This document shows, in pieces, positions 1 to 64,000 of a DNA stretch of 64,000 nucleotides. The stretch spans positions 3,534,001-3,598,000 of the forward strand of contig NC_008577.1 in NCBI RefSeq assembly GCF_000203935.1, written 5' to 3'. The notes under the pieces were generated by a model, which was not told the origin of the DNA, did no database searches, and saw only the letters and a list, made by a program, of their open reading frames with translations. This DNA comes from Shewanella sp. ANA-3. Lineage in GTDB: Bacteria; Pseudomonadota; Gammaproteobacteria; Enterobacterales; Shewanellaceae. The position numbers were made by a program, and so were the translations under genes. How positions within the stretch are numbered: position 1 is the first letter of the stretch; every line of letters begins with the position of its first letter.

Positions 1-1025
1 CCCATCGCCAGTGCGCCACGTTTATGGCAGGTTTTGATCAGCAGTCTTGAATAGGCGCTTAAGAAAGGCGTATCCATGGTCACCGCTTGGCGATCCGGTA
101 AAACGCGGTCGCTATGACGCTTTAATGTTTTGATATAGCTGAAGATATAGTCCCAACGACCACAGTTGAGCGCGACAATGTTTGAGCGTAATTCATAGAG
201 AATTTCGTCCATTTCAAACACCGCGGGTAAGGTCTCAATCAAACAAGTACATTTGATTGTGCCAGGCTGTAGGCAGAATCTTTCTTCAACAAAAGCAAAC
301 ACTTTTGCCCACCAACGCGCTTCGATATGGCTCTCGAGTTTAGGAATATAGAAGTAAGGACCACTGCCCTTCGCCAGCAATTGGCGATAGTTATGGTAAA
401 AGTACATCGCAAAGTCGAATAACGCGCCGGGGATGGACTGCTGGTTAAATTCAACGTGCTTCTCTTTTAAGTGCAGACCACGCACACGACAGATTAATAC
501 CGCAGGATTTGGGCCTAGCTTGTAATGTTTACCAGTTTCAGGCGCTGTGTATTCAATCTCACCGCGCACGGCATCACGCAGGTTAATCTGACCTTCAACC
601 ACTTTCTGCCAGCTCGGTGCTAAGGAGTCTTCAAAATCCGCCATAAACACTTTGGCATTGGCATTGAGTGCATTGATCACCATCTTACGTTCGACGGGAC
701 CGGTGATTTCAACACGGCGATCGAGTAAGTCATTCGGAATGCCACGGATCTTCCATGCCCCGTCACGAATAGCGCGAGTCTCGGGTAAAAAGTCAGGCAA
801 AGCCCCTTTATCAATACGCGCTTGTCTATCTTTACGTTTGGCGAGTAAGGTGGGCACTTCTGTCGCAAATTCACGGCAAAGTGACTCAAGCAACGCCAGC
901 GCGCCTTCGGTAAAAATCACCTCCTGCCCTGGTATGGTATTTCCCACTAAGGCCAGAGTGCCATTCGCAGTGGCCTTATTCTGTGTCGAATTCAATTGCT
1001 GTTCACCTAAAGTGTGTTCCGTCAT
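1..1025 (-). CDS. aceB: malate synthase A (partial, C-terminus outside window)
   Basis: Second enzyme of the glyoxylate shunt; condenses glyoxylate and acetyl-CoA to malate in the cytoplasm. Only the first 341 or so residues are inside the window; the gene runs off the left edge. The start ATG at 1025 has a strong GGAGGG Shine-Dalgarno seven bases upstream. The translated N-terminus (MTEHTLGEQQLNST...) is followed by family-typical blocks: GPVERKMVINALNANAK, FMADFEDSLAPSW (metal and substrate region), ICRVRGLHLKEKHV and CLIETLPAVFEMDEILYELR. The full family length is about 530-550 residues. The partner isocitrate lyase gene is normally next on the same strand, beyond this window. The long AT-rich upstream region probably carries its regulatory sites. 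Confidence 0.96.
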   Translation of the reverse strand, partial: MTEHTLGEQQLNSTQNKATANGTLALVGNTIPGQEVIFTEGALALLESLCREFATEVPTLLAKRKDRQARIDKGALPDFLPETRAIRDGAWKIRGIPNDLLDRRVEITGPVERKMVINALNANAKVFMADFEDSLAPSWQKVVEGQINLRDAVRGEIEYTAPETGKHYKLGPNPAVLICRVRGLHLKEKHVEFNQQSIPGALFDFAMYFYHNYRQLLAKGSGPYFYIPKLESHIEARWWAKVFAFVEERFCLQPGTIKCTCLIETLPAVFEMDEILYELRSNIVALNCGRWDYIFSYIKTLKRHSDRVLPDRQAVTMDTPFLSAYSRLLIKTCHKRGALAM

Positions 1026-1115
1026 CTTCTCGCCCTCCCAAGAGGCTAACCTTTTGCTCGTTTACGACTCGTTACCAGCAAAGACATGAGTAACATGTAC
1101 AAACATTCACCTAAA

Positions 1116-1129
1116 AACATTCAAATGTT
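1116..1129. promoter_or_regulatory. inverted repeat AACATT-CA-AATGTT upstream of aceB
   Basis: A perfect 6-2-6 inverted repeat about 90 bp upstream of the aceB start, flanked by direct AAACATT copies at 1101 and 1154. The position suits a promoter-proximal operator of aceB. I cannot name the regulator. Confidence 0.35.
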
Positions 1130-1360
1130 CGTTTAGAACCAAAACTTACAGACAAACATTTGTATTTGCAACTATCCAAAAGTGCCATAACCGCTCAATA
1201 ATTTGACCAAAAAACCTCTAAAAATTGGTCTGACCAAGACAAGAAGTTCAATTCAAATACCTGATAAATAAAAACTTTAAAAATTTAAGCTAAATGAGTT
1301 TTTTCTTATCGTGAAATTTGTCAGACAACTTTACCACTCAAATCTCAGTGTAATTTTATA

Positions 1361-1375
1361 CGTAATTTAATTACC
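1361..1375. promoter_or_regulatory. HexR-like palindrome
   Basis: Contains GTAATT-T-AATTAC, 13 of 15 positions of the Shewanella HexR consensus as I remember it (TGTAAT-www-ATTACA). HexR is known to control central carbon genes, including the glyoxylate shunt, in Shewanella. The site is about 335 bp from the aceB start, which is far, so assignment to aceB is inference. Confidence 0.35.
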
Positions 1376-1815
1376 AATTGAAAATTTAAATATACAGCAT
1401 TTTTGACCTATTCGACCTAAGTAGAAACCTGTGCGCGTTTTGAACTCCACCCGGAGGAAAGCGGTAAAAATCAACAAAACCAAGCAATTAACAAAATAGA
1501 AACAGATTAAAAATTTAAACAATCGTTTAATTGTTACGTTTACGTAAACAGTCAAGCCAATAGAGAGAGAGTGACAGGGATCACGGGTTATGTTTCTCGA
1601 TCAAAAACCCGAGTCGATATGGTTAACCCAAAAAATAAATCACTTTTTTATAAAAAAAATGAAACAAATTAGAATTCTGACCCTGTGTTGCTTCAAATGA
1701 GGGCAACAGGTGATAGTGAAGGTCTTTATCCCCAACCCAGTTAACCGTATTTCGTATGTAAAGATAACCAAGGTTCATGGTCTTTTAAGCGCCAAACAAG
1801 GGGTTGCAAAGTAGA

Positions 1816-1830
1816 TGAAAATCATTATCA
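1816..1830. promoter_or_regulatory. Fur box
   Basis: TGAAAATCATTATCA matches the 7-1-7 Fur palindrome TGATAAT-n-ATTATCA at 14 of 15 positions. It ends 30 bp before the start of the TonB-dependent receptor, as expected for iron repression of a siderophore receptor. Confidence 0.8.
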
Positions 1831-1860
1831 TTCGCGACCTTTCTGATTGGGGGACTTTCA

Positions 1861-4332
1861 ATGCCAGTATTACAGCCTGTATTTCGCTTATCACTTATTG
1901 CACTCGCCTGCCTCAGTGCTTTACCACACACAGCCTACGCCGATGACACACCTTCCGCTCGCGATGAAAACGTCGAACGCATAACGGTATACGGCAGACA
2001 AAACTCTGTGGTGAAAAACTCAGGGCTGGCGACTAAGTCAGATATGTCCTTAATGGAAACCCCTGCGGCGGTTGTTATCGTTGACCAGGAGCTGATTAAC
2101 AGCCAAGGAGTCGATAATCTGCAGGACTTGATTCGCAATATCAGCGGGGTGACTCAAGCAGGCAATAACTACGGCATTGGGGATAACTTGGTTATTCGCG
2201 GTCTTGGCGCAAACTATACCTATGACGGCATGTATGGCGGTGCCGGCCTTGGCAACACCTTTAACCCCACTCGCTCCCTAACTAATGTGGAATCCGTTGA
2301 AGTTTTAAAAGGGCCAGCGACTGGGCTCTACGGCATGGGCAGCGCGGGCGGCGTGATCAACCTGATTGAAAAGAAACCGCAATTTGAATCCAAACACAAA
2401 ATCACCACTGAAGTTGGCCAGTGGGATACCTACTCGCTCGCCATCGATAGCACGGGGGGGATCACAGATGATCTTGCTTATCGTTTAGTCGCCAAAACCG
2501 CCCGCAGTGAAGGCTACCGTGATTTAGGCGCCGACCGTGATGAAGTGTTCGGCTCACTCAAGTGGGTATTAAGTGATAGCCAAGATCTGATGCTATCAGG
2601 CGCGTATATCAAAGACGCCATTGCCGTTGACTCCATCGGCCATCCAATCCGTATCTACAATGCCGATTCTGTCGGAGGTAAAACCGCTGGTGAAGTCACT
2701 TGGCAAGATTTGATAAACGATCCTAATGGTCAAGGCATACAGCTAACCGACGAGCAGCGTCAGCAATTGGCGGCATCACTCGCCAGTGGTGATGGCTTAA
2801 CTCCTTATTCCTTCGGTGACGCGGGATTAATTTCTCCCATGGCAAAGGATAATGAAGGTGAAGAATTAAGATTCAAGCTGACCCACAATATCTACTTTAC
2901 CGATAATCTGTTCCTCAACCAGCAGTTGCAATATCGCGACTACACCACAGGTTTTGCCCGCCAAACAGGGGCTTACAACTATGTGTATTGGAAGCGTAAA
3001 ATCAAGATTGGTGGCGTACCGACTGATGTGATTAACGAAGATCCCCGCGCGCCACTGGTTGAAAATGGTGTGCTCTATCCCTTTGCCGCCAGACGTCAGG
3101 AATACCGCCAGCTCGATGCCGAAGAAACCTCGTGGCAGTATTTTGCCGATCTACGTTACGACTTCCAAATCGGCAATATCGACAACGAATTGCTGGTGAA
3201 TGCTAACTACGAAGACCGCGATATTCGCCTCGAGCAATTCTCGATTTACGATGCAGACCAAGTCATTAAAAACAAACAAGGCGAAGTGATTTACCGTGGG
3301 TCGCTGCCATACATTTACGATATCCGCAATCCAAACTGGGGAACGGGTAAATTTGCCGACTACGATCCGCTCAAAACCGCCAACTACAATAAAAAAGTCA
3401 GCGCTTGGGGCTTAGGCGTGCAACATGTGGGTTATTTAGGTTATGGCTTTACCACCCGTGTGGGCGTGGCCTTTAACGAAATCAAACAGAGCTATGAGCA
3501 CTTAGGTGTGGATGAGCGCTACAGCGCGAGTCAAGCCAGCCCCACTCCTGAGGAAGATAGCAAAGATAACGGTGTGACCTACAACTTGGGCTTAACCTAT
3601 ATGCCCATTGACGATTTATCGTTTTTCGTCAATCACTCAAAGGGCCGCACCGCCTATAGCATCTTAGGCTCAATCACAGGGGAAAATACCGACCGCGAAG
3701 ACTCAGAATCCGTCAGTAACGATCTCGGTATGCGCTTTAAAGCCTTTGATGATCAAATGTTGGCCTCACTGGTGTTCTTTAAAAGCTCACGCACAAATGT
3801 GCCTTACACCAACCCAGACTATAACGCTGGTGTGTCAGGTGCCGAGGTGCCGGTGTACTTTTACGATGGCAGCGAAGATACCCAAGGGGTCGAGTTGGAT
3901 CTCAATGCCCATCTAAACGATAACTGGCGCATCAATCTTAACGGCATGTATCAGGATGCGAGGGATAAACAAAACCCGAATGACAAAGCCAACTACGACA
4001 GCCGTCAAAAAGGTGTGCCCTATGTGACAGCCAGTGCTTGGGTAACCTATGGTGCAGACTGGTTTGCCTTATCAAGCCCTATTGAGCTGAGTTTAGGTGC
4101 CAAGTATGTGGATGATAGAAGCACACACTCAAGCTCATTTGGTATCCCTGATGGTTATGTGCCGAGCTACACCTTAGTGGATTCTGCCATCAGCTATGCC
4201 ACCGACTCCTGGAAGTTACAATTGAATATCAACAACCTATTCAATAAAGACTATTACAGTAAGGCCATGTTCCTCGGTGGTATGCCGGGCGAAGAGCGTA
4301 ATGTGAAGCTGCAATATAGCTACAGTTTCTAA
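1861..4332 (+). CDS. TonB-dependent siderophore receptor
   Basis: Outer-membrane receptor of 823 residues that imports a ferric siderophore using energy from TonB-ExbB-ExbD. A signal peptide is visible at residues 1-27 (cleavage AYA|DD), then a TonB box (about 39-45, ERITVYG), the plug domain (about 55-170, with the NVESVEVLKGP...GSAGGVINL block) and a long beta-barrel ending in the terminal phenylalanine typical of outer-membrane barrels. The size and plug block fit the siderophore-receptor subfamily (FhuE/FpvA-like). ATG is preceded by GGGGGA. A Fur box just upstream indicates iron repression. The ligand cannot be told from sequence. It is transcribed alone and ends at a hairpin terminator. 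Confidence 0.93.
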   Translation: MPVLQPVFRLSLIALACLSALPHTAYADDTPSARDENVERITVYGRQNSVVKNSGLATKSDMSLMETPAAVVIVDQELINSQGVDNLQDLIRNISGVTQAGNNYGIGDNLVIRGLGANYTYDGMYGGAGLGNTFNPTRSLTNVESVEVLKGPATGLYGMGSAGGVINLIEKKPQFESKHKITTEVGQWDTYSLAIDSTGGITDDLAYRLVAKTARSEGYRDLGADRDEVFGSLKWVLSDSQDLMLSGAYIKDAIAVDSIGHPIRIYNADSVGGKTAGEVTWQDLINDPNGQGIQLTDEQRQQLAASLASGDGLTPYSFGDAGLISPMAKDNEGEELRFKLTHNIYFTDNLFLNQQLQYRDYTTGFARQTGAYNYVYWKRKIKIGGVPTDVINEDPRAPLVENGVLYPFAARRQEYRQLDAEETSWQYFADLRYDFQIGNIDNELLVNANYEDRDIRLEQFSIYDADQVIKNKQGEVIYRGSLPYIYDIRNPNWGTGKFADYDPLKTANYNKKVSAWGLGVQHVGYLGYGFTTRVGVAFNEIKQSYEHLGVDERYSASQASPTPEEDSKDNGVTYNLGLTYMPIDDLSFFVNHSKGRTAYSILGSITGENTDREDSESVSNDLGMRFKAFDDQMLASLVFFKSSRTNVPYTNPDYNAGVSGAEVPVYFYDGSEDTQGVELDLNAHLNDNWRINLNGMYQDARDKQNPNDKANYDSRQKGVPYVTASAWVTYGADWFALSSPIELSLGAKYVDDRSTHSSSFGIPDGYVPSYTLVDSAISYATDSWKLQLNINNLFNKDYYSKAMFLGGMPGEERNVKLQYSYSF

Positions 4333-4356
4333 GCGTTTTCCTTAAGCCCATAAACA

Positions 4357-4390
4357 ACAAGAGAGCCCATCGGCTCTCTTGTTTGTTTTA
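4357..4390 (+). terminator. rho-independent terminator of the receptor gene
   Basis: ACAAGAGAGCC / GGCTCTCTTGT stem of 11 bp with a 4-nt loop, followed by GTTTGTTTTA. It lies between two convergent genes (stops at 4332 and 4401) and could also serve the antiporter gene on the other strand, although that T-tract is poorer. Confidence 0.85.
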
Positions 4391-4400
4391 GCCAGCTGAC

Positions 4401-6170
4401 TTAACTGACATTCTCCCGGTCGCCACGCATCAGCGACTCCAACTCAGCTTTTCCTTTATTGGATAAATCAAGGAGCTTGGCTAAATCATGTTGATGGGCC
4501 GAGCTGGCTATCACCAGCTTTTTATCGTGCTCGGCAAAAATCTTCACCCGTTCATTGGCTTGCACCTGCGATAAGCCTAAGCCCTGCAAAATCTTCTCAC
4601 TGGCGGATAAAGCCGAACCAAAGGTTTCACGGAACACATCGGTCACCCCAAGGCTCATCAATCGATAGGCATGGTTACGGTCCCGCGCCCGAGCGACGAT
4701 ATTGATATGGGGGAAATGGGTTTTCACCTGCTGGGCAATTTCAATCGAATCCTCAACATTATCAACAGCCAGCAGCAACAGGCGCGAGCGTGCAATCCCC
4801 GCAGACATCAACATATCTAAACGTCTGGCATCGCCAAAATAGACCTCACCACCGTATTTGCGGATCACATCCACATGGCTGGCATCCTTATCTAAGGCCA
4901 CAAACGGAATACCCGATGACGCTAAAATACGCCCAGTGATCTGCCCCACCCGCCCAAATCCGGCGATCACCACCTCAGATTCAGTCACATTAATGGTATC
5001 GGGCAAACGTGTATCCACCACCTTAGGTTTAGTGGCTCTAAAAAGCGTGAAAATCATCGGCGTGACTGCCATGGATAAACCGATGGCGAGCACTAAGATT
5101 TGGGCGATTTTATCATCCACTATGCTGGATAATTGCGCCTGCGACAGCAGCACGAAGGCAAACTCACCGCCTTCGGCCAAGATAAGGCCTAGAGCAATAC
5201 TCGGGCGCCATGCATGATGTCGTAAACGGCCAAGGAGCATCAGCACGAGAGTCTTAATCAGTAACATGCCCAGCAAAATCGCAAGTATGAGTAAGGGATC
5301 GGTTAAAAACAGCTTGAGATCCATACTCATGCCCACGGCCATAAAAAACAGCCCAAGCAGTAAGCCCTTAAAAGGTTCAATATCGGTTTCAAGCTGATGT
5401 CGGTAGCTGGAGTTCGCCAGCATAATTCCGGCTAAAAACGCCCCCATACCCGCCGATAGCCCCAGCCACTCCATCAATTCGGCACTGCCCATCACCAGCA
5501 ATAGTGCAAAGGCGGTTAACACTTCACGAACCCCGCTGCTGGCAACGAGTTTAAGTAACCGCGGCAACAGATATTTGCCTACCAACACAAAGCCCACTAA
5601 GGCCACACTGGTCCAATACCAAGGTACCGCATGGTGCTCAATCTGGGCCGAATTAGGCGCAAGGTAAGCGGTTAATAGCAACATGGGGATCACGGCGAGA
5701 TCTTGCATTAACAACACCCCAAAGGCATCGCGGCCCAGCGGGGTGGTCAGCAGTCTATGTTCGCTCATCAACTGCACCGCAAAAGCCGTCGATGACAAGG
5801 ATAACGCCGCGCCAACCACTAATGCAGCCTCAATGGATAAGCCAAACCCCCAAGCTAAACCGCCAATTGCCGCCCAAGAAAGGAGTAACTGACCACTACC
5901 GAGACCAAAGATGGCACTGCGTAGCTCCCATAACTTGCTCGGATTGAGTTCAAGCCCAAGCACAAACAGCATCAGTACCACACCCAACTCAGCAAAATGC
6001 AGCACGGCGGCGGGATCAGACACCAGCGCCATGCCTCCGGGGCCTAAAATCACCCCGGCAGCGAGGTAAGACAGAATCGGTCCTGCGCCAAAACGTTTGC
6101 CCAAGGGCACAAAAATCACCGCGGCCAATAAAAATAACAGTACAGAAGTGAGCAGACTCGACTCTTCCAT
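4401..6170 (-). CDS. CPA2-family cation:proton antiporter with RCK domain (KefB/YbaL-like)
   Basis: Inner-membrane monovalent cation/H+ antiporter of 589 residues. Residues 1-385 or so hold the 12-13 hydrophobic helices of the Na_H_Exchanger fold. From residue 400 a TrkA-N (RCK) domain begins with the nucleotide-binding motif GFGRVG and an acidic residue at the end of strand 2 (ALDKD), suggesting NAD(H)-type gating. The length and lack of a long extra C-terminal domain resemble E. coli YbaL/KefB. Kef-type glutathione-adduct gating is possible but not shown. The start ATG has GGAG seven bases upstream. It is monocistronic and convergent with the receptor gene. Confidence 0.9.
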   Translation of the reverse strand: MEESSLLTSVLLFLLAAVIFVPLGKRFGAGPILSYLAAGVILGPGGMALVSDPAAVLHFAELGVVLMLFVLGLELNPSKLWELRSAIFGLGSGQLLLSWAAIGGLAWGFGLSIEAALVVGAALSLSSTAFAVQLMSEHRLLTTPLGRDAFGVLLMQDLAVIPMLLLTAYLAPNSAQIEHHAVPWYWTSVALVGFVLVGKYLLPRLLKLVASSGVREVLTAFALLLVMGSAELMEWLGLSAGMGAFLAGIMLANSSYRHQLETDIEPFKGLLLGLFFMAVGMSMDLKLFLTDPLLILAILLGMLLIKTLVLMLLGRLRHHAWRPSIALGLILAEGGEFAFVLLSQAQLSSIVDDKIAQILVLAIGLSMAVTPMIFTLFRATKPKVVDTRLPDTINVTESEVVIAGFGRVGQITGRILASSGIPFVALDKDASHVDVIRKYGGEVYFGDARRLDMLMSAGIARSRLLLLAVDNVEDSIEIAQQVKTHFPHINIVARARDRNHAYRLMSLGVTDVFRETFGSALSASEKILQGLGLSQVQANERVKIFAEHDKKLVIASSAHQHDLAKLLDLSNKGKAELESLMRGDRENVS

Positions 6171-6393
6171 TAGGGCTCCACAACGTTAGCGAAAGGCAAA
6201 AAATAGGTATAGCCATAAGCAAAAAAAGCTTCGGCTACCGCTGGCAATCATACTCTAGTTAGGCAGGAAAAAGTGTGAAAAATTGACCTAAAAATCATCG
6301 AAAAAACGCAAGAAACAAGCGAAACAGCGAAAGAAGAAAACCGCGTTACATTAGCCTAAACAGTCAGTTACACAGAAAACACAACTCCTCCCC

Positions 6394-8178
6394 CTACTGC
6401 CTTGCAAACTGACTGGTAATATTGGTGGCGCGTTTATCTGAGGCTAAAGCGTCCTCATAACAGAATACACTGTTACGACCATTGGATTTTGCAGCATACA
6501 GCGCCATATCGGCACGGTGCAGCAGAGGGTCTAGGCTTAAGTCTTCTTTTGTCATACCGCTAACCCCAAAGCTCGCGGTGATAGTAAATTTATGCCCCGA
6601 CAGATGAGTATCAATGGCTTCGAGTCGTCGACGGCATTGTTCGGCAACTTCCATCCCCTTAGATTCATTGGCGTAAGGCAAGAATAGTGCAAATTCCTCA
6701 CCGCCAATCCGGGCAAACACATCACCATTGCGAACATGGGGTTTTAATACTTCTACGACTTTTTTAAGCGCCCAGTCACCCGTACCATGGCCGTAGGAAT
6801 CATTAATCCGTTTAAAATGGTCCAAGTCGAATAAAATCACGCAATAATCGCCCCCTCGGGCAGCGGCTTGCACAAACAGATTTTCCCCCAGATCTTGCCC
6901 TGCTCCACGGTTAAGCACGCCCGTCAAAGCATCCATTCTGGCCATGCGCATAAAACGCCGTTTTTGCAAATTACCCACCACTAACAAAATCGCGAGGAAA
7001 AACAGCCCGCCAACTAATATGGTGATAAACATCAGCATATTAGTGTACTCGCGCTCTTTTACCGTTTGCTGAGCGATGTAAAGTTCGCGCTCTTTATTCA
7101 GCAAGTTGATTTCACGCGCCTGCTCATCGGCATTAAACTTAGCCGCCTGATAAGCAAGGGTTTTCATCTTAGATTGGTCAAAAATCAGTTGATTATAATG
7201 TTGCTCTTTTCTGGAGTATTCATAGGCTTGCTCAAATTGTTTGTCCGCCGCCATCAACTCGGCAAACACTTTGTAGGCAATATGCTTATGTTCGATATAA
7301 CTATTATCATCGGGAAATGTGAGCACCTTAACAGCGTGACTTTTTGCTTGAACCAGCTCACCCGTTGCAAAGTAATTCTCGGCAAGTAGTGCATGCACAT
7401 GGCTGATTTCTAATTGAAATTGAAAAGCTTCATACCCTTTTAACGCTAATAGCAAAATCGCTCTCGCGCCTAAATAGTCACCCCGCTCCTGCAAAACCAT
7501 CCCTTTGCCTTTCATCGACATAGTCGCCAAAAGGGGAAATTGCTTCGCATCACAATATTGACGGCTATCTTCGAAGGCATCGAAGGTGTCGGGACTTTTC
7601 ACACCGAGCAAGTAAATCGCCCGCAGCAATTTGGCATGGCAAATATCGCGGACATCGGTTTCCTGAGCGAGTTGTAACACCTTATTGGCATAGAGGCCCA
7701 TATCGCTATAAGCGTCCATTTCAGAATAAATATTGGCAATTCTTAGATAAGAGTGACGTTTAATCGTAATATCATCGATATTCACAACTAGGGCTAATGC
7801 TTTGGCGACAGCCGATAAGGCTTTGTCATAGTCGCGCATCCCTATATAGACAGTGGCTTGATAGCTATAAACCGATGCTAATAATTCAGAACTTGTGATT
7901 AAGGTTTCGGCCTGATGCAGATCGTCTAACGCTTTGGCATATTCACCTGTGAAAAAATAACCTATCGCTCTATCTATCCTCAGTCGGCCTTGTTGCACTG
8001 AAGTTAATTTGCTGAATTCTTTCTCATATTCGGCCAGTTTTTTCTGCGCGGCGCTAAGATCAGATTGCAGTAATACATCAAGCTCATTGAGTGCCTGATC
8101 AAAATCGAGAGAGTTAGCCATCAACGCTGTCGAACACAAAGCAAAGATGGCTAATAGGGCACAACGCAACCGTTTCAA
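6394..8178 (-). CDS. periplasmic-TPR sensor diguanylate cyclase (GGDEF)
   Basis: Membrane-bound diguanylate cyclase of 594 residues that makes c-di-GMP from two GTP. A signal peptide or N-terminal anchor (1-22) is followed by about 340 residues of TPR-like helices, a coiled coil, one transmembrane helix (about 375-400) and a GGDEF domain. The active-site motif is GGEEF (492-496), and an intact product-inhibition I-site RxxD (RNGD, 483-486) lies five residues upstream. The likely start is TTG at 8178, six bases after the sonA stop codon, with no Shine-Dalgarno, so translation is probably coupled to sonA. This makes it the third gene of the borosin operon. Its input signal is unknown. Confidence 0.9.
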   Translation of the reverse strand: MKRLRCALLAIFALCSTALMANSLDFDQALNELDVLLQSDLSAAQKKLAEYEKEFSKLTSVQQGRLRIDRAIGYFFTGEYAKALDDLHQAETLITSSELLASVYSYQATVYIGMRDYDKALSAVAKALALVVNIDDITIKRHSYLRIANIYSEMDAYSDMGLYANKVLQLAQETDVRDICHAKLLRAIYLLGVKSPDTFDAFEDSRQYCDAKQFPLLATMSMKGKGMVLQERGDYLGARAILLLALKGYEAFQFQLEISHVHALLAENYFATGELVQAKSHAVKVLTFPDDNSYIEHKHIAYKVFAELMAADKQFEQAYEYSRKEQHYNQLIFDQSKMKTLAYQAAKFNADEQAREINLLNKERELYIAQQTVKEREYTNMLMFITILVGGLFFLAILLVVGNLQKRRFMRMARMDALTGVLNRGAGQDLGENLFVQAAARGGDYCVILFDLDHFKRINDSYGHGTGDWALKKVVEVLKPHVRNGDVFARIGGEEFALFLPYANESKGMEVAEQCRRRLEAIDTHLSGHKFTITASFGVSGMTKEDLSLDPLLHRADMALYAAKSNGRNSVFCYEDALASDKRATNITSQFARQ

Positions 8179-8184
8179 GATAAG

Positions 8185-8397
8185 TTAATTATTACCGTGA
8201 TTAACTAAAACAAAGGTTTGATAATTTTGGTCGCCATTCAAGACTTTTAGCTTTTCCATATCCCCAGTCATTACAGCGTTAATTTCTTCATCAGTTAATC
8301 CGTGGGCACGCATCACTGCCTCTGGATTCTGTTTATAGTCTTCCATTAACAGCGCATCTTGGCCTAGCTGGGTAAAAAAATCCGATAATGCAGACAT
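8185..8397 (-). CDS. sonA: borosin precursor peptide (SonA-like)
   Basis: A 70-residue RiPP precursor and substrate of the neighbouring alpha-N-methyltransferase. Residues 1-55 form a helical LigA-like/borosin-binding leader (FFTQLGQD..., NPEAVMRAHGLTDEEINAV, GDMEKL). The C-terminal tail, NYQTFVLVNHGNN, is the putative core. From memory, S. oneidensis SonA is methylated on backbone amides at residues 63 and 65 (Leu, Ile); here these positions are Val63 and Val65. ATG at 8397 has a good AAGGA six bases upstream. It lies 44 bp after sonM and six bases before the GGDEF gene. No protease or exporter gene is adjacent. Confidence 0.88.
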   Translation of the reverse strand: MSALSDFFTQLGQDALLMEDYKQNPEAVMRAHGLTDEEINAVMTGDMEKLKVLNGDQNYQTFVLVNHGNN

Positions 8398-8441
8398 ACT
8401 TATTCCTTATTGTTAATAATGACTCAATATCACACTTCAAT

Positions 8442-9233
8442 TTAGCCCAAATCTTCGGGACCGATCCCTAACTTAGCCAAAATAGCATAGTTGTACTCCA
8501 GCTTTTTTGCTGGCGGAATTAACAACGTACTAATCGGCGTTAAGTGTGCTTGGGGTAAATTCGCTAAAGGTAAACGCTCGATACGGGGGGCTTGGATTGG
8601 CAAATTGGCCGCTTCGTAGATGACCACCTCATGGTTGAGGGGATACCATTGATTTAACTGCTCCACGAGGATCTGCAACCTGTCACTCGAGGTATGAAAT
8701 TGGGTTAGGGTATGTTCGCCCGCAATGGCGATTTGCCAGAGTAATAAGTGGGTGGTGGGATCCGGCACATGGTTGAAAAACATAAACTGGCTGGCTTCAA
8801 AGCTTTGATGCCCTGAGTTGCCGGGATCAATCCCTAAGTCGGCCCACAGGCAAGCTTCGGCCGAAATCCCCGGCTCCATCTTGGCCGAAAACCCTTCGGC
8901 CTTGGCGCGAGTTATCGCCATATGGGATACACAGGCAAATACCCCCGGATGACCATAGAGTGCACACACGGTTTTTTTACCCGCTCTCACCGCATCTAGA
9001 ATGGCATTGACCATTTGCTCGTAGGTGTCTCGGCGATTTTTAACTTCACCATTTTGCGCATAAAACTGCTGCAAATTGATGACATTGGGGTTGAGCTTCG
9101 TCAACCAACGCTGCGAGAAACCGTCTGGTAAGAGTGAAAATACAATATCGGCATGTTCAATATAGCTGCGGCTTAATACGCTAATTTGCCCCGCGAGCTG
9201 TAACCCCGTACCCACACAAACGAGTGATCCCAA
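8442..9233 (-). CDS. sonM: borosin peptide backbone alpha-N-methyltransferase (SonM-like)
   Basis: SAM-dependent tetrapyrrole-methylase-fold enzyme, 263 residues. It has the glycine-rich N-terminal loop VCVGTGLQLAGQ, the VNAILDAVRAGKKTVCALYGHPGVF block and EPGISAEACLWADLG. This family normally methylates corrin precursors, but the gene's position directly before a SonA-like peptide identifies it as the trans-acting (split) borosin methyltransferase described for Shewanella oneidensis. It methylates main-chain amide nitrogens of the SonA tail. The start codon is TTG at 9233, with AGGAG six bases upstream. It is the first gene of the operon sonM-sonA-GGDEF. Confidence 0.9.
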   Translation of the reverse strand: MGSLVCVGTGLQLAGQISVLSRSYIEHADIVFSLLPDGFSQRWLTKLNPNVINLQQFYAQNGEVKNRRDTYEQMVNAILDAVRAGKKTVCALYGHPGVFACVSHMAITRAKAEGFSAKMEPGISAEACLWADLGIDPGNSGHQSFEASQFMFFNHVPDPTTHLLLWQIAIAGEHTLTQFHTSSDRLQILVEQLNQWYPLNHEVVIYEAANLPIQAPRIERLPLANLPQAHLTPISTLLIPPAKKLEYNYAILAKLGIGPEDLG

Positions 9234-9594
9234 TGGTCTCTCCTAAAAATGCACTACCGCAGGCTGATTGATGAACTCAAGCCATAACTTTGATAGCAAC
9301 CGCTAAACCCTATGCTACTCCCTAAAGTCGCGAGAAAATGCTAACACCATCAAAGTAAAACACTTTCACAACTTTACCCATGTTTTCACAACATTGCTAC
9401 ATGACTATTTCGACTTTGCTTAACTTTACGGTTTTTCAGCGCAATTTACCGCGGGGCAGCTTATTTAGACGCAATCATCAGCATAAAAATCTTCACTCAT
9501 CGCGAACTAAAACGCGCCGCTTAGGTCGAAAACTCACACAATTGCAACGATAAGCGCCGCAACGCCCAATTACCCTTGTCATAAGGGGGAGTGC
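9234..9594. other. 361-bp divergent intergenic region, sonM / bamE
   Basis: Must contain the promoter of the borosin operon (minus) and that of bamE (plus, at its right end). I see no ORF and no strong palindrome. It is AT-rich between about 9340 and 9430. Confidence 0.6.
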
Positions 9595-9605
9595 TTGGGT
9601 ATGAT
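9576..9605 (+). promoter_or_regulatory. sigma-70 type promoter of bamE
   Basis: TTGTCA (9576-9581), an 18-bp spacer and TATGAT (9600-9605). Transcription would start near 9612. That excludes translation from the upstream ATGs at about 9595-9604 and supports the start at 9637. Confidence 0.6.
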
Positions 9606-9636
9606 GGCCGCCAGATTTTCAGAAGTAGCGCATACA

Positions 9637-10128
9637 ATGATCAATAAAAAGCAAAGTCTTACCCTGCTGAGCGCCATTGCGCTCTCAGTTTCGCTCAGTG
9701 CCTGTAGCGTGTTTGATTGGCTGATCTATAAGCCCGATATTCCGCAAGGCAACTACATGGAGCCGCAACAGGTTGAAAAGTTGCGTATCGACATGACCAA
9801 AGAGCAGGCCGAATACATTCTTGGTCGCCCAGTATTGCGTGACAGCTTTGCCGATGACACTTGGTATTATGTGTATCACTATAAGAGTGGCCGTGATGCG
9901 AGCATTACCCACAAAGAACTGATCCTGCACTTTACCGGTAACAAATTAAGCTTAGTGAAGGGCGACTATGACTTAAGCCCAGAGTTTAATACGCCGCTTG
10001 AGCAGAGTAAGTTACCTATGGCCAACACCGCTGAGTCTGCGCCACTCGTGCCAGCACAGCGCCCAGATGAAAAGCCATTAGTGAAAGAAAATCAAACCGA
10101 AGCGCAAGTTCAAAAGCCAATCAAGTAA
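9637..10128 (+). CDS. bamE: outer membrane assembly lipoprotein BamE (SmpA/OmlA)
   Basis: Lipoprotein subunit of the BAM complex that folds beta-barrel proteins into the outer membrane. From the ATG at 9637 it is 163 residues: a lipoprotein signal peptide with lipobox LSAC, then the BamE core (YMEPQQVEKLRIDMTKEQAEYILGRP, DTWYYVYHYKSG) and a longer Pro/Glu-rich tail than E. coli BamE. Earlier in-frame starts would bury the lipobox too far from the N-terminus and fall inside the promoter. It is transcribed alone toward a hairpin terminator and is convergent with rnfH. Confidence 0.93.
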   Translation: MINKKQSLTLLSAIALSVSLSACSVFDWLIYKPDIPQGNYMEPQQVEKLRIDMTKEQAEYILGRPVLRDSFADDTWYYVYHYKSGRDASITHKELILHFTGNKLSLVKGDYDLSPEFNTPLEQSKLPMANTAESAPLVPAQRPDEKPLVKENQTEAQVQKPIK

Positions 10129-10156
10129 GCACACTGGTTTAACACTTGCCTTAAAC

Positions 10157-10188
10157 ACAAAAAGCGCTCATGGCGCTTTTTGTTTGTT
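10157..10188 (+). terminator. rho-independent terminator after bamE
   Basis: ACAAAAAGCGC / GCGCTTTTTGT stem with a short TCATG loop and TTTG downstream. Its symmetrical A/T tracts suggest it also ends transcription of the convergent ratA-rnfH operon. Confidence 0.8.
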
Positions 10189-10203
10189 CGTGTTGCGGAC
10201 AGA

Positions 10204-10539
10204 TTAAGACACCCGTCCACCAGTCACTTTATTGGCACGACCTTCATCCTTAGCCTTATCGGCACGGCGACGGCGCACATCCTTAGGATCGGCGATCAGC
10301 GGGCGATAAATCTCCACTCGCTGCCCGGGTAAAATCACTTGGTCATGCTTAACCACATTGCTAAACACCCCAAGCTTTACCGTTTCTAAATCAATCTCAG
10401 GGAAAAAACTCACCATATTGCTTTGACGCACTATGTCAATCGCGCTCGTGCCGGGCAATACGCTAACCGAAATCACCTTTTGCTGAGTCGGCAGCGCATA
10501 AATAACATCGACGACGAACTTATCTGCTTCATTTGTCAC
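10204..10539 (-). CDS. rnfH: RnfH family protein (UPF0125)
   Basis: A 111-residue small beta-grasp protein of the RnfH/YfjF (RatB) family. The conserved pattern is visible in VDVIYALPTQQ, SAIDIVRQSN and LGVFSNVVKHDQVILPGQRVEIYRPL, followed by a basic tail, DPKDVRRRRADKAKD. The exact biochemical role is not established. Its reading frame overlaps the end of ratA by 11 bp, so the two are translated together, the same arrangement as yfjG-yfjF in E. coli. Confidence 0.92.
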   Translation of the reverse strand: MTNEADKFVVDVIYALPTQQKVISVSVLPGTSAIDIVRQSNMVSFFPEIDLETVKLGVFSNVVKHDQVILPGQRVEIYRPLIADPKDVRRRRADKAKDEGRANKVTGGRVS

Positions 10540-10966
10540 TGTAAATTACCTTAGCGCGGCTGGTAAATGCCGTCACCATTGACACCATAAGATCATTAAA
10601 CACTTTACCAAAAGCCATATCGACCAATGAGCTGGAAAACTCGAAATTTAAGTCAAACTCCACCTTACAGGCATCTTCCGTCAACTCGGTAAAACGCCAC
10701 TGGCCGAATAAGTGTTTAAAAGGCCCATTTTCAAGTCTTAACTCGATACTCTTTCCCGGCACCACCTGATTGCGCGTAGTGAAGGTCTTACGGATCCCCG
10801 CCTTACTCACATCGACCGAGGCCACCATGGTTTTACCATCAAACTCAAGCACTTTACCGCCAACACAACCGGGTAAAAACTCTTTGTACGACTCAACATC
10901 ATTGACTAAATCATACATTTGCATCGCACTAAAACGAACTAACACACTTCGAGAAATTTGCGGCAT
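10529..10966 (-). CDS. ratA: START/COQ10-type protein RatA
   Basis: A 145-residue polyketide-cyclase/START-fold protein, homologue of E. coli YfjG (RatA) and mitochondrial COQ10. MPQISRSVLV, YDLVNDVESYKEFLPGC and the C-terminal FEFSSSLVDMAFGKVFNDLMVSMV are characteristic. RatA was described as blocking 70S association, but family knowledge also points to a ubiquinone-binding role, and I see no toxin-antitoxin logic here. I prefer the ATG at 10966 (MPQIS...), matching relatives, over an in-frame TTG at 10984. It is the first gene of a two-gene operon with rnfH and divergent from smpB. Confidence 0.92.
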   Translation of the reverse strand: MPQISRSVLVRFSAMQMYDLVNDVESYKEFLPGCVGGKVLEFDGKTMVASVDVSKAGIRKTFTTRNQVVPGKSIELRLENGPFKHLFGQWRFTELTEDACKVEFDLNFEFSSSLVDMAFGKVFNDLMVSMVTAFTSRAKVIYSDK

Positions 10967-11204
10967 AGGGCTTGGCACTCTCAATCTAAGTAAACACGCT
11001 GTCTCAAGCGAACTCCGCGCGCCCTACTCTCTAGGGAAGCTAACAAAATTGGTTTGGATTCTACCACGATACTTAAAAAACGCACCCCTCACATATCCCT
11101 ATGATGACTAAGCAAAACCGCATAAAAAAACAGCAATAAAATGATGGGGGCTTGAAATAGCCCAAATAAACCCTTATATCCATTTCAAATTGATTCACCG
11201 TGCG

Positions 11205-11210
11205 TATAAT
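11205..11210 (+). promoter_or_regulatory. -10 box of smpB (TATAAT)
   Basis: A perfect TATAAT ends 9 bases before the smpB ATG, which would leave an almost leaderless mRNA. The -35 region is weak (around 11182-11188). Confidence 0.45.
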
Positions 11211-11219
11211 GGCGCCATT

Positions 11220-11711
11220 ATGGTAAAGAAAAACTCAAAAAAAGCCGCGCCTGCGACAATCGCACGCAATAAGCGCGCAACCTTCGAATACCGTTTCGAA
11301 GAAAAAATGGAAGCCGGCATTTCCCTCATGGGATGGGAGGTGAAGTCTATCCGCATGGGTAAAGTGAACCTATCGGACTGCTACGTCTTCTTAAAAAATG
11401 GTGAAGCCTTTATGCACGGCTGTACCATTATTCCGCTTAATACCGCATCGACCCATGTGGTGTGCGACCCGATTCGACTGAAGAAATTGCTCTTAAGTCG
11501 TAAAGAGTTAGATAAATTAGCTGGTCTTGTTGAGCGCCAAGGCTACTCGATTATCCCTATCTCCATGTACTGGCGTAAAGGGGCTTGGGTCAAAGTAGAA
11601 ATCGGCCTAGGTAAAGGTAAAAAAGACCACGACAAGCGTGAAGATACCAAAGCACGCGAGTGGGAAGTGGAAAAAGCCCGCGTAATGAAAAAGGAAAAAA
11701 CGCGCGGATAA
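11220..11711 (+). CDS. smpB: SsrA-binding protein SmpB
   Basis: A 163-residue tmRNA-binding protein that brings tmRNA-Ala to stalled ribosomes for trans-translation. Conserved blocks: [45 protein letters not shown] and the basic C-terminal tail [26 protein letters not shown], which reads the empty mRNA channel. I start at 11220 by comparison with relatives. There is no Shine-Dalgarno, and a TATAAT lies at 11205, so the message may be leaderless. Its RNA partner ssrA follows 72 bp downstream. Confidence 0.96.
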
Positions 11712-11744
11712 TGAACAAACGATTGAACTTGCAGCAAATGATAC

Positions 11745-11773
11745 TAGGTTATCGCCACGCTACGAGTTACAAT
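11745..11773 (+). promoter_or_regulatory. possible ssrA promoter
   Basis: TACAAT (11768-11773) is spaced 17 bp from a weak TAGGTT. It lies just ahead of the mature 5' end at 11784. Confidence 0.35.
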
Positions 11774-11783
11774 CAACTTTCTT

Positions 11784-12138
11784 GGGGGCGATTCTGGATT
11801 CGACAGGATTCACGAAACCCTGGGAGCATGCCGAGGGGCGGTTGGCCTCGTTAAAAGCCGCAAAGTTATAGTTGCAAACGACGATAACTACGCTCTAGCC
11901 GCTTAATGCCGCTAGCCATCTACCACACGTTTCGCACATGGGCAGTGGATTTGATGGTCATCTCACATCGTGCTAGCGAGGGAACCCTGTCCGGGGGTGA
12001 ACCGCGAAACAGTACCGGACTCACCGTGTGGGATCCTGTCTTTCGGAGTTCAAACGGTTAAACAATAGAAAGACTAAGCATGTAGCGCCTTGGATGTAGG
12101 TTTTCTGGACGCGGGTTCAAGTCCCGCCGCCTCCACCA
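11784..12138 (+). ncRNA. ssrA: tmRNA
   Basis: A 355-nt one-piece tmRNA. The 5' end GGGGGCGATTCTGGATTCGA and the 3' end ...GTTCAAGTCCCGCCGCCTCCACCA form the tRNA-Ala-like acceptor stem (seven pairs including one G-U). The tag frame starts at resume codon GCA (11874) and encodes ANDDNYALAA before TAA (11904-11906), a typical gamma-proteobacterial tag. It works with SmpB to free stalled ribosomes and mark nascent chains for ClpXP. The 3' end is the insertion site of the adjoining island, which restores the tRNA-like end. Confidence 0.97.
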
Positions 12139-12150
12139 AATGTAAGAACG

Positions 12151-12176
12151 AAGACGTCTCAGGACGTCTTTTTTCT
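12151..12176 (+). terminator. rho-independent terminator after ssrA
   Basis: AAGACGTC-TCAG-GACGTCTT hairpin followed by TTTTC. It ends ssrA transcription at the island's left edge. Confidence 0.85.
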
Positions 12177-12262
12177 TATCTAAAATAAGATAAAATCAAT
12201 AACTTAAATAAATAACTGTTCTATTTTTGTCCAAAAGCATTTGGCAACATCCAAGATTTTAT

Positions 12263-12281
12263 GTAACACTTGTTGTAACAC
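12263..12281. repeat. left integrase arm-type site pair (GTAACAC x2)
   Basis: GTAACAC at 12263 and 12275 (12-bp spacing), with an inverted copy GTGTTAC at 12304-12310 and related GTTGTTAC at about 12329 and 12354. The same pair with the same spacing recurs at the other island end, which points to arm-binding sites of the integrase. Confidence 0.6.
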
Positions 12282-12378
12282 AGTGTACCAACCACCCCAG
12301 CCGGTGTTACTAAAAACACCGAAATGCTGTTGTTACAGGGTTTAAGGTGCCCCTTGTTGTTACTACGAGGAGAGCATA

Positions 12379-13605
12379 ATGCCGCGAATGGCCAAACCGT
12401 TAAATGACACAGAAGTTAGGCAAGCTAAACCGAGGGAGAAAGAATACAACCTCAGTGATGGCAATGGGCTGATGCTCAGAGTAAGGCCTATCGGTTCCAA
12501 AACTTGGCTCCTCAATTACAGCCGCCCCACTTCGCGTAAACGCGCAAATTTGACCTTAGGCACTTACCCTGAATTAACACTCGCAGATGCTCGGCGCAAA
12601 GCTTTAGATGCCCGTAAGCTTATCGCCCAAGACATTGACCCACAAGAACACCGAGAGGGACAACGGCAAGCGCTCGCAGCAATACATGAACACACATTCG
12701 AGAATGTGGCGACACAATGGTTCGATATCAAGAAAACCGAAATAACCGAGAACCATGCAGCCTCAACCTGGCGTTCCTTTAAATTGCATGTACTTCCATA
12801 TATCGGTTCAACTCCCATCAGCCAAATCACGGCTCCGATGGTGATTGAAATATTTCGCCCTATTGAAGCTAAAGGTTCGTTAGAAACAGTCAAGCGCCTG
12901 ACTCAACGCCTCAATGAAGTAATGACCTACGCCGTCAATACGGGGTTAATTCATGCCAATCCACTTTCTGGTATTAAAGCAGCCTTTAAAAAGCCTAAAA
13001 AGCAAAAGATGGCAGCGATGGCGCCTTATGAATTACCGGAATTATTATCAACCTTGTCCCGCGCGAGTATTAAACGAGTCACTAGGCTGTTAATAGAATG
13101 GCAACTGCATACGATGACACGTCCGAATGAAGCAGCAGGTGCTCGTTGGGATGAGTTCAATTTCGATGACCGTTTATGGACAATCCCGGCTGAACGCATG
13201 AAGATGAAGCGGGAGCATGTAATTCCACTTTCTGACGCTTGTATGTTGATATTGCAAGAACTTAAGAGCATTAGTGGTCATCGAGAATATCTATTCCCTG
13301 CTGATCGTAATCCAAAAACACACAGCAATGTGCAAACGGCTAATGCCGCGCTAAAAAGAATGGGGCTGCAGGACAGAACAACTGCCCACGGTCTTAGAGC
13401 CTTAGCCAGCACGACATTGAATGAACAAGGGTTTGATTGGGATGTTGTTGAAGCAGCGCTCGCTCATACCGACAAAAACCAAGTACGCAGCGCTTATAAC
13501 CGCGCCACATATCTTGAACGTCGAAGAGAAATGATGGAATGGTGGAGTAAAAGTATTAAATCTGCTGAAGCTAACATGTTAATTCAGTCATTACCCATTA
13601 GATAA
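12379..13605 (+). CDS. P4-type tyrosine integrase of the island
   Basis: A 408-residue site-specific recombinase. The N-terminus (residues 1-90) is the DUF4102/Arm-DNA-binding domain (LNDTEVRQAKPREKEYNLSDGNGLMLRV), the middle is a SAM-like core-binding domain, and the C-terminus is the catalytic domain with Arg248 (TRPNEAAGAR), His337 and Arg340 (HGLR), His363 (HTDKNQ) and Tyr378 all present. It is therefore probably active. ATG has GAGGAG upstream. The gene lies 240 bp from the ssrA 3' end and catalyses insertion and excision there, normally with an AlpA-type partner. Confidence 0.95.
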   Translation: MPRMAKPLNDTEVRQAKPREKEYNLSDGNGLMLRVRPIGSKTWLLNYSRPTSRKRANLTLGTYPELTLADARRKALDARKLIAQDIDPQEHREGQRQALAAIHEHTFENVATQWFDIKKTEITENHAASTWRSFKLHVLPYIGSTPISQITAPMVIEIFRPIEAKGSLETVKRLTQRLNEVMTYAVNTGLIHANPLSGIKAAFKKPKKQKMAAMAPYELPELLSTLSRASIKRVTRLLIEWQLHTMTRPNEAAGARWDEFNFDDRLWTIPAERMKMKREHVIPLSDACMLILQELKSISGHREYLFPADRNPKTHSNVQTANAALKRMGLQDRTTAHGLRALASTTLNEQGFDWDVVEAALAHTDKNQVRSAYNRATYLERRREMMEWWSKSIKSAEANMLIQSLPIR

Positions 13606-13629
13606 TTTTTAGCGAATGGATGCTCTAAA

Positions 13630-14439
13630 ATGAATAACGCACTAACAGCGATCCACTCATTAAGCCCTTATTTCAAGTTGCCAATAGATTTCGTGCCGGT
13701 TAGTCACGGTATAGAAGTATTGGGCTTACATAAGGATGAATTAGATGTTTTATACCAGCAGGAGCAAATTCAGTACTGTGTCAATATAAAAGAAAACTTA
13801 ATGATTGACTCAGAGAATCCTGCAGAAGATTTAGATCTTAAAATAGATATGCAAAATCAAATAATGACAAAACCTAGCTTACCTAATTGCACCAAATTAA
13901 TTAGCCCTTTATCGAATGATAAATATTGGAAAATTTCTGGAGTTTGGGCATTAAGCTTTGGGAGATATTTGCCAGATTTGAGGGTTTCGTTAGAACGTCA
14001 GGGTCTAATAATTCCTGGAACTCAAGGCGCTTGGGGCATTTGGGTTGTTGAAAATCAACCTCTTCCATTAGTTCAATCCGTTATTTGGAAACGGGATTTA
14101 GAACGAATAATCTACTCACTAAAAACTGGAGTTTGTCTTCCTAAATGGTATGAATCTTTTCCATCAACAGAAAATAAATTTCCAGATGATGAAGGAATTT
14201 CTGAAGGTCTCAAACCTGAACACGGCAACTCTATTCGCTTTGGCAGACAGCGTGAAGAAATTCTATCGTTTGCTCTATACGTCAAACATGAATTTCCTGA
14301 ACAATGCACAACTGTCGCTAAATGGATTGAAACTATCGATGAAAAAGCCCTATTAAAATGGCCTGAAACTGGTCAGCCGCCTCAAAGTAGGGATGCCATT
14401 AGAAAGTTATTAAACAAAGCCCTCAACATCAAGAGTTAA
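13630..14439 (+). CDS. hypothetical island protein
   Basis: A 269-residue protein I do not recognise. It starts 24 bp after the integrase and is visibly A+T-rich in base use compared with core genes, suggesting transfer. There is no signal peptide or membrane segment. The C-terminal 60 residues are helical (EILSFALYVKHEFPEQC..., ending SRDAIRKLLNKALNIKS), and the middle carries several tryptophans (KYWKISGVWALSFGRYLP, GAWGIWVVENQ). Proteins of this kind often sit between integrase and alpA in P4-like islands. Function unknown. Confidence 0.75.
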   Translation: MNNALTAIHSLSPYFKLPIDFVPVSHGIEVLGLHKDELDVLYQQEQIQYCVNIKENLMIDSENPAEDLDLKIDMQNQIMTKPSLPNCTKLISPLSNDKYWKISGVWALSFGRYLPDLRVSLERQGLIIPGTQGAWGIWVVENQPLPLVQSVIWKRDLERIIYSLKTGVCLPKWYESFPSTENKFPDDEGISEGLKPEHGNSIRFGRQREEILSFALYVKHEFPEQCTTVAKWIETIDEKALLKWPETGQPPQSRDAIRKLLNKALNIKS

Positions 14440-14550
14440 TCTGGCTATTAATTTAGTACTGGCAACTAAATTTTAGTAAACGGACGTCCTGCTAGCATTC
14501 CCTTAATCTGCCCTTGTCTTAGAAAAACCACAGACATACGAGGGCACACC

Positions 14551-14742
14551 ATGAAAATTCTTAGACTCCGCGATGTAATGGCCGTTACCGGTTTAGCACG
14601 TTCGACTGTATATGACTTTATCAACAATTCAGACTTTCCCAAACCCGTTCAGCTTGGTGATCGCGCAGTAGGCTGGGTGGAGCAGGAAATTATGACTTGG
14701 ATTGAACAACGAGTTCAAAAACGAGATGAAGCTCTACTGTAA
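14551..14742 (+). CDS. AlpA-family phage regulator / excisionase-like
   Basis: A 63-residue MerR-like winged-helix DNA-binding protein of the AlpA family. LRLRDVMAVTGLARSTVYDFINN is the helix-turn-helix, followed by the typical DFPKPVQLGDRAVGWVEQEIMTWIEQR. In P4-like elements AlpA activates or acts as recombination directionality factor for the integrase. ATG has a good GAGG upstream. It is the first of three closely spaced plus-strand genes (alpA, small protein, Rep-like). Confidence 0.9.
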   Translation: MKILRLRDVMAVTGLARSTVYDFINNSDFPKPVQLGDRAVGWVEQEIMTWIEQRVQKRDEALL

Positions 14743-14798
14743 AAATCCCATTAATCGAAACGGTCCCTGTCAAACGGGGCCGCCCAAGGAGACTGAAC

Positions 14799-14990
14799 AT
14801 GCTAAACGCCAATATGCTTAAACAACTCAATACGCTTGACGAACATATAGATAAAACCAAAGGGCTGCTCAGTGTTTTGATGGCGTTAAATACCCCCGAA
14901 CACGATGCCATCTGGCTTGCGCACGACTGTCTGTATCGAATTGAAGAACAGCTCAAGCAACTCGTCATCCTGCTCAAAGCCACGAAGTAA
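14799..14990 (+). CDS. small helical hypothetical protein
   Basis: A 63-residue protein predicted to be two helices (LKQLNTLDEHIDKTKGLLSVLMAL and HDCLYRIEEQLKQLVILLKATK), coiled-coil-like, with no known motif. An AAGGAG seven bases upstream of ATG makes it a convincing gene. It lies between alpA and the Rep-like gene and is probably cotranscribed. Function unknown. Confidence 0.7.
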   Translation: MLNANMLKQLNTLDEHIDKTKGLLSVLMALNTPEHDAIWLAHDCLYRIEEQLKQLVILLKATK

Positions 14991-14999
14991 ATTAATCCT

Positions 15000-15626
15000 A
15001 TGAGCAATAAAATACTTACAGTATTACGCGATTACCGGTTGCCGGAGGGGGTAAAGCAACGCACGGCAACCAAATGTGTGCTTTTTGCTTTAGCTGACCG
15101 CGCCAATGACAAGTCCTTTAAATGCTTTCCTGGGCTCACAACCCTTGCTAATGATGCCGAAATGAGTATTCGTGGCGTGCAGCGCTGTATTAAACAATTG
15201 GCAGTGCTTGGCATTATTTCAATCAAACGACGAACTGCCACCAGCAATGTCTACACCATCAATTTAGACACGCTAATAGCAGCAATTGATGCTCAGTTGC
15301 TTGATAAAGAAATTAAGCACACTCAAAAGTGCATCAACATCTGGAATAATCTTCTTCTTTATCCCGCCGAGAAGGGAGTAAATTTATCTAAATACCCTTC
15401 CAGTGAAGACAGCGACGCCATAGATTTTGCATTAAAAATCGAACCCAATCTCATTGACAAGAAAATGCTTGCCCTGTTCTGTGATTTCATCATTGATGAA
15501 TTTGGCGACAGTGCAGCGCCATTCAATCCATTTATCAGACTAAAACTCACCGCCGAACAACTTCATAATGCAGAAGCGACCCTTACCCATCATTGGAAAA
15601 GTTACCTGAATATATTCGGCGACTGA
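15000..15626 (+). CDS. helix-turn-helix protein, replication-initiator-like (HTH_36)
   Basis: A 208-residue protein. Residues about 20-95 form a winged helix of the HTH_36/phage replication-protein-O kind (KCVLFALADRANDKSFKCFPGLTTLANDAEMSIRGVQRCIKQLAVLGIISIKRR). The C-terminal half is unfamiliar. It starts 9 bp after the preceding gene. A 22-bp-period repeat array begins 12 bp after its stop codon, which suggests it binds those repeats and acts in replication or copy control of the excised element. This function is inference. Confidence 0.75.
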   Translation: MSNKILTVLRDYRLPEGVKQRTATKCVLFALADRANDKSFKCFPGLTTLANDAEMSIRGVQRCIKQLAVLGIISIKRRTATSNVYTINLDTLIAAIDAQLLDKEIKHTQKCINIWNNLLLYPAEKGVNLSKYPSSEDSDAIDFALKIEPNLIDKKMLALFCDFIIDEFGDSAAPFNPFIRLKLTAEQLHNAEATLTHHWKSYLNIFGD

Positions 15627-15637
15627 TGTCCCATCAC

Positions 15638-15725
15638 GACACAGGTGTCGTCATACTACGTCACCAATGTCAGGCAGATAGGTCATCGGTGTCGCCATTT
15701 CACGTCACCCAAGTCATTTTTGATA
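15638..15725. repeat. iteron-like array, four 22-bp units
   Basis: Units begin at exactly 15638, 15660, 15682 and 15704: GACACAGGTGTCG, GTCACCAATGTCA, GTCATCGGTGTCG, GTCACCCAAGTCA, each followed by 9 less conserved bases. The period is two helical turns, and an AT-rich stretch follows (about 15750-15840). The position immediately downstream of the Rep-like gene fits an origin or an autoregulatory array. Confidence 0.6.
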
Positions 15726-15896
15726 TGCCATGGATGACGTACTAAGCAGAAGAGTAAACAATAGGATAATCATAAACAGCAGCATCACCACCGTATAAAT
15801 GATGGTACTTTTCAAATGAATAATTTCATTCGATTTCGACTAAACGCGGAACTGCGCGGATGAGGTTCGAGATAGACTCTAATAGACTTTTTAACT

Positions 15897-16760
15897 TCAA
15901 TCCTCTGGAACAATCTTGAGCAACATAGATTCGAATTTGTTTGAATGATCACCAAAACCCGCATCCATTAATGCTTGTTTATCATGCTCTATCCAACGGC
16001 TAATAGCCGCACTTTTGCCAAAGCTCCCCTCAGCCAATCCATTGACAAAATCCTGTGGCTCAGTGGCTAAATTTTCTGGGTGAAAATGCCGACCGCGAAT
16101 TTCCGTTCCCTCACATTCGGCATCAGGGATTGCTGTTAGCGAAGCGAGTTTTTCAAATACGTTAACTTTGAGTTCACGGCCATAGATGTAACAGTTACGC
16201 TTCCAGGCCTGTGCTATGCAGGCAGCCAAATCAGCTCGACATTTCCAATAGCTGTATATCCAAAGCTCACAGAAGTGATATCGGTAAATCGGTTGGCTAG
16301 ATAGTTCTCCTATGCGTTCCCTCATCAAGATCAGCGCATCGTATTGGTCACCACTCACATGCGTGGTAAGTAACCAGCCATCGACATCTGGATTAACTGA
16401 CTTTGCCATAAGTTGATCAAGCCAAATACCAAATTGCCGCGGTGCTTTATAGAAGTTATTTAGTTCGTACAGCTCATCTGTCGCGCCTTCTAGCCACTCG
16501 AGCTTGATCCCAAACAACTCTGCGGCAGCTTGCAGAATATCTTGATTTAGAGCCTTTAAAAGCTCCGATTCATTTTCCACTTGGTATAGGTTCAGACCAT
16601 GTCCGAAGAAACGAGGTATTTGCGCTCTAGCGACACCATGGCCTTCAAATAACCGGATAAAACGCTTCGCAGTGTTAGGCGCTTCCGGTTCATTTGCTGA
16701 AGCTTTCCAAAACCTATCTTTGAGAGAGAAAAATGCGTTAATTTCGCTTAATAATCCCAC
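15897..16760 (-). CDS. XRE-like hypothetical protein, last gene of the defence operon
   Basis: About 287 residues from a GTG start at 16760, seven bases after the stop of the preceding HNH gene, with AAGGA about 10 bases upstream. An open frame extends further upstream but overlaps that gene. The N-terminal third looks like an XRE-type DNA-binding domain with the tail pattern QDILQAAAELFGIKLEWLEGATDELY (compare the 'F.V...WL.G' ending of phage repressor-like domains). The rest, including HVSGDQYDALILMRERIGE and CELWIYSYWKCRADLAACIAQAW, is unfamiliar. It may regulate the operon or be a defence component; function unknown. Confidence 0.72.
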   Translation of the reverse strand: MGLLSEINAFFSLKDRFWKASANEPEAPNTAKRFIRLFEGHGVARAQIPRFFGHGLNLYQVENESELLKALNQDILQAAAELFGIKLEWLEGATDELYELNNFYKAPRQFGIWLDQLMAKSVNPDVDGWLLTTHVSGDQYDALILMRERIGELSSQPIYRYHFCELWIYSYWKCRADLAACIAQAWKRNCYIYGRELKVNVFEKLASLTAIPDAECEGTEIRGRHFHPENLATEPQDFVNGLAEGSFGKSAAISRWIEHDKQALMDAGFGDHSNKFESMLLKIVPED

Positions 16761-16767
16761 AGTCGGT

Positions 16768-17529
16768 TCATCCTTGAAGATTCTGTTTAAGCAATTCTTT
16801 GAGTTTATCGACCGCCATCGCGGGCGTTTCAGTATGCAGCATAGCATGGCAGTTAGGGCATACGGGGATCAGATCTTCAATAGGGTTAACTTCTCTGCGA
16901 TTTGAAACTAAAGCTAAATCAACTCTATGGTGAACATGAATGAAACCTTTTCCTATATCACCATAGGCATGCTCAAAATCGAATCCACACACGTGGCAAG
17001 AAACACCATAATGCTCAATACAAGCTCTTCGTGCAGCAGGTTCTCGCTCATGCACACTAAGCTCAATGGTTTTCATCGCGCCTTCATGAAATACAAATCC
17101 GGTTTCGGCTTCACTAATCTCAGAAGGTAGTAGTGTAGGGTTAAAGTTTTGACCGTAATGTACTTTAGCTAGAGATTGAAACTCCGCTAGGATGGTGGCC
17201 AATTGCCGATGTTTACCCGCTCCTTGTGCATTGTAGTAATGTATATGCCTCGTGACTGACAATAATACAGTCGCAAATTCAGTCGCAGTCATCTCGCTCA
17301 TAAATCTCTGCAGATAATAGCGAGCTGCTGGGTTATTAATGGTTTTTTGATATACCTTTCCAACTGGCATCGCCATAAGTGCGTTCAGGTACATGGTTGC
17401 AGAACTATGACTAAAGCCATTTTCAACCATTCGTTCAAGAGCTTGAGATGTATCTAAACGCCCTTCGCGCATAGCCTTAGCAATATCAAATGCAGGTTCG
17501 AATTGTTGCGGAGTTATACTATTGACCAT
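16768..17529 (-). CDS. HNH endonuclease (McrA-like)
   Basis: A 253-residue protein. The C-terminal HNH nuclease is complete: CHVCGFDF, HVHHRVDL (catalytic His region) and CPNCHAMLH, with two CxxC zinc pairs. This is the arrangement of McrA-like 5-methylcytosine-restricting and general HNH nucleases. The N-terminal 150 residues are helical, with repeated MREGRLDTSQALERMVENG-type segments that could be a recognition domain. ATG has AAGGA upstream. It lies 44 bp after the PtuB-like gene, in the same operon, and likely cuts invading or modified DNA. Confidence 0.85.
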   Translation of the reverse strand: MVNSITPQQFEPAFDIAKAMREGRLDTSQALERMVENGFSHSSATMYLNALMAMPVGKVYQKTINNPAARYYLQRFMSEMTATEFATVLLSVTRHIHYYNAQGAGKHRQLATILAEFQSLAKVHYGQNFNPTLLPSEISEAETGFVFHEGAMKTIELSVHEREPAARRACIEHYGVSCHVCGFDFEHAYGDIGKGFIHVHHRVDLALVSNRREVNPIEDLIPVCPNCHAMLHTETPAMAVDKLKELLKQNLQG

Positions 17530-17573
17530 TGCTCGTCCTTGAGGTTACTACTAGTCAGACTTAGCGAAAACTA

Positions 17574-18383
17574 TTAATCCAGATTCAAAATATCTTTCAC
17601 TTCCGGGAGATCTCTATGAGCCCGCAAATAAACTACCGCGGCACGAGACAGCTTCTCAGTATCTCTTACCATTTTTCGCAACCTATCAGTTGCGTCTTTA
17701 ACATTTCGATGTTCCCTGATATCCCGAACTTCTCGCTCAATATTTAAACGAATCTTATTTCGCTCCCGAACAATTCTGGCTTCATGGAGATGAAAAATTT
17801 CAATTGAATTTTCGACCTTAGTTTTCTGCTCAATTGTTGCCAGTGGCCTAGGCTCAGGTAACCCATCGTTGTCAAACCAAAGCAACTTTTCATCTTGAGA
17901 ATTAAAGGGGTCAAGAAACGAAGGACGCTCCTTCCTCAGCTTATCCAGGTCTTCAGGTGCAATGGCCCTTTCATCCGGATTTTCAAGTGGAAATCGGCAA
18001 GCCTTTCCGCCCTCGGTCTCATCAAATACCCTGCGGCTATTACAAAACGTACAAGCACATCGATAGTTTTGCCAATCGAATGCTAACCACCAATAGCCAT
18101 CGTGCTTTTTATCTTCTTCCACCTTATTCTTTGGCCTGAAGTGATCGACTGGCATATCAGCACGTATATCTTCAGCCTCACAGTACCAACACTTTTTCTT
18201 TAATTTTTCTGGGAGCAAATCATAAAACTGACGCCAAACATTTGAAGAGGCGACTTTTTTTAATATATTTTTCCGCTCTTCTTGGGTTTGAGCCGCAATA
18301 AGCTCAGCCTTAGCTTGGTCAGCCATAGTCCGCCAAGCCTGAGTCAAGCATTCCTCTATGTCATCCTTACAAATCCATCGCAT
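17574..18383 (-). CDS. HNH nuclease of a Septu-like pair (PtuB-like)
   Basis: A 269-residue HNH nuclease (TIGR02646-like family that accompanies AAA ATPases). Two zinc pairs flank the catalytic core: CWYCEAEDIRADMPVDHFRPK (C..C and the DH motif) and YRCACTFCNS. The basic, helical C-terminus probably binds the ATPase. Its ATG overlaps the stop codon of the upstream ATPase by one base (TAATG), so the two are translationally coupled, as in Septu ptuA-ptuB, where the ATPase controls DNA cutting by the HNH subunit. There is no reverse transcriptase nearby, so it is not a retron. Confidence 0.85.
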   Translation of the reverse strand: MRWICKDDIEECLTQAWRTMADQAKAELIAAQTQEERKNILKKVASSNVWRQFYDLLPEKLKKKCWYCEAEDIRADMPVDHFRPKNKVEEDKKHDGYWWLAFDWQNYRCACTFCNSRRVFDETEGGKACRFPLENPDERAIAPEDLDKLRKERPSFLDPFNSQDEKLLWFDNDGLPEPRPLATIEQKTKVENSIEIFHLHEARIVRERNKIRLNIEREVRDIREHRNVKDATDRLRKMVRDTEKLSRAAVVYLRAHRDLPEVKDILNLD

Positions 18384-19984
18384 TAATGACCGGCCTCCTG
18401 ATTGGCGTGGTACTTGTTGCGAAGAAACTCCAGATAATCCGGATCATCTGTCGCCAAATTGAAGCCTAATTGCCCAAGCTCCGAGTTAAGTCTGGCTAGA
18501 TACTGCTCTTCATTCTCTGCAGGAAATCCATTTTCACGCACTACTTCTTCTTTAGATAAAGAATCTTTGGCGGCGAGAGCATTTCTATTACTGAGTTTCT
18601 GATTAGTATCATCATCCAACGTGGTTTGAAGACCAAACATATCACTGCGCAGTATCAAATTTATCCCCATACCCCGTGGGTTTTCAGCAGGCATCTTAGC
18701 GACAATTTGCTGATCACCGTTTCGTTTCATCACTTGAACTTGCTCTTTTTTCAGCTCAGCAATAGCAAGTGGATGATGTGTTACCATCAGCAAATGGCTA
18801 GTTTCATGGTTTGGTACGAAATCGCGGAGGAACTTCAGATACTTCACTGCCCATGAGGGATTGAGATGCGTGTCAGGCTCATCAAGTAAAAATAGGGAGT
18901 CTTTGCCACCAGTAAATTTGAGCAGACCCAATACGGTGAGAAGCTGTTGCTCACCTTCACTGAGTTCTCGGAAGGTGAGAGGGTCTTTACTGCTAGTCAC
19001 ATTCACCCGAATACTAACTTCTGAGATGATTTCTGAAAGCAGCGTACTTTCGAGCATTTTAAACAACTCATCAGGGCTGAGATCTTTGGCAAACTCACGT
19101 AATGCGTTTACATCGGGCAAGAATAGGTGAAAGAACTCATTACGAATATTACTACCAGTCAAAGAGGTATCTTCTTGGCGCGTTACCTTAACCGGTGACA
19201 ACGTGTGTTTAATTAGCTCGTCCAAAAAGCGGCGAACAACGCCCCGCGCACCCCAAAACAATTCACCCTTTTGTTTTGCCCAACCGGGTTGTCGCATCAC
19301 GAAGTGAATACTGTCTAAACCTTCAATGCCTAAGTGCTCGCGCAAGAACGCTTTTTCTGCGCTGTCTTGCTCTGATAAGAAAAAAGCCAATAGTACAAAT
19401 TGACTATGGTGGGGTTTAGCATAGAACAGCGGGCGAATATCGCCCTTTAAATCCAACTCATCTTTAAGCAGACGACGGTAAAAATCGGTGCGATGTTTCT
19501 TAAAGTGATTCTCTAAGCGATCACTGGGGCCAGAATAGTAAGCAAATACATAGTTTGGCAAATATGGTGCTTTCCCTTCCTTATCGCGTTTCACCTTTGA
19601 AAACGGAACGATATTTCCTGATGCAGTCTTGCCAAACATGTCTTCAGATGCGTCTTCTTCCAACAAGTCTCGCACCTGTACTTGATATTGCTTAGCGGTA
19701 GTGCCACGAGTCGGATCGGCATCAATAGTGATTTCCAGCCATCGTTCGCTGGGCTGATTTGGTTTGCGAGGCTCGCCAAGTCGATAAATCAACTCATATG
19801 AAAACGGTGGTTCTTCGCCTAAATCAAGGTTCCTAAATATCGCTACTAACGCTTCCAGCACGTTGGATTTACCCGAACCGTTGCGCCCCACCACCACAGT
19901 CATCAGGTGGTCTTCATCAAAGTCCACCTTTACGTTTTCCAAATTTTTAAATCGAGAACGAATGTGTAATTTATCGACTTTCAT
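18383..19984 (-). CDS. AAA/SMC-type ATPase of a Septu-like pair (PtuA-like)
   Basis: A 533-residue ATPase with an ABC/SMC-like head. Walker A is GRNGSGKS (33-40) near the N-terminus; the signature LSEGEQQLL and Walker B SLFLLDEPDTHLNP follow about 330 residues later, then the H-loop TSHLLMVTHHPLAI. The intervening region lacks the long coiled coil of SMC proteins and has no TOPRIM, so it is PtuA-like, not an OLD nuclease. ATG has AAGGA upstream. The gene follows hsdS by 20 bp and precedes the coupled HNH gene, so it belongs to the long restriction operon. Confidence 0.87.
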   Translation of the reverse strand: MKVDKLHIRSRFKNLENVKVDFDEDHLMTVVVGRNGSGKSNVLEALVAIFRNLDLGEEPPFSYELIYRLGEPRKPNQPSERWLEITIDADPTRGTTAKQYQVQVRDLLEEDASEDMFGKTASGNIVPFSKVKRDKEGKAPYLPNYVFAYYSGPSDRLENHFKKHRTDFYRRLLKDELDLKGDIRPLFYAKPHHSQFVLLAFFLSEQDSAEKAFLREHLGIEGLDSIHFVMRQPGWAKQKGELFWGARGVVRRFLDELIKHTLSPVKVTRQEDTSLTGSNIRNEFFHLFLPDVNALREFAKDLSPDELFKMLESTLLSEIISEVSIRVNVTSSKDPLTFRELSEGEQQLLTVLGLLKFTGGKDSLFLLDEPDTHLNPSWAVKYLKFLRDFVPNHETSHLLMVTHHPLAIAELKKEQVQVMKRNGDQQIVAKMPAENPRGMGINLILRSDMFGLQTTLDDDTNQKLSNRNALAAKDSLSKEEVVRENGFPAENEEQYLARLNSELGQLGFNLATDDPDYLEFLRNKYHANQEAGH

Positions 19985-20004
19985 CGGCTGTCCTTGGCTC
20001 GCTA

Positions 20005-21768
20005 TTATCCTTTGGCAGACTTCTGTGCTAGGGCAAACCAGTCCTGTCCATCGTCACCGCGCTGCAACTTCACAATGGATTTTTCGGAGATGAGCGCCTT
20101 ACGAATATCCAGAAAGAACTGTTCCAGTTGTTCGGTACCACTATCACTGGGATATCCCGCAGCGGCCAATAACTGTTGGCCACTTAGTGGTTCACCGGCC
20201 TCTTTTAATGCATCAACGACTTTGATGATCTGCTTACTCATATGGCTACCAGTCTTTTTTTTTATGTTGCTGCGTTTCGGTTTTGGCTGCTTTTTCATGA
20301 CCTCACGTTCCACCTTAATTTTCTCTAATAAGGCTGCGGCGCTGTTGTCACCACTGATAAGCTCAGGGTTGGCGGCGCGCCAATCGGCGGTCAGTTCACC
20401 CCTGAAGGCCTTGGCCAGAATCGACTGGGTCAGGTTATTCACCCGCGCCAGCGCAGCCGTGGCTTTTTGCTCAATGCTGTCAGCGAAGGCGAACAGTTCT
20501 TCAACACGGCGGACGATTTCGGTTTGTTCTTCTAATGATGGGACTGGAAGTGGACATTTAGCATAATCAATAATAGATAAGTGCTGGATTGCCATCCCTT
20601 GAGCTTTGTCTTTAACAAATCTTTGTGTGAATTCACTATTGGCTAAAAACTCAAGATAATCTTTGTTCATAGAAGTTGAACGTAACCAACACACTGCAAC
20701 ACTTTGGTTAATACAAAACGGCTCATCAGTCCTAACCAAAGCGGCCCGACCAATACTGCCATCTTTTGTTATTAACAAGTCGCCTTTTATTGGTCTGTCT
20801 TTATCTGAAAGACTTTGAAACGCAGAACTTGTTGTAAGTCCTGCGTCATTTATATTTACGTCAAAATACTGCACGTCCTTTGCAGTTAATAGTTTTACTC
20901 CTGAGTCTGATTTAGGCATGGGTTTTGTAAAACCATATGTAATCCATTCAGAAATCTTTCCCCAAGTGGTAAACCCCCAAGACTCAGGCAAGTCAAATAT
21001 ATACTCTGTATCGATTTGACTCTCTATTGTTGATTTCTTTTTTTTAAGTGCAGGATTTTCATTCAATAAAACTGACTTGTTTATTGCATCAGCTTTAACG
21101 ACCTCTTCGCCTGTACCATTGCCATGACTTTCCCGCCACTCTTGCGTCAACTTGCCGCTGACTGCCGCAGACAGGACGGATTGGCGAAAGCTTTTTAGGA
21201 TCTCGGGGATGCGTTCGAGGCGGGCTTTGGTGGTTTCCACCTGCGCCAGCAGGGTATCCAGCTTGTCGGCGATGACTATTTGTTCGGCTAGGGGGGGAAG
21301 GTATAACTCAATGTCTTCTATATCACCTTTTCGAATTGAAGGAACTGTCGTGGACCTAGACGTTTCAGTTAAATCAATCGCTCGCAAAAACTGATATAAA
21401 AATCTATTGCAATCAGATTTGTCTGGGATGACAGCCATAACATTGTTATCAGCCAAACCTGGTTTTCTTACAAATGCCCTTCTATTTAGTTTTACTGCCT
21501 CGCCGATTTTTGCAAACAATGTAGCACCAACAGGGAAGATCTCCCCTTTTAATTCAGCAGCTTCTTCTTTATCCACGTAATGACCAGCAACAGCCAAGTT
21601 TCCATGTTTGCTGGTAACAGCTTTCGAGACATCTCCAACTTTATAAACCGGGTATAAACCTTCTGATTTACCCTGATATTTAATTGGAAAGCCAACGCCA
21701 CTTGAGACTCTAGCTACTGCCCCAATGGTTGTAACAGCCCAGCCTTTGGGCAGATTGACCTCAACCAT
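20005..21768 (-). CDS. hsdS: type I restriction-modification specificity subunit HsdS
   Basis: A 587-residue DNA-recognition subunit. It has two target-recognition domains (about 5-170 and 255-415), each followed by a conserved helical spacer (PPLAEQIVIADKLDTLLAQVETTKARLERI and VPSLEEQTEIVRRVEELFAFADSIEQKA). An unusual C-terminal extension of about 130 residues contains a basic linker (KKQPKPKRSNIKKKTGS) and a winged-helix-like segment (VVDALKEAGEPLSGQQLLAAAGYP). Start: TGATG overlaps the hsdM stop, so translation is coupled. The recognition sequence cannot be read from the protein. Confidence 0.93.
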   Translation of the reverse strand: MVEVNLPKGWAVTTIGAVARVSSGVGFPIKYQGKSEGLYPVYKVGDVSKAVTSKHGNLAVAGHYVDKEEAAELKGEIFPVGATLFAKIGEAVKLNRRAFVRKPGLADNNVMAVIPDKSDCNRFLYQFLRAIDLTETSRSTTVPSIRKGDIEDIELYLPPLAEQIVIADKLDTLLAQVETTKARLERIPEILKSFRQSVLSAAVSGKLTQEWRESHGNGTGEEVVKADAINKSVLLNENPALKKKKSTIESQIDTEYIFDLPESWGFTTWGKISEWITYGFTKPMPKSDSGVKLLTAKDVQYFDVNINDAGLTTSSAFQSLSDKDRPIKGDLLITKDGSIGRAALVRTDEPFCINQSVAVCWLRSTSMNKDYLEFLANSEFTQRFVKDKAQGMAIQHLSIIDYAKCPLPVPSLEEQTEIVRRVEELFAFADSIEQKATAALARVNNLTQSILAKAFRGELTADWRAANPELISGDNSAAALLEKIKVEREVMKKQPKPKRSNIKKKTGSHMSKQIIKVVDALKEAGEPLSGQQLLAAAGYPSDSGTEQLEQFFLDIRKALISEKSIVKLQRGDDGQDWFALAQKSAKG

Positions 21769-23360
21769 CACACTGCCCCTCCCAAGGCTTTCAGCAATGC
21801 ATCCAGCTCGTTGAGCGCAGCGCTTAGCTCCGCCTTGGCTTCCCTAGCCAGTACATCGGGCTCGGGTAGGCTGGCGGCATCGACGCTGTCTTTGTCTTTC
21901 AGCCAACTGATATCTAGCGAGTCGCCCTTGTGGTCACGGATCCAGTCGCGGCTGAAACAGCGCCAACGGGAGTGTACCAGCCTATTATCCACGCCCTGAT
22001 TTTCGTCGGTGTCAGCGATTTCCACCTGCTCAGCACCGAAGCTATATTCCCCTTCAGTACGTGGGCTGAGTCCACCAGCATGTTCGCCGTAAACCTGTTC
22101 AAATGGTGCTAAGTGGTTATCGCTAAACGGAGTTCGTTTGCCAAAGCTTGGCATATTGGTACGAAGGTCATAGACCCAGACGTTTTCGGTACACTGTTCT
22201 TGCTGGTGTTTGTCTTTTGCAGATCCTTTGGTGAAAAAAAGCACGTTAGTTTTCACACCCTGGGCATAAAAGATACCAGTGGGCAGGCGCAGGATAGTGT
22301 GCAGGTTGCACTTATCCATTAAATCGCGGCGGATATCGGTACCCTTACCAGCTTCAAACAACACGTTGTCGGGCAGCACCACGGCGGCGCGGCCACCGGG
22401 TTTTAGGTTGCGGTAAATGTGTTGTAAGAATGCCAACTGTTTGTTGCTGGTATCAAAGGTTAAATCATCACGGGTAATACTGGCCTCGCCGCCTTTGCTG
22501 GTACCAAAGGGCGGATTAGCCAAAATGACATCAGCAGGTTTGAGGCTTTGACCGACATTGCCTAAGGCGTTGCCTAGATGCACTACGCCATCGTCATCGC
22601 CTTCCATGCCGTGAAGCAAACAGTTCATTAAGGCTAAGCGGCGGGTATTGGGGACGAGCTCTACCCCGACATAGGCGTGATAACGCTGAAAATCGATTTG
22701 TTTCAGGCTTAGATCATCATATTCAGGTTGCGCTTTAATATACTCATGGGCGGCAATCAAAAAGCCTGCGGTGCCCGCTGCTGGGTCCTGAATGTATTCG
22801 CCAGCTTGGGGTTTGATGCAACGCACCATACTGTTGATTAATACACGCGGGGTAAAGTATTGTCCTGCACCCGATTTTGTCTCACTGGCGTTTTTCTCTA
22901 ATAAGCCTTCGTATAAATCACCTAACCCATCGCGCTTTGCGCTAAACCAATCAATTTGGTCGAGGGTTTTAGTGATCTGCTCTAAATGGCGTGGCTCACG
23001 CAAACGGGTTTGCGCATCGGCATAGATAGCGCTGATTAACGGGTCGTTGTGTACTTGGACTTCAATGGTTTTTTCTGGGTCATTAGGGTCGAGCATGACC
23101 CGTTTACCTGTGGATAATGCCAGTAACAGTGCTTTGTAGTCGTTAAGCAGGTTGATGCCGGATTTAGTGTGTAAATCGGTCCAGCGATACCCCTCTGGCA
23201 AGGTATGTTTATCCAAGAGTTCGGCTTCGGTATTTTCGTGCACCATTTTGATAAACAGCAGCAAGACTAGCTCGGTGACATAATCAGAATAGTTAATGCC
23301 ATCATCACGGAGGATGTCACAGAGGTTCCAGAGTTTTTGAACGATATCGTTTTGGGTCAT
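21768..23360 (-). CDS. hsdM: type I restriction-modification methyltransferase HsdM
   Basis: A 530-residue N6-adenine methyltransferase, the modification subunit that protects host DNA. The N-terminal HsdM_N helical domain (MTQNDIVQKLWNLCDILRDD...) is followed by the SAM-binding motif QDPAAGTAGF and the catalytic NPPF (282-285). The length is normal for the family and no frame disruption is visible. It is overlapped by hsdS and preceded by fic with a 26-bp gap. Confidence 0.96.
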   Translation of the reverse strand: MTQNDIVQKLWNLCDILRDDGINYSDYVTELVLLLFIKMVHENTEAELLDKHTLPEGYRWTDLHTKSGINLLNDYKALLLALSTGKRVMLDPNDPEKTIEVQVHNDPLISAIYADAQTRLREPRHLEQITKTLDQIDWFSAKRDGLGDLYEGLLEKNASETKSGAGQYFTPRVLINSMVRCIKPQAGEYIQDPAAGTAGFLIAAHEYIKAQPEYDDLSLKQIDFQRYHAYVGVELVPNTRRLALMNCLLHGMEGDDDGVVHLGNALGNVGQSLKPADVILANPPFGTSKGGEASITRDDLTFDTSNKQLAFLQHIYRNLKPGGRAAVVLPDNVLFEAGKGTDIRRDLMDKCNLHTILRLPTGIFYAQGVKTNVLFFTKGSAKDKHQQEQCTENVWVYDLRTNMPSFGKRTPFSDNHLAPFEQVYGEHAGGLSPRTEGEYSFGAEQVEIADTDENQGVDNRLVHSRWRCFSRDWIRDHKGDSLDISWLKDKDSVDAASLPEPDVLAREAKAELSAALNELDALLKALGGAV

Positions 23361-23386
23361 GTTGTTCTCAATTTTGTTGCTGTGGC

Positions 23387-24514
23387 TTATTCGGCCATGG
23401 TGTACGGCTTAATTTGGTTGCTATCGCGCGTCATCAATTGCATCAGTTTAGGGTGCACAAATAGCTTTTCTTTACCGATGGTTAACTCTTCTAATACGCC
23501 GATGTCTGCCAACTGTTTTAAATACACAGATGCGGTTTGACGTTTAGCTATGTCACGCTCGACTAAGTTACCGATACGACAGTAAGGCTGCTCGAAAATC
23601 ACTTGTACCAGTTCGTGGCTGTAGATTTTGGGCAAAGCCGTTCTTACATATTCACTGGTCTGCTCCATTAACTCACGCACGGCGGCAATTTTGCCGCAGG
23701 TCCAACTGGCCATTTGCTCTACGCCTTTGAGCATAAACAGCAACCATGATTGCCAGTCACCTTCGCGGGTCACTTGATTAAGCAGCCGGTAATAATCCGC
23801 CTTATGCTGCACTATGTAGCGGCTGAGGTATAAAATCGGCAAGGTTAGTAATTGCTGCTCAATCAAAAACAATACATTGAGAATGCGGCCGGATCTGCCG
23901 TTACCATCATAAAACGGGTGAATGGCTTCAAACTGGTAGTGCGCAATGGCCATTTTTACCAATGGGTCTATGTCATCTTCAGTGTGAATAAACTTTTCCC
24001 AATTACTTAGCAAATCGCGGATCACCGCTTCACCTGCTGGTGGGGTGTAAATGACTTCACCAGTAGTTTGATTGCTGATCGTGGTGCCTGGAATACGGCG
24101 GATTTCCATATCGGTATCTTTGAGTGTGCTGCAGATTTCAATTGCAGTGGTTACACACAACGGGCGCTGTGATAATTGATGAAAGCCTTGATTCAAGGCA
24201 CTACGGTAACGAAGCGCCTCTTTGGTTGCAGGATCGGCGCCAGTGTCTTCTTGGGAATACTGAAATAACTTATCGGTGGTTGTAACGATGTTTTCAATTT
24301 CAGAACTATCTTTCGCTTCTAGTAATGGCAGCAAGTTGATGAGTAGGCCTTGATTAGGCAATAACTCACCCGCTTGCTTTAATTCAGCAAGGGCCGCTCT
24401 AGCAGGAATACAAGCTTTGAGCACCGCGCGCGTTTCAATACTCTCAAGCGCTGGTGGCAATACTGGCAGCGCGTTGTGCGGTTGATCGGGATACCATGTC
24501 ATGTTTAAATCCAT
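23387..24514 (-). CDS. Fic-domain AMPylase with winged helix, class II
   Basis: About 375 residues. The Fic motif HPFYDGNGRSGR is complete. An N-terminal SSEIEN matches the (S/T)xxxE(G/N) inhibitory helix of self-inhibited class II Fic proteins. The C-terminal 70 residues resemble a winged helix (IGNLVERDIAKRQTASVYLKQLADIGVLEEL). Fic enzymes attach AMP to Tyr/Ser/Thr of target proteins. The start is uncertain: GTG 24529, ATG 24514 or ATG 24502, all without a clear Shine-Dalgarno. A cluster of TGTCGA elements overlaps and precedes the start, so autoregulation is likely. Fic genes are frequent passengers between hsd genes; the target is unknown. Confidence 0.88.
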   Translation of the reverse strand: MDLNMTWYPDQPHNALPVLPPALESIETRAVLKACIPARAALAELKQAGELLPNQGLLINLLPLLEAKDSSEIENIVTTTDKLFQYSQEDTGADPATKEALRYRSALNQGFHQLSQRPLCVTTAIEICSTLKDTDMEIRRIPGTTISNQTTGEVIYTPPAGEAVIRDLLSNWEKFIHTEDDIDPLVKMAIAHYQFEAIHPFYDGNGRSGRILNVLFLIEQQLLTLPILYLSRYIVQHKADYYRLLNQVTREGDWQSWLLFMLKGVEQMASWTCGKIAAVRELMEQTSEYVRTALPKIYSHELVQVIFEQPYCRIGNLVERDIAKRQTASVYLKQLADIGVLEELTIGKEKLFVHPKLMQLMTRDSNQIKPYTMAE

Positions 24515-24520
24515 AAGAAA

Positions 24521-24641
24521 AATCGACACGAAATTACGTGGTACGCAGTTTATGTCGATGCCATCGACATATCAACTTTTAATGTCGAAAAAATAAGAAA
24601 ATATCGACACATTATAAGTTAATGTCGATTACATAGACATT
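24521..24641. promoter_or_regulatory. TGTCGA operator cluster between fic and hsdR
   Basis: Contains a perfect 9-1-9 palindrome ATGTCGATG-C-CATCGACAT (24552-24570), an imperfect one AATGTCGATTACATAGACATT (24621-24641), and single half-sites at about 24522, 24582 and 24603. All lie in the 125 bp between the hsdR stop and the fic start, where a fic promoter would be. The Fic protein's winged helix is a candidate binder. Confidence 0.6.
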
Positions 24642-27600
24642 AACTTGCTTCCCATAAATGCTGCTTTAACTCATCCAATACTTCATCTAAGTGATTGCCT
24701 AAGCGGTTATTGACCCCTTTCACACCACCATCATCACGGAAGCGTTGATTGATAAATTGCTGATCCAGCACGACTTCGTTTTTAAGCTGTTTAGCGAGCT
24801 TTTCTAACCATTTTCGCTGTACTGGCGTCCATGGATGTGAGGCATAAATGTATTCCATAGCTTTGGCGACACGTTGCTCAAATGGGATTAGCGCTTCGCC
24901 CATTGCCGCACGACGAATATGGCCGATGATACTGGCGGCTATCTCTTGGTTAGTTTGATTACGCACCGCTGTCTGCAAGCTAGCCTCTGTGTAACCCGCG
25001 GCATCGAGCAGTAACTTGATCTCTTTTAGCTGCCCGCGGGTTAAATCCCGAGGACGATTAACGACTACTGCCAACGCAGCGCTTTGGTTAATCTGCTCAC
25101 GAATAAAATGCTCAAAGCCTTGCAGATAATCCTCTGGCCGCTGATGCGTACCGTAGCTTTGAGTGCGCTCTCTAAGTTCATCCTCATGCTCGGAGATAAT
25201 GGGTTGATATTCGCTGCCAAGTAAGCTGTTCACCTCAGCAAGTTGTTTGAGTAAGCCTGCATGTTGATTGATGAACACCGAAGCATCTTTAGGCCCTAAT
25301 TGGCGTAAATGGGTATGCAAGTTCTTAGGCTCAACTCCCCATAAGTCCTGAAGTTCATCCAGTTTCTGTTTTAACTCGGGTTTGGCTTCGGCTTTCTTTG
25401 CTGCCTTACGGAGGATGCGCATCACTTTTTGGCCAAGCTGAGTTAATACTACGTCGGCCTGCGTTTCACCTTGTTGCTCGCCGGGAGCGTTTAACGCTCG
25501 TTCCAATGATTCAGGGTCTGAGAGTTCATCAATCAATTGTTCAATAGTGACATTCGGGTCTTTCACCAAGGGGTTCATGGTGTTGACGTCACTTAAAGCT
25601 GCGTAAATATCAACAGGGTCGTAGATGCGAAATACCGTTTTACCGATATCATCACAACGGCGCGTGGCGCGTCCTATCATCTGCTCATACAAAATGCGCG
25701 ATTTGACACGGCGCATAAAGACCAAATTGCAGATTTTGGGGACATCGATCCCCGTCGTCAGCAAATCAACAGTGATAGCGATATTGGGGTAGCGCTCGTT
25801 TTTGTATTGTTTGATGAGCTGGTTAACTTTGTCGCTTTGCCCTGTGATTTTGGCCACTGCCGCTTGATTGTATTCACCGTTATAAATGGCTTTAAACGCA
25901 TCATCTAGCAAGCGTTTGACCATGTCCGCGTGCAGGTCTGTGGCACAGAAAATCAGCGTTTTTTCATCGCCGAATGGGTCTAATTCTTGAACCAATTGCT
26001 CGCAAATGACTTTGTTGAAGTTTTCATTAATCACGCACCGGTTGAAGGCTTCCACCTCAAAATTCAGTTCATCTTCAAGCTCTGCGGATTCAATCTCACC
26101 GGTTTGGGTATTGATGGCACTAACGGTTTCACCCTTAGTGAATGAAATGCCATTTTGCGTTAGCAATGTCTCATATCGAATTGGCGGCTCATGATCGATA
26201 AGCCAGTCTTCGGCGACCGCTTCTCGGTATGAATAGGTATATACCGGTTTGCCAAAAATCTCGGAGGTATGCTTAGCGGGCGTGGCAGTAAGTGCAATTT
26301 TAACGGCATCAAAATAGTCTAAAACACGACGATAGCTTGACAGGTACTGAGCGGCATCACGTGTTGCTATTTCGCCTTCGGTCATTTCTTGGTCGAGCGT
26401 ATATCCACGGTGCGCTTCGTCTACAATGATGCAATCAAACTGATCTAACGGAGGTGGGTTATCGCTCATAAAGACACGTTTCACCATAGCCTGCACGGTT
26501 GATACTTGAATTCGAGTTTCCGCCTCGGCGGCCATATCACCTAATTCAGCAATGTTATAAATGCCAGAAAGTGATAAGTTTTGTTCTAACGAAACCTCTT
26601 TAAAATCATTTTGTGCTTGATCGCCAAGTGCAAAACGGTCAACCAAAAATAGCACCCGTTTGAAGCGCTCCGCTTTTAAAAAACGATAAATTAAACCGAT
26701 GATGGTACGGGTTTTACCGGTACCGGTTGCCATCGCTAGCAGCGCAGAACGCACATTTTGACTAAGTACTGATTCAACGGCTTCAATTGCCTTAATTTGG
26801 TAGTCGCGTAATTTGAGATACCCAAAAGGTTCCTGCTGCAACTTAACTTGCGCCTCTTCTTTACTTCTGTTGAGCAGGTCAAGCAACCCTGTCGGAGTAT
26901 GAAATGAAGGCAAGGCTCGCTTTAAATTACTTGGGTCTCTGACATCCCTAAACCAAGTGCCTGATTGCTCAGCGAGTTGAGGTACATAAGGGCGGCCATT
27001 ACAGGAGTACACAAACGGCACCTTATAATGCGATTCTTGTTCATCAGGCCAAGCAACGGTTCTCCCCGCAACTTCCCAAGCCCAATCACACTCACCCTTT
27101 ATTTTTATGCTGCGGCTATATCTTTCCGCTTGGGATATTTTACCTGCGACATTGATGTTTTCTCTCTTGGCTTCAACTACTACGATAGGTGTTAGACCTG
27201 CAAACAATACATAATCCGCATTACCCGTTGACGTTGGCCACTCCGCAATCGCTTTATATTTGCCTTTCTCAGGACGAGAATTACTGGAATACCTTATTGT
27301 TTGCGTATCCGCGGTCCAACCAGCTTCATTTAGCTGCTGATCTATCAAAATTCGCGTAAGTTGTTCATCGACAACAATGGCTTTACTGGCTTGGAAAGCT
27401 TTACGGCTTAACTTACTTAATTGACTACGTTGCGCTTTATCGTCCTGCTGCTTAGCGTGCTGCTGAATGGCTTTTAACTTTGCTTCGTAATCTTGCTTTA
27501 CACGCTCAAGTTCTTGCTCATGCTGAGCTGCTTGTAGTGCTAGGGCTTTGGATTCTTGATCCATTGCCAAAGCCAATGCTTCATATTCGTCTTTTTCTTG

Positions 27601-28143
27601 CTTGATTAGCTCATTTAGCTGCTGGCTAGAATCCAGCTCCACGTTTGCGTTTTGAAGTTGAGCTTTAAGACCTTCAATTTCAGCTTGTAGCGTAAATAGT
27701 TCAGCACTTGGATCTTTAGGCGGAATAAATGGACCGGGCTTAAAGGCTGTGCCACTTTTGCTGAAGGTCTGATGAAACCAAATCGCAAGTTTTCTGGCGA
27801 CTACCAGCCCATTGATAGCCTCTTTATGCTTAGTGCGAAATTGATGATTGGCGATATTGCCTTCAACACGTAGCGTATGAAAAAGCTCACGAACCATAGG
27901 CTCGAGTTTGAGATCGCGGTTAATGCGATATAACAAATCGGTCTGCTTTGTTTGCTCATCAAATTCAATACCGGCGAGCACAGCAATATGTTGCGCCATA
28001 GCTTCGCCTAGCTGACGCAGTTTGAGTAGAGTGGTATTAGGATCACTAGAAAAGGCACGTTCTGCCGAATTGGCCAAATCCACAAACAGTTGGTCATGTT
28101 CGACAAGAAAACCAAAATTTGAGGGTTCACTAGAGGATGCCAT
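24640..28143 (-). CDS. hsdR: type I restriction enzyme motor/nuclease subunit HsdR
   Basis: A 1167-residue restriction subunit of the EcoEI-like branch. In order: an N-terminal DUF4145-like domain and coiled coil (about 150-240), the PD-(D/E)xK nuclease (ADYVLFAGLTPIVVVEAKRE), SF2 helicase motor with Walker A ATGTGKT (about 472-478), VDEAHR and motif VI EQMIGRATR, and the EcoEI_R_C C-terminal domain. It translocates and cuts DNA unmodified at HsdS sites. First gene of the island's minus-strand operon; the ATG has a distant GGAG. Confidence 0.95.
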   Translation of the reverse strand: MASSSEPSNFGFLVEHDQLFVDLANSAERAFSSDPNTTLLKLRQLGEAMAQHIAVLAGIEFDEQTKQTDLLYRINRDLKLEPMVRELFHTLRVEGNIANHQFRTKHKEAINGLVVARKLAIWFHQTFSKSGTAFKPGPFIPPKDPSAELFTLQAEIEGLKAQLQNANVELDSSQQLNELIKQEKDEYEALALAMDQESKALALQAAQHEQELERVKQDYEAKLKAIQQHAKQQDDKAQRSQLSKLSRKAFQASKAIVVDEQLTRILIDQQLNEAGWTADTQTIRYSSNSRPEKGKYKAIAEWPTSTGNADYVLFAGLTPIVVVEAKRENINVAGKISQAERYSRSIKIKGECDWAWEVAGRTVAWPDEQESHYKVPFVYSCNGRPYVPQLAEQSGTWFRDVRDPSNLKRALPSFHTPTGLLDLLNRSKEEAQVKLQQEPFGYLKLRDYQIKAIEAVESVLSQNVRSALLAMATGTGKTRTIIGLIYRFLKAERFKRVLFLVDRFALGDQAQNDFKEVSLEQNLSLSGIYNIAELGDMAAEAETRIQVSTVQAMVKRVFMSDNPPPLDQFDCIIVDEAHRGYTLDQEMTEGEIATRDAAQYLSSYRRVLDYFDAVKIALTATPAKHTSEIFGKPVYTYSYREAVAEDWLIDHEPPIRYETLLTQNGISFTKGETVSAINTQTGEIESAELEDELNFEVEAFNRCVINENFNKVICEQLVQELDPFGDEKTLIFCATDLHADMVKRLLDDAFKAIYNGEYNQAAVAKITGQSDKVNQLIKQYKNERYPNIAITVDLLTTGIDVPKICNLVFMRRVKSRILYEQMIGRATRRCDDIGKTVFRIYDPVDIYAALSDVNTMNPLVKDPNVTIEQLIDELSDPESLERALNAPGEQQGETQADVVLTQLGQKVMRILRKAAKKAEAKPELKQKLDELQDLWGVEPKNLHTHLRQLGPKDASVFINQHAGLLKQLAEVNSLLGSEYQPIISEHEDELRERTQSYGTHQRPEDYLQGFEHFIREQINQSAALAVVVNRPRDLTRGQLKEIKLLLDAAGYTEASLQTAVRNQTNQEIAASIIGHIRRAAMGEALIPFEQRVAKAMEYIYASHPWTPVQRKWLEKLAKQLKNEVVLDQQFINQRFRDDGGVKGVNNRLGNHLDEVLDELKQHLWEAS

Positions 28144-28405
28144 TAGTCCCGAATCTCCGTTTCAGCTAACCAGTCCATTTTTGTTATCTTAGGTATCGAA
28201 CGCTAGTGAATCCACTAAGCTACTGCTGGACTTGATTTTAATCGTTCAACAGTATCAGATTGGTACATTTTGGCAAAGACTTAGCTAATATTTTGAGAAC
28301 TACATTTTAGATATCCATCAGCTGAAATTTAGCCGATTTTAATTTTCACCATGTTATTTATCTAACATTAAGGTTTTGAACCACTGAATGCAGGGAAGGC
28401 ATAAG

Positions 28406-29338
28406 ATGTTTTTGAACAGTAACAAAGAGATTTTCCTCAGTATTGATAGAACCACCACATCTCAGAACCCTGGTACGCCGATTCTGATGGCTATCGCGTA
28501 TTGGGGGAAAGGTGCAGATGAGAAGCTTGAAAGTTCTCGCGAATACAGAATCATTTGCAATTTAACCGATGGAGGAACGAATCCAGCCACTATCGATATC
28601 ATCCGCAAGATGAAAAATGTTAAGCTCAAACATCTCGAACGACTCCACGCCAAAGTAGTCATTGGTTCAAAGTACACTATTGTTGGATCAGCGAATTTTT
28701 CAGAAAATGGTTTAGGTTATGGCTGCGCAACCAACGCTGGACAATATGAAGCGGCTTTACAAATCGCAACTGAGCCTGTTCATTCAGATTGGTTTGATGA
28801 GTTATGGAAGAAGGCATCAATAGTTTCAGATAGCGACATATCAAAAGCTTTTGAAGCTTGGCTGAATAACTCAAATGCAGGTAGAGGTACCGATGATACA
28901 TATGAGTCTCAACAGACTCAGCCTAAAGAAGAACTGTTGATAGAAGAACTTTTAGAAGATGAAATTAAACACCCAAATAAAATGAGAATGGCTACAAGCC
29001 GTCTTGTAAGGCGCTACTTAGAAGTAATAGAGCCTGAAAAATTAGCAGATACATCCATAAGTATAAATAGAGCTGTTTGGAATCCAGCACATGCAGCTAA
29101 TTTTATATGGGTTATGTCTGGCAACTCTGTAGAAGAAGATTTTAGTACACGGAAAAAATTTGACTCAACACTTCAGGTATTTAATAGAATGGAAACTGGA
29201 GGCATTAAAACGACTAAAAATGTTTTGGCTTTCCTTTTACACCTTGCTCAAGACAAATCATTCTCTAAATCGTTACGTTACTGGGCGCAGCAAAGTGTTA
29301 AGGAACTTGAAAGACTAATCAAAGAACAAAATCATTAG
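28406..29338 (+). CDS. phospholipase D-like domain protein at the island's right end
   Basis: About 310 residues from the ATG at 28406, six bases after GGAAGG; an ATG 18 bases earlier lacks this. There is one HKD-type motif (LHAKVVIGSKYTIVGSANFSENGL), as in single-motif PLD nucleases that work as dimers. The C-terminal 150 residues are acidic, A+T-rich and unfamiliar. It is divergent from hsdR. It may be a nuclease of another defence module or a partner of the RM system. Function not assigned. Confidence 0.75.
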   Translation: MFLNSNKEIFLSIDRTTTSQNPGTPILMAIAYWGKGADEKLESSREYRIICNLTDGGTNPATIDIIRKMKNVKLKHLERLHAKVVIGSKYTIVGSANFSENGLGYGCATNAGQYEAALQIATEPVHSDWFDELWKKASIVSDSDISKAFEAWLNNSNAGRGTDDTYESQQTQPKEELLIEELLEDEIKHPNKMRMATSRLVRRYLEVIEPEKLADTSISINRAVWNPAHAANFIWVMSGNSVEEDFSTRKKFDSTLQVFNRMETGGIKTTKNVLAFLLHLAQDKSFSKSLRYWAQQSVKELERLIKEQNH

Positions 29339-29356
29339 TGATTGACTAATTTTTTA

Positions 29357-29375
29357 GTAACACATTAAGTAACAC
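29357..29375. repeat. right integrase arm-type site pair (GTAACAC x2)
   Basis: GTAACAC at 29357 and 29369, with a 5-bp ATTAA spacer. Repeat sequence, orientation and 12-bp spacing are identical to the pair at 12263/12275 near the integrase. Confidence 0.6.
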
Positions 29376-29428
29376 CTAACTATTAACTAAAAAACTTAAT
29401 ATATATTAATCAAAATATTAAAAAACCA

Positions 29429-29451
29429 ATTCAGATGACGCCGCCCCAAAT
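29429..29451. other. candidate attR (degenerate copy of the ssrA 3' end)
   Basis: TTCAGATGACGCCGCC..CCAAAT resembles ssrA TTCAAGTCCCGCCGCCtccaCCAAAT with one internal 4-base gap and a few mismatches. It is followed, as ssrA is, by a terminator hairpin, which could be the original ssrA terminator displaced by insertion. The match is imperfect, so this is tentative. Confidence 0.45.
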
Positions 29452-29457
29452 AAAATA

Positions 29458-29492
29458 AGGACTTAGCAGAAATGCTAAGTCCTTTTTCTTTT
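29458..29492 (+). terminator. strong rho-independent terminator
   Basis: AGGACTTAGCA-GAAA-TGCTAAGTCCT, an 11-bp stem with a GNRA loop, followed by TTTTTCTTTT. It ends plus-strand transcription from the PLD gene, or was originally the terminator of ssrA. Confidence 0.88.
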
Positions 29493-29981
29493 CAGTGTCC
29501 ACCGATTGCCCACACAGATTTATCAATACCCACAATTGCTGTTGCCAATTGCTTAAAATCTACGAACAGCGCAACAACGAAATCATTTCAGAGCTTTGCT
29601 CCTTTAACTCCCCCTAGGAATGCCTACGAACTGCAATAAACCAAAACTGAAAAAAATTTAAGATACAAACCGTGCAGAAGGGGGAGCAAGAGTGCGGATT
29701 TCGTGGCTTAGTTTCTCTGTTGCGCTGGTTTCCGTGGCTGAATTGGATGGTTGATGTTTTCTGCGTGGTTTTTATGGATGCGGGTTCAGTTCCTCATTTA
29801 GGAATTAAACTCGAGTTGATTTAGATGTGGCCGGTCACATAGCCGCACATGGGGCTACTCAAGAGAGATATTTCGATGGGAAGGCAGTTTTGGCAGAAAG
29901 AGTATAGCTCAAATCCAAACTGACCGCGGCACACTAAAAAATGGGCTACGGCCAGTTCCAGTCTGAGCGAGTACACCTAGG

Positions 29982-31682
29982 TTATTGACCCACATCGACA
30001 CCATTTTGATAATGGTATTCGGATGAGGCTTCGCCGTTGAAGTAGTAAACCAACTTGCCGTGTAACTGGTTATCGACATACTCTTCGCTTCGCTGCAGGC
30101 TGCCGTCTTCATTGAAGCTGTAGCTTTTCCCTTGCAAGAGTCCCTTGTTATCGTATTGCATCGTACCCAATAAGTGGCCGTTAGCGGACATGGCTCGCCA
30201 CAGGCCCACTTCGTGCCCCGCTTGATATTGGCCGTGCCATAACTTCACCTCACTGTAACTACTCTCGTCTTGTACTAACCATTTACCTTCACGCTGGCCG
30301 TTAACATACTGGCCTTGGGCTTGCAGTTGTTTATCGAAGCCTCGCTGTAAAAAAGCGCCATGCAGCTTATCGTTTTTATAAAACGCTCGATACATTACCG
30401 TGCCGTCGGCGGCGATATCGCTCTGCTCGCCGTTGAGCTGCCCTTGTGAATTAAATTGTTCGATACGCGTCGAATCGGGATTTTGGGTCACCCACTTACC
30501 GACCTTTAGATCCGATTGATATTGCCCAGTGACAAAACTGCCATTTTCAGCGTTATCTTCACGATATGCGCCGTGCATTTTGCCTTTACGGTAATTTATC
30601 CGCCTGACAAAGCCATTCCAGCCTGCGCCGACATACACCCCGTCGTAGCTGCCCTTAACTCGCTCTTCTCGTTCAAGCAGCTCGCCTGTGGCATCAAAGC
30701 GCTGACGCAGACTCCAATCTCTTACGGTATCGCGCTGATATTGATAAGTTAACTTCCCACTCTCATCGAAGCGCTGCTCGTTGATAATATGGCCTTTAGC
30801 AAGATATTGAGTGTCTATTTGGGAGGTCACATGGCCCGCACTCGCATAGATCATATCCTGAATTTCACGGCCATGAGTATCGTATTTCTGCTGCTGCGTT
30901 AATCGCCCTTGCTGATCAAAACGTTGCTGGATACCCACCTGCTTATCATGCTGATAATGTTTAATTTCTCGAGGCACATCAGCGGCATGATAAACCAACA
31001 CTTCACCATGTAATTTCCCCTTAAGATAAAACTCCTTAGTGAATAACCAGCCTTCTTTTGTCCAATACAGGCGCTCGCCTTCTCTTTTTCCCGCCACCAT
31101 ATTCACAGTTTGCTCTGGCTGACCATTACTGTGGAAGCTTTCATATAAGCCTTCCATCCCCTTAGCGCCATAGGTTACCCGTGTTTGCAACTGGCCATTG
31201 TCAAAATAACTTTGCGCTAATCCGGACTCCACACCATTCGCATAATGTTGATGGTCGCGTAATTGACCATTGGTGTGATAACGTTTTTGCTCACCATAGA
31301 GCCTACCATTCAGATATTGGTACTCACCCGAGCGTGTTCCATCTTCCCAGTAATACAGATGCGTTCCCTGATAACGCCCTTGTGCATCGCTACGTCCCTT
31401 GCGAGAGAGTTGACCATTGGGGTGATAAAATTCGAAATCACCGACAATAGCACTCTCCGCTAAATTGGGGCCGTCGACAGTCCCCTTAAAAACGGGTTTA
31501 TCCGTCTCTACATAAAAAAGCGCTACTGGCCACACGCCCTCTTGCTCAGTCGCGAGCTGTTTCTGGTAGTAAATCGCCTCACTAGGCACCTCGCTAGGCT
31601 GCCATTGCTCGTCGAGTAAGATGCGATCAGCCAGCACATTAAACGACAGGAATAGTGCAGATAATAGTAATAAGGCTCTCAT
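29982..31682 (-). CDS. YwqK/MORN-type repeat protein, exported
   Basis: A 566-residue secreted or periplasmic protein: signal peptide 1-18 (FNVLA|D), then nearly continuous repeats of the toxin-antitoxin YwqK/MORN kind (patterns such as FYHPNGQLSRKG, YHTNGQLRDHQHYANG, YFNGEASSEYHYQNG). Such repeats make long beta-sheets used in surface or membrane-proximal binding. It is the last gene of a minus-strand set with a 90-residue protein (9 bp away) and a 654-residue exported protein. The function is unknown; cell-envelope location is inferred. Confidence 0.82.
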   Translation of the reverse strand: MRALLLLSALFLSFNVLADRILLDEQWQPSEVPSEAIYYQKQLATEQEGVWPVALFYVETDKPVFKGTVDGPNLAESAIVGDFEFYHPNGQLSRKGRSDAQGRYQGTHLYYWEDGTRSGEYQYLNGRLYGEQKRYHTNGQLRDHQHYANGVESGLAQSYFDNGQLQTRVTYGAKGMEGLYESFHSNGQPEQTVNMVAGKREGERLYWTKEGWLFTKEFYLKGKLHGEVLVYHAADVPREIKHYQHDKQVGIQQRFDQQGRLTQQQKYDTHGREIQDMIYASAGHVTSQIDTQYLAKGHIINEQRFDESGKLTYQYQRDTVRDWSLRQRFDATGELLEREERVKGSYDGVYVGAGWNGFVRRINYRKGKMHGAYREDNAENGSFVTGQYQSDLKVGKWVTQNPDSTRIEQFNSQGQLNGEQSDIAADGTVMYRAFYKNDKLHGAFLQRGFDKQLQAQGQYVNGQREGKWLVQDESSYSEVKLWHGQYQAGHEVGLWRAMSANGHLLGTMQYDNKGLLQGKSYSFNEDGSLQRSEEYVDNQLHGKLVYYFNGEASSEYHYQNGVDVGQ

Positions 31683-31691
31683 ATCAGTTCC

Positions 31692-31964
31692 TTAAGGCAA
31701 GGCTGGGAATGTAGTAACCCACCGTTTATTAATGGGCTCGCCACTAACCTTCAGGTATTCAATCGCCTGCACTCGCCCTTGCAGCTCAAACCAACGGTCT
31801 TGATGAAGCACTTGCTGTAACGGCCGTTGATAAAAATCGTCGCGATCCTCAGGCATAAAAGGCGCGAGTGGAATGTTCTGCGTATTTAAAAAACGATAAC
31901 GGCGCATCACCTCGCCCACGGTTTGCGTGGTATCGAGTTCTGGCAATTGAGTAGTATCAATCAA
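31692..31964 (-). CDS. small conserved-context hypothetical protein
   Basis: A 90-residue protein without signal peptide or known motif (MIDTTQLPELDTTQTVGEVMRR..., ending NKRWVTTFPALP). Its ATG overlaps the stop of the upstream 654-residue protein by four bases, arguing for a real, coupled gene. The segment VGEVMRRYRFLNTQNIPL could be a short helix-loop region. Function unknown. Confidence 0.7.
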   Translation of the reverse strand: MIDTTQLPELDTTQTVGEVMRRYRFLNTQNIPLAPFMPEDRDDFYQRPLQQVLHQDRWFELQGRVQAIEYLKVSGEPINKRWVTTFPALP

Positions 31965-33925
31965 CCCTGCTTAGGTTGATACGCAATCGCTTGCCATTCG
32001 GGCGTACCCGTACAGCTCAAGGCACTGCTGACTTTAATATCGTAAAAATTACGACGGATCCCATCGGCACTGGTGAGTTGATATAGAACAGTCTTCTCAA
32101 GATGTTCCGCCATACTGTTTTCGGATTTGATCTGCGTCCATTGCAAACTGTGGCCGTCAACTTGGGGCGCATCCACAACAGTTAACGAACATACTGCAGC
32201 TTGCTCGGCGCTTAACTGTAGGCTCACACCATACTTAGCTACCATTTGGGGTTCGAGTAAGGCGGGATCCGCAGCTAATGCCTCTTGCGGCGCTTCATTG
32301 TAGCGCGCATACATATCATCACGGTAAAGCGTGCGCTGATCCACGGGGGGATAAGCGACGTTCTTCATGTAATCCATCATCGGAATAAAACGAACATTTT
32401 TAGTCAGCTCGCTACTCTCATCCGGTGTATTCACATAGATGGTTAGCGCCTGTGGCTCGGCAGGAAAAGTAAAGAAGGTAGTGGGTTCAAATTGCATCGA
32501 TGCAGCTAACCCCAACATATTCCGTTCGGCTGCGGTTAACCAAGCAGGCCCTTCTACCGACGGCGATTGGTACTTCATCATGGCACCTTCGGCACCGTCA
32601 AATCGCCCCGCTAACCAAGATTTATGGGTTGGGTCGCGCGATGTCAGCACATAAGAAAAAGGCTTATCGGGGATGGGGGCAAATTCCAGCTGTAAATCCT
32701 TATACTGCAAAGACACCGTTTTGTTTGGATCGGGTGTTAATGCCAGTTTAACCAGCTTAGCGCCCTGATAGTGGGCCTTGGCACGAAACTCAACAACTTG
32801 GGATAGCAGCTCTGAGGGCTCATTCCAGCCAACGAGTAAATGTTGCTCTACGGATTTATAAAAACCATCCTTTTCAGCGAAATTAAAGCGATAAATCTTA
32901 TCGAGTTGTAGCGGTAAAACGCTGCCATCGGCACTGTGCGCCGTAATATCGGTTAGACGAAACTCTCCTGATGCTTTTAAACCTGAAAAATCATGCTGAT
33001 AGGTAAGACTGAGTTGATCATCAATAAGGTCAAAGTAACCCGCATCGTAGGCAAAAACCGCCTCTTGGGTTAAGGGTTTATTGGCCTCTTCTAATGATAA
33101 TTCGGGCTGTTTTTCATATTCACCCGGTGGGAAATCGTAATCAAAAGCCACTCGCTGCGACAGATCGCCCAGCTCACGCTCCTTAGGCACCATAATCACA
33201 TTACTGCGCATCGTTCCCTTAAAGCCGTAACGCTCAAAGGGCACCTCTGCCACTAGCCCCATCTGCGTTAGCCACCCGCGGTCGCGCTCGAGCATCAGTT
33301 GGCCATATATTTTGGCTTGATCACCTTCGCTTTCCACCTGAGCCAGAACATGGGTGTCAGTGACCTTTAACACGGTAAGTTTTGAATTAGCATGGCCTTG
33401 ATAGGCCGGAAGCATAACCACAGCCCCCACTTCAGCGGGGATCGAATTAATAAAAACCGATGAGCTAAAGAGCTTTTTAAGTTCCTGCTCGAGCTCAAGG
33501 CCGCGCTCTGCGAGCATGGCTTTCCAGGCGGGTTTATTTAATGCGCTAAATTCTTTTACGCTGCCATCGTCTAAATTTAATGAAAACTCAAAGCCCTGAG
33601 AGAAAATGGCATGCATTTCGGGGTTTCGCTCAGCCCGTTCGCCACTACTCACACCACTCCCTTGGCCATCTTGCATTTTCATATAATCGACATGCACTTC
33701 GAAGCGGCTATTTTTACCCGTCTCGAGCACCTTATAACGCAGTAATTGATGGGATGTGGTGTTCACTGTTTCGGTACGCCCACCCGCTTCGACCGAGATG
33801 CGGGCAGTGCTATACACTTGATACGCGCGCTCATCGCCTTTTTGTGGCTTAAACTCCACATCGGCATCGCCAAATGAGCAGGGAAATAATAGAAAACATG
33901 TAACTACGCTAACCAAATACTTCAT
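31961..33925 (-). CDS. exported hypothetical protein
   Basis: A 654-residue protein with a signal peptide (MKYLVSVVTCFLLFPCSFGDA). The ATG at 33925 has AGGGAA upstream; an open frame continues 12 codons further but would spoil the signal peptide. The sequence is rich in beta-strand, with an N-terminal lipocalin-like or DUF-type barrel feel (LLRYKVLETGKNSRFEVHVDYMKM, YGFKGTMRSNVIMVPKERELGD). No catalytic motif is recognised. First gene of the operon with the 90-residue and MORN-repeat proteins; probably an envelope function. Confidence 0.75.
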   Translation of the reverse strand: MKYLVSVVTCFLLFPCSFGDADVEFKPQKGDERAYQVYSTARISVEAGGRTETVNTTSHQLLRYKVLETGKNSRFEVHVDYMKMQDGQGSGVSSGERAERNPEMHAIFSQGFEFSLNLDDGSVKEFSALNKPAWKAMLAERGLELEQELKKLFSSSVFINSIPAEVGAVVMLPAYQGHANSKLTVLKVTDTHVLAQVESEGDQAKIYGQLMLERDRGWLTQMGLVAEVPFERYGFKGTMRSNVIMVPKERELGDLSQRVAFDYDFPPGEYEKQPELSLEEANKPLTQEAVFAYDAGYFDLIDDQLSLTYQHDFSGLKASGEFRLTDITAHSADGSVLPLQLDKIYRFNFAEKDGFYKSVEQHLLVGWNEPSELLSQVVEFRAKAHYQGAKLVKLALTPDPNKTVSLQYKDLQLEFAPIPDKPFSYVLTSRDPTHKSWLAGRFDGAEGAMMKYQSPSVEGPAWLTAAERNMLGLAASMQFEPTTFFTFPAEPQALTIYVNTPDESSELTKNVRFIPMMDYMKNVAYPPVDQRTLYRDDMYARYNEAPQEALAADPALLEPQMVAKYGVSLQLSAEQAAVCSLTVVDAPQVDGHSLQWTQIKSENSMAEHLEKTVLYQLTSADGIRRNFYDIKVSSALSCTGTPEWQAIAYQPKQG

Positions 33926-34694
33926 GGTTATTCCCTGTAACTGAATATTAAAACGCCGCATTATGCCCGTTAATCGAACATAAATACATTTTTGAGGCGA
34001 TTTTTATCGGGTTCTCTATTTGAGCGAAGCATATTATTGATGGAAAGTGAGCGCGATTTCGAATTCGATTTGGACTGTACTTTGGTAAGATTTCAACGAT
34101 AAAAATAGCTCTTCGAAGTATCCACAAATAGGATTACAACGGCTTAAAATGGATAATATTCGATGACGACTGTAGCGACTAACTCACCTCAAAAAAGTAA
34201 CGCCGATGTTAACAAAATAATAATCACATATATTCATTAATAGTACTAATAATACCCATTACAAGCTCAAATCGCAGCCCCAATAAAATACAATTAAACA
34301 TTTAAAATCATAACAATACCATTAGCCATAAGTGTTCATATTGGAAGCGTGCCATTAGATTCTTTCCTTATTCAAACGCGTTAATTCAAGGGTATCGATA
34401 AGATTCAGGCCCTCATAATTAGTTACTGGTTTTATTTGTGCCAATAATAGAGCAAGGTCTACATCGCATATTACTGCTGGCAGTGAAATTGCCGGTATGG
34501 CGACCTAGAGACTTCATTCAGTCAAAAGTAGTAATTTTATCAGCATTAACCATGGCAGTGTGAGTGAATGAAAAACTCAATATTGATATTGTTCTGCTTG
34601 ATAGAATCCAGCACCTCATTTCCGCTAATAAAAAAGCACAATCCAATTAGGTTGTGCTTTTTAGATTAAATACTGAAGCGATAATGAGCCAATA
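33926..34694. other. 770-bp gene-free AT-rich region
   Basis: Upstream of the exported-protein operon and downstream of the MerP-like gene. It contains the terminator at 34630-34665. I see no ORF with codon bias, no repeat array and no clear RNA gene; a small RNA cannot be excluded. Confidence 0.55.
34630..34665 (-). terminator. terminator of the transglutaminase-MerT-MerP operon
   Basis: AAAAAGCACAA / TTGTGCTTTTT stem read on the minus strand, with a TTTTTTATT tract after it. It lies 30 bp past the MerP-like stop codon. Confidence 0.85.
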
Positions 34695-34994
34695 TCAGCT
34701 CTGCTTTTCGATCTTATTGATGCTGCCTTTGTAGCCTGTGGCATCGACGGCGGTAATCAACTTATCGAGGTTAAAATCATCGGCGACTGTGACCACGGCC
34801 TGCTCGGTTTTCAAGTTTGCCTTGGCTTTGATCACCCCATCGGTTTTGCGCAGCGCCTGATTGACGACGGTGACGCACAACGGGCAGGTCATGCCTTTCA
34901 CATCGAGTGTTACCTGCACGTTATCCGCCCAAATGAATGGCGCAAACCCCAGCGATACTATGAGTATGAGAGTAGTGCGTAATAGTGGCTTCAT
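34695..34994 (-). CDS. MerP-like periplasmic heavy-metal-binding protein
   Basis: 99 residues: signal peptide (1-23, IWA|D) and one HMA domain with GMTCPLCVTVV, the metal-binding CxxC of MerP/CopZ-type proteins. The rest (VIKAKANLKTEQAVVTVADDFNLDKLITAVDATGYKG) follows the ferredoxin-like HMA pattern. It probably captures a soft metal ion in the periplasm and passes it to the MerT-like membrane protein. The start overlaps the merT-like stop by four bases. No merA or merR is nearby, so mercury detoxification is not shown. Confidence 0.88.
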   Translation of the reverse strand: MKPLLRTTLILIVSLGFAPFIWADNVQVTLDVKGMTCPLCVTVVNQALRKTDGVIKAKANLKTEQAVVTVADDFNLDKLITAVDATGYKGSINKIEKQS

Positions 34995-35374
34995 TCGAAC
35001 ACCTCAAGTAGCCAAGGTAAAACAAAGGGATACAGTTGGAATGCCAGCACAATAGGCACAGTCAGCCAATAGGCTAATAACATTTGTCCTCGGCTAAACT
35101 TGCCTGTGCAAAGCGGCTTTTTCGCAAAGTACAAGCGCCAAAAACCCAGCAAAATCAACCCGGTTGATAGAAGCAACATGGGCACTTGTAACCAAGCTAA
35201 GCTCGATAACCCCGACAGCCCCGCCGCAGATACGCCAAACACCAAATAAATTAAGGGCGCAATGCAGCAAAGGCTAGAGGCAACCGCCGCAACAACGGCG
35301 GCGGCCATGGTGGCAAGCAGGGGTTTAGCGCTGCTCGCTTGACTTGTACTCATAGGCGAAAACTTTTGGCTCAT
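34991..35374 (-). CDS. MerT-like membrane transport protein
   Basis: 127 residues with three hydrophobic helices; the first carries the vicinal cysteines SSLCCIAP typical of MerT mercuric transporters, and a third cysteine (PLCTGKF) lies in the loop. The start is uncertain: ATG 35374 or 35353, either of which lies inside the 3' end of the transglutaminase gene (50- or 29-bp overlap), so it is strongly coupled. Works with the MerP-like protein; cargo (Hg, Cu or another soft metal) unknown. Confidence 0.85.
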   Translation of the reverse strand: MSQKFSPMSTSQASSAKPLLATMAAAVVAAVASSLCCIAPLIYLVFGVSAAGLSGLSSLAWLQVPMLLLSTGLILLGFWRLYFAKKPLCTGKFSRGQMLLAYWLTVPIVLAFQLYPFVLPWLLEVFE

Positions 35375-36464
35375 AGTAATTCACAGGATCGCCGTCCACT
35401 TCGGCATAGGGATAACCAAAATTGTTCAGTGGAGTCTGCTCCGCCACGGGGAATAAGTCAAAGTCACGGCCATAGTTAAAGCCAACCCAATTCATTTCCC
35501 AGTTACCAAACAGGTAATCATTGACCGCTTGTACCGCAGGGTCGCTATGCTCCTTCTTCTCGGTGAGGCGCATTTTAGTGACATCCGCAGGGTCGGCAGG
35601 TAACCAACCATAACCCGCAAGATAGAACATGGCACGGCAGTGTTGACCACCTGTCACATCGGCAAAGCCCTTATCATCGGCGTTGCCAAAGGCTTTTTTG
35701 GAATAATGGCCCATCTTGATGGCTTGGCCAAGGCGAATACCAAACATTTCACGGGCAGGCACACCGACTGCGCGCATCAGCGCCACAAATACTGAGTTGA
35801 TATCGGTACACTTGCCGCCGAGTTTGCCACTTTCAAGAATCGCCGCCACATCGCCACTGCCACAACCTATGACATCGTTATCGCGGTACATGTTGGCGCT
35901 CACCCAGTTATAAATCAACTGTGCTTGCTTGAGTGGCTCGGTTTCTTTACCCACGATCTTATCCGCGGTTTGCTTCACGATACCATCCACAGGCATATGC
36001 TTGGTTGGCTTAAGGTAAATGGCGACGTCGGCAGGATACTCAGGTTTAGCTGGCGCGCGGTAATGGCTTAACTCGCCACTTTTCACCGGTTCCCAATCTT
36101 GGGTTTCTATCACTAATTCTAGTGTTAGGGTCATCTTGCCTTTGGCATCGGGCCAAGTGGCAAACAGGGTTTTAGCGCCATAGTGGTTATTGGCACTGAT
36201 ATAGGCGTCTTGATAAGTCCCGCTAAAGTTAAGTTTTTCAACCTGCTGGAAAGCCGTGTTTTCGGGAAGTGGCACCCATAACTTTACCACGCCCGCAGAG
36301 CCTTCTGGCGCGACGAGCTGATAGGTATTGGTTAAGGTAAATCGGCGACGACCACAGCTTTTATCGGTCATAGCATGGGCTTGCGTCGACGCCGCTAACA
36401 CTGGCATCACGGTTCCCGCCGCCGACAGAATGGCTGCACCCTTCAAAAAATCACGTCTTTGCAT
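35325..36464 (-). CDS. Tat-exported transglutaminase-like protein
   Basis: 379 residues. The start ATG at 36464 has AAGGA seven bases upstream and opens a twin-arginine signal (QRRDFLKGAAILSAAG). The transglutaminase core is intact: catalytic Cys in GGKCTDINSVFVALMRAVGVPAR, His in GGQHCRAMFYL, Asp in GWLPADPADV. Bacterial members are usually proteases or cross-linking-like hydrolases in the periplasm. Unusually, it heads an overlapping operon with MerT-like and MerP-like genes, suggesting action on a metal-related or thiol-containing substrate. The substrate is unknown. Confidence 0.88.
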   Translation of the reverse strand: MQRRDFLKGAAILSAAGTVMPVLAASTQAHAMTDKSCGRRRFTLTNTYQLVAPEGSAGVVKLWVPLPENTAFQQVEKLNFSGTYQDAYISANNHYGAKTLFATWPDAKGKMTLTLELVIETQDWEPVKSGELSHYRAPAKPEYPADVAIYLKPTKHMPVDGIVKQTADKIVGKETEPLKQAQLIYNWVSANMYRDNDVIGCGSGDVAAILESGKLGGKCTDINSVFVALMRAVGVPAREMFGIRLGQAIKMGHYSKKAFGNADDKGFADVTGGQHCRAMFYLAGYGWLPADPADVTKMRLTEKKEHSDPAVQAVNDYLFGNWEMNWVGFNYGRDFDLFPVAEQTPLNNFGYPYAEVDGDPVNYYEPKVFAYEYKSSEQR

Positions 36465-36654
36465 TAGGCATTCCTTAGTTTGATAAGCATTAGAAAAAAA
36501 GAGACCACTAAAGTACTTAACAGAATTATAGGAAGTTATCGATCCGGCACAATCACCAAATTTCATCCAGCGCGAACAGCATGACAAAAACCACTACTAG
36601 CGCACAATGAGCCTAGTAAATAGCGGGGAAATTAAGACAATTTGTCTCAATAGA

Positions 36655-36693
36655 AGCCAAAAAACAGGTACAGCACGACTGCTATACCTGTTT
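36655..36693 (-). terminator. terminator after cyuP
   Basis: Read on the minus strand: AAACAGGTAtAGC...GCTgTACCTGTTT stem with one mismatch, followed by TTTTTGG. Confidence 0.8.
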
Positions 36694-36710
36694 GTAAAGG
36701 AGGTAAAGCA

Positions 36711-37982
36711 TTAACTAAAGGCAAGCAAAGGCGAGATACATAACAATAAGCCAGTGACAATAATGATGTACAGCGACACCCCTTTATATTTATGCAGCGC
36801 AGGCACTTGATAAACCAAATAGGCCGGGATCAAACAACCCACTAAACCGAAGATAGGACTGCAAATAGAGGTAAAACTCAGCACTGGGGCATTTAATACA
36901 ATCGCGCCCCAGGACAGCAAAATGGTAAAGATCATGATGCCGTAACCCACTAACGACTTATTGATCCGCTCCTCGGGCATCACTCGGCGCAGCATATTCA
37001 TGGTCAATCCCTGACACGCCTCCCTAAACCCTAAATACACACCAAAATACGCTGTCATCACCGCAAAGATATTTAAGGTCAGGCTAAGCAGTTTTAAGGT
37101 TTGCCCTGGCATCCCCTGGGCCACCATGGCTAAAGCGGAGATATTTTCATGGGAGGCGCGCACCGCCTGCTCATGTCCCATGGCGAGGGTAAAAGACACA
37201 GCGTAGAAAAACACCACCACAAACAGCACCCCAAAGGCAATGTTCATCGCACGCATCGCCTTAAAGCGGGCAACAGCAAGGGATTTCTCCCGCGAACGAT
37301 AGGAAATCACCATAGGGCTTAAACTTTGGATAAATAGAATCGATGTCAGCGTAAAGGGCAACATCACAATCGCATCCTTTAGCCAATCGCCCGTGCTGGG
37401 TACGCTACCGATATTATTGATATCCCACTTATCGACCATCATCAGCCCGAGTACCGCCACCACCCCAAGCTTAGTGAGCACCATAAAGGTGGAGATCTTA
37501 AATAATAGGTTTTCACCCCGGGAAGCCAATGCGACTAAACCGCAGATCAGCGCTAGGCCATAAAAGGGATTTTCAGACAATAATGACGTAGTTGCGCCAA
37601 AGCTTTGTAAAAAGGAGGCGCTATCGTTAGTGATGGCCGTGGAATACACAAACACCCAAATCACCAACATAATGAAGTACAAGCCGCCGAGTAAGATGCC
37701 CCAGTTTTTGCCCAGATACCCCGAAATCACACTCGGGTAATCCTTACATTCGGGCGACTCTGCCAAGGTATTGATAAACAAACGCTGAAACAAATACATA
37801 GCGGGATAACCAATCACACTGGAGAGCAAGAACACCCACAAGCCCATCAAGCCCACCTGCACTGGCAAAAATACGATCCCAGCGCCAATCGCCATGCCAA
37901 TACTCATAATGATCCAGCCCCAATCCGTACTGTCGAAGCGGGTATCCTCTTTCCATTGTGCCGCCGTTAGCCTTGCATCCAT
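36711..37982 (-). CDS. cyuP: L-cysteine (serine/threonine-type) HAAAP transporter CyuP/YhaO
   Basis: 423 residues with 11 hydrophobic helices. The sequence is strikingly close to E. coli YhaO (DlsT/CyuP), for example GWIIMSIGMAIGAGIVFLPV, SPECKDYPSVISGYLGKNW and NAPVLSFTSICSPIFG. It belongs to the hydroxy/aromatic amino acid permease family and imports L-cysteine (or serine) with protons. It is divergent from ridA-cyuA-regulator, matching the E. coli yhaO-yhaM pairing for anaerobic cysteine degradation. ATG is preceded by AGGATGA. It ends at a clear terminator. Confidence 0.92.
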   Translation of the reverse strand: MDARLTAAQWKEDTRFDSTDWGWIIMSIGMAIGAGIVFLPVQVGLMGLWVFLLSSVIGYPAMYLFQRLFINTLAESPECKDYPSVISGYLGKNWGILLGGLYFIMLVIWVFVYSTAITNDSASFLQSFGATTSLLSENPFYGLALICGLVALASRGENLLFKISTFMVLTKLGVVAVLGLMMVDKWDINNIGSVPSTGDWLKDAIVMLPFTLTSILFIQSLSPMVISYRSREKSLAVARFKAMRAMNIAFGVLFVVVFFYAVSFTLAMGHEQAVRASHENISALAMVAQGMPGQTLKLLSLTLNIFAVMTAYFGVYLGFREACQGLTMNMLRRVMPEERINKSLVGYGIMIFTILLSWGAIVLNAPVLSFTSICSPIFGLVGCLIPAYLVYQVPALHKYKGVSLYIIIVTGLLLCISPLLAFS

Positions 37983-38010
37983 ATCTCATCCTAACCGAGT
38001 TGATGTTATT

Positions 38011-38028
38011 TTTTGCAAATATATTTGA
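38011..38028. promoter_or_regulatory. TTTTGCAAATATATTTGA element upstream of cyuP
   Basis: Approximate palindrome of the TGCAAATA..ATTTG type, about 30 bp before the cyuP start. A similar element lies before ridA (38174-38191). The pair suggests one regulator for both divergent promoters. Confidence 0.4.
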
Positions 38029-38173
38029 ACAAAACAAACTCAGCAAACAAAATACTCAACTTTTGTTGAACAAAGTGCCGTCGCTCACAATTCGGTCCAA
38101 AACCCGCCAAAAGACGCATAAACTCGTCTTTACGGCATGAAACATTAAAAAATAATTGCAACCAAACCAAAAT

Positions 38174-38191
38174 ATGCAAATAATATTGCAC
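38174..38191. promoter_or_regulatory. TGCAA-N6-TTGCA element upstream of ridA
   Basis: TGCAAATAATATTGCA (38175-38190) has perfect 5-bp arms and lies about 50 bp before the ridA start. Candidate site for the YheO-type regulator of this locus or an Lrp-type cysteine sensor. Confidence 0.4.
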
Positions 38192-38237
38192 ATAGAAATT
38201 CGACAGCATTCAATTTTATTTGCAGATTGGAGAGATA

Positions 38238-38621
38238 ATGAAAAGCATCATTCATGCAGAACGTGCCCCAGCAGCGATTGGCCCTTATTCCCACGGCACG
38301 AGTTATGGCAACCTGATTTTTACCTCTGGACAACTGCCTGTATGTAAAGAGAAAGGTGGCGTTGTCGAGGGTGGGATCAGCGAACAATCTGTGCAATGCC
38401 TTGAGAATCTGAAATACGTGATTGAAGCTGGTGGTGGCAGCCTAGAAACCGTGCTTAAAACCACCTGTTACTTGAGTGAGATCAGTGACTTTGCCGCCTT
38501 TAATGAAGTCTATAAAACCTATTTCAAAACCGACTGCCCTGCCCGCAGCTGTTTTGCGGTAAAAGATCTTCCACTGGGTGTCAAAGTGGAAGTTGAAGCC
38601 ATCGCCCACGTTCACGCATAA
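38238..38621 (+). CDS. ridA: RidA family enamine/imine deaminase
   Basis: 127 residues. ATG at 38238 follows GGAGAG. Family blocks: APAAIGPYSHGT, GGISEQSVQCLENLKYVIEAGGGSLETVLKTTCYLSE and PARSCFAVKDLPLGVKVEVEAIA, with the catalytic Arg in PARSC. RidA hydrolyses reactive 2-aminoacrylate released by PLP enzymes and cysteine/serine breakdown. Its place 20 bp before a cysteine desulfidase gene makes that role natural here. First gene of the operon ridA-cyuA-regulator. Confidence 0.94.
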   Translation: MKSIIHAERAPAAIGPYSHGTSYGNLIFTSGQLPVCKEKGGVVEGGISEQSVQCLENLKYVIEAGGGSLETVLKTTCYLSEISDFAAFNEVYKTYFKTDCPARSCFAVKDLPLGVKVEVEAIAHVHA

Positions 38622-38641
38622 ATTGGTAAGGTTGTAGCCCG

Positions 38642-39916
38642 ATGAAACCTCTATGGCAGCAATACATTCAGATCATTAACCAAGTGGTTAAACCCGCCTT
38701 AGGCTGTACCGAGCCGATCGCCGCGGCCTATGCGGCAGCCGTAGCACGCACCTTATTACCGGTAGCACCCGAGTCAATTGCGGTGCAAGTTTCTGATAAC
38801 TTGTATAAAAACTCGATGGGTGTTTATGTGCCCGGTACAGGTAAAATCGGTCTCGCTATCGCCGCAGCCGCAGGCGCGCTTGCAGGTAATGCCGATGCGG
38901 GATTAGAAGTCTTGGCCAACGTGACGCCTGAACAAGTGGCACAGGCACAAACCCTTATCGATGCGGGTAAAGTGAAGGTTGAGCGTACCGAGACCGACGA
39001 ATTTATCTATTGCTGCGTCAGCTTAACCGCTGGCGAGCAAGAGGCCATGGTGAAAATCTGTGGCGGCCATACCTTGATTGCCGAGAAGCGCTTAAATGGT
39101 GAGTTAGTATTTACCGCCGATAGCGCCCAAGCCAAGGCTACAGGCTCAATCTGCGACGGCGTCGATATCAATATTGAATCGATTTACCGCTTCGCCCAAG
39201 AAGTGCCCTTCGAAGAAATCCAATTTATTCTTAAAGCCTCGGAATTAAACAGTAAATTATCCGATGAAGGCATGTCCAAACCCTATGGCTTGGAAGTCGG
39301 CCGCACCATGAAGAACGGCATTGCTGCGGGGATCATCGGTGAGGACTTACTCAACAAGATTGTGATGCTCACCGCGGCGGCTTCGGATGCGCGTATGGGC
39401 GGTGCCAATCTGCCCGCCATGAGCAATTTAGGCAGTGGTAACCAAGGAATTGCGGCGACGATTCCAGTAGTCATCACCGCCCAGTGTTATAAAGTCAGCG
39501 AAGAGAAACTGGCTCGCGCGCTGATCATGAGCCACCTCGGGGCGATTTATATCAAATCCCACTATCCACCGTTATCGGCATTCTGTGGCAATACGGTCAC
39601 TAGCGCTGCCGCCTCTATGGCCATGGTGTATTTAGCGGGCGGCAGTTTCGAGCAATCCTGCTTTGCGATTCAAAACGTCATCAGCGACAGCTCGGGCATG
39701 GTCTGTGATGGTGCCAAAGCCTCCTGCGCGATGAAGGTCAGTACCTCATCGAGTGCGGCGGTGCGCTCCTTCTTAATGGCGCTCAACAGCCAAAACGTTT
39801 CAGGCCAAGGTATCATCGCCAAAGATGTTGAGAAAACCATTAAGAACATAGGCAAGATGGTACTCAATGGCATGTCATCTACGGATGTCACTATCATTAA
39901 CATCATGTCTGAATAA
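38642..39916 (+). CDS. cyuA: L-cysteine desulfidase CyuA (YhaM / UPF0597)
   Basis: 424 residues of the serine dehydratase-alpha-like / YhaM family. [32 protein letters not shown] at the N-terminus holds the first conserved Cys22. Further conserved cysteines, probably iron-sulfur ligands, are in [12 protein letters not shown] and [20 protein letters not shown]. It splits L-cysteine to pyruvate, ammonia and sulfide in the cytoplasm, without PLP. It is flanked by a RidA that removes the aminoacrylate intermediate and a divergent cysteine permease, together a cysteine catabolic unit. Confidence 0.9.
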
Positions 39917-39957
39917 GACGGTTATTCCTGATAAGCAGCTGAAAAGGTAAGAATATT

Positions 39958-40638
39958 GTGAAATTGCAAGACTTAACCCAAAGCGATCTGGATATACTCA
40001 AGTCCATCGAAAATATCGTCGATGGGATTGCCGCCATGTACGGCCAACATACAGAGGTCGTGCTGCACAGCTTAGATGCTAAGCACCCTTCGGTGATCAA
40101 AATTGCCAATGGTCATGTCACTGGCCGTGAGGTCGGTGCGCCCATCACTAACTTGGCCTTGCTTAAGCTCAAAACGGGTCAAGATATTTCTAACTCTTAT
40201 CTTACCAAGTGCGCCAACGGTAAGACCTTACGTTCGATAACCACAGTTATCCGTAATCCTAAAAACCTGCCGATTGGGTTACTGTGCATCAATACCGATA
40301 TGGATGCGCCGCTGCAATCTGTGCTGCGCACTATGATGCCGGAGCAGCTCCTTGGCAGTGAATTGACCAGTTCGCCCGAGGTGTTTGCGCGCAATATTGA
40401 TGAGGCGCTGCACAGCACTATCGATAGTGTTAACCACGAGGTGCGTGCCAATCCTGCGATTTCCCCTTCACAAAAGAGCCGCGAAATTGTCAATCAACTC
40501 CATGAGTTAGGGATTTTCGAACTCAAGGATAGCGCCCAAGTGGCCGCCACTCGATTAGGGATTTCAGTGCATTCCATTTACCGCTATTTGCGTGAAATTA
40601 AAGCCAATCAGGCGGAAAGCGACAAAAGCCTCGCTTAA
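39958..40638 (+). CDS. YheO-type transcriptional regulator (PAS + HTH)
   Basis: 226 residues. The N-terminal two thirds are a YheO-like PAS domain (IENIVDGIAAMYGQHTEVVLHSLD, TVIRNPKNLPIGLLCINTDMD). The C-terminus is an HTH_22 helix-turn-helix (SAQVAATRLGISVHSIYRYLREIK). Start is GTG at 39958 after AAGGTAAG; an ATG further in would cut the PAS domain. Third gene of the ridA-cyuA operon; probably senses cysteine or a related compound and controls this operon and cyuP. Confidence 0.9.
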   Translation: MKLQDLTQSDLDILKSIENIVDGIAAMYGQHTEVVLHSLDAKHPSVIKIANGHVTGREVGAPITNLALLKLKTGQDISNSYLTKCANGKTLRSITTVIRNPKNLPIGLLCINTDMDAPLQSVLRTMMPEQLLGSELTSSPEVFARNIDEALHSTIDSVNHEVRANPAISPSQKSREIVNQLHELGIFELKDSAQVAATRLGISVHSIYRYLREIKANQAESDKSLA

Positions 40639-40642
40639 AGAT

Positions 40643-40679
40643 AAAGGGCTAAGATGAACATCTTAGCCCTTTGTTTTTA
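40643..40679 (+). terminator. terminator of the ridA-cyuA-regulator operon
   Basis: AAAGGGCTAAGATG / CATCTTAGCCCTTT long stem followed by GTTTTTAT, five bases after the stop codon. Probably also ends the convergent RCC1 gene. Confidence 0.88.
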
Positions 40680-40715
40680 TTAGCTTGATAGCTTCAAATG
40701 GGATTGCTCATTGGC

Positions 40716-42314
40716 TTAGAGCACATTGCTCGTTCTACCTGTGACATCCCAAGCCTGTACCGTGCCATCGTCCATTAGGGCAATCACATCCAGCAAATTA
40801 CTGCGAATATCCCGCATGTGACTCAAATCAACGGCTTGCTTATCTAGCGTCACCGCGGGATCTTCCCGCATCCATACTGCAATCGAGCCATCTTGGCGTT
40901 TAACCGTAAAGCCTAACCCCGTAGGGAAAATATCCGTTGCTTGAGTTATGTCAGTTTTGGGGCCTGAGTGGCCATCAACCACAGTGCCATCTTGCTTTAA
41001 AAAGGCAAACTCACGTTCATAGGTCACCACTTTACTGACCTGAGTGACCTCTTGATAACGCGGCTGGTTTTCTGCCAATTCCCATCCTTCCCAAGCGATA
41101 GCCGTATTATCCCTACGTAGCGCGACAAATCCTTCATCAAAGGGATAAACCTTAAGCACGCTTTGTAATTTATCTTTAAGGACCGTCGTATCAGCACCAT
41201 GATATTTACTGCCCCAAACGATAAGTTGACGACTGATGGTTAAGGCGGCAAACGCGTCATTATTGGCAAAAATATCAATCACTTTATTGGCACGACTTGG
41301 GCGAGATAAACGAGCTGGGAATGGCACATGATACTCAGTTAACTCCCCTTCCCCCCACGCATAAACACTACCGTCAGCCAGCAGCGCTGCAAAACCATTT
41401 TTGGAAGCAACAACTTTCACGGCAGGCGCAAGCTGGTTAAGCTTTGCCACTTGCTCACGACCTTTTTGCTCCGCTCTGACCTTACCCCACGACACCAATC
41501 TGCCCGTCGCTGTCATAGCGGTAAAAGCATTATCGTTAGCATAGAGGAGTTTCACATTGTTAAGCGCTGAGGCGACTTCGTGACTGTCGCCACCATAATC
41601 CGCCTGCCCCCATGTCACGACTGTTCCATCCCGTTTTAAGGCGGCAAAAGCGCCATAGTTAACAGAGACAGACACGACGTCAGTCATCGCTGGCGCGGCG
41701 TATTGACCAGAGCCTAGCTCGGCAGTTGATGCATCTTCAAAAGACCAACTGACGACACTTCCATCTTGCTTAATGGCAGCATAGAGCCCCTTAGCCACAA
41801 CAAATTCGCGCACATCATGCAGTACAGGTCTCACTCCTCGAGTCCAAGGCATAGTTTCATCCCCCATTCCCCAAGGGATCAGTTTGTGGTCATGGGTTAA
41901 TGCTGCAAAGCCGCAGGTATCCTCTGCCGCATACAGTTGTTTTACATTAAGTAGAGGCTCGGCGGCGTTATTGCTATCGCCACCACACTCGCCATCCCCC
42001 CATGTGACGACAGTACCGTCTCGTTTGAGCGCCGCAAATGCATTGAGATTGCTGTAGATTTGACTCACATCGGCTAATTCTGCAGGCATAGGGATTTTGG
42101 ACGAAGTCTCGGCAATCTCACGGTTGTTTGGCTCATGAATCAAGACATTATTCGCTGAAGCGGGTGTTCTGTGAGCCTGAATAGTGTCAGAAATTTGCTG
42201 CTTTAACTCTGGGGATATTTCAGAATCTTGTTTATCTATGATTAAGTTAACCACATGACCTAAGGCAAAAATGGCTAGCGCCACGCCAACCCAGGGAACC
42301 TGTTTTTTTTCCAC
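40716..42314 (-). CDS. RCC1-repeat membrane-anchored protein
   Basis: 532 residues from GTG at 42314, which has AAGGATA upstream; an open frame extends 43 codons further without a plausible signal. One N-terminal transmembrane helix (VGVALAIFALGHVVNLII) is followed by roughly ten RCC1-type repeats of 40-50 residues, each with a core like AFAALKRDGTVVTWG and often GGDS. These should fold as one or two beta-propellers facing the periplasm. Several late repeats are degenerate (TAIAWEGWE, TVVDGHSGPK). Likely a binding scaffold; function unknown. No operon partner. Confidence 0.85.
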   Translation of the reverse strand: MEKKQVPWVGVALAIFALGHVVNLIIDKQDSEISPELKQQISDTIQAHRTPASANNVLIHEPNNREIAETSSKIPMPAELADVSQIYSNLNAFAALKRDGTVVTWGDGECGGDSNNAAEPLLNVKQLYAAEDTCGFAALTHDHKLIPWGMGDETMPWTRGVRPVLHDVREFVVAKGLYAAIKQDGSVVSWSFEDASTAELGSGQYAAPAMTDVVSVSVNYGAFAALKRDGTVVTWGQADYGGDSHEVASALNNVKLLYANDNAFTAMTATGRLVSWGKVRAEQKGREQVAKLNQLAPAVKVVASKNGFAALLADGSVYAWGEGELTEYHVPFPARLSRPSRANKVIDIFANNDAFAALTISRQLIVWGSKYHGADTTVLKDKLQSVLKVYPFDEGFVALRRDNTAIAWEGWELAENQPRYQEVTQVSKVVTYEREFAFLKQDGTVVDGHSGPKTDITQATDIFPTGLGFTVKRQDGSIAVWMREDPAVTLDKQAVDLSHMRDIRSNLLDVIALMDDGTVQAWDVTGRTSNVL

Positions 42315-42465
42315 AACTATATCCTTATCGTAACTGCAAACTCTCACTGAGTTTAAACGGATGCACAACATCGACTGCGTGCACTCTGAGGCGCGATTGT
42401 AACTTAACGGACCAGCAAAATAACATTGCCCAAAAGTCGAGGACATTCCATTGGCCTTAAAACAT

Positions 42466-42490
42466 AAAAGCAGCGAATATCGCTGCTTTT
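42466..42490 (-). terminator. terminator after popT
   Basis: AAAAGCAGCG-ATATT-CGCTGCTTTT 10-bp stem on the minus strand, then ATGTTTT. Confidence 0.8.
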
Positions 42491-42514
42491 ATTCACATCA
42501 TCCACAGGATTGAC

Positions 42515-43429
42515 TTAATCCCGTTTGCCGACCTTCTCTAAACCCCAAACTAAGGCAATGGCCGCCAACATACACACGATAGCTAACATCAGCTGTGAAG
42601 GTTGGCCCGTCACTTGTTCAAAATTTAGCGGCGAAATATTTTGCTCCAATAGCGGCACTTGTTCACCGTGGGAGTTAGTACGCCACGTTAAGGTTTGTTT
42701 CCAAGGCCAAATTTTACCTAAGGTGCCGAGCATCAAGCCCGTGAGAAACACTACGGTCGCATCATGGTATTTACGCAGCAAGGCCGAGAGTAAATGGCTA
42801 AAGCTTAAAATCCCCAGCAAAGCGCCTACGGCAAAACAGGCCAAAATATCGATTTGGATATTTTTTGCCGCCGCGAGTACCACTGGATATAAGCCGAGCA
42901 ATAATAAGATAAAACTGCCCGAAATCCCCGGTAATACCATGGCACAAATGGCAATCGCACCGCCGAAGAAAATATTTAAATAGCTGGCCTCGACCGACAC
43001 AGGGTTCAGTACAGTGATCACCCAAGCAGCCAAAACCCCTAAGGCGAATAATCCCAAACGCGCCAGCGTAAAACCACTCACCTGTTTAAGCATGTGCACC
43101 ACAGAGATGATGATGAGGCCAAAGAAGAATGACCAAATCGGAATGGGATGGGCCACCAGCAACCAAGAAATCAGTTTAGCGAAGGTAAAAATACTGGTTA
43201 GGATGCCCGCTAATAGGCTCAGTAAAAATCCGCCATTGATATGTTCAAACGCACCTTTAATCCCCTGCGACTTAATCACGCCCCAAAGGGACGGATTAAT
43301 ACGTTTAACGCTTTCAAGCAGGGTATCGAGAATACCGGTGATAAAGGCGATAGTGCCACCCGAAACCCCAGGCACCACATCGGCGGCCCCCATGGCCATT
43401 CCCTTAAAATAGGTCAGCAAATATTTCAC
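42515..43429 (-). CDS. popT: undecaprenyl-phosphate transporter PopT (DUF368)
   Basis: 304-residue inner-membrane protein with 8-9 hydrophobic helices. The DUF368 signature appears twice as an inverted repeat: MGAADVVPGVSGGTIAFITGI at the N-terminus and ICAMVLPGISGSFILLLLGLY in the middle. Family members (VCA0040 of Vibrio cholerae, S. aureus PopT) flip undecaprenyl phosphate back across the membrane for reuse in cell-wall synthesis, mainly under alkaline conditions. Monocistronic. Confidence 0.9.
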   Translation of the reverse strand: MKYLLTYFKGMAMGAADVVPGVSGGTIAFITGILDTLLESVKRINPSLWGVIKSQGIKGAFEHINGGFLLSLLAGILTSIFTFAKLISWLLVAHPIPIWSFFFGLIIISVVHMLKQVSGFTLARLGLFALGVLAAWVITVLNPVSVEASYLNIFFGGAIAICAMVLPGISGSFILLLLGLYPVVLAAAKNIQIDILACFAVGALLGILSFSHLLSALLRKYHDATVVFLTGLMLGTLGKIWPWKQTLTWRTNSHGEQVPLLEQNISPLNFEQVTGQPSQLMLAIVCMLAAIALVWGLEKVGKRD

Positions 43430-43666
43430 TGTGAGTCCTTGTAGTTAAATCATTATGACGTGTCATTGATGACAAATTTGTCGTGATTATACGGTGTTAG
43501 CGTAAAAACCGCGAAATGAAGTTTACTTAATTCGGCCGACTGGCATTTAATGTTATCCCAATGTTACACTCATCCGACCAGAAAGAAACAGGCACGCCGC
43601 TAAGCATTAAAAATATCAGCGGCCCAAGACTAACACCTTAAGTTTGCACTCCGATGAAGGATAACC

Positions 43667-44161
43667 ATGAGCCCTAACGCACAAACCCCAAACGCTAAGC
43701 CCAATAAGGTTCTCGCGCTTTACCATAAAACCCAAGGCTGGCCCTTTGGCCAAAAAATCTTCTCCATCATGGTATCACGCATGGCGCCTTATTTTGGCAC
43801 CATCAAACCACTGATCACTGAATTGCGCCTTAACCACTGTGCTTGCCTGATTAAAAAACGTCATGCCGTTCATAACCATATAAAAACCGTGCATGTTATC
43901 GCCATCTGTAACGGCTTAGAAATGGCGATGGGCGTGATGGCCGAAGCATCGATTCCGGCTCACCTGCGTTGGATCCCTAAGGGCATGAGCCTGGATTACA
44001 CCGCCAAGGCGGGCAGTGATATTTTATGTGTTGCCGAAGTCACGCCAGAGCAGTGGACTCCCGGCGATATGTTGGTGCCTGTTACCGCCTACGACACCCA
44101 AGGTGTGGTAGTCGTGAAGGGACATATCAAGTTATGGATTTCAGAAAAGCCGCAGAAGTAA
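43667..44161 (+). CDS. DUF4442 hotdog-fold protein (thioesterase-like)
   Basis: 164 residues of the DUF4442/YiiD-C-like hotdog family. Recognisable blocks are MAPYFGTIKPLITELRLNHCACLIKKRHAVHNHIKTVHVIAICNGLEMAMGVMAEA and LRWIPKGMSLDYTAKAGSDILC. The fold is that of acyl-CoA thioesterases, and HNHIKTVHVIAICNG corresponds to the active-site helix region, but substrates are unknown. ATG has AAGGATA upstream. Confidence 0.85.
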   Translation: MSPNAQTPNAKPNKVLALYHKTQGWPFGQKIFSIMVSRMAPYFGTIKPLITELRLNHCACLIKKRHAVHNHIKTVHVIAICNGLEMAMGVMAEASIPAHLRWIPKGMSLDYTAKAGSDILCVAEVTPEQWTPGDMLVPVTAYDTQGVVVVKGHIKLWISEKPQK

Positions 44162-44275
44162 GCCAAGGCACATCAACCCAAGCTTAATCATCAATCGAAA
44201 TCACCACTTAGGTTGTCTTGCTCAACGCTTGCAGGCTGCTATGCTGAGCCAAACAGCCTAAGACAGGGGATCGAA

Positions 44276-44713
44276 ATGGATGAATTTTTACAGGCCGCGA
44301 TTGATGAGGCCAAACAAGGACTCGCCGAAGGCGGTATCCCCATTGGTTCAGTATTAGTGATCGACGGGGAAATTGTCGCCCGCGGCCATAACAAACGCGT
44401 GCAGCAAGGCAGCGCCGTGCTGCATGCCGAAATGGATTGCCTCGAAAATGCCGGCAGATTGACCGCCGCCGATTACCAAAAGGCCACGCTCTATTCAACC
44501 CTTTCCCCCTGCGATATGTGTAGCGGCGCGATTTTACTCTATGGCATCCCTAAGGTGGTGGTCGGTGAAAATGTCACCTTTCAAGGGCCGGAAGCCTATG
44601 TGCAGTCCCGCGGAGTAGAGGTAACAGTGGTGGACAATCACGAGTGCAAACAGTTGATGCACGATTTTATCGCCGCCAAGCCACAACTGTGGAACGAAGA
44701 TATTGGTGAATAG
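44276..44713 (+). CDS. cytosine deaminase, fungal (Fcy1) type
   Basis: 145 residues from ATG at 44276, after AGGGGA; a longer frame upstream is not supported. Zinc deaminase motifs HAEMDCLENAGR and TLSPCDMCSGAILLYGIPKVVVGENV are complete. Similarity to yeast cytosine deaminase Fcy1 is very high as I remember it, including the C-terminal ending (W..EDIGE), and unlike the unrelated amidohydrolase CodA of E. coli. Converts cytosine to uracil for pyrimidine salvage. No permease gene is adjacent. Confidence 0.88.
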   Translation: MDEFLQAAIDEAKQGLAEGGIPIGSVLVIDGEIVARGHNKRVQQGSAVLHAEMDCLENAGRLTAADYQKATLYSTLSPCDMCSGAILLYGIPKVVVGENVTFQGPEAYVQSRGVEVTVVDNHECKQLMHDFIAAKPQLWNEDIGE

Positions 44714-44751
44714 CCAATATTTTTTAAGCCTATTATCAATACGGAGCGCAC

Positions 44752-45054
44752 TTGAAAATTACCTTGCACCCTAAATACCAATGGTCAGACTTTAAACATA
44801 CCAAACAAATAGAAAGACTAATTTGGGGCACTTTAAAAGTTACTGATATCGGCGGCTCTTGGGATTATCACAATTTCATGTCTGATAGCTCTTTCTGGTG
44901 TAATGGTGAATATTCTTTGACATTGCAATATATAGACGAAAAAAAGTTGCAGAGTATTGTGGTAACAAATCCTGAGCCCAGAAACGTAGAGTTAAATTTG
45001 CTAGTTGAAATTTTCCTAAAAAAATATGGACTCATTATTAAGTACTACGAATAA
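44752..45054 (+). CDS. small hypothetical protein (TTG start)
   Basis: 100 residues. TTG at 44752 has GGAG six bases upstream (ACGGAGCGCAC-TTG). There is no known motif. It is aromatic-rich and single-domain sized (LKVTDIGGSWDYHNFMSDSSFWC), resembling many immunity-type orphan proteins. It is more A+T-rich than its neighbours. After its stop the same frame stays open for 50 codons to the start of the DUF418 gene, encoding CEVCPKSWIEHVYNAHP..., which may be decayed coding DNA. Function unknown. Confidence 0.6.
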   Translation: MKITLHPKYQWSDFKHTKQIERLIWGTLKVTDIGGSWDYHNFMSDSSFWCNGEYSLTLQYIDEKKLQSIVVTNPEPRNVELNLLVEIFLKKYGLIIKYYE

Positions 45055-45204
45055 GTTTGTGAAGTTTGCCCTAAAAGTTGGATAGAACACGTATACAACG
45101 CTCACCCTAAGTATTCTTTCGAATGGTCGACTGTTAGGCTAACACTTGTATTATCAACTCAATCTCGCCGAGCAGACTCGGTTCATTTTCCCAATAGCAA
45201 AAGG

Positions 45205-46449
45205 ATGCCTGCTATCAAACCTATCACTCAAGCTGCCAAGGATCCTTGGGGAAATCCCATCGATGCGACTCACACGCTCCATCGGCCTATCCCAATTGGA
45301 CGTAACGCCAACCTCGATGCCATACGTGGGTTAGCGGTATTAGGGATATTTTTTATGAATATCTATTTTATGGGGATAAGCTTTTATGGCTATGCGCCCC
45401 ATCAAATCCCATTGCTCTCAGACCAAGTGCTCGAAGCCTTTAGCAATTTCTTTATTGAAGGGCGCTTTATCAGCCTGTTTTCCATCTTATTTGGTGTCGG
45501 GCTTTATATTCAGTACCAACGGTTTAGCGATAAAGGTTTAGCGGCCTATTCGCTGCTGCTCTCACGCTTGAAATGGTTGATTGTCTTTGGCCTGATCCAC
45601 GGCATCATTATCTGGCCCGGTGATATTTTACTGACCTATGGGATCAGCGGCTTTTTAGCACTCTGCTACCGAGATGCCAGCATCGCCGAGTTAAAACGTA
45701 AGGCCAATATTTTTATTTTCAGTTCGTTAGTGGTTATCTGCTTAATCAGCATCATGGGCAGTGACGAACTCTTTACCCGCGAATCGCCCTTATTTGCCGA
45801 GCAATACAGCGCTTGGACATCGGGTTATGCCAATCAACTGTTCCTGCATGTCATGCAGGTCGGTTACATGGCGCTGGTCATTCCCTTCACCTTAATGTGG
45901 TTCACGGGCGGACTGATGCTGCTCGGAATGGCGCTCTATCGCCAAGGTAGCTTCGAGCAGGGGTTTGAGCGAAACACCTTAATCAAGCTGGTATTAGCCA
46001 GCTTAGTTCTCTCTGCCCTAGATACCCTGCTGAGCTTAACTCAAAACCCGATACTGGTGATGTTTTCGGATATCATAGTCATGCTAAGTGCTATCCCTAC
46101 CGCACTGATTTACATCCATATATTGGTTAAAATCTGCCAAAATCGCTCGGCAGTGTTAAGGCCTTTGCAAAATGTCGGCAAACTCGCCTTTAGCCTGTAT
46201 ATATTGCAATCCATTGTCGGTGTGTTTATCTTTCGCCACCTTGCCCCCGAGTTAATATTAACCCTCGATAGGGGCGGTTATATGGCGATAGCGCTGGGTT
46301 ACTCTCTGCTGCAATTGCTACTCGCAGGTCTGTATTTACGCTACTTTAACCAAGGGCCACTCGAAAAACTCTGGCGCCAGCTCGCCTTTAAGTCCATCAA
46401 CGCTAGTAGCCATTTGAACTCGAACAATGAACAACAAAAGAGCCAGTAA
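45205..46449 (+). CDS. DUF418 family membrane protein (YeiB-like)
   Basis: 414 residues with about ten transmembrane helices. The N-terminal motif NLDAIRGLAVLGIFFMNI and the SILFGVGLYIQYQRF segment are hallmarks of the DUF418/YeiB (acyltransferase-3-like) family. Role unknown, perhaps modification or transport at the envelope. The ATG at 45205 has only a poorly placed AGG, so the start is uncertain. It overlaps the following DUF1294 gene by 23 bp. Confidence 0.88.
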   Translation: MPAIKPITQAAKDPWGNPIDATHTLHRPIPIGRNANLDAIRGLAVLGIFFMNIYFMGISFYGYAPHQIPLLSDQVLEAFSNFFIEGRFISLFSILFGVGLYIQYQRFSDKGLAAYSLLLSRLKWLIVFGLIHGIIIWPGDILLTYGISGFLALCYRDASIAELKRKANIFIFSSLVVICLISIMGSDELFTRESPLFAEQYSAWTSGYANQLFLHVMQVGYMALVIPFTLMWFTGGLMLLGMALYRQGSFEQGFERNTLIKLVLASLVLSALDTLLSLTQNPILVMFSDIIVMLSAIPTALIYIHILVKICQNRSAVLRPLQNVGKLAFSLYILQSIVGVFIFRHLAPELILTLDRGGYMAIALGYSLLQLLLAGLYLRYFNQGPLEKLWRQLAFKSINASSHLNSNNEQQKSQ

Positions 46450-46945
46450 AACACCTTCCGCTCCAGTACATGAACGAAGAGCGACTCAACAAAGAGTGAA
46501 TCAGCGAAAAGCGAATAAATCTAGAGCTACAGAACCAAGAGTCGCGAAATCAAAAGTGGCAAAACCCAGAGCCGCGCGCTCGCATCAGAGTTCAATGCCT
46601 TTGGTATTAGCACTCGTTTTTCTGGCGATGCTAATCGGCGCCGCTTGGTGGCATATGCTGCCGCTTGCGATTGTGGGTTTATACCTGCTGCTGAGTTTAT
46701 GTACCTTTATCGCCTACGCCTTCGACAAATCGGCAGCACGAAAAGGTCGCTGGCGCACCAAGAAAAGCACCCTGCACCTGATGTCTCTCCTCGGGGGTTG
46801 GCCCGGCGCACTGTTTGCCCAGCAGTTACTGCGGCATAAATCGGTCAAAGCCGCCTTTCGTCAACTGTTTTGGCTCACTGTCGTGACCAACTTAGCCCTG
46901 CTGGGTTATGGGATCCAAACGGGTATCATGGATAGATTGATTTAA
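46427..46945 (+). CDS. DUF1294 membrane protein with basic N-terminal tail
   Basis: 172 residues. The C-terminal part has the DUF1294 pattern with three helices (LCTFIAYAFDKSAARKGRWRTKKSTLHLMSLLGGWPGALFAQQLLRHKS). The N-terminal 55 residues are a low-complexity Arg/Lys/Ala/Ser tail instead of the cold-shock domain found in many relatives. The start lies inside the DUF418 gene, so translation is coupled; a shorter form from ATG 46595 is possible. Function unknown. Confidence 0.85.
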   Translation: MNNKRASKTPSAPVHERRATQQRVNQRKANKSRATEPRVAKSKVAKPRAARSHQSSMPLVLALVFLAMLIGAAWWHMLPLAIVGLYLLLSLCTFIAYAFDKSAARKGRWRTKKSTLHLMSLLGGWPGALFAQQLLRHKSVKAAFRQLFWLTVVTNLALLGYGIQTGIMDRLI

Positions 46946-46953
46946 CCGTCACG

Positions 46954-47562
46954 CTAATGCGTTTCTATTTCGATCAATTGCTCGACAACTTTTAACGCCT
47001 GCATGGCAGCACCTGTGTCGCCGCGTAGCTGCGCCGATACTATGGCACCTTCCTTCAATAGGCATAGGGTATCGACAAGATAAGCCGCTTTTGCCTCGGA
47101 CAAGCCCAAGGCCACCACTTGCTGACCAATTAAATCTGCCACCCGCTGTTTATGCTCGGCACATAAACGATGCACTGGATGGCTAGCATCGGTAAATTCG
47201 GCACTCACATTGATAAAAAAACAGCCCCGAAACTCACACAGCTGCGGCACTCTTTGATTAAACCAATCATCGAGCGCCATAAATAACACGCGGATCCCCG
47301 CCGTGCCCATCTCGACTGCTAGCACTCGCTCGCTTAACCATTGATAAAACACTCGGTCGCGGTACAGAACCACGGCTTCGACCAACTCATCCTTACTGGC
47401 AAAATGATGGTACAAGGTTTTTTTGGCAATCGCCGACTCCTGCAAAATCTGGTTAATACCCACCCCATGTACGCTCTGAAAATAAAACAGTTTAAACGCC
47501 GTGCTGATGAGCTGTTGACGTTTATCTAAGGGCATATCTGACAAGACTTCGGGTTGCGGCAT
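46954..47562 (-). CDS. TetR-family transcriptional regulator
   Basis: 202 residues. The N-terminal helix-turn-helix is clear (KRQQLISTAFKLFYFQSVHGVGINQILQESAIAKKTLYHHFASKDELVEAVVLYRD). The ligand-binding half contains several cysteines (CEFRGCFFINVS). It begins with GAGGAAGGCGAT before ATG. It is divergent from the HPP membrane-protein gene, with two TAGAC..GTCTA operators between them, so it probably represses itself and that gene. Confidence 0.93.
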   Translation of the reverse strand: MPQPEVLSDMPLDKRQQLISTAFKLFYFQSVHGVGINQILQESAIAKKTLYHHFASKDELVEAVVLYRDRVFYQWLSERVLAVEMGTAGIRVLFMALDDWFNQRVPQLCEFRGCFFINVSAEFTDASHPVHRLCAEHKQRVADLIGQQVVALGLSEAKAAYLVDTLCLLKEGAIVSAQLRGDTGAAMQALKVVEQLIEIETH

Positions 47563-47605
47563 ATCGCCTTCCTCTGCAATTAGGATTTAAGCGTATCTTC
47601 TCACA

Positions 47606-47625
47606 GGTAGACAACTCAGTCTACC
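47606..47625. promoter_or_regulatory. TetR-type operator 1
   Basis: GGTAGAC-AACTCA-GTCTACC, a perfect 7-6-7 inverted repeat, 44 bp upstream of the TetR start. Confidence 0.72.
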
Positions 47626-47640
47626 CATGCAATGATACCA

Positions 47641-47660
47641 AGCAGACAGATTGGTCTACC
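47641..47660. promoter_or_regulatory. TetR-type operator 2
   Basis: AGCAGACAGATTGGTCTACC: same AGAC-N6-GTCT core as operator 1, starting 35 bp later, with less perfect flanks. Confidence 0.55.
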
Positions 47661-47813
47661 TGTTAAAAGTTCAACACAATGAAGCGCTACGCGGCCACAG
47701 GGATCGAGTCAACGGGCAACTCAACACTGCCCTCCCCAAGCCACAGCCATTGATATTCACCATATAAACCACAGCCCTTGCGCGATAGCCAAGTTGGGCT
47801 CAAAGGACACACA

Positions 47814-48293
47814 ATGAAAGTGATAAGCCAACAACAATTAAAACCCGCACTGCTCGCCGGCATAGGCGCCATGTTATGTATCAGTGCCCTAGCAAGCTTG
47901 GAGCAAATGAGTTCACAACTGTTGTGGCTGATGGCCCCCTTTGGCGCCACTATGGTGATTTTATTTGCCCTTCCCGATAGCCCATTGGCACAGCCAAGAA
48001 ATATTGTCTGCGGCCACCTACTGACCAGTTTGATGGGGCTTATCATTCTCCACAGTGTAGGCGTCTCGCCGCTAACATTAGGGTTGGCAGTGGGGGCGGG
48101 AATCGCATTGATGATGCTCACCCACACAGTGCATCCTCCAGCGGGAGCAAACCCACTGGTTATTATGCTGACCGCACAAGGGTGGGATTTTTTATATTCG
48201 CCAGTCGCCAGTGGTCTAGTGCTGATCCTGTCCTTTGGCTGGCTGTATCATAATCTGCTGTGTCGACGCCCCTATCCGCAGAAATGGTTTTAA
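47814..48293 (+). CDS. HPP-family membrane protein
   Basis: 159 residues with four hydrophobic helices and the family motif HTVHPPAGANPLVIML. AAAGGA precedes the ATG at 47814, so I do not use the in-frame start at 47778. HPP proteins are putative integral-membrane transporters; a nitrite-transport role is known for some plant and cyanobacterial members. Expression is probably controlled by the divergent TetR regulator. Confidence 0.85.
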   Translation: MKVISQQQLKPALLAGIGAMLCISALASLEQMSSQLLWLMAPFGATMVILFALPDSPLAQPRNIVCGHLLTSLMGLIILHSVGVSPLTLGLAVGAGIALMMLTHTVHPPAGANPLVIMLTAQGWDFLYSPVASGLVLILSFGWLYHNLLCRRPYPQKWF

Positions 48294-48377
48294 GCTGCGT
48301 CTAAACATTAAAACCTAAGCGTTTTACATATTTGGGCATGAACTGGATAAAGAAGAGAATAAAAAGTGCATAAAAAT

Positions 48378-48408
48378 AAAGGGCAAGTGAGATTGCCCTT
48401 TATCAAAA
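48378..48408 (-). terminator. terminator after atoE-like gene
   Basis: Read on the minus strand: AAAGGGCAA-N6-TTGCCCTTT stem, then ATTTTTAT. It lies between convergent HPP and atoE-like genes. Confidence 0.82.
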
Positions 48409-48423
48409 ACCGTAAGCTTTCGT

Positions 48424-49752
48424 TTAAAACCAGCTTAGGGCGATACTGATAATCACCCCGGTTATCAGCAGCTGCATTAAACAAAACCCCATGATATCCC
48501 GCGCCTTTAACCCGGCGATGGCCAGCACAGGCAGCGCCCAGAAAGGCTGGATAAGATTGGTCCACGCATCTCCCCAAGCTACGGCCATAGCAACACGTGC
48601 CACATCGGCGCCCAAGGCTTCGGCCGCAGGCAACATAATCGGCGCCTGCACCGCCCATTGTCCGCCCCCAGAAGGCACGAAAATATTCACAATCCCGGCA
48701 CTGATAAAGCTCCAAAATGGCAGACTTTCGGCACTGGCGATGGCCACAAAACCTTCGGAAATACTCTGGGCTAATCCCGATTGCACCATCACCGCCATAA
48801 TCCCTGCGTAAAAAGGAAACTGGATAACGATACCCGCGCCGCCTTTAATGGCTTCGTTGAGACTCAGCAATAGACTGCGTGGCGTTTGATGCAGCACGAT
48901 GGCGAGGAATAAAAATAAGAAGTTGACTAGGTTAAGGTTTAAGCTGCCGCCCTGCACAGCAAAGTAGTAGCCTAAGTAAACGAGTCCCGCGCCGCCCACG
49001 CTCCAACCGAGCAAGCGACTGTTTTCTAATTTATCCGCAGGGCGAGTCGTATTGGCCGTTAACTGCGCCGCGTTATCGTCTGCGGCCCCATCCTCAAGAG
49101 CCTTAGGATCGACATAGATACCGTCTTTCTCTTCGGGCAGCATAAAGCGGTTTACCAGAGGCATCACCACAAACAAAATCAGCACTAACAGCAGGTTAAA
49201 GCTCGCGAAGATGGTCTCGCTGGTGGGGATGATGCCGATTTGTGATTCAGAGAAATGCCCCGCCGTGGCAATGGTTAGCGGAATCGAGCCCGCTAAGCCG
49301 CCATGCCAAACCACAAATCCCGAGTAAGCACTGGCGACCAATAAACGGTAATCCACACGCACTTTACGCGCTAAGGCCTTCGCGAATAAGGCGCCGACCA
49401 CTAAACCAAATCCCCAGTTAATCCAACTGGCGGCGAGTGAAACCAGTGTTACTAAGATAATCGCCTGTGGCGCCGACTTAGCGAATCCAGCGATGCCATC
49501 GAGTAATTTCTTAATCGGTGGCGAGCTGGCGAGCATAAATCCCGCCACCAGCACTAATAGCATCTGCATCGAAAAACTCAGCAGTGCCCAAAAGCCATCG
49601 CCCCAGTAATTGATGACTTCGAGTGGGGTTTTCTGCTCAGCCACCACGGCCGAAATCAACACCACTAAGGTTAAGAGCAAGACAAAGATATAAGGGTCGG
49701 GTAAATAACGGTCGACGAGTTTGACCAGAGGTTTTGCCGCTTTGGTTAACAT
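48424..49752 (-). CDS. atoE: short-chain fatty acid transporter (AtoE family)
   Basis: 442-residue inner-membrane protein with about 12 helices. Family blocks are KLVDRYLPDPYIFVLLLTLVV, ASWINWGFGLVVGALFAKALA, SGFVVWHGGLAGSIPLTIAT and FVPSGGGQWAVQAPIMLPAA. It resembles AtoE (short-chain fatty acid uptake, as in acetoacetate and butyrate use). No ato catabolic genes are adjacent. ATG has AAGGA upstream; divergent from the FKBP gene. Confidence 0.9.
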   Translation of the reverse strand: MLTKAAKPLVKLVDRYLPDPYIFVLLLTLVVLISAVVAEQKTPLEVINYWGDGFWALLSFSMQMLLVLVAGFMLASSPPIKKLLDGIAGFAKSAPQAIILVTLVSLAASWINWGFGLVVGALFAKALARKVRVDYRLLVASAYSGFVVWHGGLAGSIPLTIATAGHFSESQIGIIPTSETIFASFNLLLVLILFVVMPLVNRFMLPEEKDGIYVDPKALEDGAADDNAAQLTANTTRPADKLENSRLLGWSVGGAGLVYLGYYFAVQGGSLNLNLVNFLFLFLAIVLHQTPRSLLLSLNEAIKGGAGIVIQFPFYAGIMAVMVQSGLAQSISEGFVAIASAESLPFWSFISAGIVNIFVPSGGGQWAVQAPIMLPAAEALGADVARVAMAVAWGDAWTNLIQPFWALPVLAIAGLKARDIMGFCLMQLLITGVIISIALSWF

Positions 49753-49972
49753 AAGACTGTCCTTGTTTATTCTTCTTATCTGTTTTTATTGAGTTTTTGT
49801 AGAGTCTAATGCCACAGGTTAAGCGATCTCTAAAACGGGATAAAGCCTTTAGCCGTTTTAAAAAGTGAGAAAATGTAACGCGGATCATCCAGTACCGCGC
49901 CAAACCGAGGCGCTAGCCACTTCGGCTAAAAAACTGATAACATGGCCAAAATTGACTGAGGTGCTCCTTAAA

Positions 49973-50443
49973 ATGAAAATGTTACTTGCCGTTGTTGTGA
50001 TTGCTGGGGTGATTTTTTACTTCTTTACCTCGATGAATAACCAAAAAGCGGCCCAAGAAAATATCCGTTTAGGTAATGAGTTTTTAGCGCAAAACAAAAA
50101 CCAAGAAGGGGTGAAAACCACCGCCTCGGGATTGCAATATCAAGTGTTACAGCAAGGCACTGGCACTGTTCATCCTAAGGCGAGTGATACAGTGACTGTG
50201 CATTACCACGGCACCTTAATTGATGGCACTGTGTTCGATAGCTCGGTCGAGCGCGGTGAACCCATTGCTTTCCCACTCAATCGCGTGATTAAAGGCTGGA
50301 CTGAAGGCGTGCAACTGATGGTCGAAGGCGATAAGTACCGCTTCTTTATTCCAAGCGAACTGGCATATGGCAACCGCAGCACTGGCAAAATTGGCGGCGG
50401 TTCGGTACTGATTTTTGATGTTGAGCTGCTAAAGATTAATTAA
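49973..50443 (+). CDS. membrane-anchored FKBP-type peptidyl-prolyl isomerase
   Basis: 156 residues from ATG at 49973 (a longer frame to 49865 is not supported). An N-terminal anchor (MLLAVVVIAGVIFYFFTSM) leads to a short linker and a full FKBP domain (VTVHYHGTLIDGTVFDSSVERGEPIAFPLNRVIKGWTEGVQLM, IPSELAYGNRS, LIFDVELL). It catalyses cis-trans isomerisation of prolyl bonds in the periplasm. FkpA/Mip family without the long N-terminal dimerisation domain. It ends at a clear terminator. Confidence 0.9.
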   Translation: MKMLLAVVVIAGVIFYFFTSMNNQKAAQENIRLGNEFLAQNKNQEGVKTTASGLQYQVLQQGTGTVHPKASDTVTVHYHGTLIDGTVFDSSVERGEPIAFPLNRVIKGWTEGVQLMVEGDKYRFFIPSELAYGNRSTGKIGGGSVLIFDVELLKIN

Positions 50444-50465
50444 TCTGACGCTGTAATCCTTAATA

Positions 50466-50494
50466 AAAAGCCCTGCATTGCAGGGCTTTTTTAA
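50466..50494 (+). terminator. terminator after the FKBP gene
   Basis: AAAAGCCCTGCA / TGCAGGGCTTTT stem followed by TTAATG. It sits between convergent genes and likely also ends the chitinase transcript. Confidence 0.85.
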
Positions 50495-50513
50495 TGTATT
50501 TAATCCCTATCGA

Positions 50514-53129
<2,616 letters not shown>

Positions 53130-53225
53130 CTATTGAGTAAGTTATGCATCAATAAGGCAAACAAAGCGTAGACAGGAAACAACACTCTTAAAACCATGTG
53201 CGTACAACGGCAGCATGAAGAAACA

Positions 53226-53314
53226 ACCTGTGGTATCCCCGCTATCATAGGTACAAACGAACCCTTAGACCGGAGGCTTTGCGTCCCAATCTTTCGATTG
53301 GTTTGCCTTTTACA
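53226..53314 (-). promoter_or_regulatory. c-di-GMP-I (GEMM-I) riboswitch
   Basis: Read on the minus strand: AAAAGGCAAACC, paired stem AATC-GAAA-GATT, then GGGACGCAAAGCCTCCGG, TCTAAGGG and a second stem CCTATGATAGCGGGGATACC. These are the conserved parts of the GEMM-I aptamer and nearly match the Vibrio cholerae Vc2 aptamer, including the GNRA tetraloop, the GACGCAAAGCC bulge and the TAGCGGGG receptor. It ends about 105 nt before the chitinase ATG, leaving space for an expression platform. It senses c-di-GMP to set chitinase expression. Confidence 0.92.
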
Positions 53315-53315
53315 C

Positions 53316-53335
53316 TAATGACAACGTTGTCATTA
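53316..53335. promoter_or_regulatory. NagR-like operator (perfect 20-bp palindrome)
   Basis: TAATGACAACGTTGTCATTA is a perfect palindrome with a central CG, the form of LacI-family operators. It agrees with the NagR motif reported for GlcNAc/chitin genes in Shewanella as I recall it. It sits directly at the 5' end of the riboswitch, at or just upstream of the transcription start. Confidence 0.8.
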
Positions 53336-53808
53336 CGTTAATTAGCATATGCCGCGATAGCGTTAAATTGCAACTAAATATTAACAAACAGGCCATTGTA
53401 CCGATTATCAACGCAGGATTAGCTTTAAAGAAAAGTAGAGCTATTGAGTTCAAAAAATGAGCAATAAATTGTATTTAAAAGGATTGCTTAAACCATAGAG
53501 TCGTATCATCGACTCGCGTAGCCAATAGGAGAGACAATAAAAATAAATCGAAAGTCTTAAGAAAGAGGTTATGCAGGGCGCCGTTCGATAACTCGTGCAA
53601 ACAAAAATGCGGTCATCGAACAAGGTGATATGCAGAGTGCACTGCAAACACACAAATCCGATGGCCGCATGCTGTTGTTCTCGACCCAAACGAAATCAAT
53701 ATCTGAATCAATATCTGAATCAATATCAGCGTAAGCAAGCCAAGATTAATAGCCGGAACGAGCTTATCACGCCTCAATCTTGGCCTATTCGCACCTCAAT
53801 CGAAGCCG
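53336..53808. other. 470-bp gene-free region between chitinase control region and ROK gene
   Basis: Holds the chitinase promoter at its left end, a 12-bp tandem repeat at 53694-53727 and a long inverted repeat GCCAAGATT...AATCTTGGC (53739-53784, 28-nt loop) that might end the ROK transcript. Open frames in this stretch show no gene-like features. Confidence 0.55.
53694..53727. repeat. 12-bp tandem repeat (AATCAATATCTG), 2.8 copies
   Basis: Copies at 53694, 53706 and 53718 (last one partial). A short microsatellite in non-coding DNA. Confidence 0.85.
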
Positions 53809-54600
53809 TTAGGCGGCGTCCTTCGAGTAATCCCTTGCCAAGATCACCGATAAGCCACGGCAGACTAAGGTCTCCATATCATCGACACGATTAATCTTCA
53901 TTTCGGCTAACGGTGCACTGAGGGCCATGCGTCTTAAACTATCGAGACAACCCTTGTAGTATGGCGCGCTATTCATCATGCCGCCCGCTAACCAGATCCG
54001 ATTAGGATTAAACAGATTGACCGCCCACGCTAACCCCATCCCCAGATAAGTACCGGCGAGATATAAATCATCTGCAGTAGCAATCTTACGGCTGCGGATA
54101 GAATCGCCGCTGGCGAGCTGCTCAAGACTAAACTCCCCCGCCTCCGTCATCACCCGGCAATGCCCAAGCTCCCCGGCTACTCCCGTTGCCCCCGTAAAAG
54201 CCTTGCCGCTCAAGGCGATCGACATGCCAATCCCAGTGCCACACATGACTAACAACTCACAGGCATATTTTTCATCACAGGTTGCCTGCATACCGGCGTC
54301 GATATCATTGCAGATAAACTTAAGTTCGCCTTGGGTTTTCAAGGTTTCAAAGCTTAGCCCATTGAGACCGGGCAAAGATTTACAGGACACCAAACGATTC
54401 TGTTGTACGAGTCCAGGTACAGCGATCGCTAAATGGTAATTCTGTAAATCATAATCCCGTTCCAGCGCCGCGATTTGATCATTTAAATCTTCAATTTTAA
54501 AGCCTTCACCCGTGGGGATTTTATATTGTTCTGTATGCCCCTTGAGTTGAAGTTCGAACAGGGCTTTGCTACCGCCCACGTCTATTGTTAATGTTTGCAT
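53809..54600 (-). CDS. ROK-family sugar kinase-like protein
   Basis: 263 residues from ATG at 54600 with GGAG upstream. It has the ROK ATP-binding start LTIDVGGSKALFEL, the IAVPGLVQ segment, the substrate loop VCNDIDAG-like (FICNDIDAGMQATCDEKY) and the phosphate loop LVMCGTGIGMSIALSG. The usual CxCGxxGCxE zinc site is absent: after GELGH the sequence is CRVMTEAGEFSLEQLASGDSI. This makes a divergent sugar kinase. Being next to a chitinase suggests a GlcNAc or chitin-sugar substrate, but that is inference. Confidence 0.82.
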   Translation of the reverse strand: MQTLTIDVGGSKALFELQLKGHTEQYKIPTGEGFKIEDLNDQIAALERDYDLQNYHLAIAVPGLVQQNRLVSCKSLPGLNGLSFETLKTQGELKFICNDIDAGMQATCDEKYACELLVMCGTGIGMSIALSGKAFTGATGVAGELGHCRVMTEAGEFSLEQLASGDSIRSRKIATADDLYLAGTYLGMGLAWAVNLFNPNRIWLAGGMMNSAPYYKGCLDSLRRMALSAPLAEMKINRVDDMETLVCRGLSVILARDYSKDAA

Positions 54601-54961
54601 CGCCAACTCCACTGATACATGTGCTCCCCTCTGACCCCGAGCGGAGATGGCGAATGTTAGCATAATGGGCCAATATTAGCGATTGAATAAAACTTAAGTA
54701 GCTAATTTGTAAGAATTAGTCGGGAGGACTGAGTGATAAAGATAACATTTCAATTTGAGAATTCGCCTAAGATCACAGCCCATGTTACCGCAAAGTGATA
54801 CCTAAAAAACAAAATTGTATACAAAATCCTTTATTCCATCCCCTTGCATCTTAGCCATTGAGCTTGCGATAATCGCCGCCAATTCGCATCCTTTTCGCCA
54901 GCATTACGCATTATAATTTGGTCGCCTACGTCAGCCGCCAATGCCAATATTTGGAGCCCCT
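54601..54961. other. 360-bp divergent intergenic region (ROK / aminopeptidase)
   Basis: Contains promoters of both genes, including a TATAAT at 54912-54917 for the aminopeptidase, and the palindrome TTGTATACAA at 54815-54824. No coding region seen. Confidence 0.55.
54815..54824. promoter_or_regulatory. TTGTATACAA palindrome, GntR-type operator candidate
   Basis: A perfect 10-bp palindrome with the TTGT..ACAA pattern favoured by GntR/FadR-family regulators. No such regulator is encoded nearby. Confidence 0.3.
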
Positions 54962-56776
54962 ATGTCGTTAGAATCGTCATCATCCCAACAACCTAATAAG
55001 ATTGCTAACCGTCTCGCCGCCATTCGTAGTGAACTCGCCAGTGCCAATTTAGATGCCTTTATCATCCCGCGCGCGGATGAATACTTGGGCGAATATGTGC
55101 CTGAGCATAACGAGCGTCTGTACTGGGCAACCGATTTTACTGGCTCAGCAGGCATGGCCATTGTCTTAAAAGACAAAGCCGCCATCTTCACCGATGGTCG
55201 TTATACGGTACAAGTTCGCTTACAGGTGGATGCAAATCTGTTTAGTTATGAAAGCCTGACCGACACACCACAAATCGAATGGCTATGCGATACGCTTGCC
55301 GCAGGTTCACGTGTGGGCTTCGATGCCCGTTTACACACATTAGCGTGGTTTGAAAACGCCAAAGCGATGTTAGCGAAGGCTCAAATTGAACTGGTTGCCG
55401 TCGAACAGAATCCGATTGATAAACACTGGCAAAACCGACCTGCACCATCGAGTGCAGCAATCACGTTATTTAGTAATGAGAGTGCGGGTAAAACCAGCCT
55501 GCAAAAACGCACAGAGATTGGCGCATTAGTCAAAAAAGCCGGCGCCGATGTCGCGCTGATCGCCGCTTTGGACTCCTTCTGCTGGCTACTCAATATCCGT
55601 GGTAATGACGTGCCGCGTCTGCCGGTCGTACTCGGCTGCGCGCTACTTCACGCCAATGGCGATATGCAGCTATTTACCGATTTGAGCAAACTCCCTGAAG
55701 GCATTGAGGAACACGTTGGAGCGGGTGTGAGCTTTAAGAGCGAAGCTGCACTTGCCGATACCTTGGCAAGCTTACAGGGCGTGAAACTGCTCGCCGATCC
55801 GAACTCTGCCAACGCTTGGGCACAAAATATCGCCCGCGATGCTGGCGCTAAGTTAATCGCCGGTATCGACCCCGTATCACTGCCTAAGGCACAGAAGAAT
55901 GCCGCCGAATTAGCAGGCATGCGCGCCAGCCATATCCGTGATGGTGTCGCCGTGAGCCGTTTCCTCGCTTGGCTCGATGCCGAAGTCGCCGCCAATCGTC
56001 TGCACGATGAAGCAACCCTCGCCGATAAGTTAGAAAGCTTCCGCCTAGAAGATCCACAATATCGCGAGCCAAGTTTCGATACCATTTCCGCCGCAGGCGC
56101 CAATGCGGCCATGTGCCACTACAACCATAACAATGGCACGCCTGCCATGATGACGATGGACAGCATCTATCTTGTGGATTCTGGCGCTCAGTATCTGGAC
56201 GGCACCACGGATGTCACTCGCACCATCGCCATTGGTAAAGTGACCGATGAACAGAAGAAAATGGTCACCTTGGTATTGAAAGGCCATATCGCCTTAGATC
56301 AGGCTCGCTATCCGAAAGGCACAACGGGGCAACAACTCGATGCCTTCGCCCGCCAATATCTGTGGCAACATGGGTTTGATTACGACCACGGCACAGGCCA
56401 CGGAGTTGGTCATTTCCTCAGCGTGCACGAAGGCCCGCAGCGCATCGGTAAAAATCTCAATGCCATCGCCCTAATGCCTGGCATGGTGTTATCCAACGAG
56501 CCAGGTTATTACCGCGCCGACAGTTTTGGGATCCGCTTAGAAAACCTAGTGGTAGTGCAACACTGCGAAGCCTTAAAGGGCGCCGAGCGTGAAATGTATG
56601 AATTTGATGCCTTAACGCTGATCCCAATGGATGCTCGCCTTATCGATAAGAGCCTGTTAACCCAAGGCGAAATCGACTGGTTTAATGCTTACCATCAGAA
56701 AGTGTTTAACACCTTATCGCCATTAATGTCGGGCAGTGAGCTTGAGTGGCTGACAAAGGTCACAAAAGCCATCTAA
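54962..56776 (+). CDS. Xaa-Pro aminopeptidase, three-domain M24B type
   Basis: 604 residues from ATG at 54962, seven bases after GGAG. It has two tandem creatinase-N domains (about 1-145 and 160-310) and a C-terminal pita-bread M24 metallopeptidase domain. Metal ligands are visible: Asp406 and Asp417 in DSGAQYLDGTTDVTRT, His in HGTGHGVGHFLSVHEGP, Glu in NEPGYYRADSFGIRLEN. It removes N-terminal residues before proline. The size matches the eukaryotic cytosolic XPNPEP1 type, not the shorter E. coli PepP. Monocistronic. Confidence 0.93.
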   Translation: MSLESSSSQQPNKIANRLAAIRSELASANLDAFIIPRADEYLGEYVPEHNERLYWATDFTGSAGMAIVLKDKAAIFTDGRYTVQVRLQVDANLFSYESLTDTPQIEWLCDTLAAGSRVGFDARLHTLAWFENAKAMLAKAQIELVAVEQNPIDKHWQNRPAPSSAAITLFSNESAGKTSLQKRTEIGALVKKAGADVALIAALDSFCWLLNIRGNDVPRLPVVLGCALLHANGDMQLFTDLSKLPEGIEEHVGAGVSFKSEAALADTLASLQGVKLLADPNSANAWAQNIARDAGAKLIAGIDPVSLPKAQKNAAELAGMRASHIRDGVAVSRFLAWLDAEVAANRLHDEATLADKLESFRLEDPQYREPSFDTISAAGANAAMCHYNHNNGTPAMMTMDSIYLVDSGAQYLDGTTDVTRTIAIGKVTDEQKKMVTLVLKGHIALDQARYPKGTTGQQLDAFARQYLWQHGFDYDHGTGHGVGHFLSVHEGPQRIGKNLNAIALMPGMVLSNEPGYYRADSFGIRLENLVVVQHCEALKGAEREMYEFDALTLIPMDARLIDKSLLTQGEIDWFNAYHQKVFNTLSPLMSGSELEWLTKVTKAI

Positions 56777-56795
56777 CGTTAAGTGGCACAAAACT

Positions 56796-56826
56796 AAAGC
56801 CCAAGCCAATGCTTGGGCTTTTTATT
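56796..56826 (+). terminator. terminator after aminopeptidase P
   Basis: AAAGCCCAAGC-CAAT-GCTTGGGCTTT 11-bp stem followed by TTATTTA. Confidence 0.88.
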
Positions 56827-57249
56827 TAGAGTCGCTTCAAGACCCGTTCCACCTATGATGTTACTGTTCTGACAAGCTAAATCACGACATTAGTCCAATA
56901 GTCAGGCTGATGTTTTTCACCTAAGCTCCTACCACTATTTAGGCAAATGAACTTATAACCGCTTTAGCCAGGCATAAGCTAAAAACAGACCTTATACAAA
57001 ACTCTAAAATTTGCTTTTAAACAGGATAAACACTCGTTTGAAAGCGAATTAAAAATGCAATATTTGCAGAAACTTACAAAATTTAAAAATCATTACTTTT
57101 GTTGCGGGTAAAGCTAAAAACCGCTCTCCAATACCCACACAAAAATGATACCATTATCACATAATAAGCCGACTCCAATGAGAGCTGGCACCCGTTTTAC
57201 CAGTTACATTTACCCAAAAAGTCGTATCGGCCCTGAATGGACACACTAA
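56827..57249. other. 420-bp gene-free region upstream of the chemoreceptor
   Basis: AT-rich from 56980 to 57130. It holds the chemoreceptor promoter. A flagellar sigma-28-like element is not convincing. No ORF or repeat seen. Confidence 0.55.
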
Positions 57250-58818
57250 ATGAGCCAGAGTAACCCTAGCCGCAGTAAAACCAGCCAACTCCACAGTAAC
57301 GCACAGGAAGTCCGCCTCACACCGCAAGACGAATTGATTTCAACCACAGATACCCGTGGGATTATTACCTACGTTAATCAACGCTTTGCCGAAGTTTCGG
57401 GTTATAAGGCCGAGGAATTGATCGGCCAGCCTCATAACAAAGTGCGCCACCCTGATATGCCCAGTGCCGCCTTTAAAGAAATGTGGGAAAAGCTGAAATC
57501 CGGCCAATCCTGGCGAGGCATAGTCAAAAACCGCTGTAAGAATGGCGGTTTCTATTGGGTCGATGCCTTTGTTTCTCCCCTGTTTGAGAATGGGACTATC
57601 ATAGGTTATCAGTCGGTGCGTATTCAGCCGCAGGCGGCCTATGTCAGTAAAGCCACGGATATCTACCGCAGGCTAGTACAAAACAAACCCATCCCTAAAC
57701 CGCTGAGTTTAATGCAAAAACGATTTGTCTCCGCCGTCGTTGCTACCACAGGGTTACTGATTGCGGGTTACTTTTGGGGTTGGGGAGTGATTTTCGCAGG
57801 GGCGATTCTGATGAGCCTCAATCTGGCGATCTTCTACGATGAGGCCTTTCGCATTCCAGCCAAACTGGTTGAAATGCAAGAAAAATATGATTCCATCAGC
57901 CGCTATATCTACTCAGGCGCCGATACCTCATCGATTCTCGATTTCCAATTGATCCTATTGCAAGCCAAGATGAACGGCGTGCTTGGCCGCACCCAAGATC
58001 AGGCCCACCACTTACATGCGATTGCCGATCAGCTGGTGGTGACGACAGAACAAACCTATGTCAGCCTAGACCAAGAGAAAAACCAGCTAGAGCAACTCGC
58101 CAGTGCAATGGAAGAAATGAGCTCAACCATTGCCGAGGTTGCACAAAATACCCAACTGACCTCGACCAGTATCAACACTGCCTACGATCTCTGCCTCAAA
58201 AGCAGCGCCAATATGAAAGCCAACACCCAAAAGGTTGAGCAATTAGCCAAATCCGTGGCCGATGCCGCCAATAATGCCCATCAACTCAATAAGGAAGCCG
58301 AACGGGTGGCCAGCGCCATGGGCGAGATTGACTCGATTGCCGAGCAGACTAACTTGCTCGCGCTCAACGCTGCGATTGAGGCGGCTCGCGCAGGCGAGCA
58401 AGGCCGCGGGTTTGCGGTTGTCGCCGACGAAGTACGCGCGCTGTCGAGCCGTACCCAATTGTCGACTAACAGTATTTCCCAGAGCGTCGACAAGATGTTC
58501 AGCATGCTAAATGCCTGGGCGAAGGAGATGGAGCAGAGCCGTCAGCATGCAGAGCTATGTGCTAACGATATTCAAACTTCTGCTGAGAACGTGAACACCA
58601 TTTACCAAGAGGTGAGCGAGATCCACACCTTTGCCCAGCAAAACGCGGTGGCCGCAGATCAGCAGCGCCAAGTGGTGCATGAAATCACTAACAACATTCA
58701 CTCCATCACCCAAACCAGCAGCGAAAACCTCGCCGCCACCCATCAAATTGGTGATGCCGCGAATCATTTAAAACACAATGCCGAAAAGGCCCTAGGTCTA
58801 CGCCGCGCCTTTGGCTAG
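57250..58818 (+). CDS. PAS-containing methyl-accepting chemotaxis protein (Aer-like)
   Basis: 522 residues. An N-terminal PAS domain (about 25-135: [55 protein letters not shown]) is like that of the aerotaxis receptor Aer, which binds FAD. Two close hydrophobic helices follow (about 157-200), then a linker and the cytoplasmic signalling hairpin with the tip [38 protein letters not shown]. It senses redox or energy state and controls CheA. The start ATG lacks a strong Shine-Dalgarno. It stands alone. Confidence 0.92.
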
Positions 58819-58826
58819 TACTCCCG

Positions 58827-58858
58827 TCGCGCCATTATCAACTAAGATGATGGCGCGA
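58827..58858 (+). terminator. hairpin after the chemoreceptor gene
   Basis: TCGCGCCATTATC / GATGATGGCGCGA 13-bp stem with a 6-nt loop, nine bases after the stop codon. No T-tract follows, so it could be a processing or stabilising hairpin instead of an intrinsic terminator. Confidence 0.55.
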
Positions 58859-59166
58859 TACTCTCCCTCTATGTTTTCCCCTCTACAGTTTCAACCACAT
58901 CTAAAACCGCTTACAGATTGTTATAAAATCCCAAAGGGTTAAAAAGTACAGGTTTTAACCGAAAATTTTGCTATACTCCGCGCCCGCCATTTTTCTGCTA
59001 CACAAAGTGCAAAATACAGTGTGGCGGAAATGCGTAAGCAAGTGCATAGGTTTGAAGCACTCTTGTAGTGAAGCGCTGTTGTAATGAATAAAGTGCGGCA
59101 GAGTGCGCTTTCAACAATAGAATGATGCGCTTGAATGATTGAATAAGTGACTGACAGGAATCCAAA
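58859..59166 (+). other. rhlE upstream region with probable long leader
   Basis: A -10-like TATACT at 58972-58977 would give a leader of about 185 nt before the helicase start. The leader has many AGTGC/GCACT and GCGC elements that could pair. Long 5' leaders are common in cold-induced helicase genes. No ORF. Confidence 0.4.
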
Positions 59167-60468
59167 ATGAGATTTGAATCTTTTAGTTTTTGCCCCGAGA
59201 TTTTACGCGCTATCTCAGATTGCGGTTATCAAAAAATGACACCTATTCAGCAGCAAGCGATCCCCGCTATCCGCCGCGGGCAAGATGTGCTGGCTAGCGC
59301 GCAAACAGGTACGGGCAAAACGGCGGCCTTCGCCCTGCCGATACTGCAAAAGATGGTAGAAAACCCTAGCGAGACCCTAAAATCGAACGCGCGGGTATTA
59401 ATCCTCACGCCGACTCGTGAGCTCGCAGCTCAAGTCGCCGACAACGTTGAAGCCTACAGCAAGTATTTAAATTTCAGTGTATTAACCATTTACGGTGGTG
59501 TAAAGGTTGAGACTCAGGCGCAAAAGCTTAAGCGCGGTGCCGATATTATTGTCGCGACGCCGGGGCGCTTACTCGAACACCTGACCGCCTGTAATTTAAG
59601 CCTCTCTAGCATCGATTTTTTAGTGCTCGATGAAGCCGACCGTATGTTAGACATGGGCTTTAATGCGGATATTCAAAAAATCCTTCAAGCGGTGAATAAG
59701 AAGCGTCAAAACCTATTATTCTCAGCTACCTTCTCAAGTGCGGTGAAAAAACTGGCCAACGACATGATGGTCAAACCTCAGGTGATCAGCGCCGATAAGC
59801 AAAACACCACCGCCGATACCGTGAGCCAAGTGGTGTATCCGGTGGAGCAGCGCCGTAAGCGCGAACTCTTATCCGAACTGATTGGTAAGAAGAACTGGCA
59901 ACAAGTGTTGGTCTTTACCGCGACGCGCGATGCGGCCGACACCTTAGTGAAAGAATTGAATTTAGATGGAATTCCCTCTGAAGTCGTCCACGGTGAAAAG
60001 GCACAAGGTAGCCGTCGCCGCGCGCTGCGTGAGTTTGTCTCAGGCAAAGTGCGCGTATTAGTCGCCACTGAAGTCGCCGCCCGCGGCTTAGACATTCCAA
60101 GCCTTGAGTATGTAGTCAACTTCGACTTACCTTTCCTTGCCGAAGACTATGTGCACCGTATTGGTCGTACCGGTCGCGCGGGTAAGTCAGGGGTTGCGAT
60201 TTCATTTGTGAGCCGTGAAGAAGAGCGCACACTCGCTGATATTGAAAAGCTAATCGGCCAAAAAATTCGTCGTATTACCGTGCCAGGATACGAAGTCGGT
60301 AGCCGCGACTTGCTGTTAAAGCAGCTACAAACCCGTCGTAGTTTTGCCAAGAAACAACAGCGACTCGACAACGTTAGCGAGCAGATCATCGCCGAGAAAA
60401 GCATGCAGGGCCGCCGCGTGAAGATGAAGGTTGGCCAAGCCCCAAGTAAGGCGAAAAAACTTAAGTAA
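59167..60468 (+). CDS. rhlE: DEAD-box RNA helicase, RhlE type
   Basis: 433 residues with all helicase motifs: Q motif (YQKMTPIQQQAIP), Walker A AQTGTGKT, PTRELAAQ, DEAD (LDEADRMLDMGF), SAT (FSATF), ATEVAARGLDIP and HRIGRTGRAG. The C-terminus is short and basic (RRVKMKVGQAPSKAKKLK), as in RhlE, not DbpA or CsdA. It unwinds RNA in ribosome maturation and RNA decay. ATG has ACAGGAA upstream. Confidence 0.93.
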   Translation: MRFESFSFCPEILRAISDCGYQKMTPIQQQAIPAIRRGQDVLASAQTGTGKTAAFALPILQKMVENPSETLKSNARVLILTPTRELAAQVADNVEAYSKYLNFSVLTIYGGVKVETQAQKLKRGADIIVATPGRLLEHLTACNLSLSSIDFLVLDEADRMLDMGFNADIQKILQAVNKKRQNLLFSATFSSAVKKLANDMMVKPQVISADKQNTTADTVSQVVYPVEQRRKRELLSELIGKKNWQQVLVFTATRDAADTLVKELNLDGIPSEVVHGEKAQGSRRRALREFVSGKVRVLVATEVAARGLDIPSLEYVVNFDLPFLAEDYVHRIGRTGRAGKSGVAISFVSREEERTLADIEKLIGQKIRRITVPGYEVGSRDLLLKQLQTRRSFAKKQQRLDNVSEQIIAEKSMQGRRVKMKVGQAPSKAKKLK

Positions 60469-60494
60469 ATAGAGTGAACTATCACCTATCCAAT

Positions 60495-60526
60495 AAAAAA
60501 GCGTCCTAGTGGACGCTTTTTTATTG
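60495..60526 (+). terminator. terminator after rhlE
   Basis: AAAAAAGCGTCC-TAGT-GGACGCTTTTTT 12-bp stem with a T-tract on both strands; bidirectional, also serving the convergent DUF1254 gene. Confidence 0.9.
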
Positions 60527-60548
60527 AGTCTAAACGACTGGTTTTGTA

Positions 60549-61844
60549 TCACTTAACCACTTGAATTTTAGGGAAAGGATACTTGCCCTCTTGGATTTCC
60601 TTATTAGGGCCGTACATGCGCATAATAATGTAGGCATCCTTTTCAGGAATCGGCAGCCAATTGCTGTTGCTCTCATCCCCTTTAGCGCTCAATTCGATGG
60701 TATACATGCCATCGGCGCCGGGTTTAAGAGTACGATCGCCGCGGCTGTGGCGGTTAATCTCATTGTGCGCCATTAAACGATTATCCGATCCATACACAGT
60801 AAACGACCAGAATTGACTCACCTCGGGCGCCTTAAAGTGCATCAGGTATTTTTTGCCATTTGAGCCATTGAGATTTTTACCGTCATCGCCCTTTTCCTCC
60901 TTCAGATAAACGGACTCATCGGGCGGCAATCCCCACTGACCAAGGTAAGTGCCTTCGGCGAAAAGATCGCGCGCACCATCACTCAACTGCTCACGGGTAC
61001 CTAATAACTTACCCGCATTGGTCATTTTTGGCGCTAACTCGATAATGTGTTTCATCCCTAACGTTTCGCCAACCTTAGCGGCAGCGATTTGAGCGGCCGT
61101 TAAGTCTTCCTTACAAGGCACCAGACCAATATCCTTAAACAGATCTAACCATTGCTTATCGGCCGTGCCCATGTCGCCATCGCAGAGCATATAGTTGACC
61201 CGTTGCAGCCAATTGCTCTTCTCGGGATCGGGGTAAGTGCGCTCCTTAGGTTTCGGGCCAGCCACACCAAGATAGGCAGACAAAGTGCGGATATTCCAAT
61301 CATCCATATAATTTAACGCGACTTTCTCATCTTCCTTGCCAACGGCCATAATGCGGCCCATCAGCTTGATCAGATTCGAATCCACATAAATCACTTCGTC
61401 CACACTGGCTGGCACATCGCCTTTCCATGAACGGGCGGCAAACATAAAGTGGCCGCCCTCATTGCCCCTTAAACGAGAGCCAACCATGGAGGTGGTGTAA
61501 TGGCCCATATCCATAGTATGGAGGATCCAATAACGTCCTTTATCCATATCGGGCACGCTCACGATCACAGGCTCAGCGGCCACGTCCAACCACCCCATTA
61601 AGTGCAGGGTATCGTTGTTAATGGTGGGGTGCGCTGTGTAGGTATCGTCGGCAATGTGACGAATATTTTGGAAGCGGTTCAGTGGAGTATCGGTTTTAAC
61701 TGCGGTTTCGTAGAAAAATTTATAGGCTTCATCTATCGAGTAACCATAGATAAATGCATCCTGAGCATTTTTATCCGAAATAGATTGTGCAAAAACGACT
61801 TGGCTCGCCATGATTGCAGCGAGGGGAAACAGTACTTTCTTCAT
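60549..61844 (-). CDS. exported DUF1254/DUF1214 protein
   Basis: 431 residues from ATG at 61844 with AAGGAG six bases upstream; signal peptide MKKVLFPLAAIMASQVVFA|QS. The N-terminal DUF1254 part (DAFIYGYSIDEAYKFFYETA... DTLHLMGWLDVAAEPVIVSVPDMDKGRYWILHTMDM) and C-terminal DUF1214 part (FKAPEVSQFWSFTVYGSDNRLMAHNEINRHSRGDRTLKPGADG) are both recognisable. Family members are periplasmic or secreted, abundant in proteobacteria, and of unsettled function. Monocistronic. Confidence 0.9.
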   Translation of the reverse strand: MKKVLFPLAAIMASQVVFAQSISDKNAQDAFIYGYSIDEAYKFFYETAVKTDTPLNRFQNIRHIADDTYTAHPTINNDTLHLMGWLDVAAEPVIVSVPDMDKGRYWILHTMDMGHYTTSMVGSRLRGNEGGHFMFAARSWKGDVPASVDEVIYVDSNLIKLMGRIMAVGKEDEKVALNYMDDWNIRTLSAYLGVAGPKPKERTYPDPEKSNWLQRVNYMLCDGDMGTADKQWLDLFKDIGLVPCKEDLTAAQIAAAKVGETLGMKHIIELAPKMTNAGKLLGTREQLSDGARDLFAEGTYLGQWGLPPDESVYLKEEKGDDGKNLNGSNGKKYLMHFKAPEVSQFWSFTVYGSDNRLMAHNEINRHSRGDRTLKPGADGMYTIELSAKGDESNSNWLPIPEKDAYIIMRMYGPNKEIQEGKYPFPKIQVVK

Positions 61845-62156
61845 CAACAACTCCTTGTATAGACTTGAAATAATGTAAAAATCCAAGCTCATCTATCAAC
61901 AGCCAATAGCTTATCTATCCAGATGCCAACAAATGCGAGTCACGCTACTCGAAATTTATCCTAGACCCGTTTAAGTTCAATCACAAGCCTATATAAGTTG
62001 TTCAATCCACTATCAAATTCAACATGAGTTCCCGCATTAACCCCGTCGGTTCTAACTCACGTTTTATCCATTGAGTACAAGTACTCAAGCCTACTTGCCC
62101 TCAAACTGCGCCGATTAACGGTAAACAGTGCCCCTAACGCCGAAGAGACAATAAAC
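61845..62156. other. 310-bp intergenic region with palindrome
   Basis: Holds the DUF1254 promoter and the inverted repeat TTGAGTAC-AA-GTACTCAA at 62071-62088. No ORF. Confidence 0.55.
62071..62088. repeat. perfect inverted repeat TTGAGTAC-AA-GTACTCAA
   Basis: An 8-2-8 inverted repeat, 70 bp after the stop of the downstream hypothetical gene (minus). Without a T-tract it looks more like a protein-binding site than a terminator. Confidence 0.5.
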
Positions 62157-63044
62157 TTAGAGATACTTTGCAAACAATTGCTTAAGTCGAGCCTCATCAA
62201 TGGGATTTTCGCCGCGCCAGTCCGCAAGCGGTAAGGTGATGTCAGAGCGAATACTGCCGGGGTATTTGATATTGCAGATATCCTCAAATGGCGTAAAAGT
62301 CTCATAGAGCGGCGTAACATAGGAATTTGGCATGATGCCAAGCTCTGCCAATACCATTAGCTGGCCACGGAAACTGTACTTATTAAATTTAGGGATAATC
62401 TTGGCTTTCTTCACCCTTTGCTCGAGTTTTCCGGGTGTTTCATCAACAGGAGCCTGACGAATTGCCTCAATTAAAGCACTAAAGATGGCCACGTCCTCGG
62501 CACTAGGTTTACAAGGCAATAGCGTACAAAATTCTTGTAATTCTATGAGTTTGTGCGCCCAGCGCTCGTTCCACACACTGCCAGCGTAACAGGAAAAGAT
62601 TTCTTGCCCCTGCTCAATCCAATTAACAGCTTTGATTGAACATACAGGACAAATGTCACTATCGGTTGGCATCGTATGTTCTGGCAGCGCCTTCGCAAAC
62701 AGATAGCTGAGTATGGGCTGTCGACCGCGGGGGAAACTCGAAAAACCACATAAATAGGCCGCCAGTAAATTTTCGAGGGAAAGATTAGGCTGCTTTAGTA
62801 TCGCTTTATAGCCGAGCACCACATCATCATGACTCAGCTTAACCCTGTCGTTGACCGGATAGCCACTCTGTTCAATCAATGCGATTTCGGTATCAGATAG
62901 GCCTTGATAGGAGTAGATAGAGGTTCCCGTATCAACATCAAACACATCGCCATTATCGATTCTTTGCTGATAGCCATGCTCATCTTTGCGATAGGACTTT
63001 TTATAATAGACTTTCTTTAATGCGTTAAATAATCCCTTATCCAT
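62157..63044 (-). CDS. hypothetical cytoplasmic protein with CxxC
   Basis: 295 residues, not recognised. No signal peptide or membrane segment. A CPVC motif (DSDICPVCSIKAVNWIEQG) and further cysteines (FSCYAGSVW, FCTLLPCK) could bind zinc. The rest is mixed alpha/beta with aromatic patches (NLLAAYLCGFSSFPRGRQPILSYLFAKALPEHTMPT). It stands alone with no conserved neighbours in view. Function unknown. Confidence 0.75.
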   Translation of the reverse strand: MDKGLFNALKKVYYKKSYRKDEHGYQQRIDNGDVFDVDTGTSIYSYQGLSDTEIALIEQSGYPVNDRVKLSHDDVVLGYKAILKQPNLSLENLLAAYLCGFSSFPRGRQPILSYLFAKALPEHTMPTDSDICPVCSIKAVNWIEQGQEIFSCYAGSVWNERWAHKLIELQEFCTLLPCKPSAEDVAIFSALIEAIRQAPVDETPGKLEQRVKKAKIIPKFNKYSFRGQLMVLAELGIMPNSYVTPLYETFTPFEDICNIKYPGSIRSDITLPLADWRGENPIDEARLKQLFAKYL

Positions 63045-63333
63045 TTACTGCTTCCTATTGAAAAATTGAGTGAATTGCTCTGTAACCTATGAACATCCAA
63101 GCAATAGTATCACTACATGCTTCTCCACCACACCCTTGAGTCACAGCACAACGAAACTCCACCACGCTAACGATTAATTCATACTCCTTGATAAAGATGC
63201 CACTAAAACTGCAATAAATTGGCCCGTTAGCCGTTCTTATTTGTATCACCACAACCTAGACCGGCTCAAAGACACAAGCCTAGCTCAATCGCTTGATTAA
63301 AAAGAATAACCCAATAATACGGAGAGATGACTG

Positions 63334-63981
63334 ATGCAGTCCCTACTACAGCGCTTTTTACTGACCACCAGCCTATTGCTCGGCAGTTTTAGTACGTTAG
63401 CTCAACCTATCGCCAAGGATGAATATTCGGTGAGTCCATTGCTCAATGGCGAGCAAATCCCCGCAATCACTTTGCAAGACATGAATGGTCAAAGCGTTGA
63501 TTTAGCGAAATTAACAGCACAAAAGCCAACCATTTTCTTCTTTTACCGTGGCGGCTGGTGTCCGTTTTGCAACAACCAAATGGGCCAGCTCAAAGCCATC
63601 GAACCTAAACTTATCGACATGGGCTTTCAATTGGTGGGGATTTCACCCGATACACCTGCACAGCTAAAGGCATCAGCGGCTAAAAACGAGCTCAAATATC
63701 AACTGCTTTCCGATGAAAAAATGCAGGCAGCGCAAGCCTTTGGTCTTGCCTTTTACACCAGTAAACAAGTGACTGATACTTACCTGAGTCGCTTAAATCT
63801 GGATAACCCACTGTGGACAACGCCCGAAGGCGATAAACGCTTAGTTCTGCCTGTTCCGGCAATTTATATCGCTGACACTCAAGGATTAATCCATTTCCAA
63901 TATGTAAATCCCAACTATAAGGTGAGACCCGCACCTAAGTTGATTCTGACCGCCGCCAGCCTCGTCGGAGCACCAGAATAA
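63334..63981 (+). CDS. periplasmic AhpC/TSA-type peroxiredoxin-like protein
   Basis: 215 residues: signal peptide 1-23 (TLA|QP) and a thioredoxin-fold AhpC/TSA domain. The active-site region is FFYRGGWCPFCNNQMGQLKAIEP, so both cysteines are in a CPFC arrangement like thioredoxin-type oxidoreductases, replacing the PxxxTxxC peroxiredoxin site. QLVGISPDTPAQLKASAAKN and the C-terminal VLPVPAIYIADTQGLIHFQYVNP fit this branch. Probably reduces peroxides or disulfides in the periplasm. ATG is preceded by GGAGAGATGACTG. Confidence 0.88.
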   Translation: MQSLLQRFLLTTSLLLGSFSTLAQPIAKDEYSVSPLLNGEQIPAITLQDMNGQSVDLAKLTAQKPTIFFFYRGGWCPFCNNQMGQLKAIEPKLIDMGFQLVGISPDTPAQLKASAAKNELKYQLLSDEKMQAAQAFGLAFYTSKQVTDTYLSRLNLDNPLWTTPEGDKRLVLPVPAIYIADTQGLIHFQYVNPNYKVRPAPKLILTAASLVGAPE

Positions 63982-64000
63982 TCCATCCACCGTCCAAACA

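Follow-up and report, generated by a model that had tools for sequence, protein, structure and literature searches.

Receptors of the RRNPP family are cytoplasmic and act via DNA binding (HTH), phosphatase or anti-activator activity, and in the agr system pheromone and receptor come in matched, exchangeable types. In the comQXPA locus of Bacillus, the genes for a modifying enzyme, a peptide and a sensor are adjacent and communication groups follow type, according to passages of PMC4408185 and PMC4008528. The borosin pair closest to the one considered here is SonM-SonA of S. oneidensis MR-1, in which backbone methylation of SonA was shown at L63 and I65 (PMC8429565). Passages of that paper describe the small borosin cluster as conserved in most sequenced Shewanella genomes; its main text does not use the words GGDEF, cyclase or operon, and according to its Discussion no type IV borosin pathway had at that time been linked to an end product. 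A passage of PMC11285071, which credits Cho et al. and Imani et al., describes type IV clusters as widely distributed among bacteria, and the legend of Figure 1 of PMC11395268 already labels a 'GGDEF-sequence-containing domain' among borosin architectures. Unlike the present proposal, the passages concerned in these two papers propose neither a role nor a receptor and describe no exchange. Among the matches listed in a literature search (titles and abstract starts), none reported a borosin as a c-di-GMP signal, and SO_1480 had no match.

Operon layout and cyclase architecture

In the window, that is the whole stretch of 64,000 nucleotides analysed, the original prediction recognised a split borosin pair followed by a diguanylate cyclase gene. 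Pfam and the matches to PDB 7ltc_A and 7ltc_B bear this out, and the three genes do lie on one strand (minus) with gaps of 44 bp and then 6 bp:

8442..9233, minus strand: sonM, 263 aa, TTG start; peptide backbone alpha-N-methyltransferase (Pfam TP_methylase and PDB 7ltc_A match)
8397-8185, minus strand: sonA, 70 aa, ATG start, 44 bp downstream of sonM
8239..8397, minus strand: sonA codons 1-53, leader (borosin binding domain) and first part of the tail (PDB 7ltc_B match)
8185..8238, minus strand: sonA codons 54-70 and stop, core NGDQNYQTFVLVNHGNN, aligned to MR-1 L63/I65
6394..8178, minus strand: TPR-TM-GGDEF diguanylate cyclase gene, 594 aa, TTG start 6 nt past the sonA stop

SonM scored 74.9 bits against Pfam TP_methylase and aligned with 7ltc_A from end to end (E 3e-178), with 2 differences in 263 by a by-eye count on the alignment. 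It is a borosin alpha-N-methyltransferase without a fused core, and its catalytic residues Y58, R67 and Y71 are invariant across 22 aligned homologues. SonA is the separate precursor with a BBD leader, encoded beside the methyltransferase gene; it matched 7ltc_B over residues 1-69 (E 1e-35), with differences mostly past residue 50, and its Pfam LigA score of 22.3 bits is below the cut-off of 25.3. Compared with the MR-1 pair, SonM is nearly the same, the SonA leader is alike and the genes are adjacent in both. The core is of a different type (FVLVNHGNN in the window, YLVISHGN in MR-1); the SonA of a relative, L112, contains the 69 residues of 7ltc_B. By position, V63 and V65 of the window SonA are the expected methylation sites. 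No signal sequence was seen in SonA by eye.

A scan of the minus strand from the sonM start to the end of the GGDEF gene returned no terminator-like site and a single promoter-like match, at 6614-6587 within the cyclase gene, the counts being not above those of shuffles. On the same strand no promoter-like site was found in the spacer upstream of sonM (9234-9594), and an Rfam scan of 6000-9700 found no RNA. The operon is flanked by bamE-like and kefC-like genes, and so the original prediction was right that no protease or exporter gene, and no immunity-type gene, adjoins it in the window. The lack of an exporter or leader protease gene beside the operon, like that of a visible signal sequence in SonA, counts against a ligand role of the peptide.

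The third gene product scored 136 bits against Pfam GGDEF and 27.2 bits against TPR_2 (cut-off 27.0). Its AlphaFold2 model (mean pLDDT 89.7, pTM 0.60) allowed the following parts to be placed:

8116..8178, minus strand: signal peptide, residues ~1-21, read by eye (basic then hydrophobic N-terminus, AxA-like site; hydropathy of relatives)
7246..8109, minus strand: TPR superhelix, predicted periplasmic sensor, residues 24-311 (AlphaFold2; VIA-align 2)
7945..8022, minus strand: TPR repeat 1, residues 53-78, candidate specificity block (codon changes among type-1 loci)
7639..7641, minus strand: Cys180 codon, invariant
7552..7554, minus strand: Cys209 codon, near-invariant, possible disulfide partner
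6937..7236, minus strand: single long signalling helix, residues 315-414, starting at the end of the exchange cassette described below (AlphaFold2 secondary structure)
6472..6942, minus strand: GGDEF domain, residues 413-569 (Pfam), with GGEEF active site at 492-496 and I-site R483..D486

A transmembrane segment at ~383-401 lies inside the long helix, where close relatives show a hydropathy maximum around 383. The predicted diguanylate cyclase keeps its active site and metal ligands (GGEEF and D451-L-D453). Cys180 is found in 74/74 (A2) and 100/100 Shewanella sequences, the window's included, and Cys209 in 74/74 and 99/100; the two are constant although the sensors change fast, and they may form a disulfide. 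All 6 full-length non-GGDEF sensor proteins checked miss the pair.

When the TPR model was compared with PDB (VIA-align 2), the top rows were peptide-binding TPR proteins (LGN, Rap, APPBP2 and NprR, Z 23-26), and MalT, Tom70 and O-GlcNAc transferase ranked below them. LGN reached Z 26.1, Rap with peptide 25.0 and NprR with peptide 23.6; further Rap entries, at 19.7-20.3, did no better than generic TPRs. The RRNPP receptors Rap and NprR thus have a similar superhelix (Z 19.7-25.0 over ~290-310 residues), tied with LGN. The protein differs from them by its signal peptide, transmembrane helix and GGDEF output, and would therefore work like an RRNPP receptor without being a member of the family. 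TPR superhelices resemble one another, and LGN ties with Rap as a match, points that count against the ligand model.

Conservation of gene order and joint absence

A SonA-like ORF was found at 119/119 Shewanella loci examined, with weak E-values (up to 0.007) at the paralogous loci, which are a sample of 12 out of a longer set. The GGDEF gene came next after sonA at all 106 orthologous Shewanella loci uncut by a contig end and at 11/11 uncut paralogous ones (L100 and L139, at contig ends, stand outside this count); it has thus been kept beside sonMA across relatives, as the original prediction implied. The cyclase ORF was broken or short at seven of the 106 (L036, L064, L077, L107, L117, L119 and L120). 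These seven are outside the distance tests (n=100) below, L117, L119 and L120 re-entering the two-type comparison via a DNA alignment; L110 and L319 are in no comparison.

Among the 80 best named loci a TPR sensor gene was found at 79, of which 43 belong to neither Shewanella nor Parashewanella. The one without, L257, is on a contig that ends 1.4 kb past sonM, and at L254 the sensor is 1.9 kb from the locus. A TPR sensor was likewise present at 37/40 loci chosen from an order-level search, a set that overlaps in part with the 80 (misses L179, L196 and L214), and a SonA-like ORF was undetected in 12/40 loci outside Shewanella. Six loci carry a TPR-histidine kinase in place of the cyclase, by Pfam (L185, L198, L208, L213) or by sequence reading (L204, L206; a second sensor protein of L206 is not part of the call). 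These kinase loci, together with the missing cysteine pair in the non-GGDEF sensors tested, count against the ligand model, as do the seven broken or short cyclase ORFs and the 12 loci lacking a SonA-like match.

None of 17 SonM-less Shewanella genomes had a sensor match (E 1e-5), as against 8/8 control genomes, and bamE was still present in 15 of the 17. One SonM can also be accompanied by two SonA-cyclase pairs (e.g. L269, L275 and L288). Since the genome G000 holds 58 GGDEF domains over the cut-off, a GGDEF neighbour would arise by chance in ~1% of cases (an estimate on ~4,500 genes). Chance neighbourhood is ruled out by the 106/106 synteny and by the co-loss with SonM.

Exchange of core and sensor

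Sliding and per-part DNA identity delimited one replaced block:

7250..8250, minus strand: exchange cassette, SonA core and cyclase residues 1 to ~310

Its DNA identity to type-2 strains is ~50%, and both flanks are mostly at least 90% identical; in L112, identity drops again past 6500. For L112, L114 and L115 compared with the window, sonM stood at 96.5-97.1%, the core at 58-64%, the TPR part at 57%, the TM region at 92-97% and the GGDEF domain at 86-95%, and sonA codons 1-57 kept 89-90% despite the replaced core. The replacement has one edge at the SonA core and the other where the TPR domain ends. L123 (S. oncorhynchi) is the reverse case, with 90% over core and TPR, 80% in sonM and 70% in the GGDEF domain. 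The cassette is not the sole low stretch, because the spacer upstream of sonM diverged too (72-76% in L112, L114 and L115, 71% in the type-1 locus L113).

Core type and sensor type agree at 20/20 loci of the two-type clade of the window, L130 being left out because its core fits neither type. Each changes four times on the flank tree and 4/4 independent pairs are concordant, which in a sign test gives p 0.125, significance being out of reach with n=4. The putative ligand and the sensor domain therefore vary together within conserved flanks, as in a pherotype locus, over four independent changes only. L115, L117 and L127 carry an additional, run-on sonA of the other type upstream, and in each the cyclase-adjacent copy matches its sensor. 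Genus-wide (n=100), a partial Mantel test gave r 0.53 for core and sensor (0/2000 permutations), a result not specific to this pair, because core with GGDEF (0.16) and leader with sensor (0.51) also gave 0/2000.

A finer match appears between core subtypes. Within one species, the core and TPR repeat 1 both differ as two separate variable blocks, and the intervening 120 bp are 97-100% identical. Relative to the window, 20/26 codons of TPR repeat 1 are changed in L111, L116 and L118, which have a different core, and 2/26, both silent, in L113, which has the same core. The correlation of TPR repeat 1 with the core is conspicuous in type 1 (r 0.83), but neither in type 2 nor across the genus, where the block-wise correlation picked out no single TPR repeat.

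Core and sensor are adjacent on the DNA, and one recombination tract can therefore carry both. One could thus imagine that the sensor diversifies for an unrelated ligand and that the 3' end of sonA merely rides along; the unspecific partial Mantel result agrees with this, as do the silent changes of TPR repeat 1, which indicate that recombination moved that block too. However, the swapped block is framed on both sides by a conserved sonA leader and a conserved GGDEF domain, core subtypes differ in two blocks with near-identical DNA between them, SonM and sensor are absent together, and SonA-cyclase pairs duplicate as units. We consider such passive transfer unlikely.

The divergence of the sensor was also set against that of other cyclases. 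Three diguanylate cyclases of G000 were searched in seven genomes, and two were usable, L310 having a match in G054 only. L312 gave 99% in G054, 86% in G113, 79% in G023 and G126 and 72% in G064, with no match in G065 and G071; L316 gave 99% in G054, 83% in G113, 82% in G023, 80% in G126, 78% in G065, 72% in G071 and 69% in G064. These identities fall roughly with kinship, an order broken by the window cyclase (G054 and G113 97%, G126 and G023 67%, G065 64%, G064 88%, G071 77%). Ordinary cyclase divergence as the cause of the low identity in L112, L114 and L115 is thereby rejected in part. The controls also drop to 78-82% in the genomes of these three loci, and they indicate a generally faster divergence of sensor cyclases than of the flanking genes.

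A proposed peptide-to-c-di-GMP module

The original prediction had tied the peptide to c-di-GMP because the genes are adjacent; three further observations now support this link, namely the co-loss, the joint replacement of core and TPR domain and the finer match of core and TPR repeat 1. We consider it fairly probable that sonM, sonA and the cyclase gene form a peptide-to-c-di-GMP module, with the N-methylated core as the ligand of the predicted periplasmic TPR domain. By analogy with the S. oneidensis pair, SonM would methylate the backbone of the SonA core, which would then reach the periplasm or the outside. There it may bind the cyclase at its TPR superhelix, as co-inheritance, joint replacement and fold suggest; the long helix would then relay binding across the membrane and alter c-di-GMP synthesis by the GGDEF domain. 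Contact is probably most variable between TPR repeat 1 and the residues near the first methylation site (63).

Since core and sensor come in matched, exchangeable types, like comQXPA and agr, the SonA peptide probably allows kin of one type to be distinguished from others. The resemblance to comQXPA has its limits: isoprenylation and a histidine kinase output to ComA there correspond to N-methylation and GGDEF here, and SonM, unlike the modifying enzyme of comQXPA, is outside the swapped block. A relative, SahM, reportedly accepts foreign cores (passage of PMC11285071), which would make such an arrangement possible.

Two further readings bear on the recognition of kin. Toxin-immunity pairs are likewise polymorphic and swapped, and the borosin could be a bacteriocin-like antagonist, the cyclase acting as a sensor of danger or self-resistance and not as a kin receptor. 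A passage of PMC8429565, which credits N-methylation of the backbone with promoting membrane permeability and resistance to proteases, would suit such a role. Yet the partner transduces signals, having GG(D/E)EF in 94/100 sequences and being replaced by a histidine kinase at some loci, and neither a transporter nor an immunity-type gene adjoins the operon in the window; an antagonist is thus quite improbable. Alternatively, the peptide might stay in or near its producer, so that the sensor reads production, redox (Cys180/Cys209) or the envelope, and not density or kinship. That no exporter was seen accords with this, and the invariant cysteine pair could be a redox switch, but type switching and the leftover sonA copies of the other type fit recognition between cells better, which makes self-monitoring very unlikely.

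Peptide and sensor are inherited, exchanged and lost together, as a signal and its receptor would be, and this hints at a function for the borosin family. On balance we lean towards a broader version of the module, in which split borosins are a form of Gram-negative peptide signalling: a disulfide-bearing TPR cyclase would read an N-methylated peptide outside the cytoplasm, with core and TPR repeat 1 dividing strains into exchangeable communication groups, and the arrangement would recur in other Gammaproteobacteria and in Betaproteobacteria. If so, the role of split borosins becomes testable in a laboratory strain through a cognate receptor with a measurable output, and the residues that set specificity are predicted. 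The known modes of bacterial peptide sensing would be extended by a RiPP ligand methylated on its backbone and by direct output to c-di-GMP, and engineers would gain orthogonal peptide-sensor pairs.

The start of the cyclase gene has features of its own. AGGAG lies 6 nt upstream of the sonM TTG and AAGGAA 5 nt upstream of the sonA ATG; ahead of the cyclase TTG, inspection by eye showed no Shine-Dalgarno-like stretch. This TTG follows the sonA stop directly or 6 nt on at all 20 loci of the two-type clade (in L130 the start is GTG), and the longest-ORF gap between sonA and cyclase is at most 20 nt, or an overlap, at 92/102 loci. Translational coupling of the cyclase to sonA is plausible because of these short gaps and the conserved TTG. 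In 11/11 type-2 alleles GGTGA stands just ahead of the sonA stop, and could serve the cyclase as a Shine-Dalgarno sequence.

Operon and its conservation in Shewanella

The operon under study comprises the following genes:

9233-8442, minus strand: sonM, encoding SonM, the split-borosin peptide backbone alpha-N-methyltransferase (PDB 7ltc_A alignment)
8397-8185, minus strand: sonA, encoding the precursor SonA (leader match to PDB 7ltc_B)
8178-6394, minus strand: TPR-TM-GGDEF gene (594 residues)

The original prediction of three genes on one strand, with gaps of 44 bp (sonM/sonA) and 6 bp (sonA/TPR-TM-GGDEF gene), agrees with the window sequence, in which a bamE-like gene lies upstream and divergent and a kefC-like gene follows downstream after 223 bp. 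The identification of a borosin pair also holds, as SonM aligns end to end with 7ltc_A (by eye, 2 of 263 residues differ) and the leader of SonA matches 7ltc_B. The C-terminal core of SonA differs; V63 and V65 occupy the positions of L63 and I65, the methylated residues of the published pair (PMC8429565). A TonB-dependent receptor gene is found near the operon (1861-4332), and no evidence links the two. Behind smpB, the tmRNA gene (11784-12138) is followed by a tyrosine integrase gene (12379-13605) and an AlpA-like gene (14551-14742); the segment 11190-14742, which lies 2.5 kb from the borosin operon, is probably an ssrA-integrated genomic island.

Of 129 Shewanella genomes, counting that of the window, 112 have SonM. 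We fetched 107 orthologous and 12 paralogous loci (the latter at about 50% identity; further paralogous ones exist), and all 119 contain a SonA-like ORF, the matches at the paralogous loci being weak (E up to 0.007). Where no contig end truncates the locus, a same-strand GGDEF ORF comes next in 106/106 orthologous cases and in 11/11 paralogous ones. The sonA-cyclase junction is a gap of 20 nt or less, or an overlap, in 92 of 102 cases, which is compatible with putative translational coupling. The TPR sensor gave no match at E 1e-5 in the 17 SonM-less genomes (one of them, G112, is a half genome, 52% complete), and was found in 8/8 controls with SonM. Since bamE is kept in 15 of these 17, the chromosomal region itself is present in those genomes. 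The window's genome has 58 GGDEF domains over the cut-off and no second sensor copy at E 0.01. L036, L064, L077, L107, L117, L119 and L120 retain SonM and SonA with a broken or short cyclase ORF, which may reflect true decay, phase variation or a sequencing error. In L109, two sonA copies with differing cores flank a second sonM match, a partial one covering residues 121-263.

SonM and SonA themselves are already known. The literature describes the cluster as conserved in most Shewanella (PMC8429565) and type IV borosin clusters as spread across bacteria (PMC11285071), and the Figure 1 legend of PMC11395268 includes a GGDEF element, so that GGDEF has already appeared in print in connection with borosins. 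Among the papers that our searches found, a set lacking the key ones on split-borosin clusters, none describes a receptor role, the joint exchange of core and sensor or the cysteine pair. We therefore claim as new only the proposal that the SonA core is a ligand of the cyclase TPR domain, setting c-di-GMP, and the evidence for it, and not the bare SonM-SonA-GGDEF neighbourhood.

Cysteine pair and predicted fold of the sensor

In an alignment of 74 homologues, no residue of the predicted periplasmic sensor is invariant except C180 and C209. Of 100 Shewanella sequences, that of the window counted, all have C180 and 99 have C209, and 97 of the sensors have exactly two cysteines. A cysteine pair spaced by 24-36 residues also occurs in 11/11 paralogue proteins, ten at aligned sites (the L148 paralogue is a short ORF). 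Outside Shewanella, a pair with this spacing is found in 34 of the 35 proteins that match both TPR sensor and GGDEF, in all four stand-alone TPR proteins and in none of six full-length sensors without GGDEF (kinase type). Modelled alone, the TPR domain reached a pLDDT of 95.5. Its best-scoring structures were LGN-peptide complexes (Z up to 26.1), followed by pheromone-bound Rap (up to 25.0), degron-bound APPBP2 (24.1) and NprR in complex with its peptide (23.6); MalT, Tom70 and O-GlcNAc transferase gave 22 or less, and four other Rap entries were also lower (19.7-20.3). As modelled, the domain shares its fold with peptide-binding TPR proteins, which is no functional proof. The GGDEF domain has GG(D/E)EF in 94 and the R..D I-site in 70 of the 100 Shewanella sequences.

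Joint replacement of core and sensor

Two matched classes of core and sensor occur, type 1 in the window and type 2 in L112, L114 and L115. Between the window and these three loci, DNA identity is 96.5-97.1% for sonM, 89-90% for SonA codons 1-57, 92-97% for the TM region and 86-95% for GGDEF, and only 58-64% for core codons 58-70 and 57% for the TPR part. The low-identity block extends between about 8250 (SonA codon 50) and about 7250 (cyclase residue 310); in the structure model, the TPR helices stop at 311 and a single long helix starts at 315. Locus L123 has the opposite pattern (core and TPR 90% alike, sonM 80%, GGDEF 70%). The non-coding spacer upstream of sonM diverged too (72-76% in the three loci, 71% in type-1 L113), in a way that does not follow type. 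When core types were called from motifs and sensor types from DNA clustering, the two were concordant at 20/20 loci, with four changes each on a sonM, kefC and bamE tree; independent pairs were concordant in 4/4 cases, for which number the sign test cannot drop below 0.125. Upstream of their type-2 pair, L115 and L127 keep a second sonA, a run-on copy whose core is type 1, and the reverse is seen in L117. Three control sensor cyclases from the window's genome were searched; the identity of the two usable ones tracks kinship roughly and that of the window cyclase does not, although the controls, where found, also drop to 78-82% in the L112, L114 and L115 genomes. The genus-wide partial Mantel test linked core and sensor (r 0.53) and is not specific.

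Core and sensor could also have moved by plain hitchhiking, and the strongest point against this is a two-block match between the core and TPR repeat 1, which is distinctive in type 1 only. Type-1 cores read QTFVLVN in the window and QAFLLVN in L111, L116, L117 and L118. Between these subtypes, DNA identity is 75-78% at the core and 68-70% at cyclase residues 57-76, and the 120 bp separating the two low blocks are 97-100% identical. Over residues 53-78, L111, L116 and L118 each differ from the window in 20 of 26 codons, with ten residue changes; the L116 genome (G113) belongs to the window's own species by computed kinship. L113 has a core identical to that of the window and differs in only 2 of 26 codons, both silently, despite a more diverged GGDEF part. 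At sensor residues 73-76, eight of nine type-1 loci have GYFF if the core is V/I63, and SYIF or NYIF if it is L63; the ninth, L117, has a frameshift there. The silent changes in the 53-78 block suggest gene conversion, and the movement of both blocks is best explained by selection for matched core-sensor pairs.

Loci outside Shewanella

SonM was detected at 1e-20 in 95 of 394 genomes of the order, Shewanella included. At 40 loci from 38 genomes, chosen to span genera and not at random, a TPR-GGDEF gene is close by in 29 (on the other strand in L195, behind a second SonM in L176), a TPR-histidine kinase in six, a pair of stand-alone TPR proteins in two and none of these in three; at 28 of the 40, a SonA-like ORF could be identified. 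The kinases next to borosin pairs (Pfam matches in L185, L198, L208 and L213; visual reading of the sequence for L204 and L206) are possibly a second, independent receptor class. In L175 and L177, two stand-alone TPR proteins, both retaining the two cysteines, come after the borosin pair; Pfam showed no output domain in the L175 pair. Among named records, we examined the best 80 of 585 confirmed relatives, and a TPR sensor lies beside SonM in 78; in L254 it is 1.9 kb away, and in L257 none occurs before the contig ends. Shewanella and Parashewanella account for 37 of the 80, many overlapping the fetched Shewanella loci. The other 43, a few of which recur in the set of 40 (e.g., L275 is L180), include Kangiella, Colwellia, Rheinheimera, Arsukibacterium, Neiella and Dyella, and the betaproteobacterial Undibacterium and Rhodoferax. 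The gene order is either SonM-SonA-cyclase or SonA-cyclase-SonM. Loci such as L269, L275 and L288 have one SonM with two SonA-cyclase pairs; the unit that multiplies is therefore the SonA-cyclase pair and not the trio.
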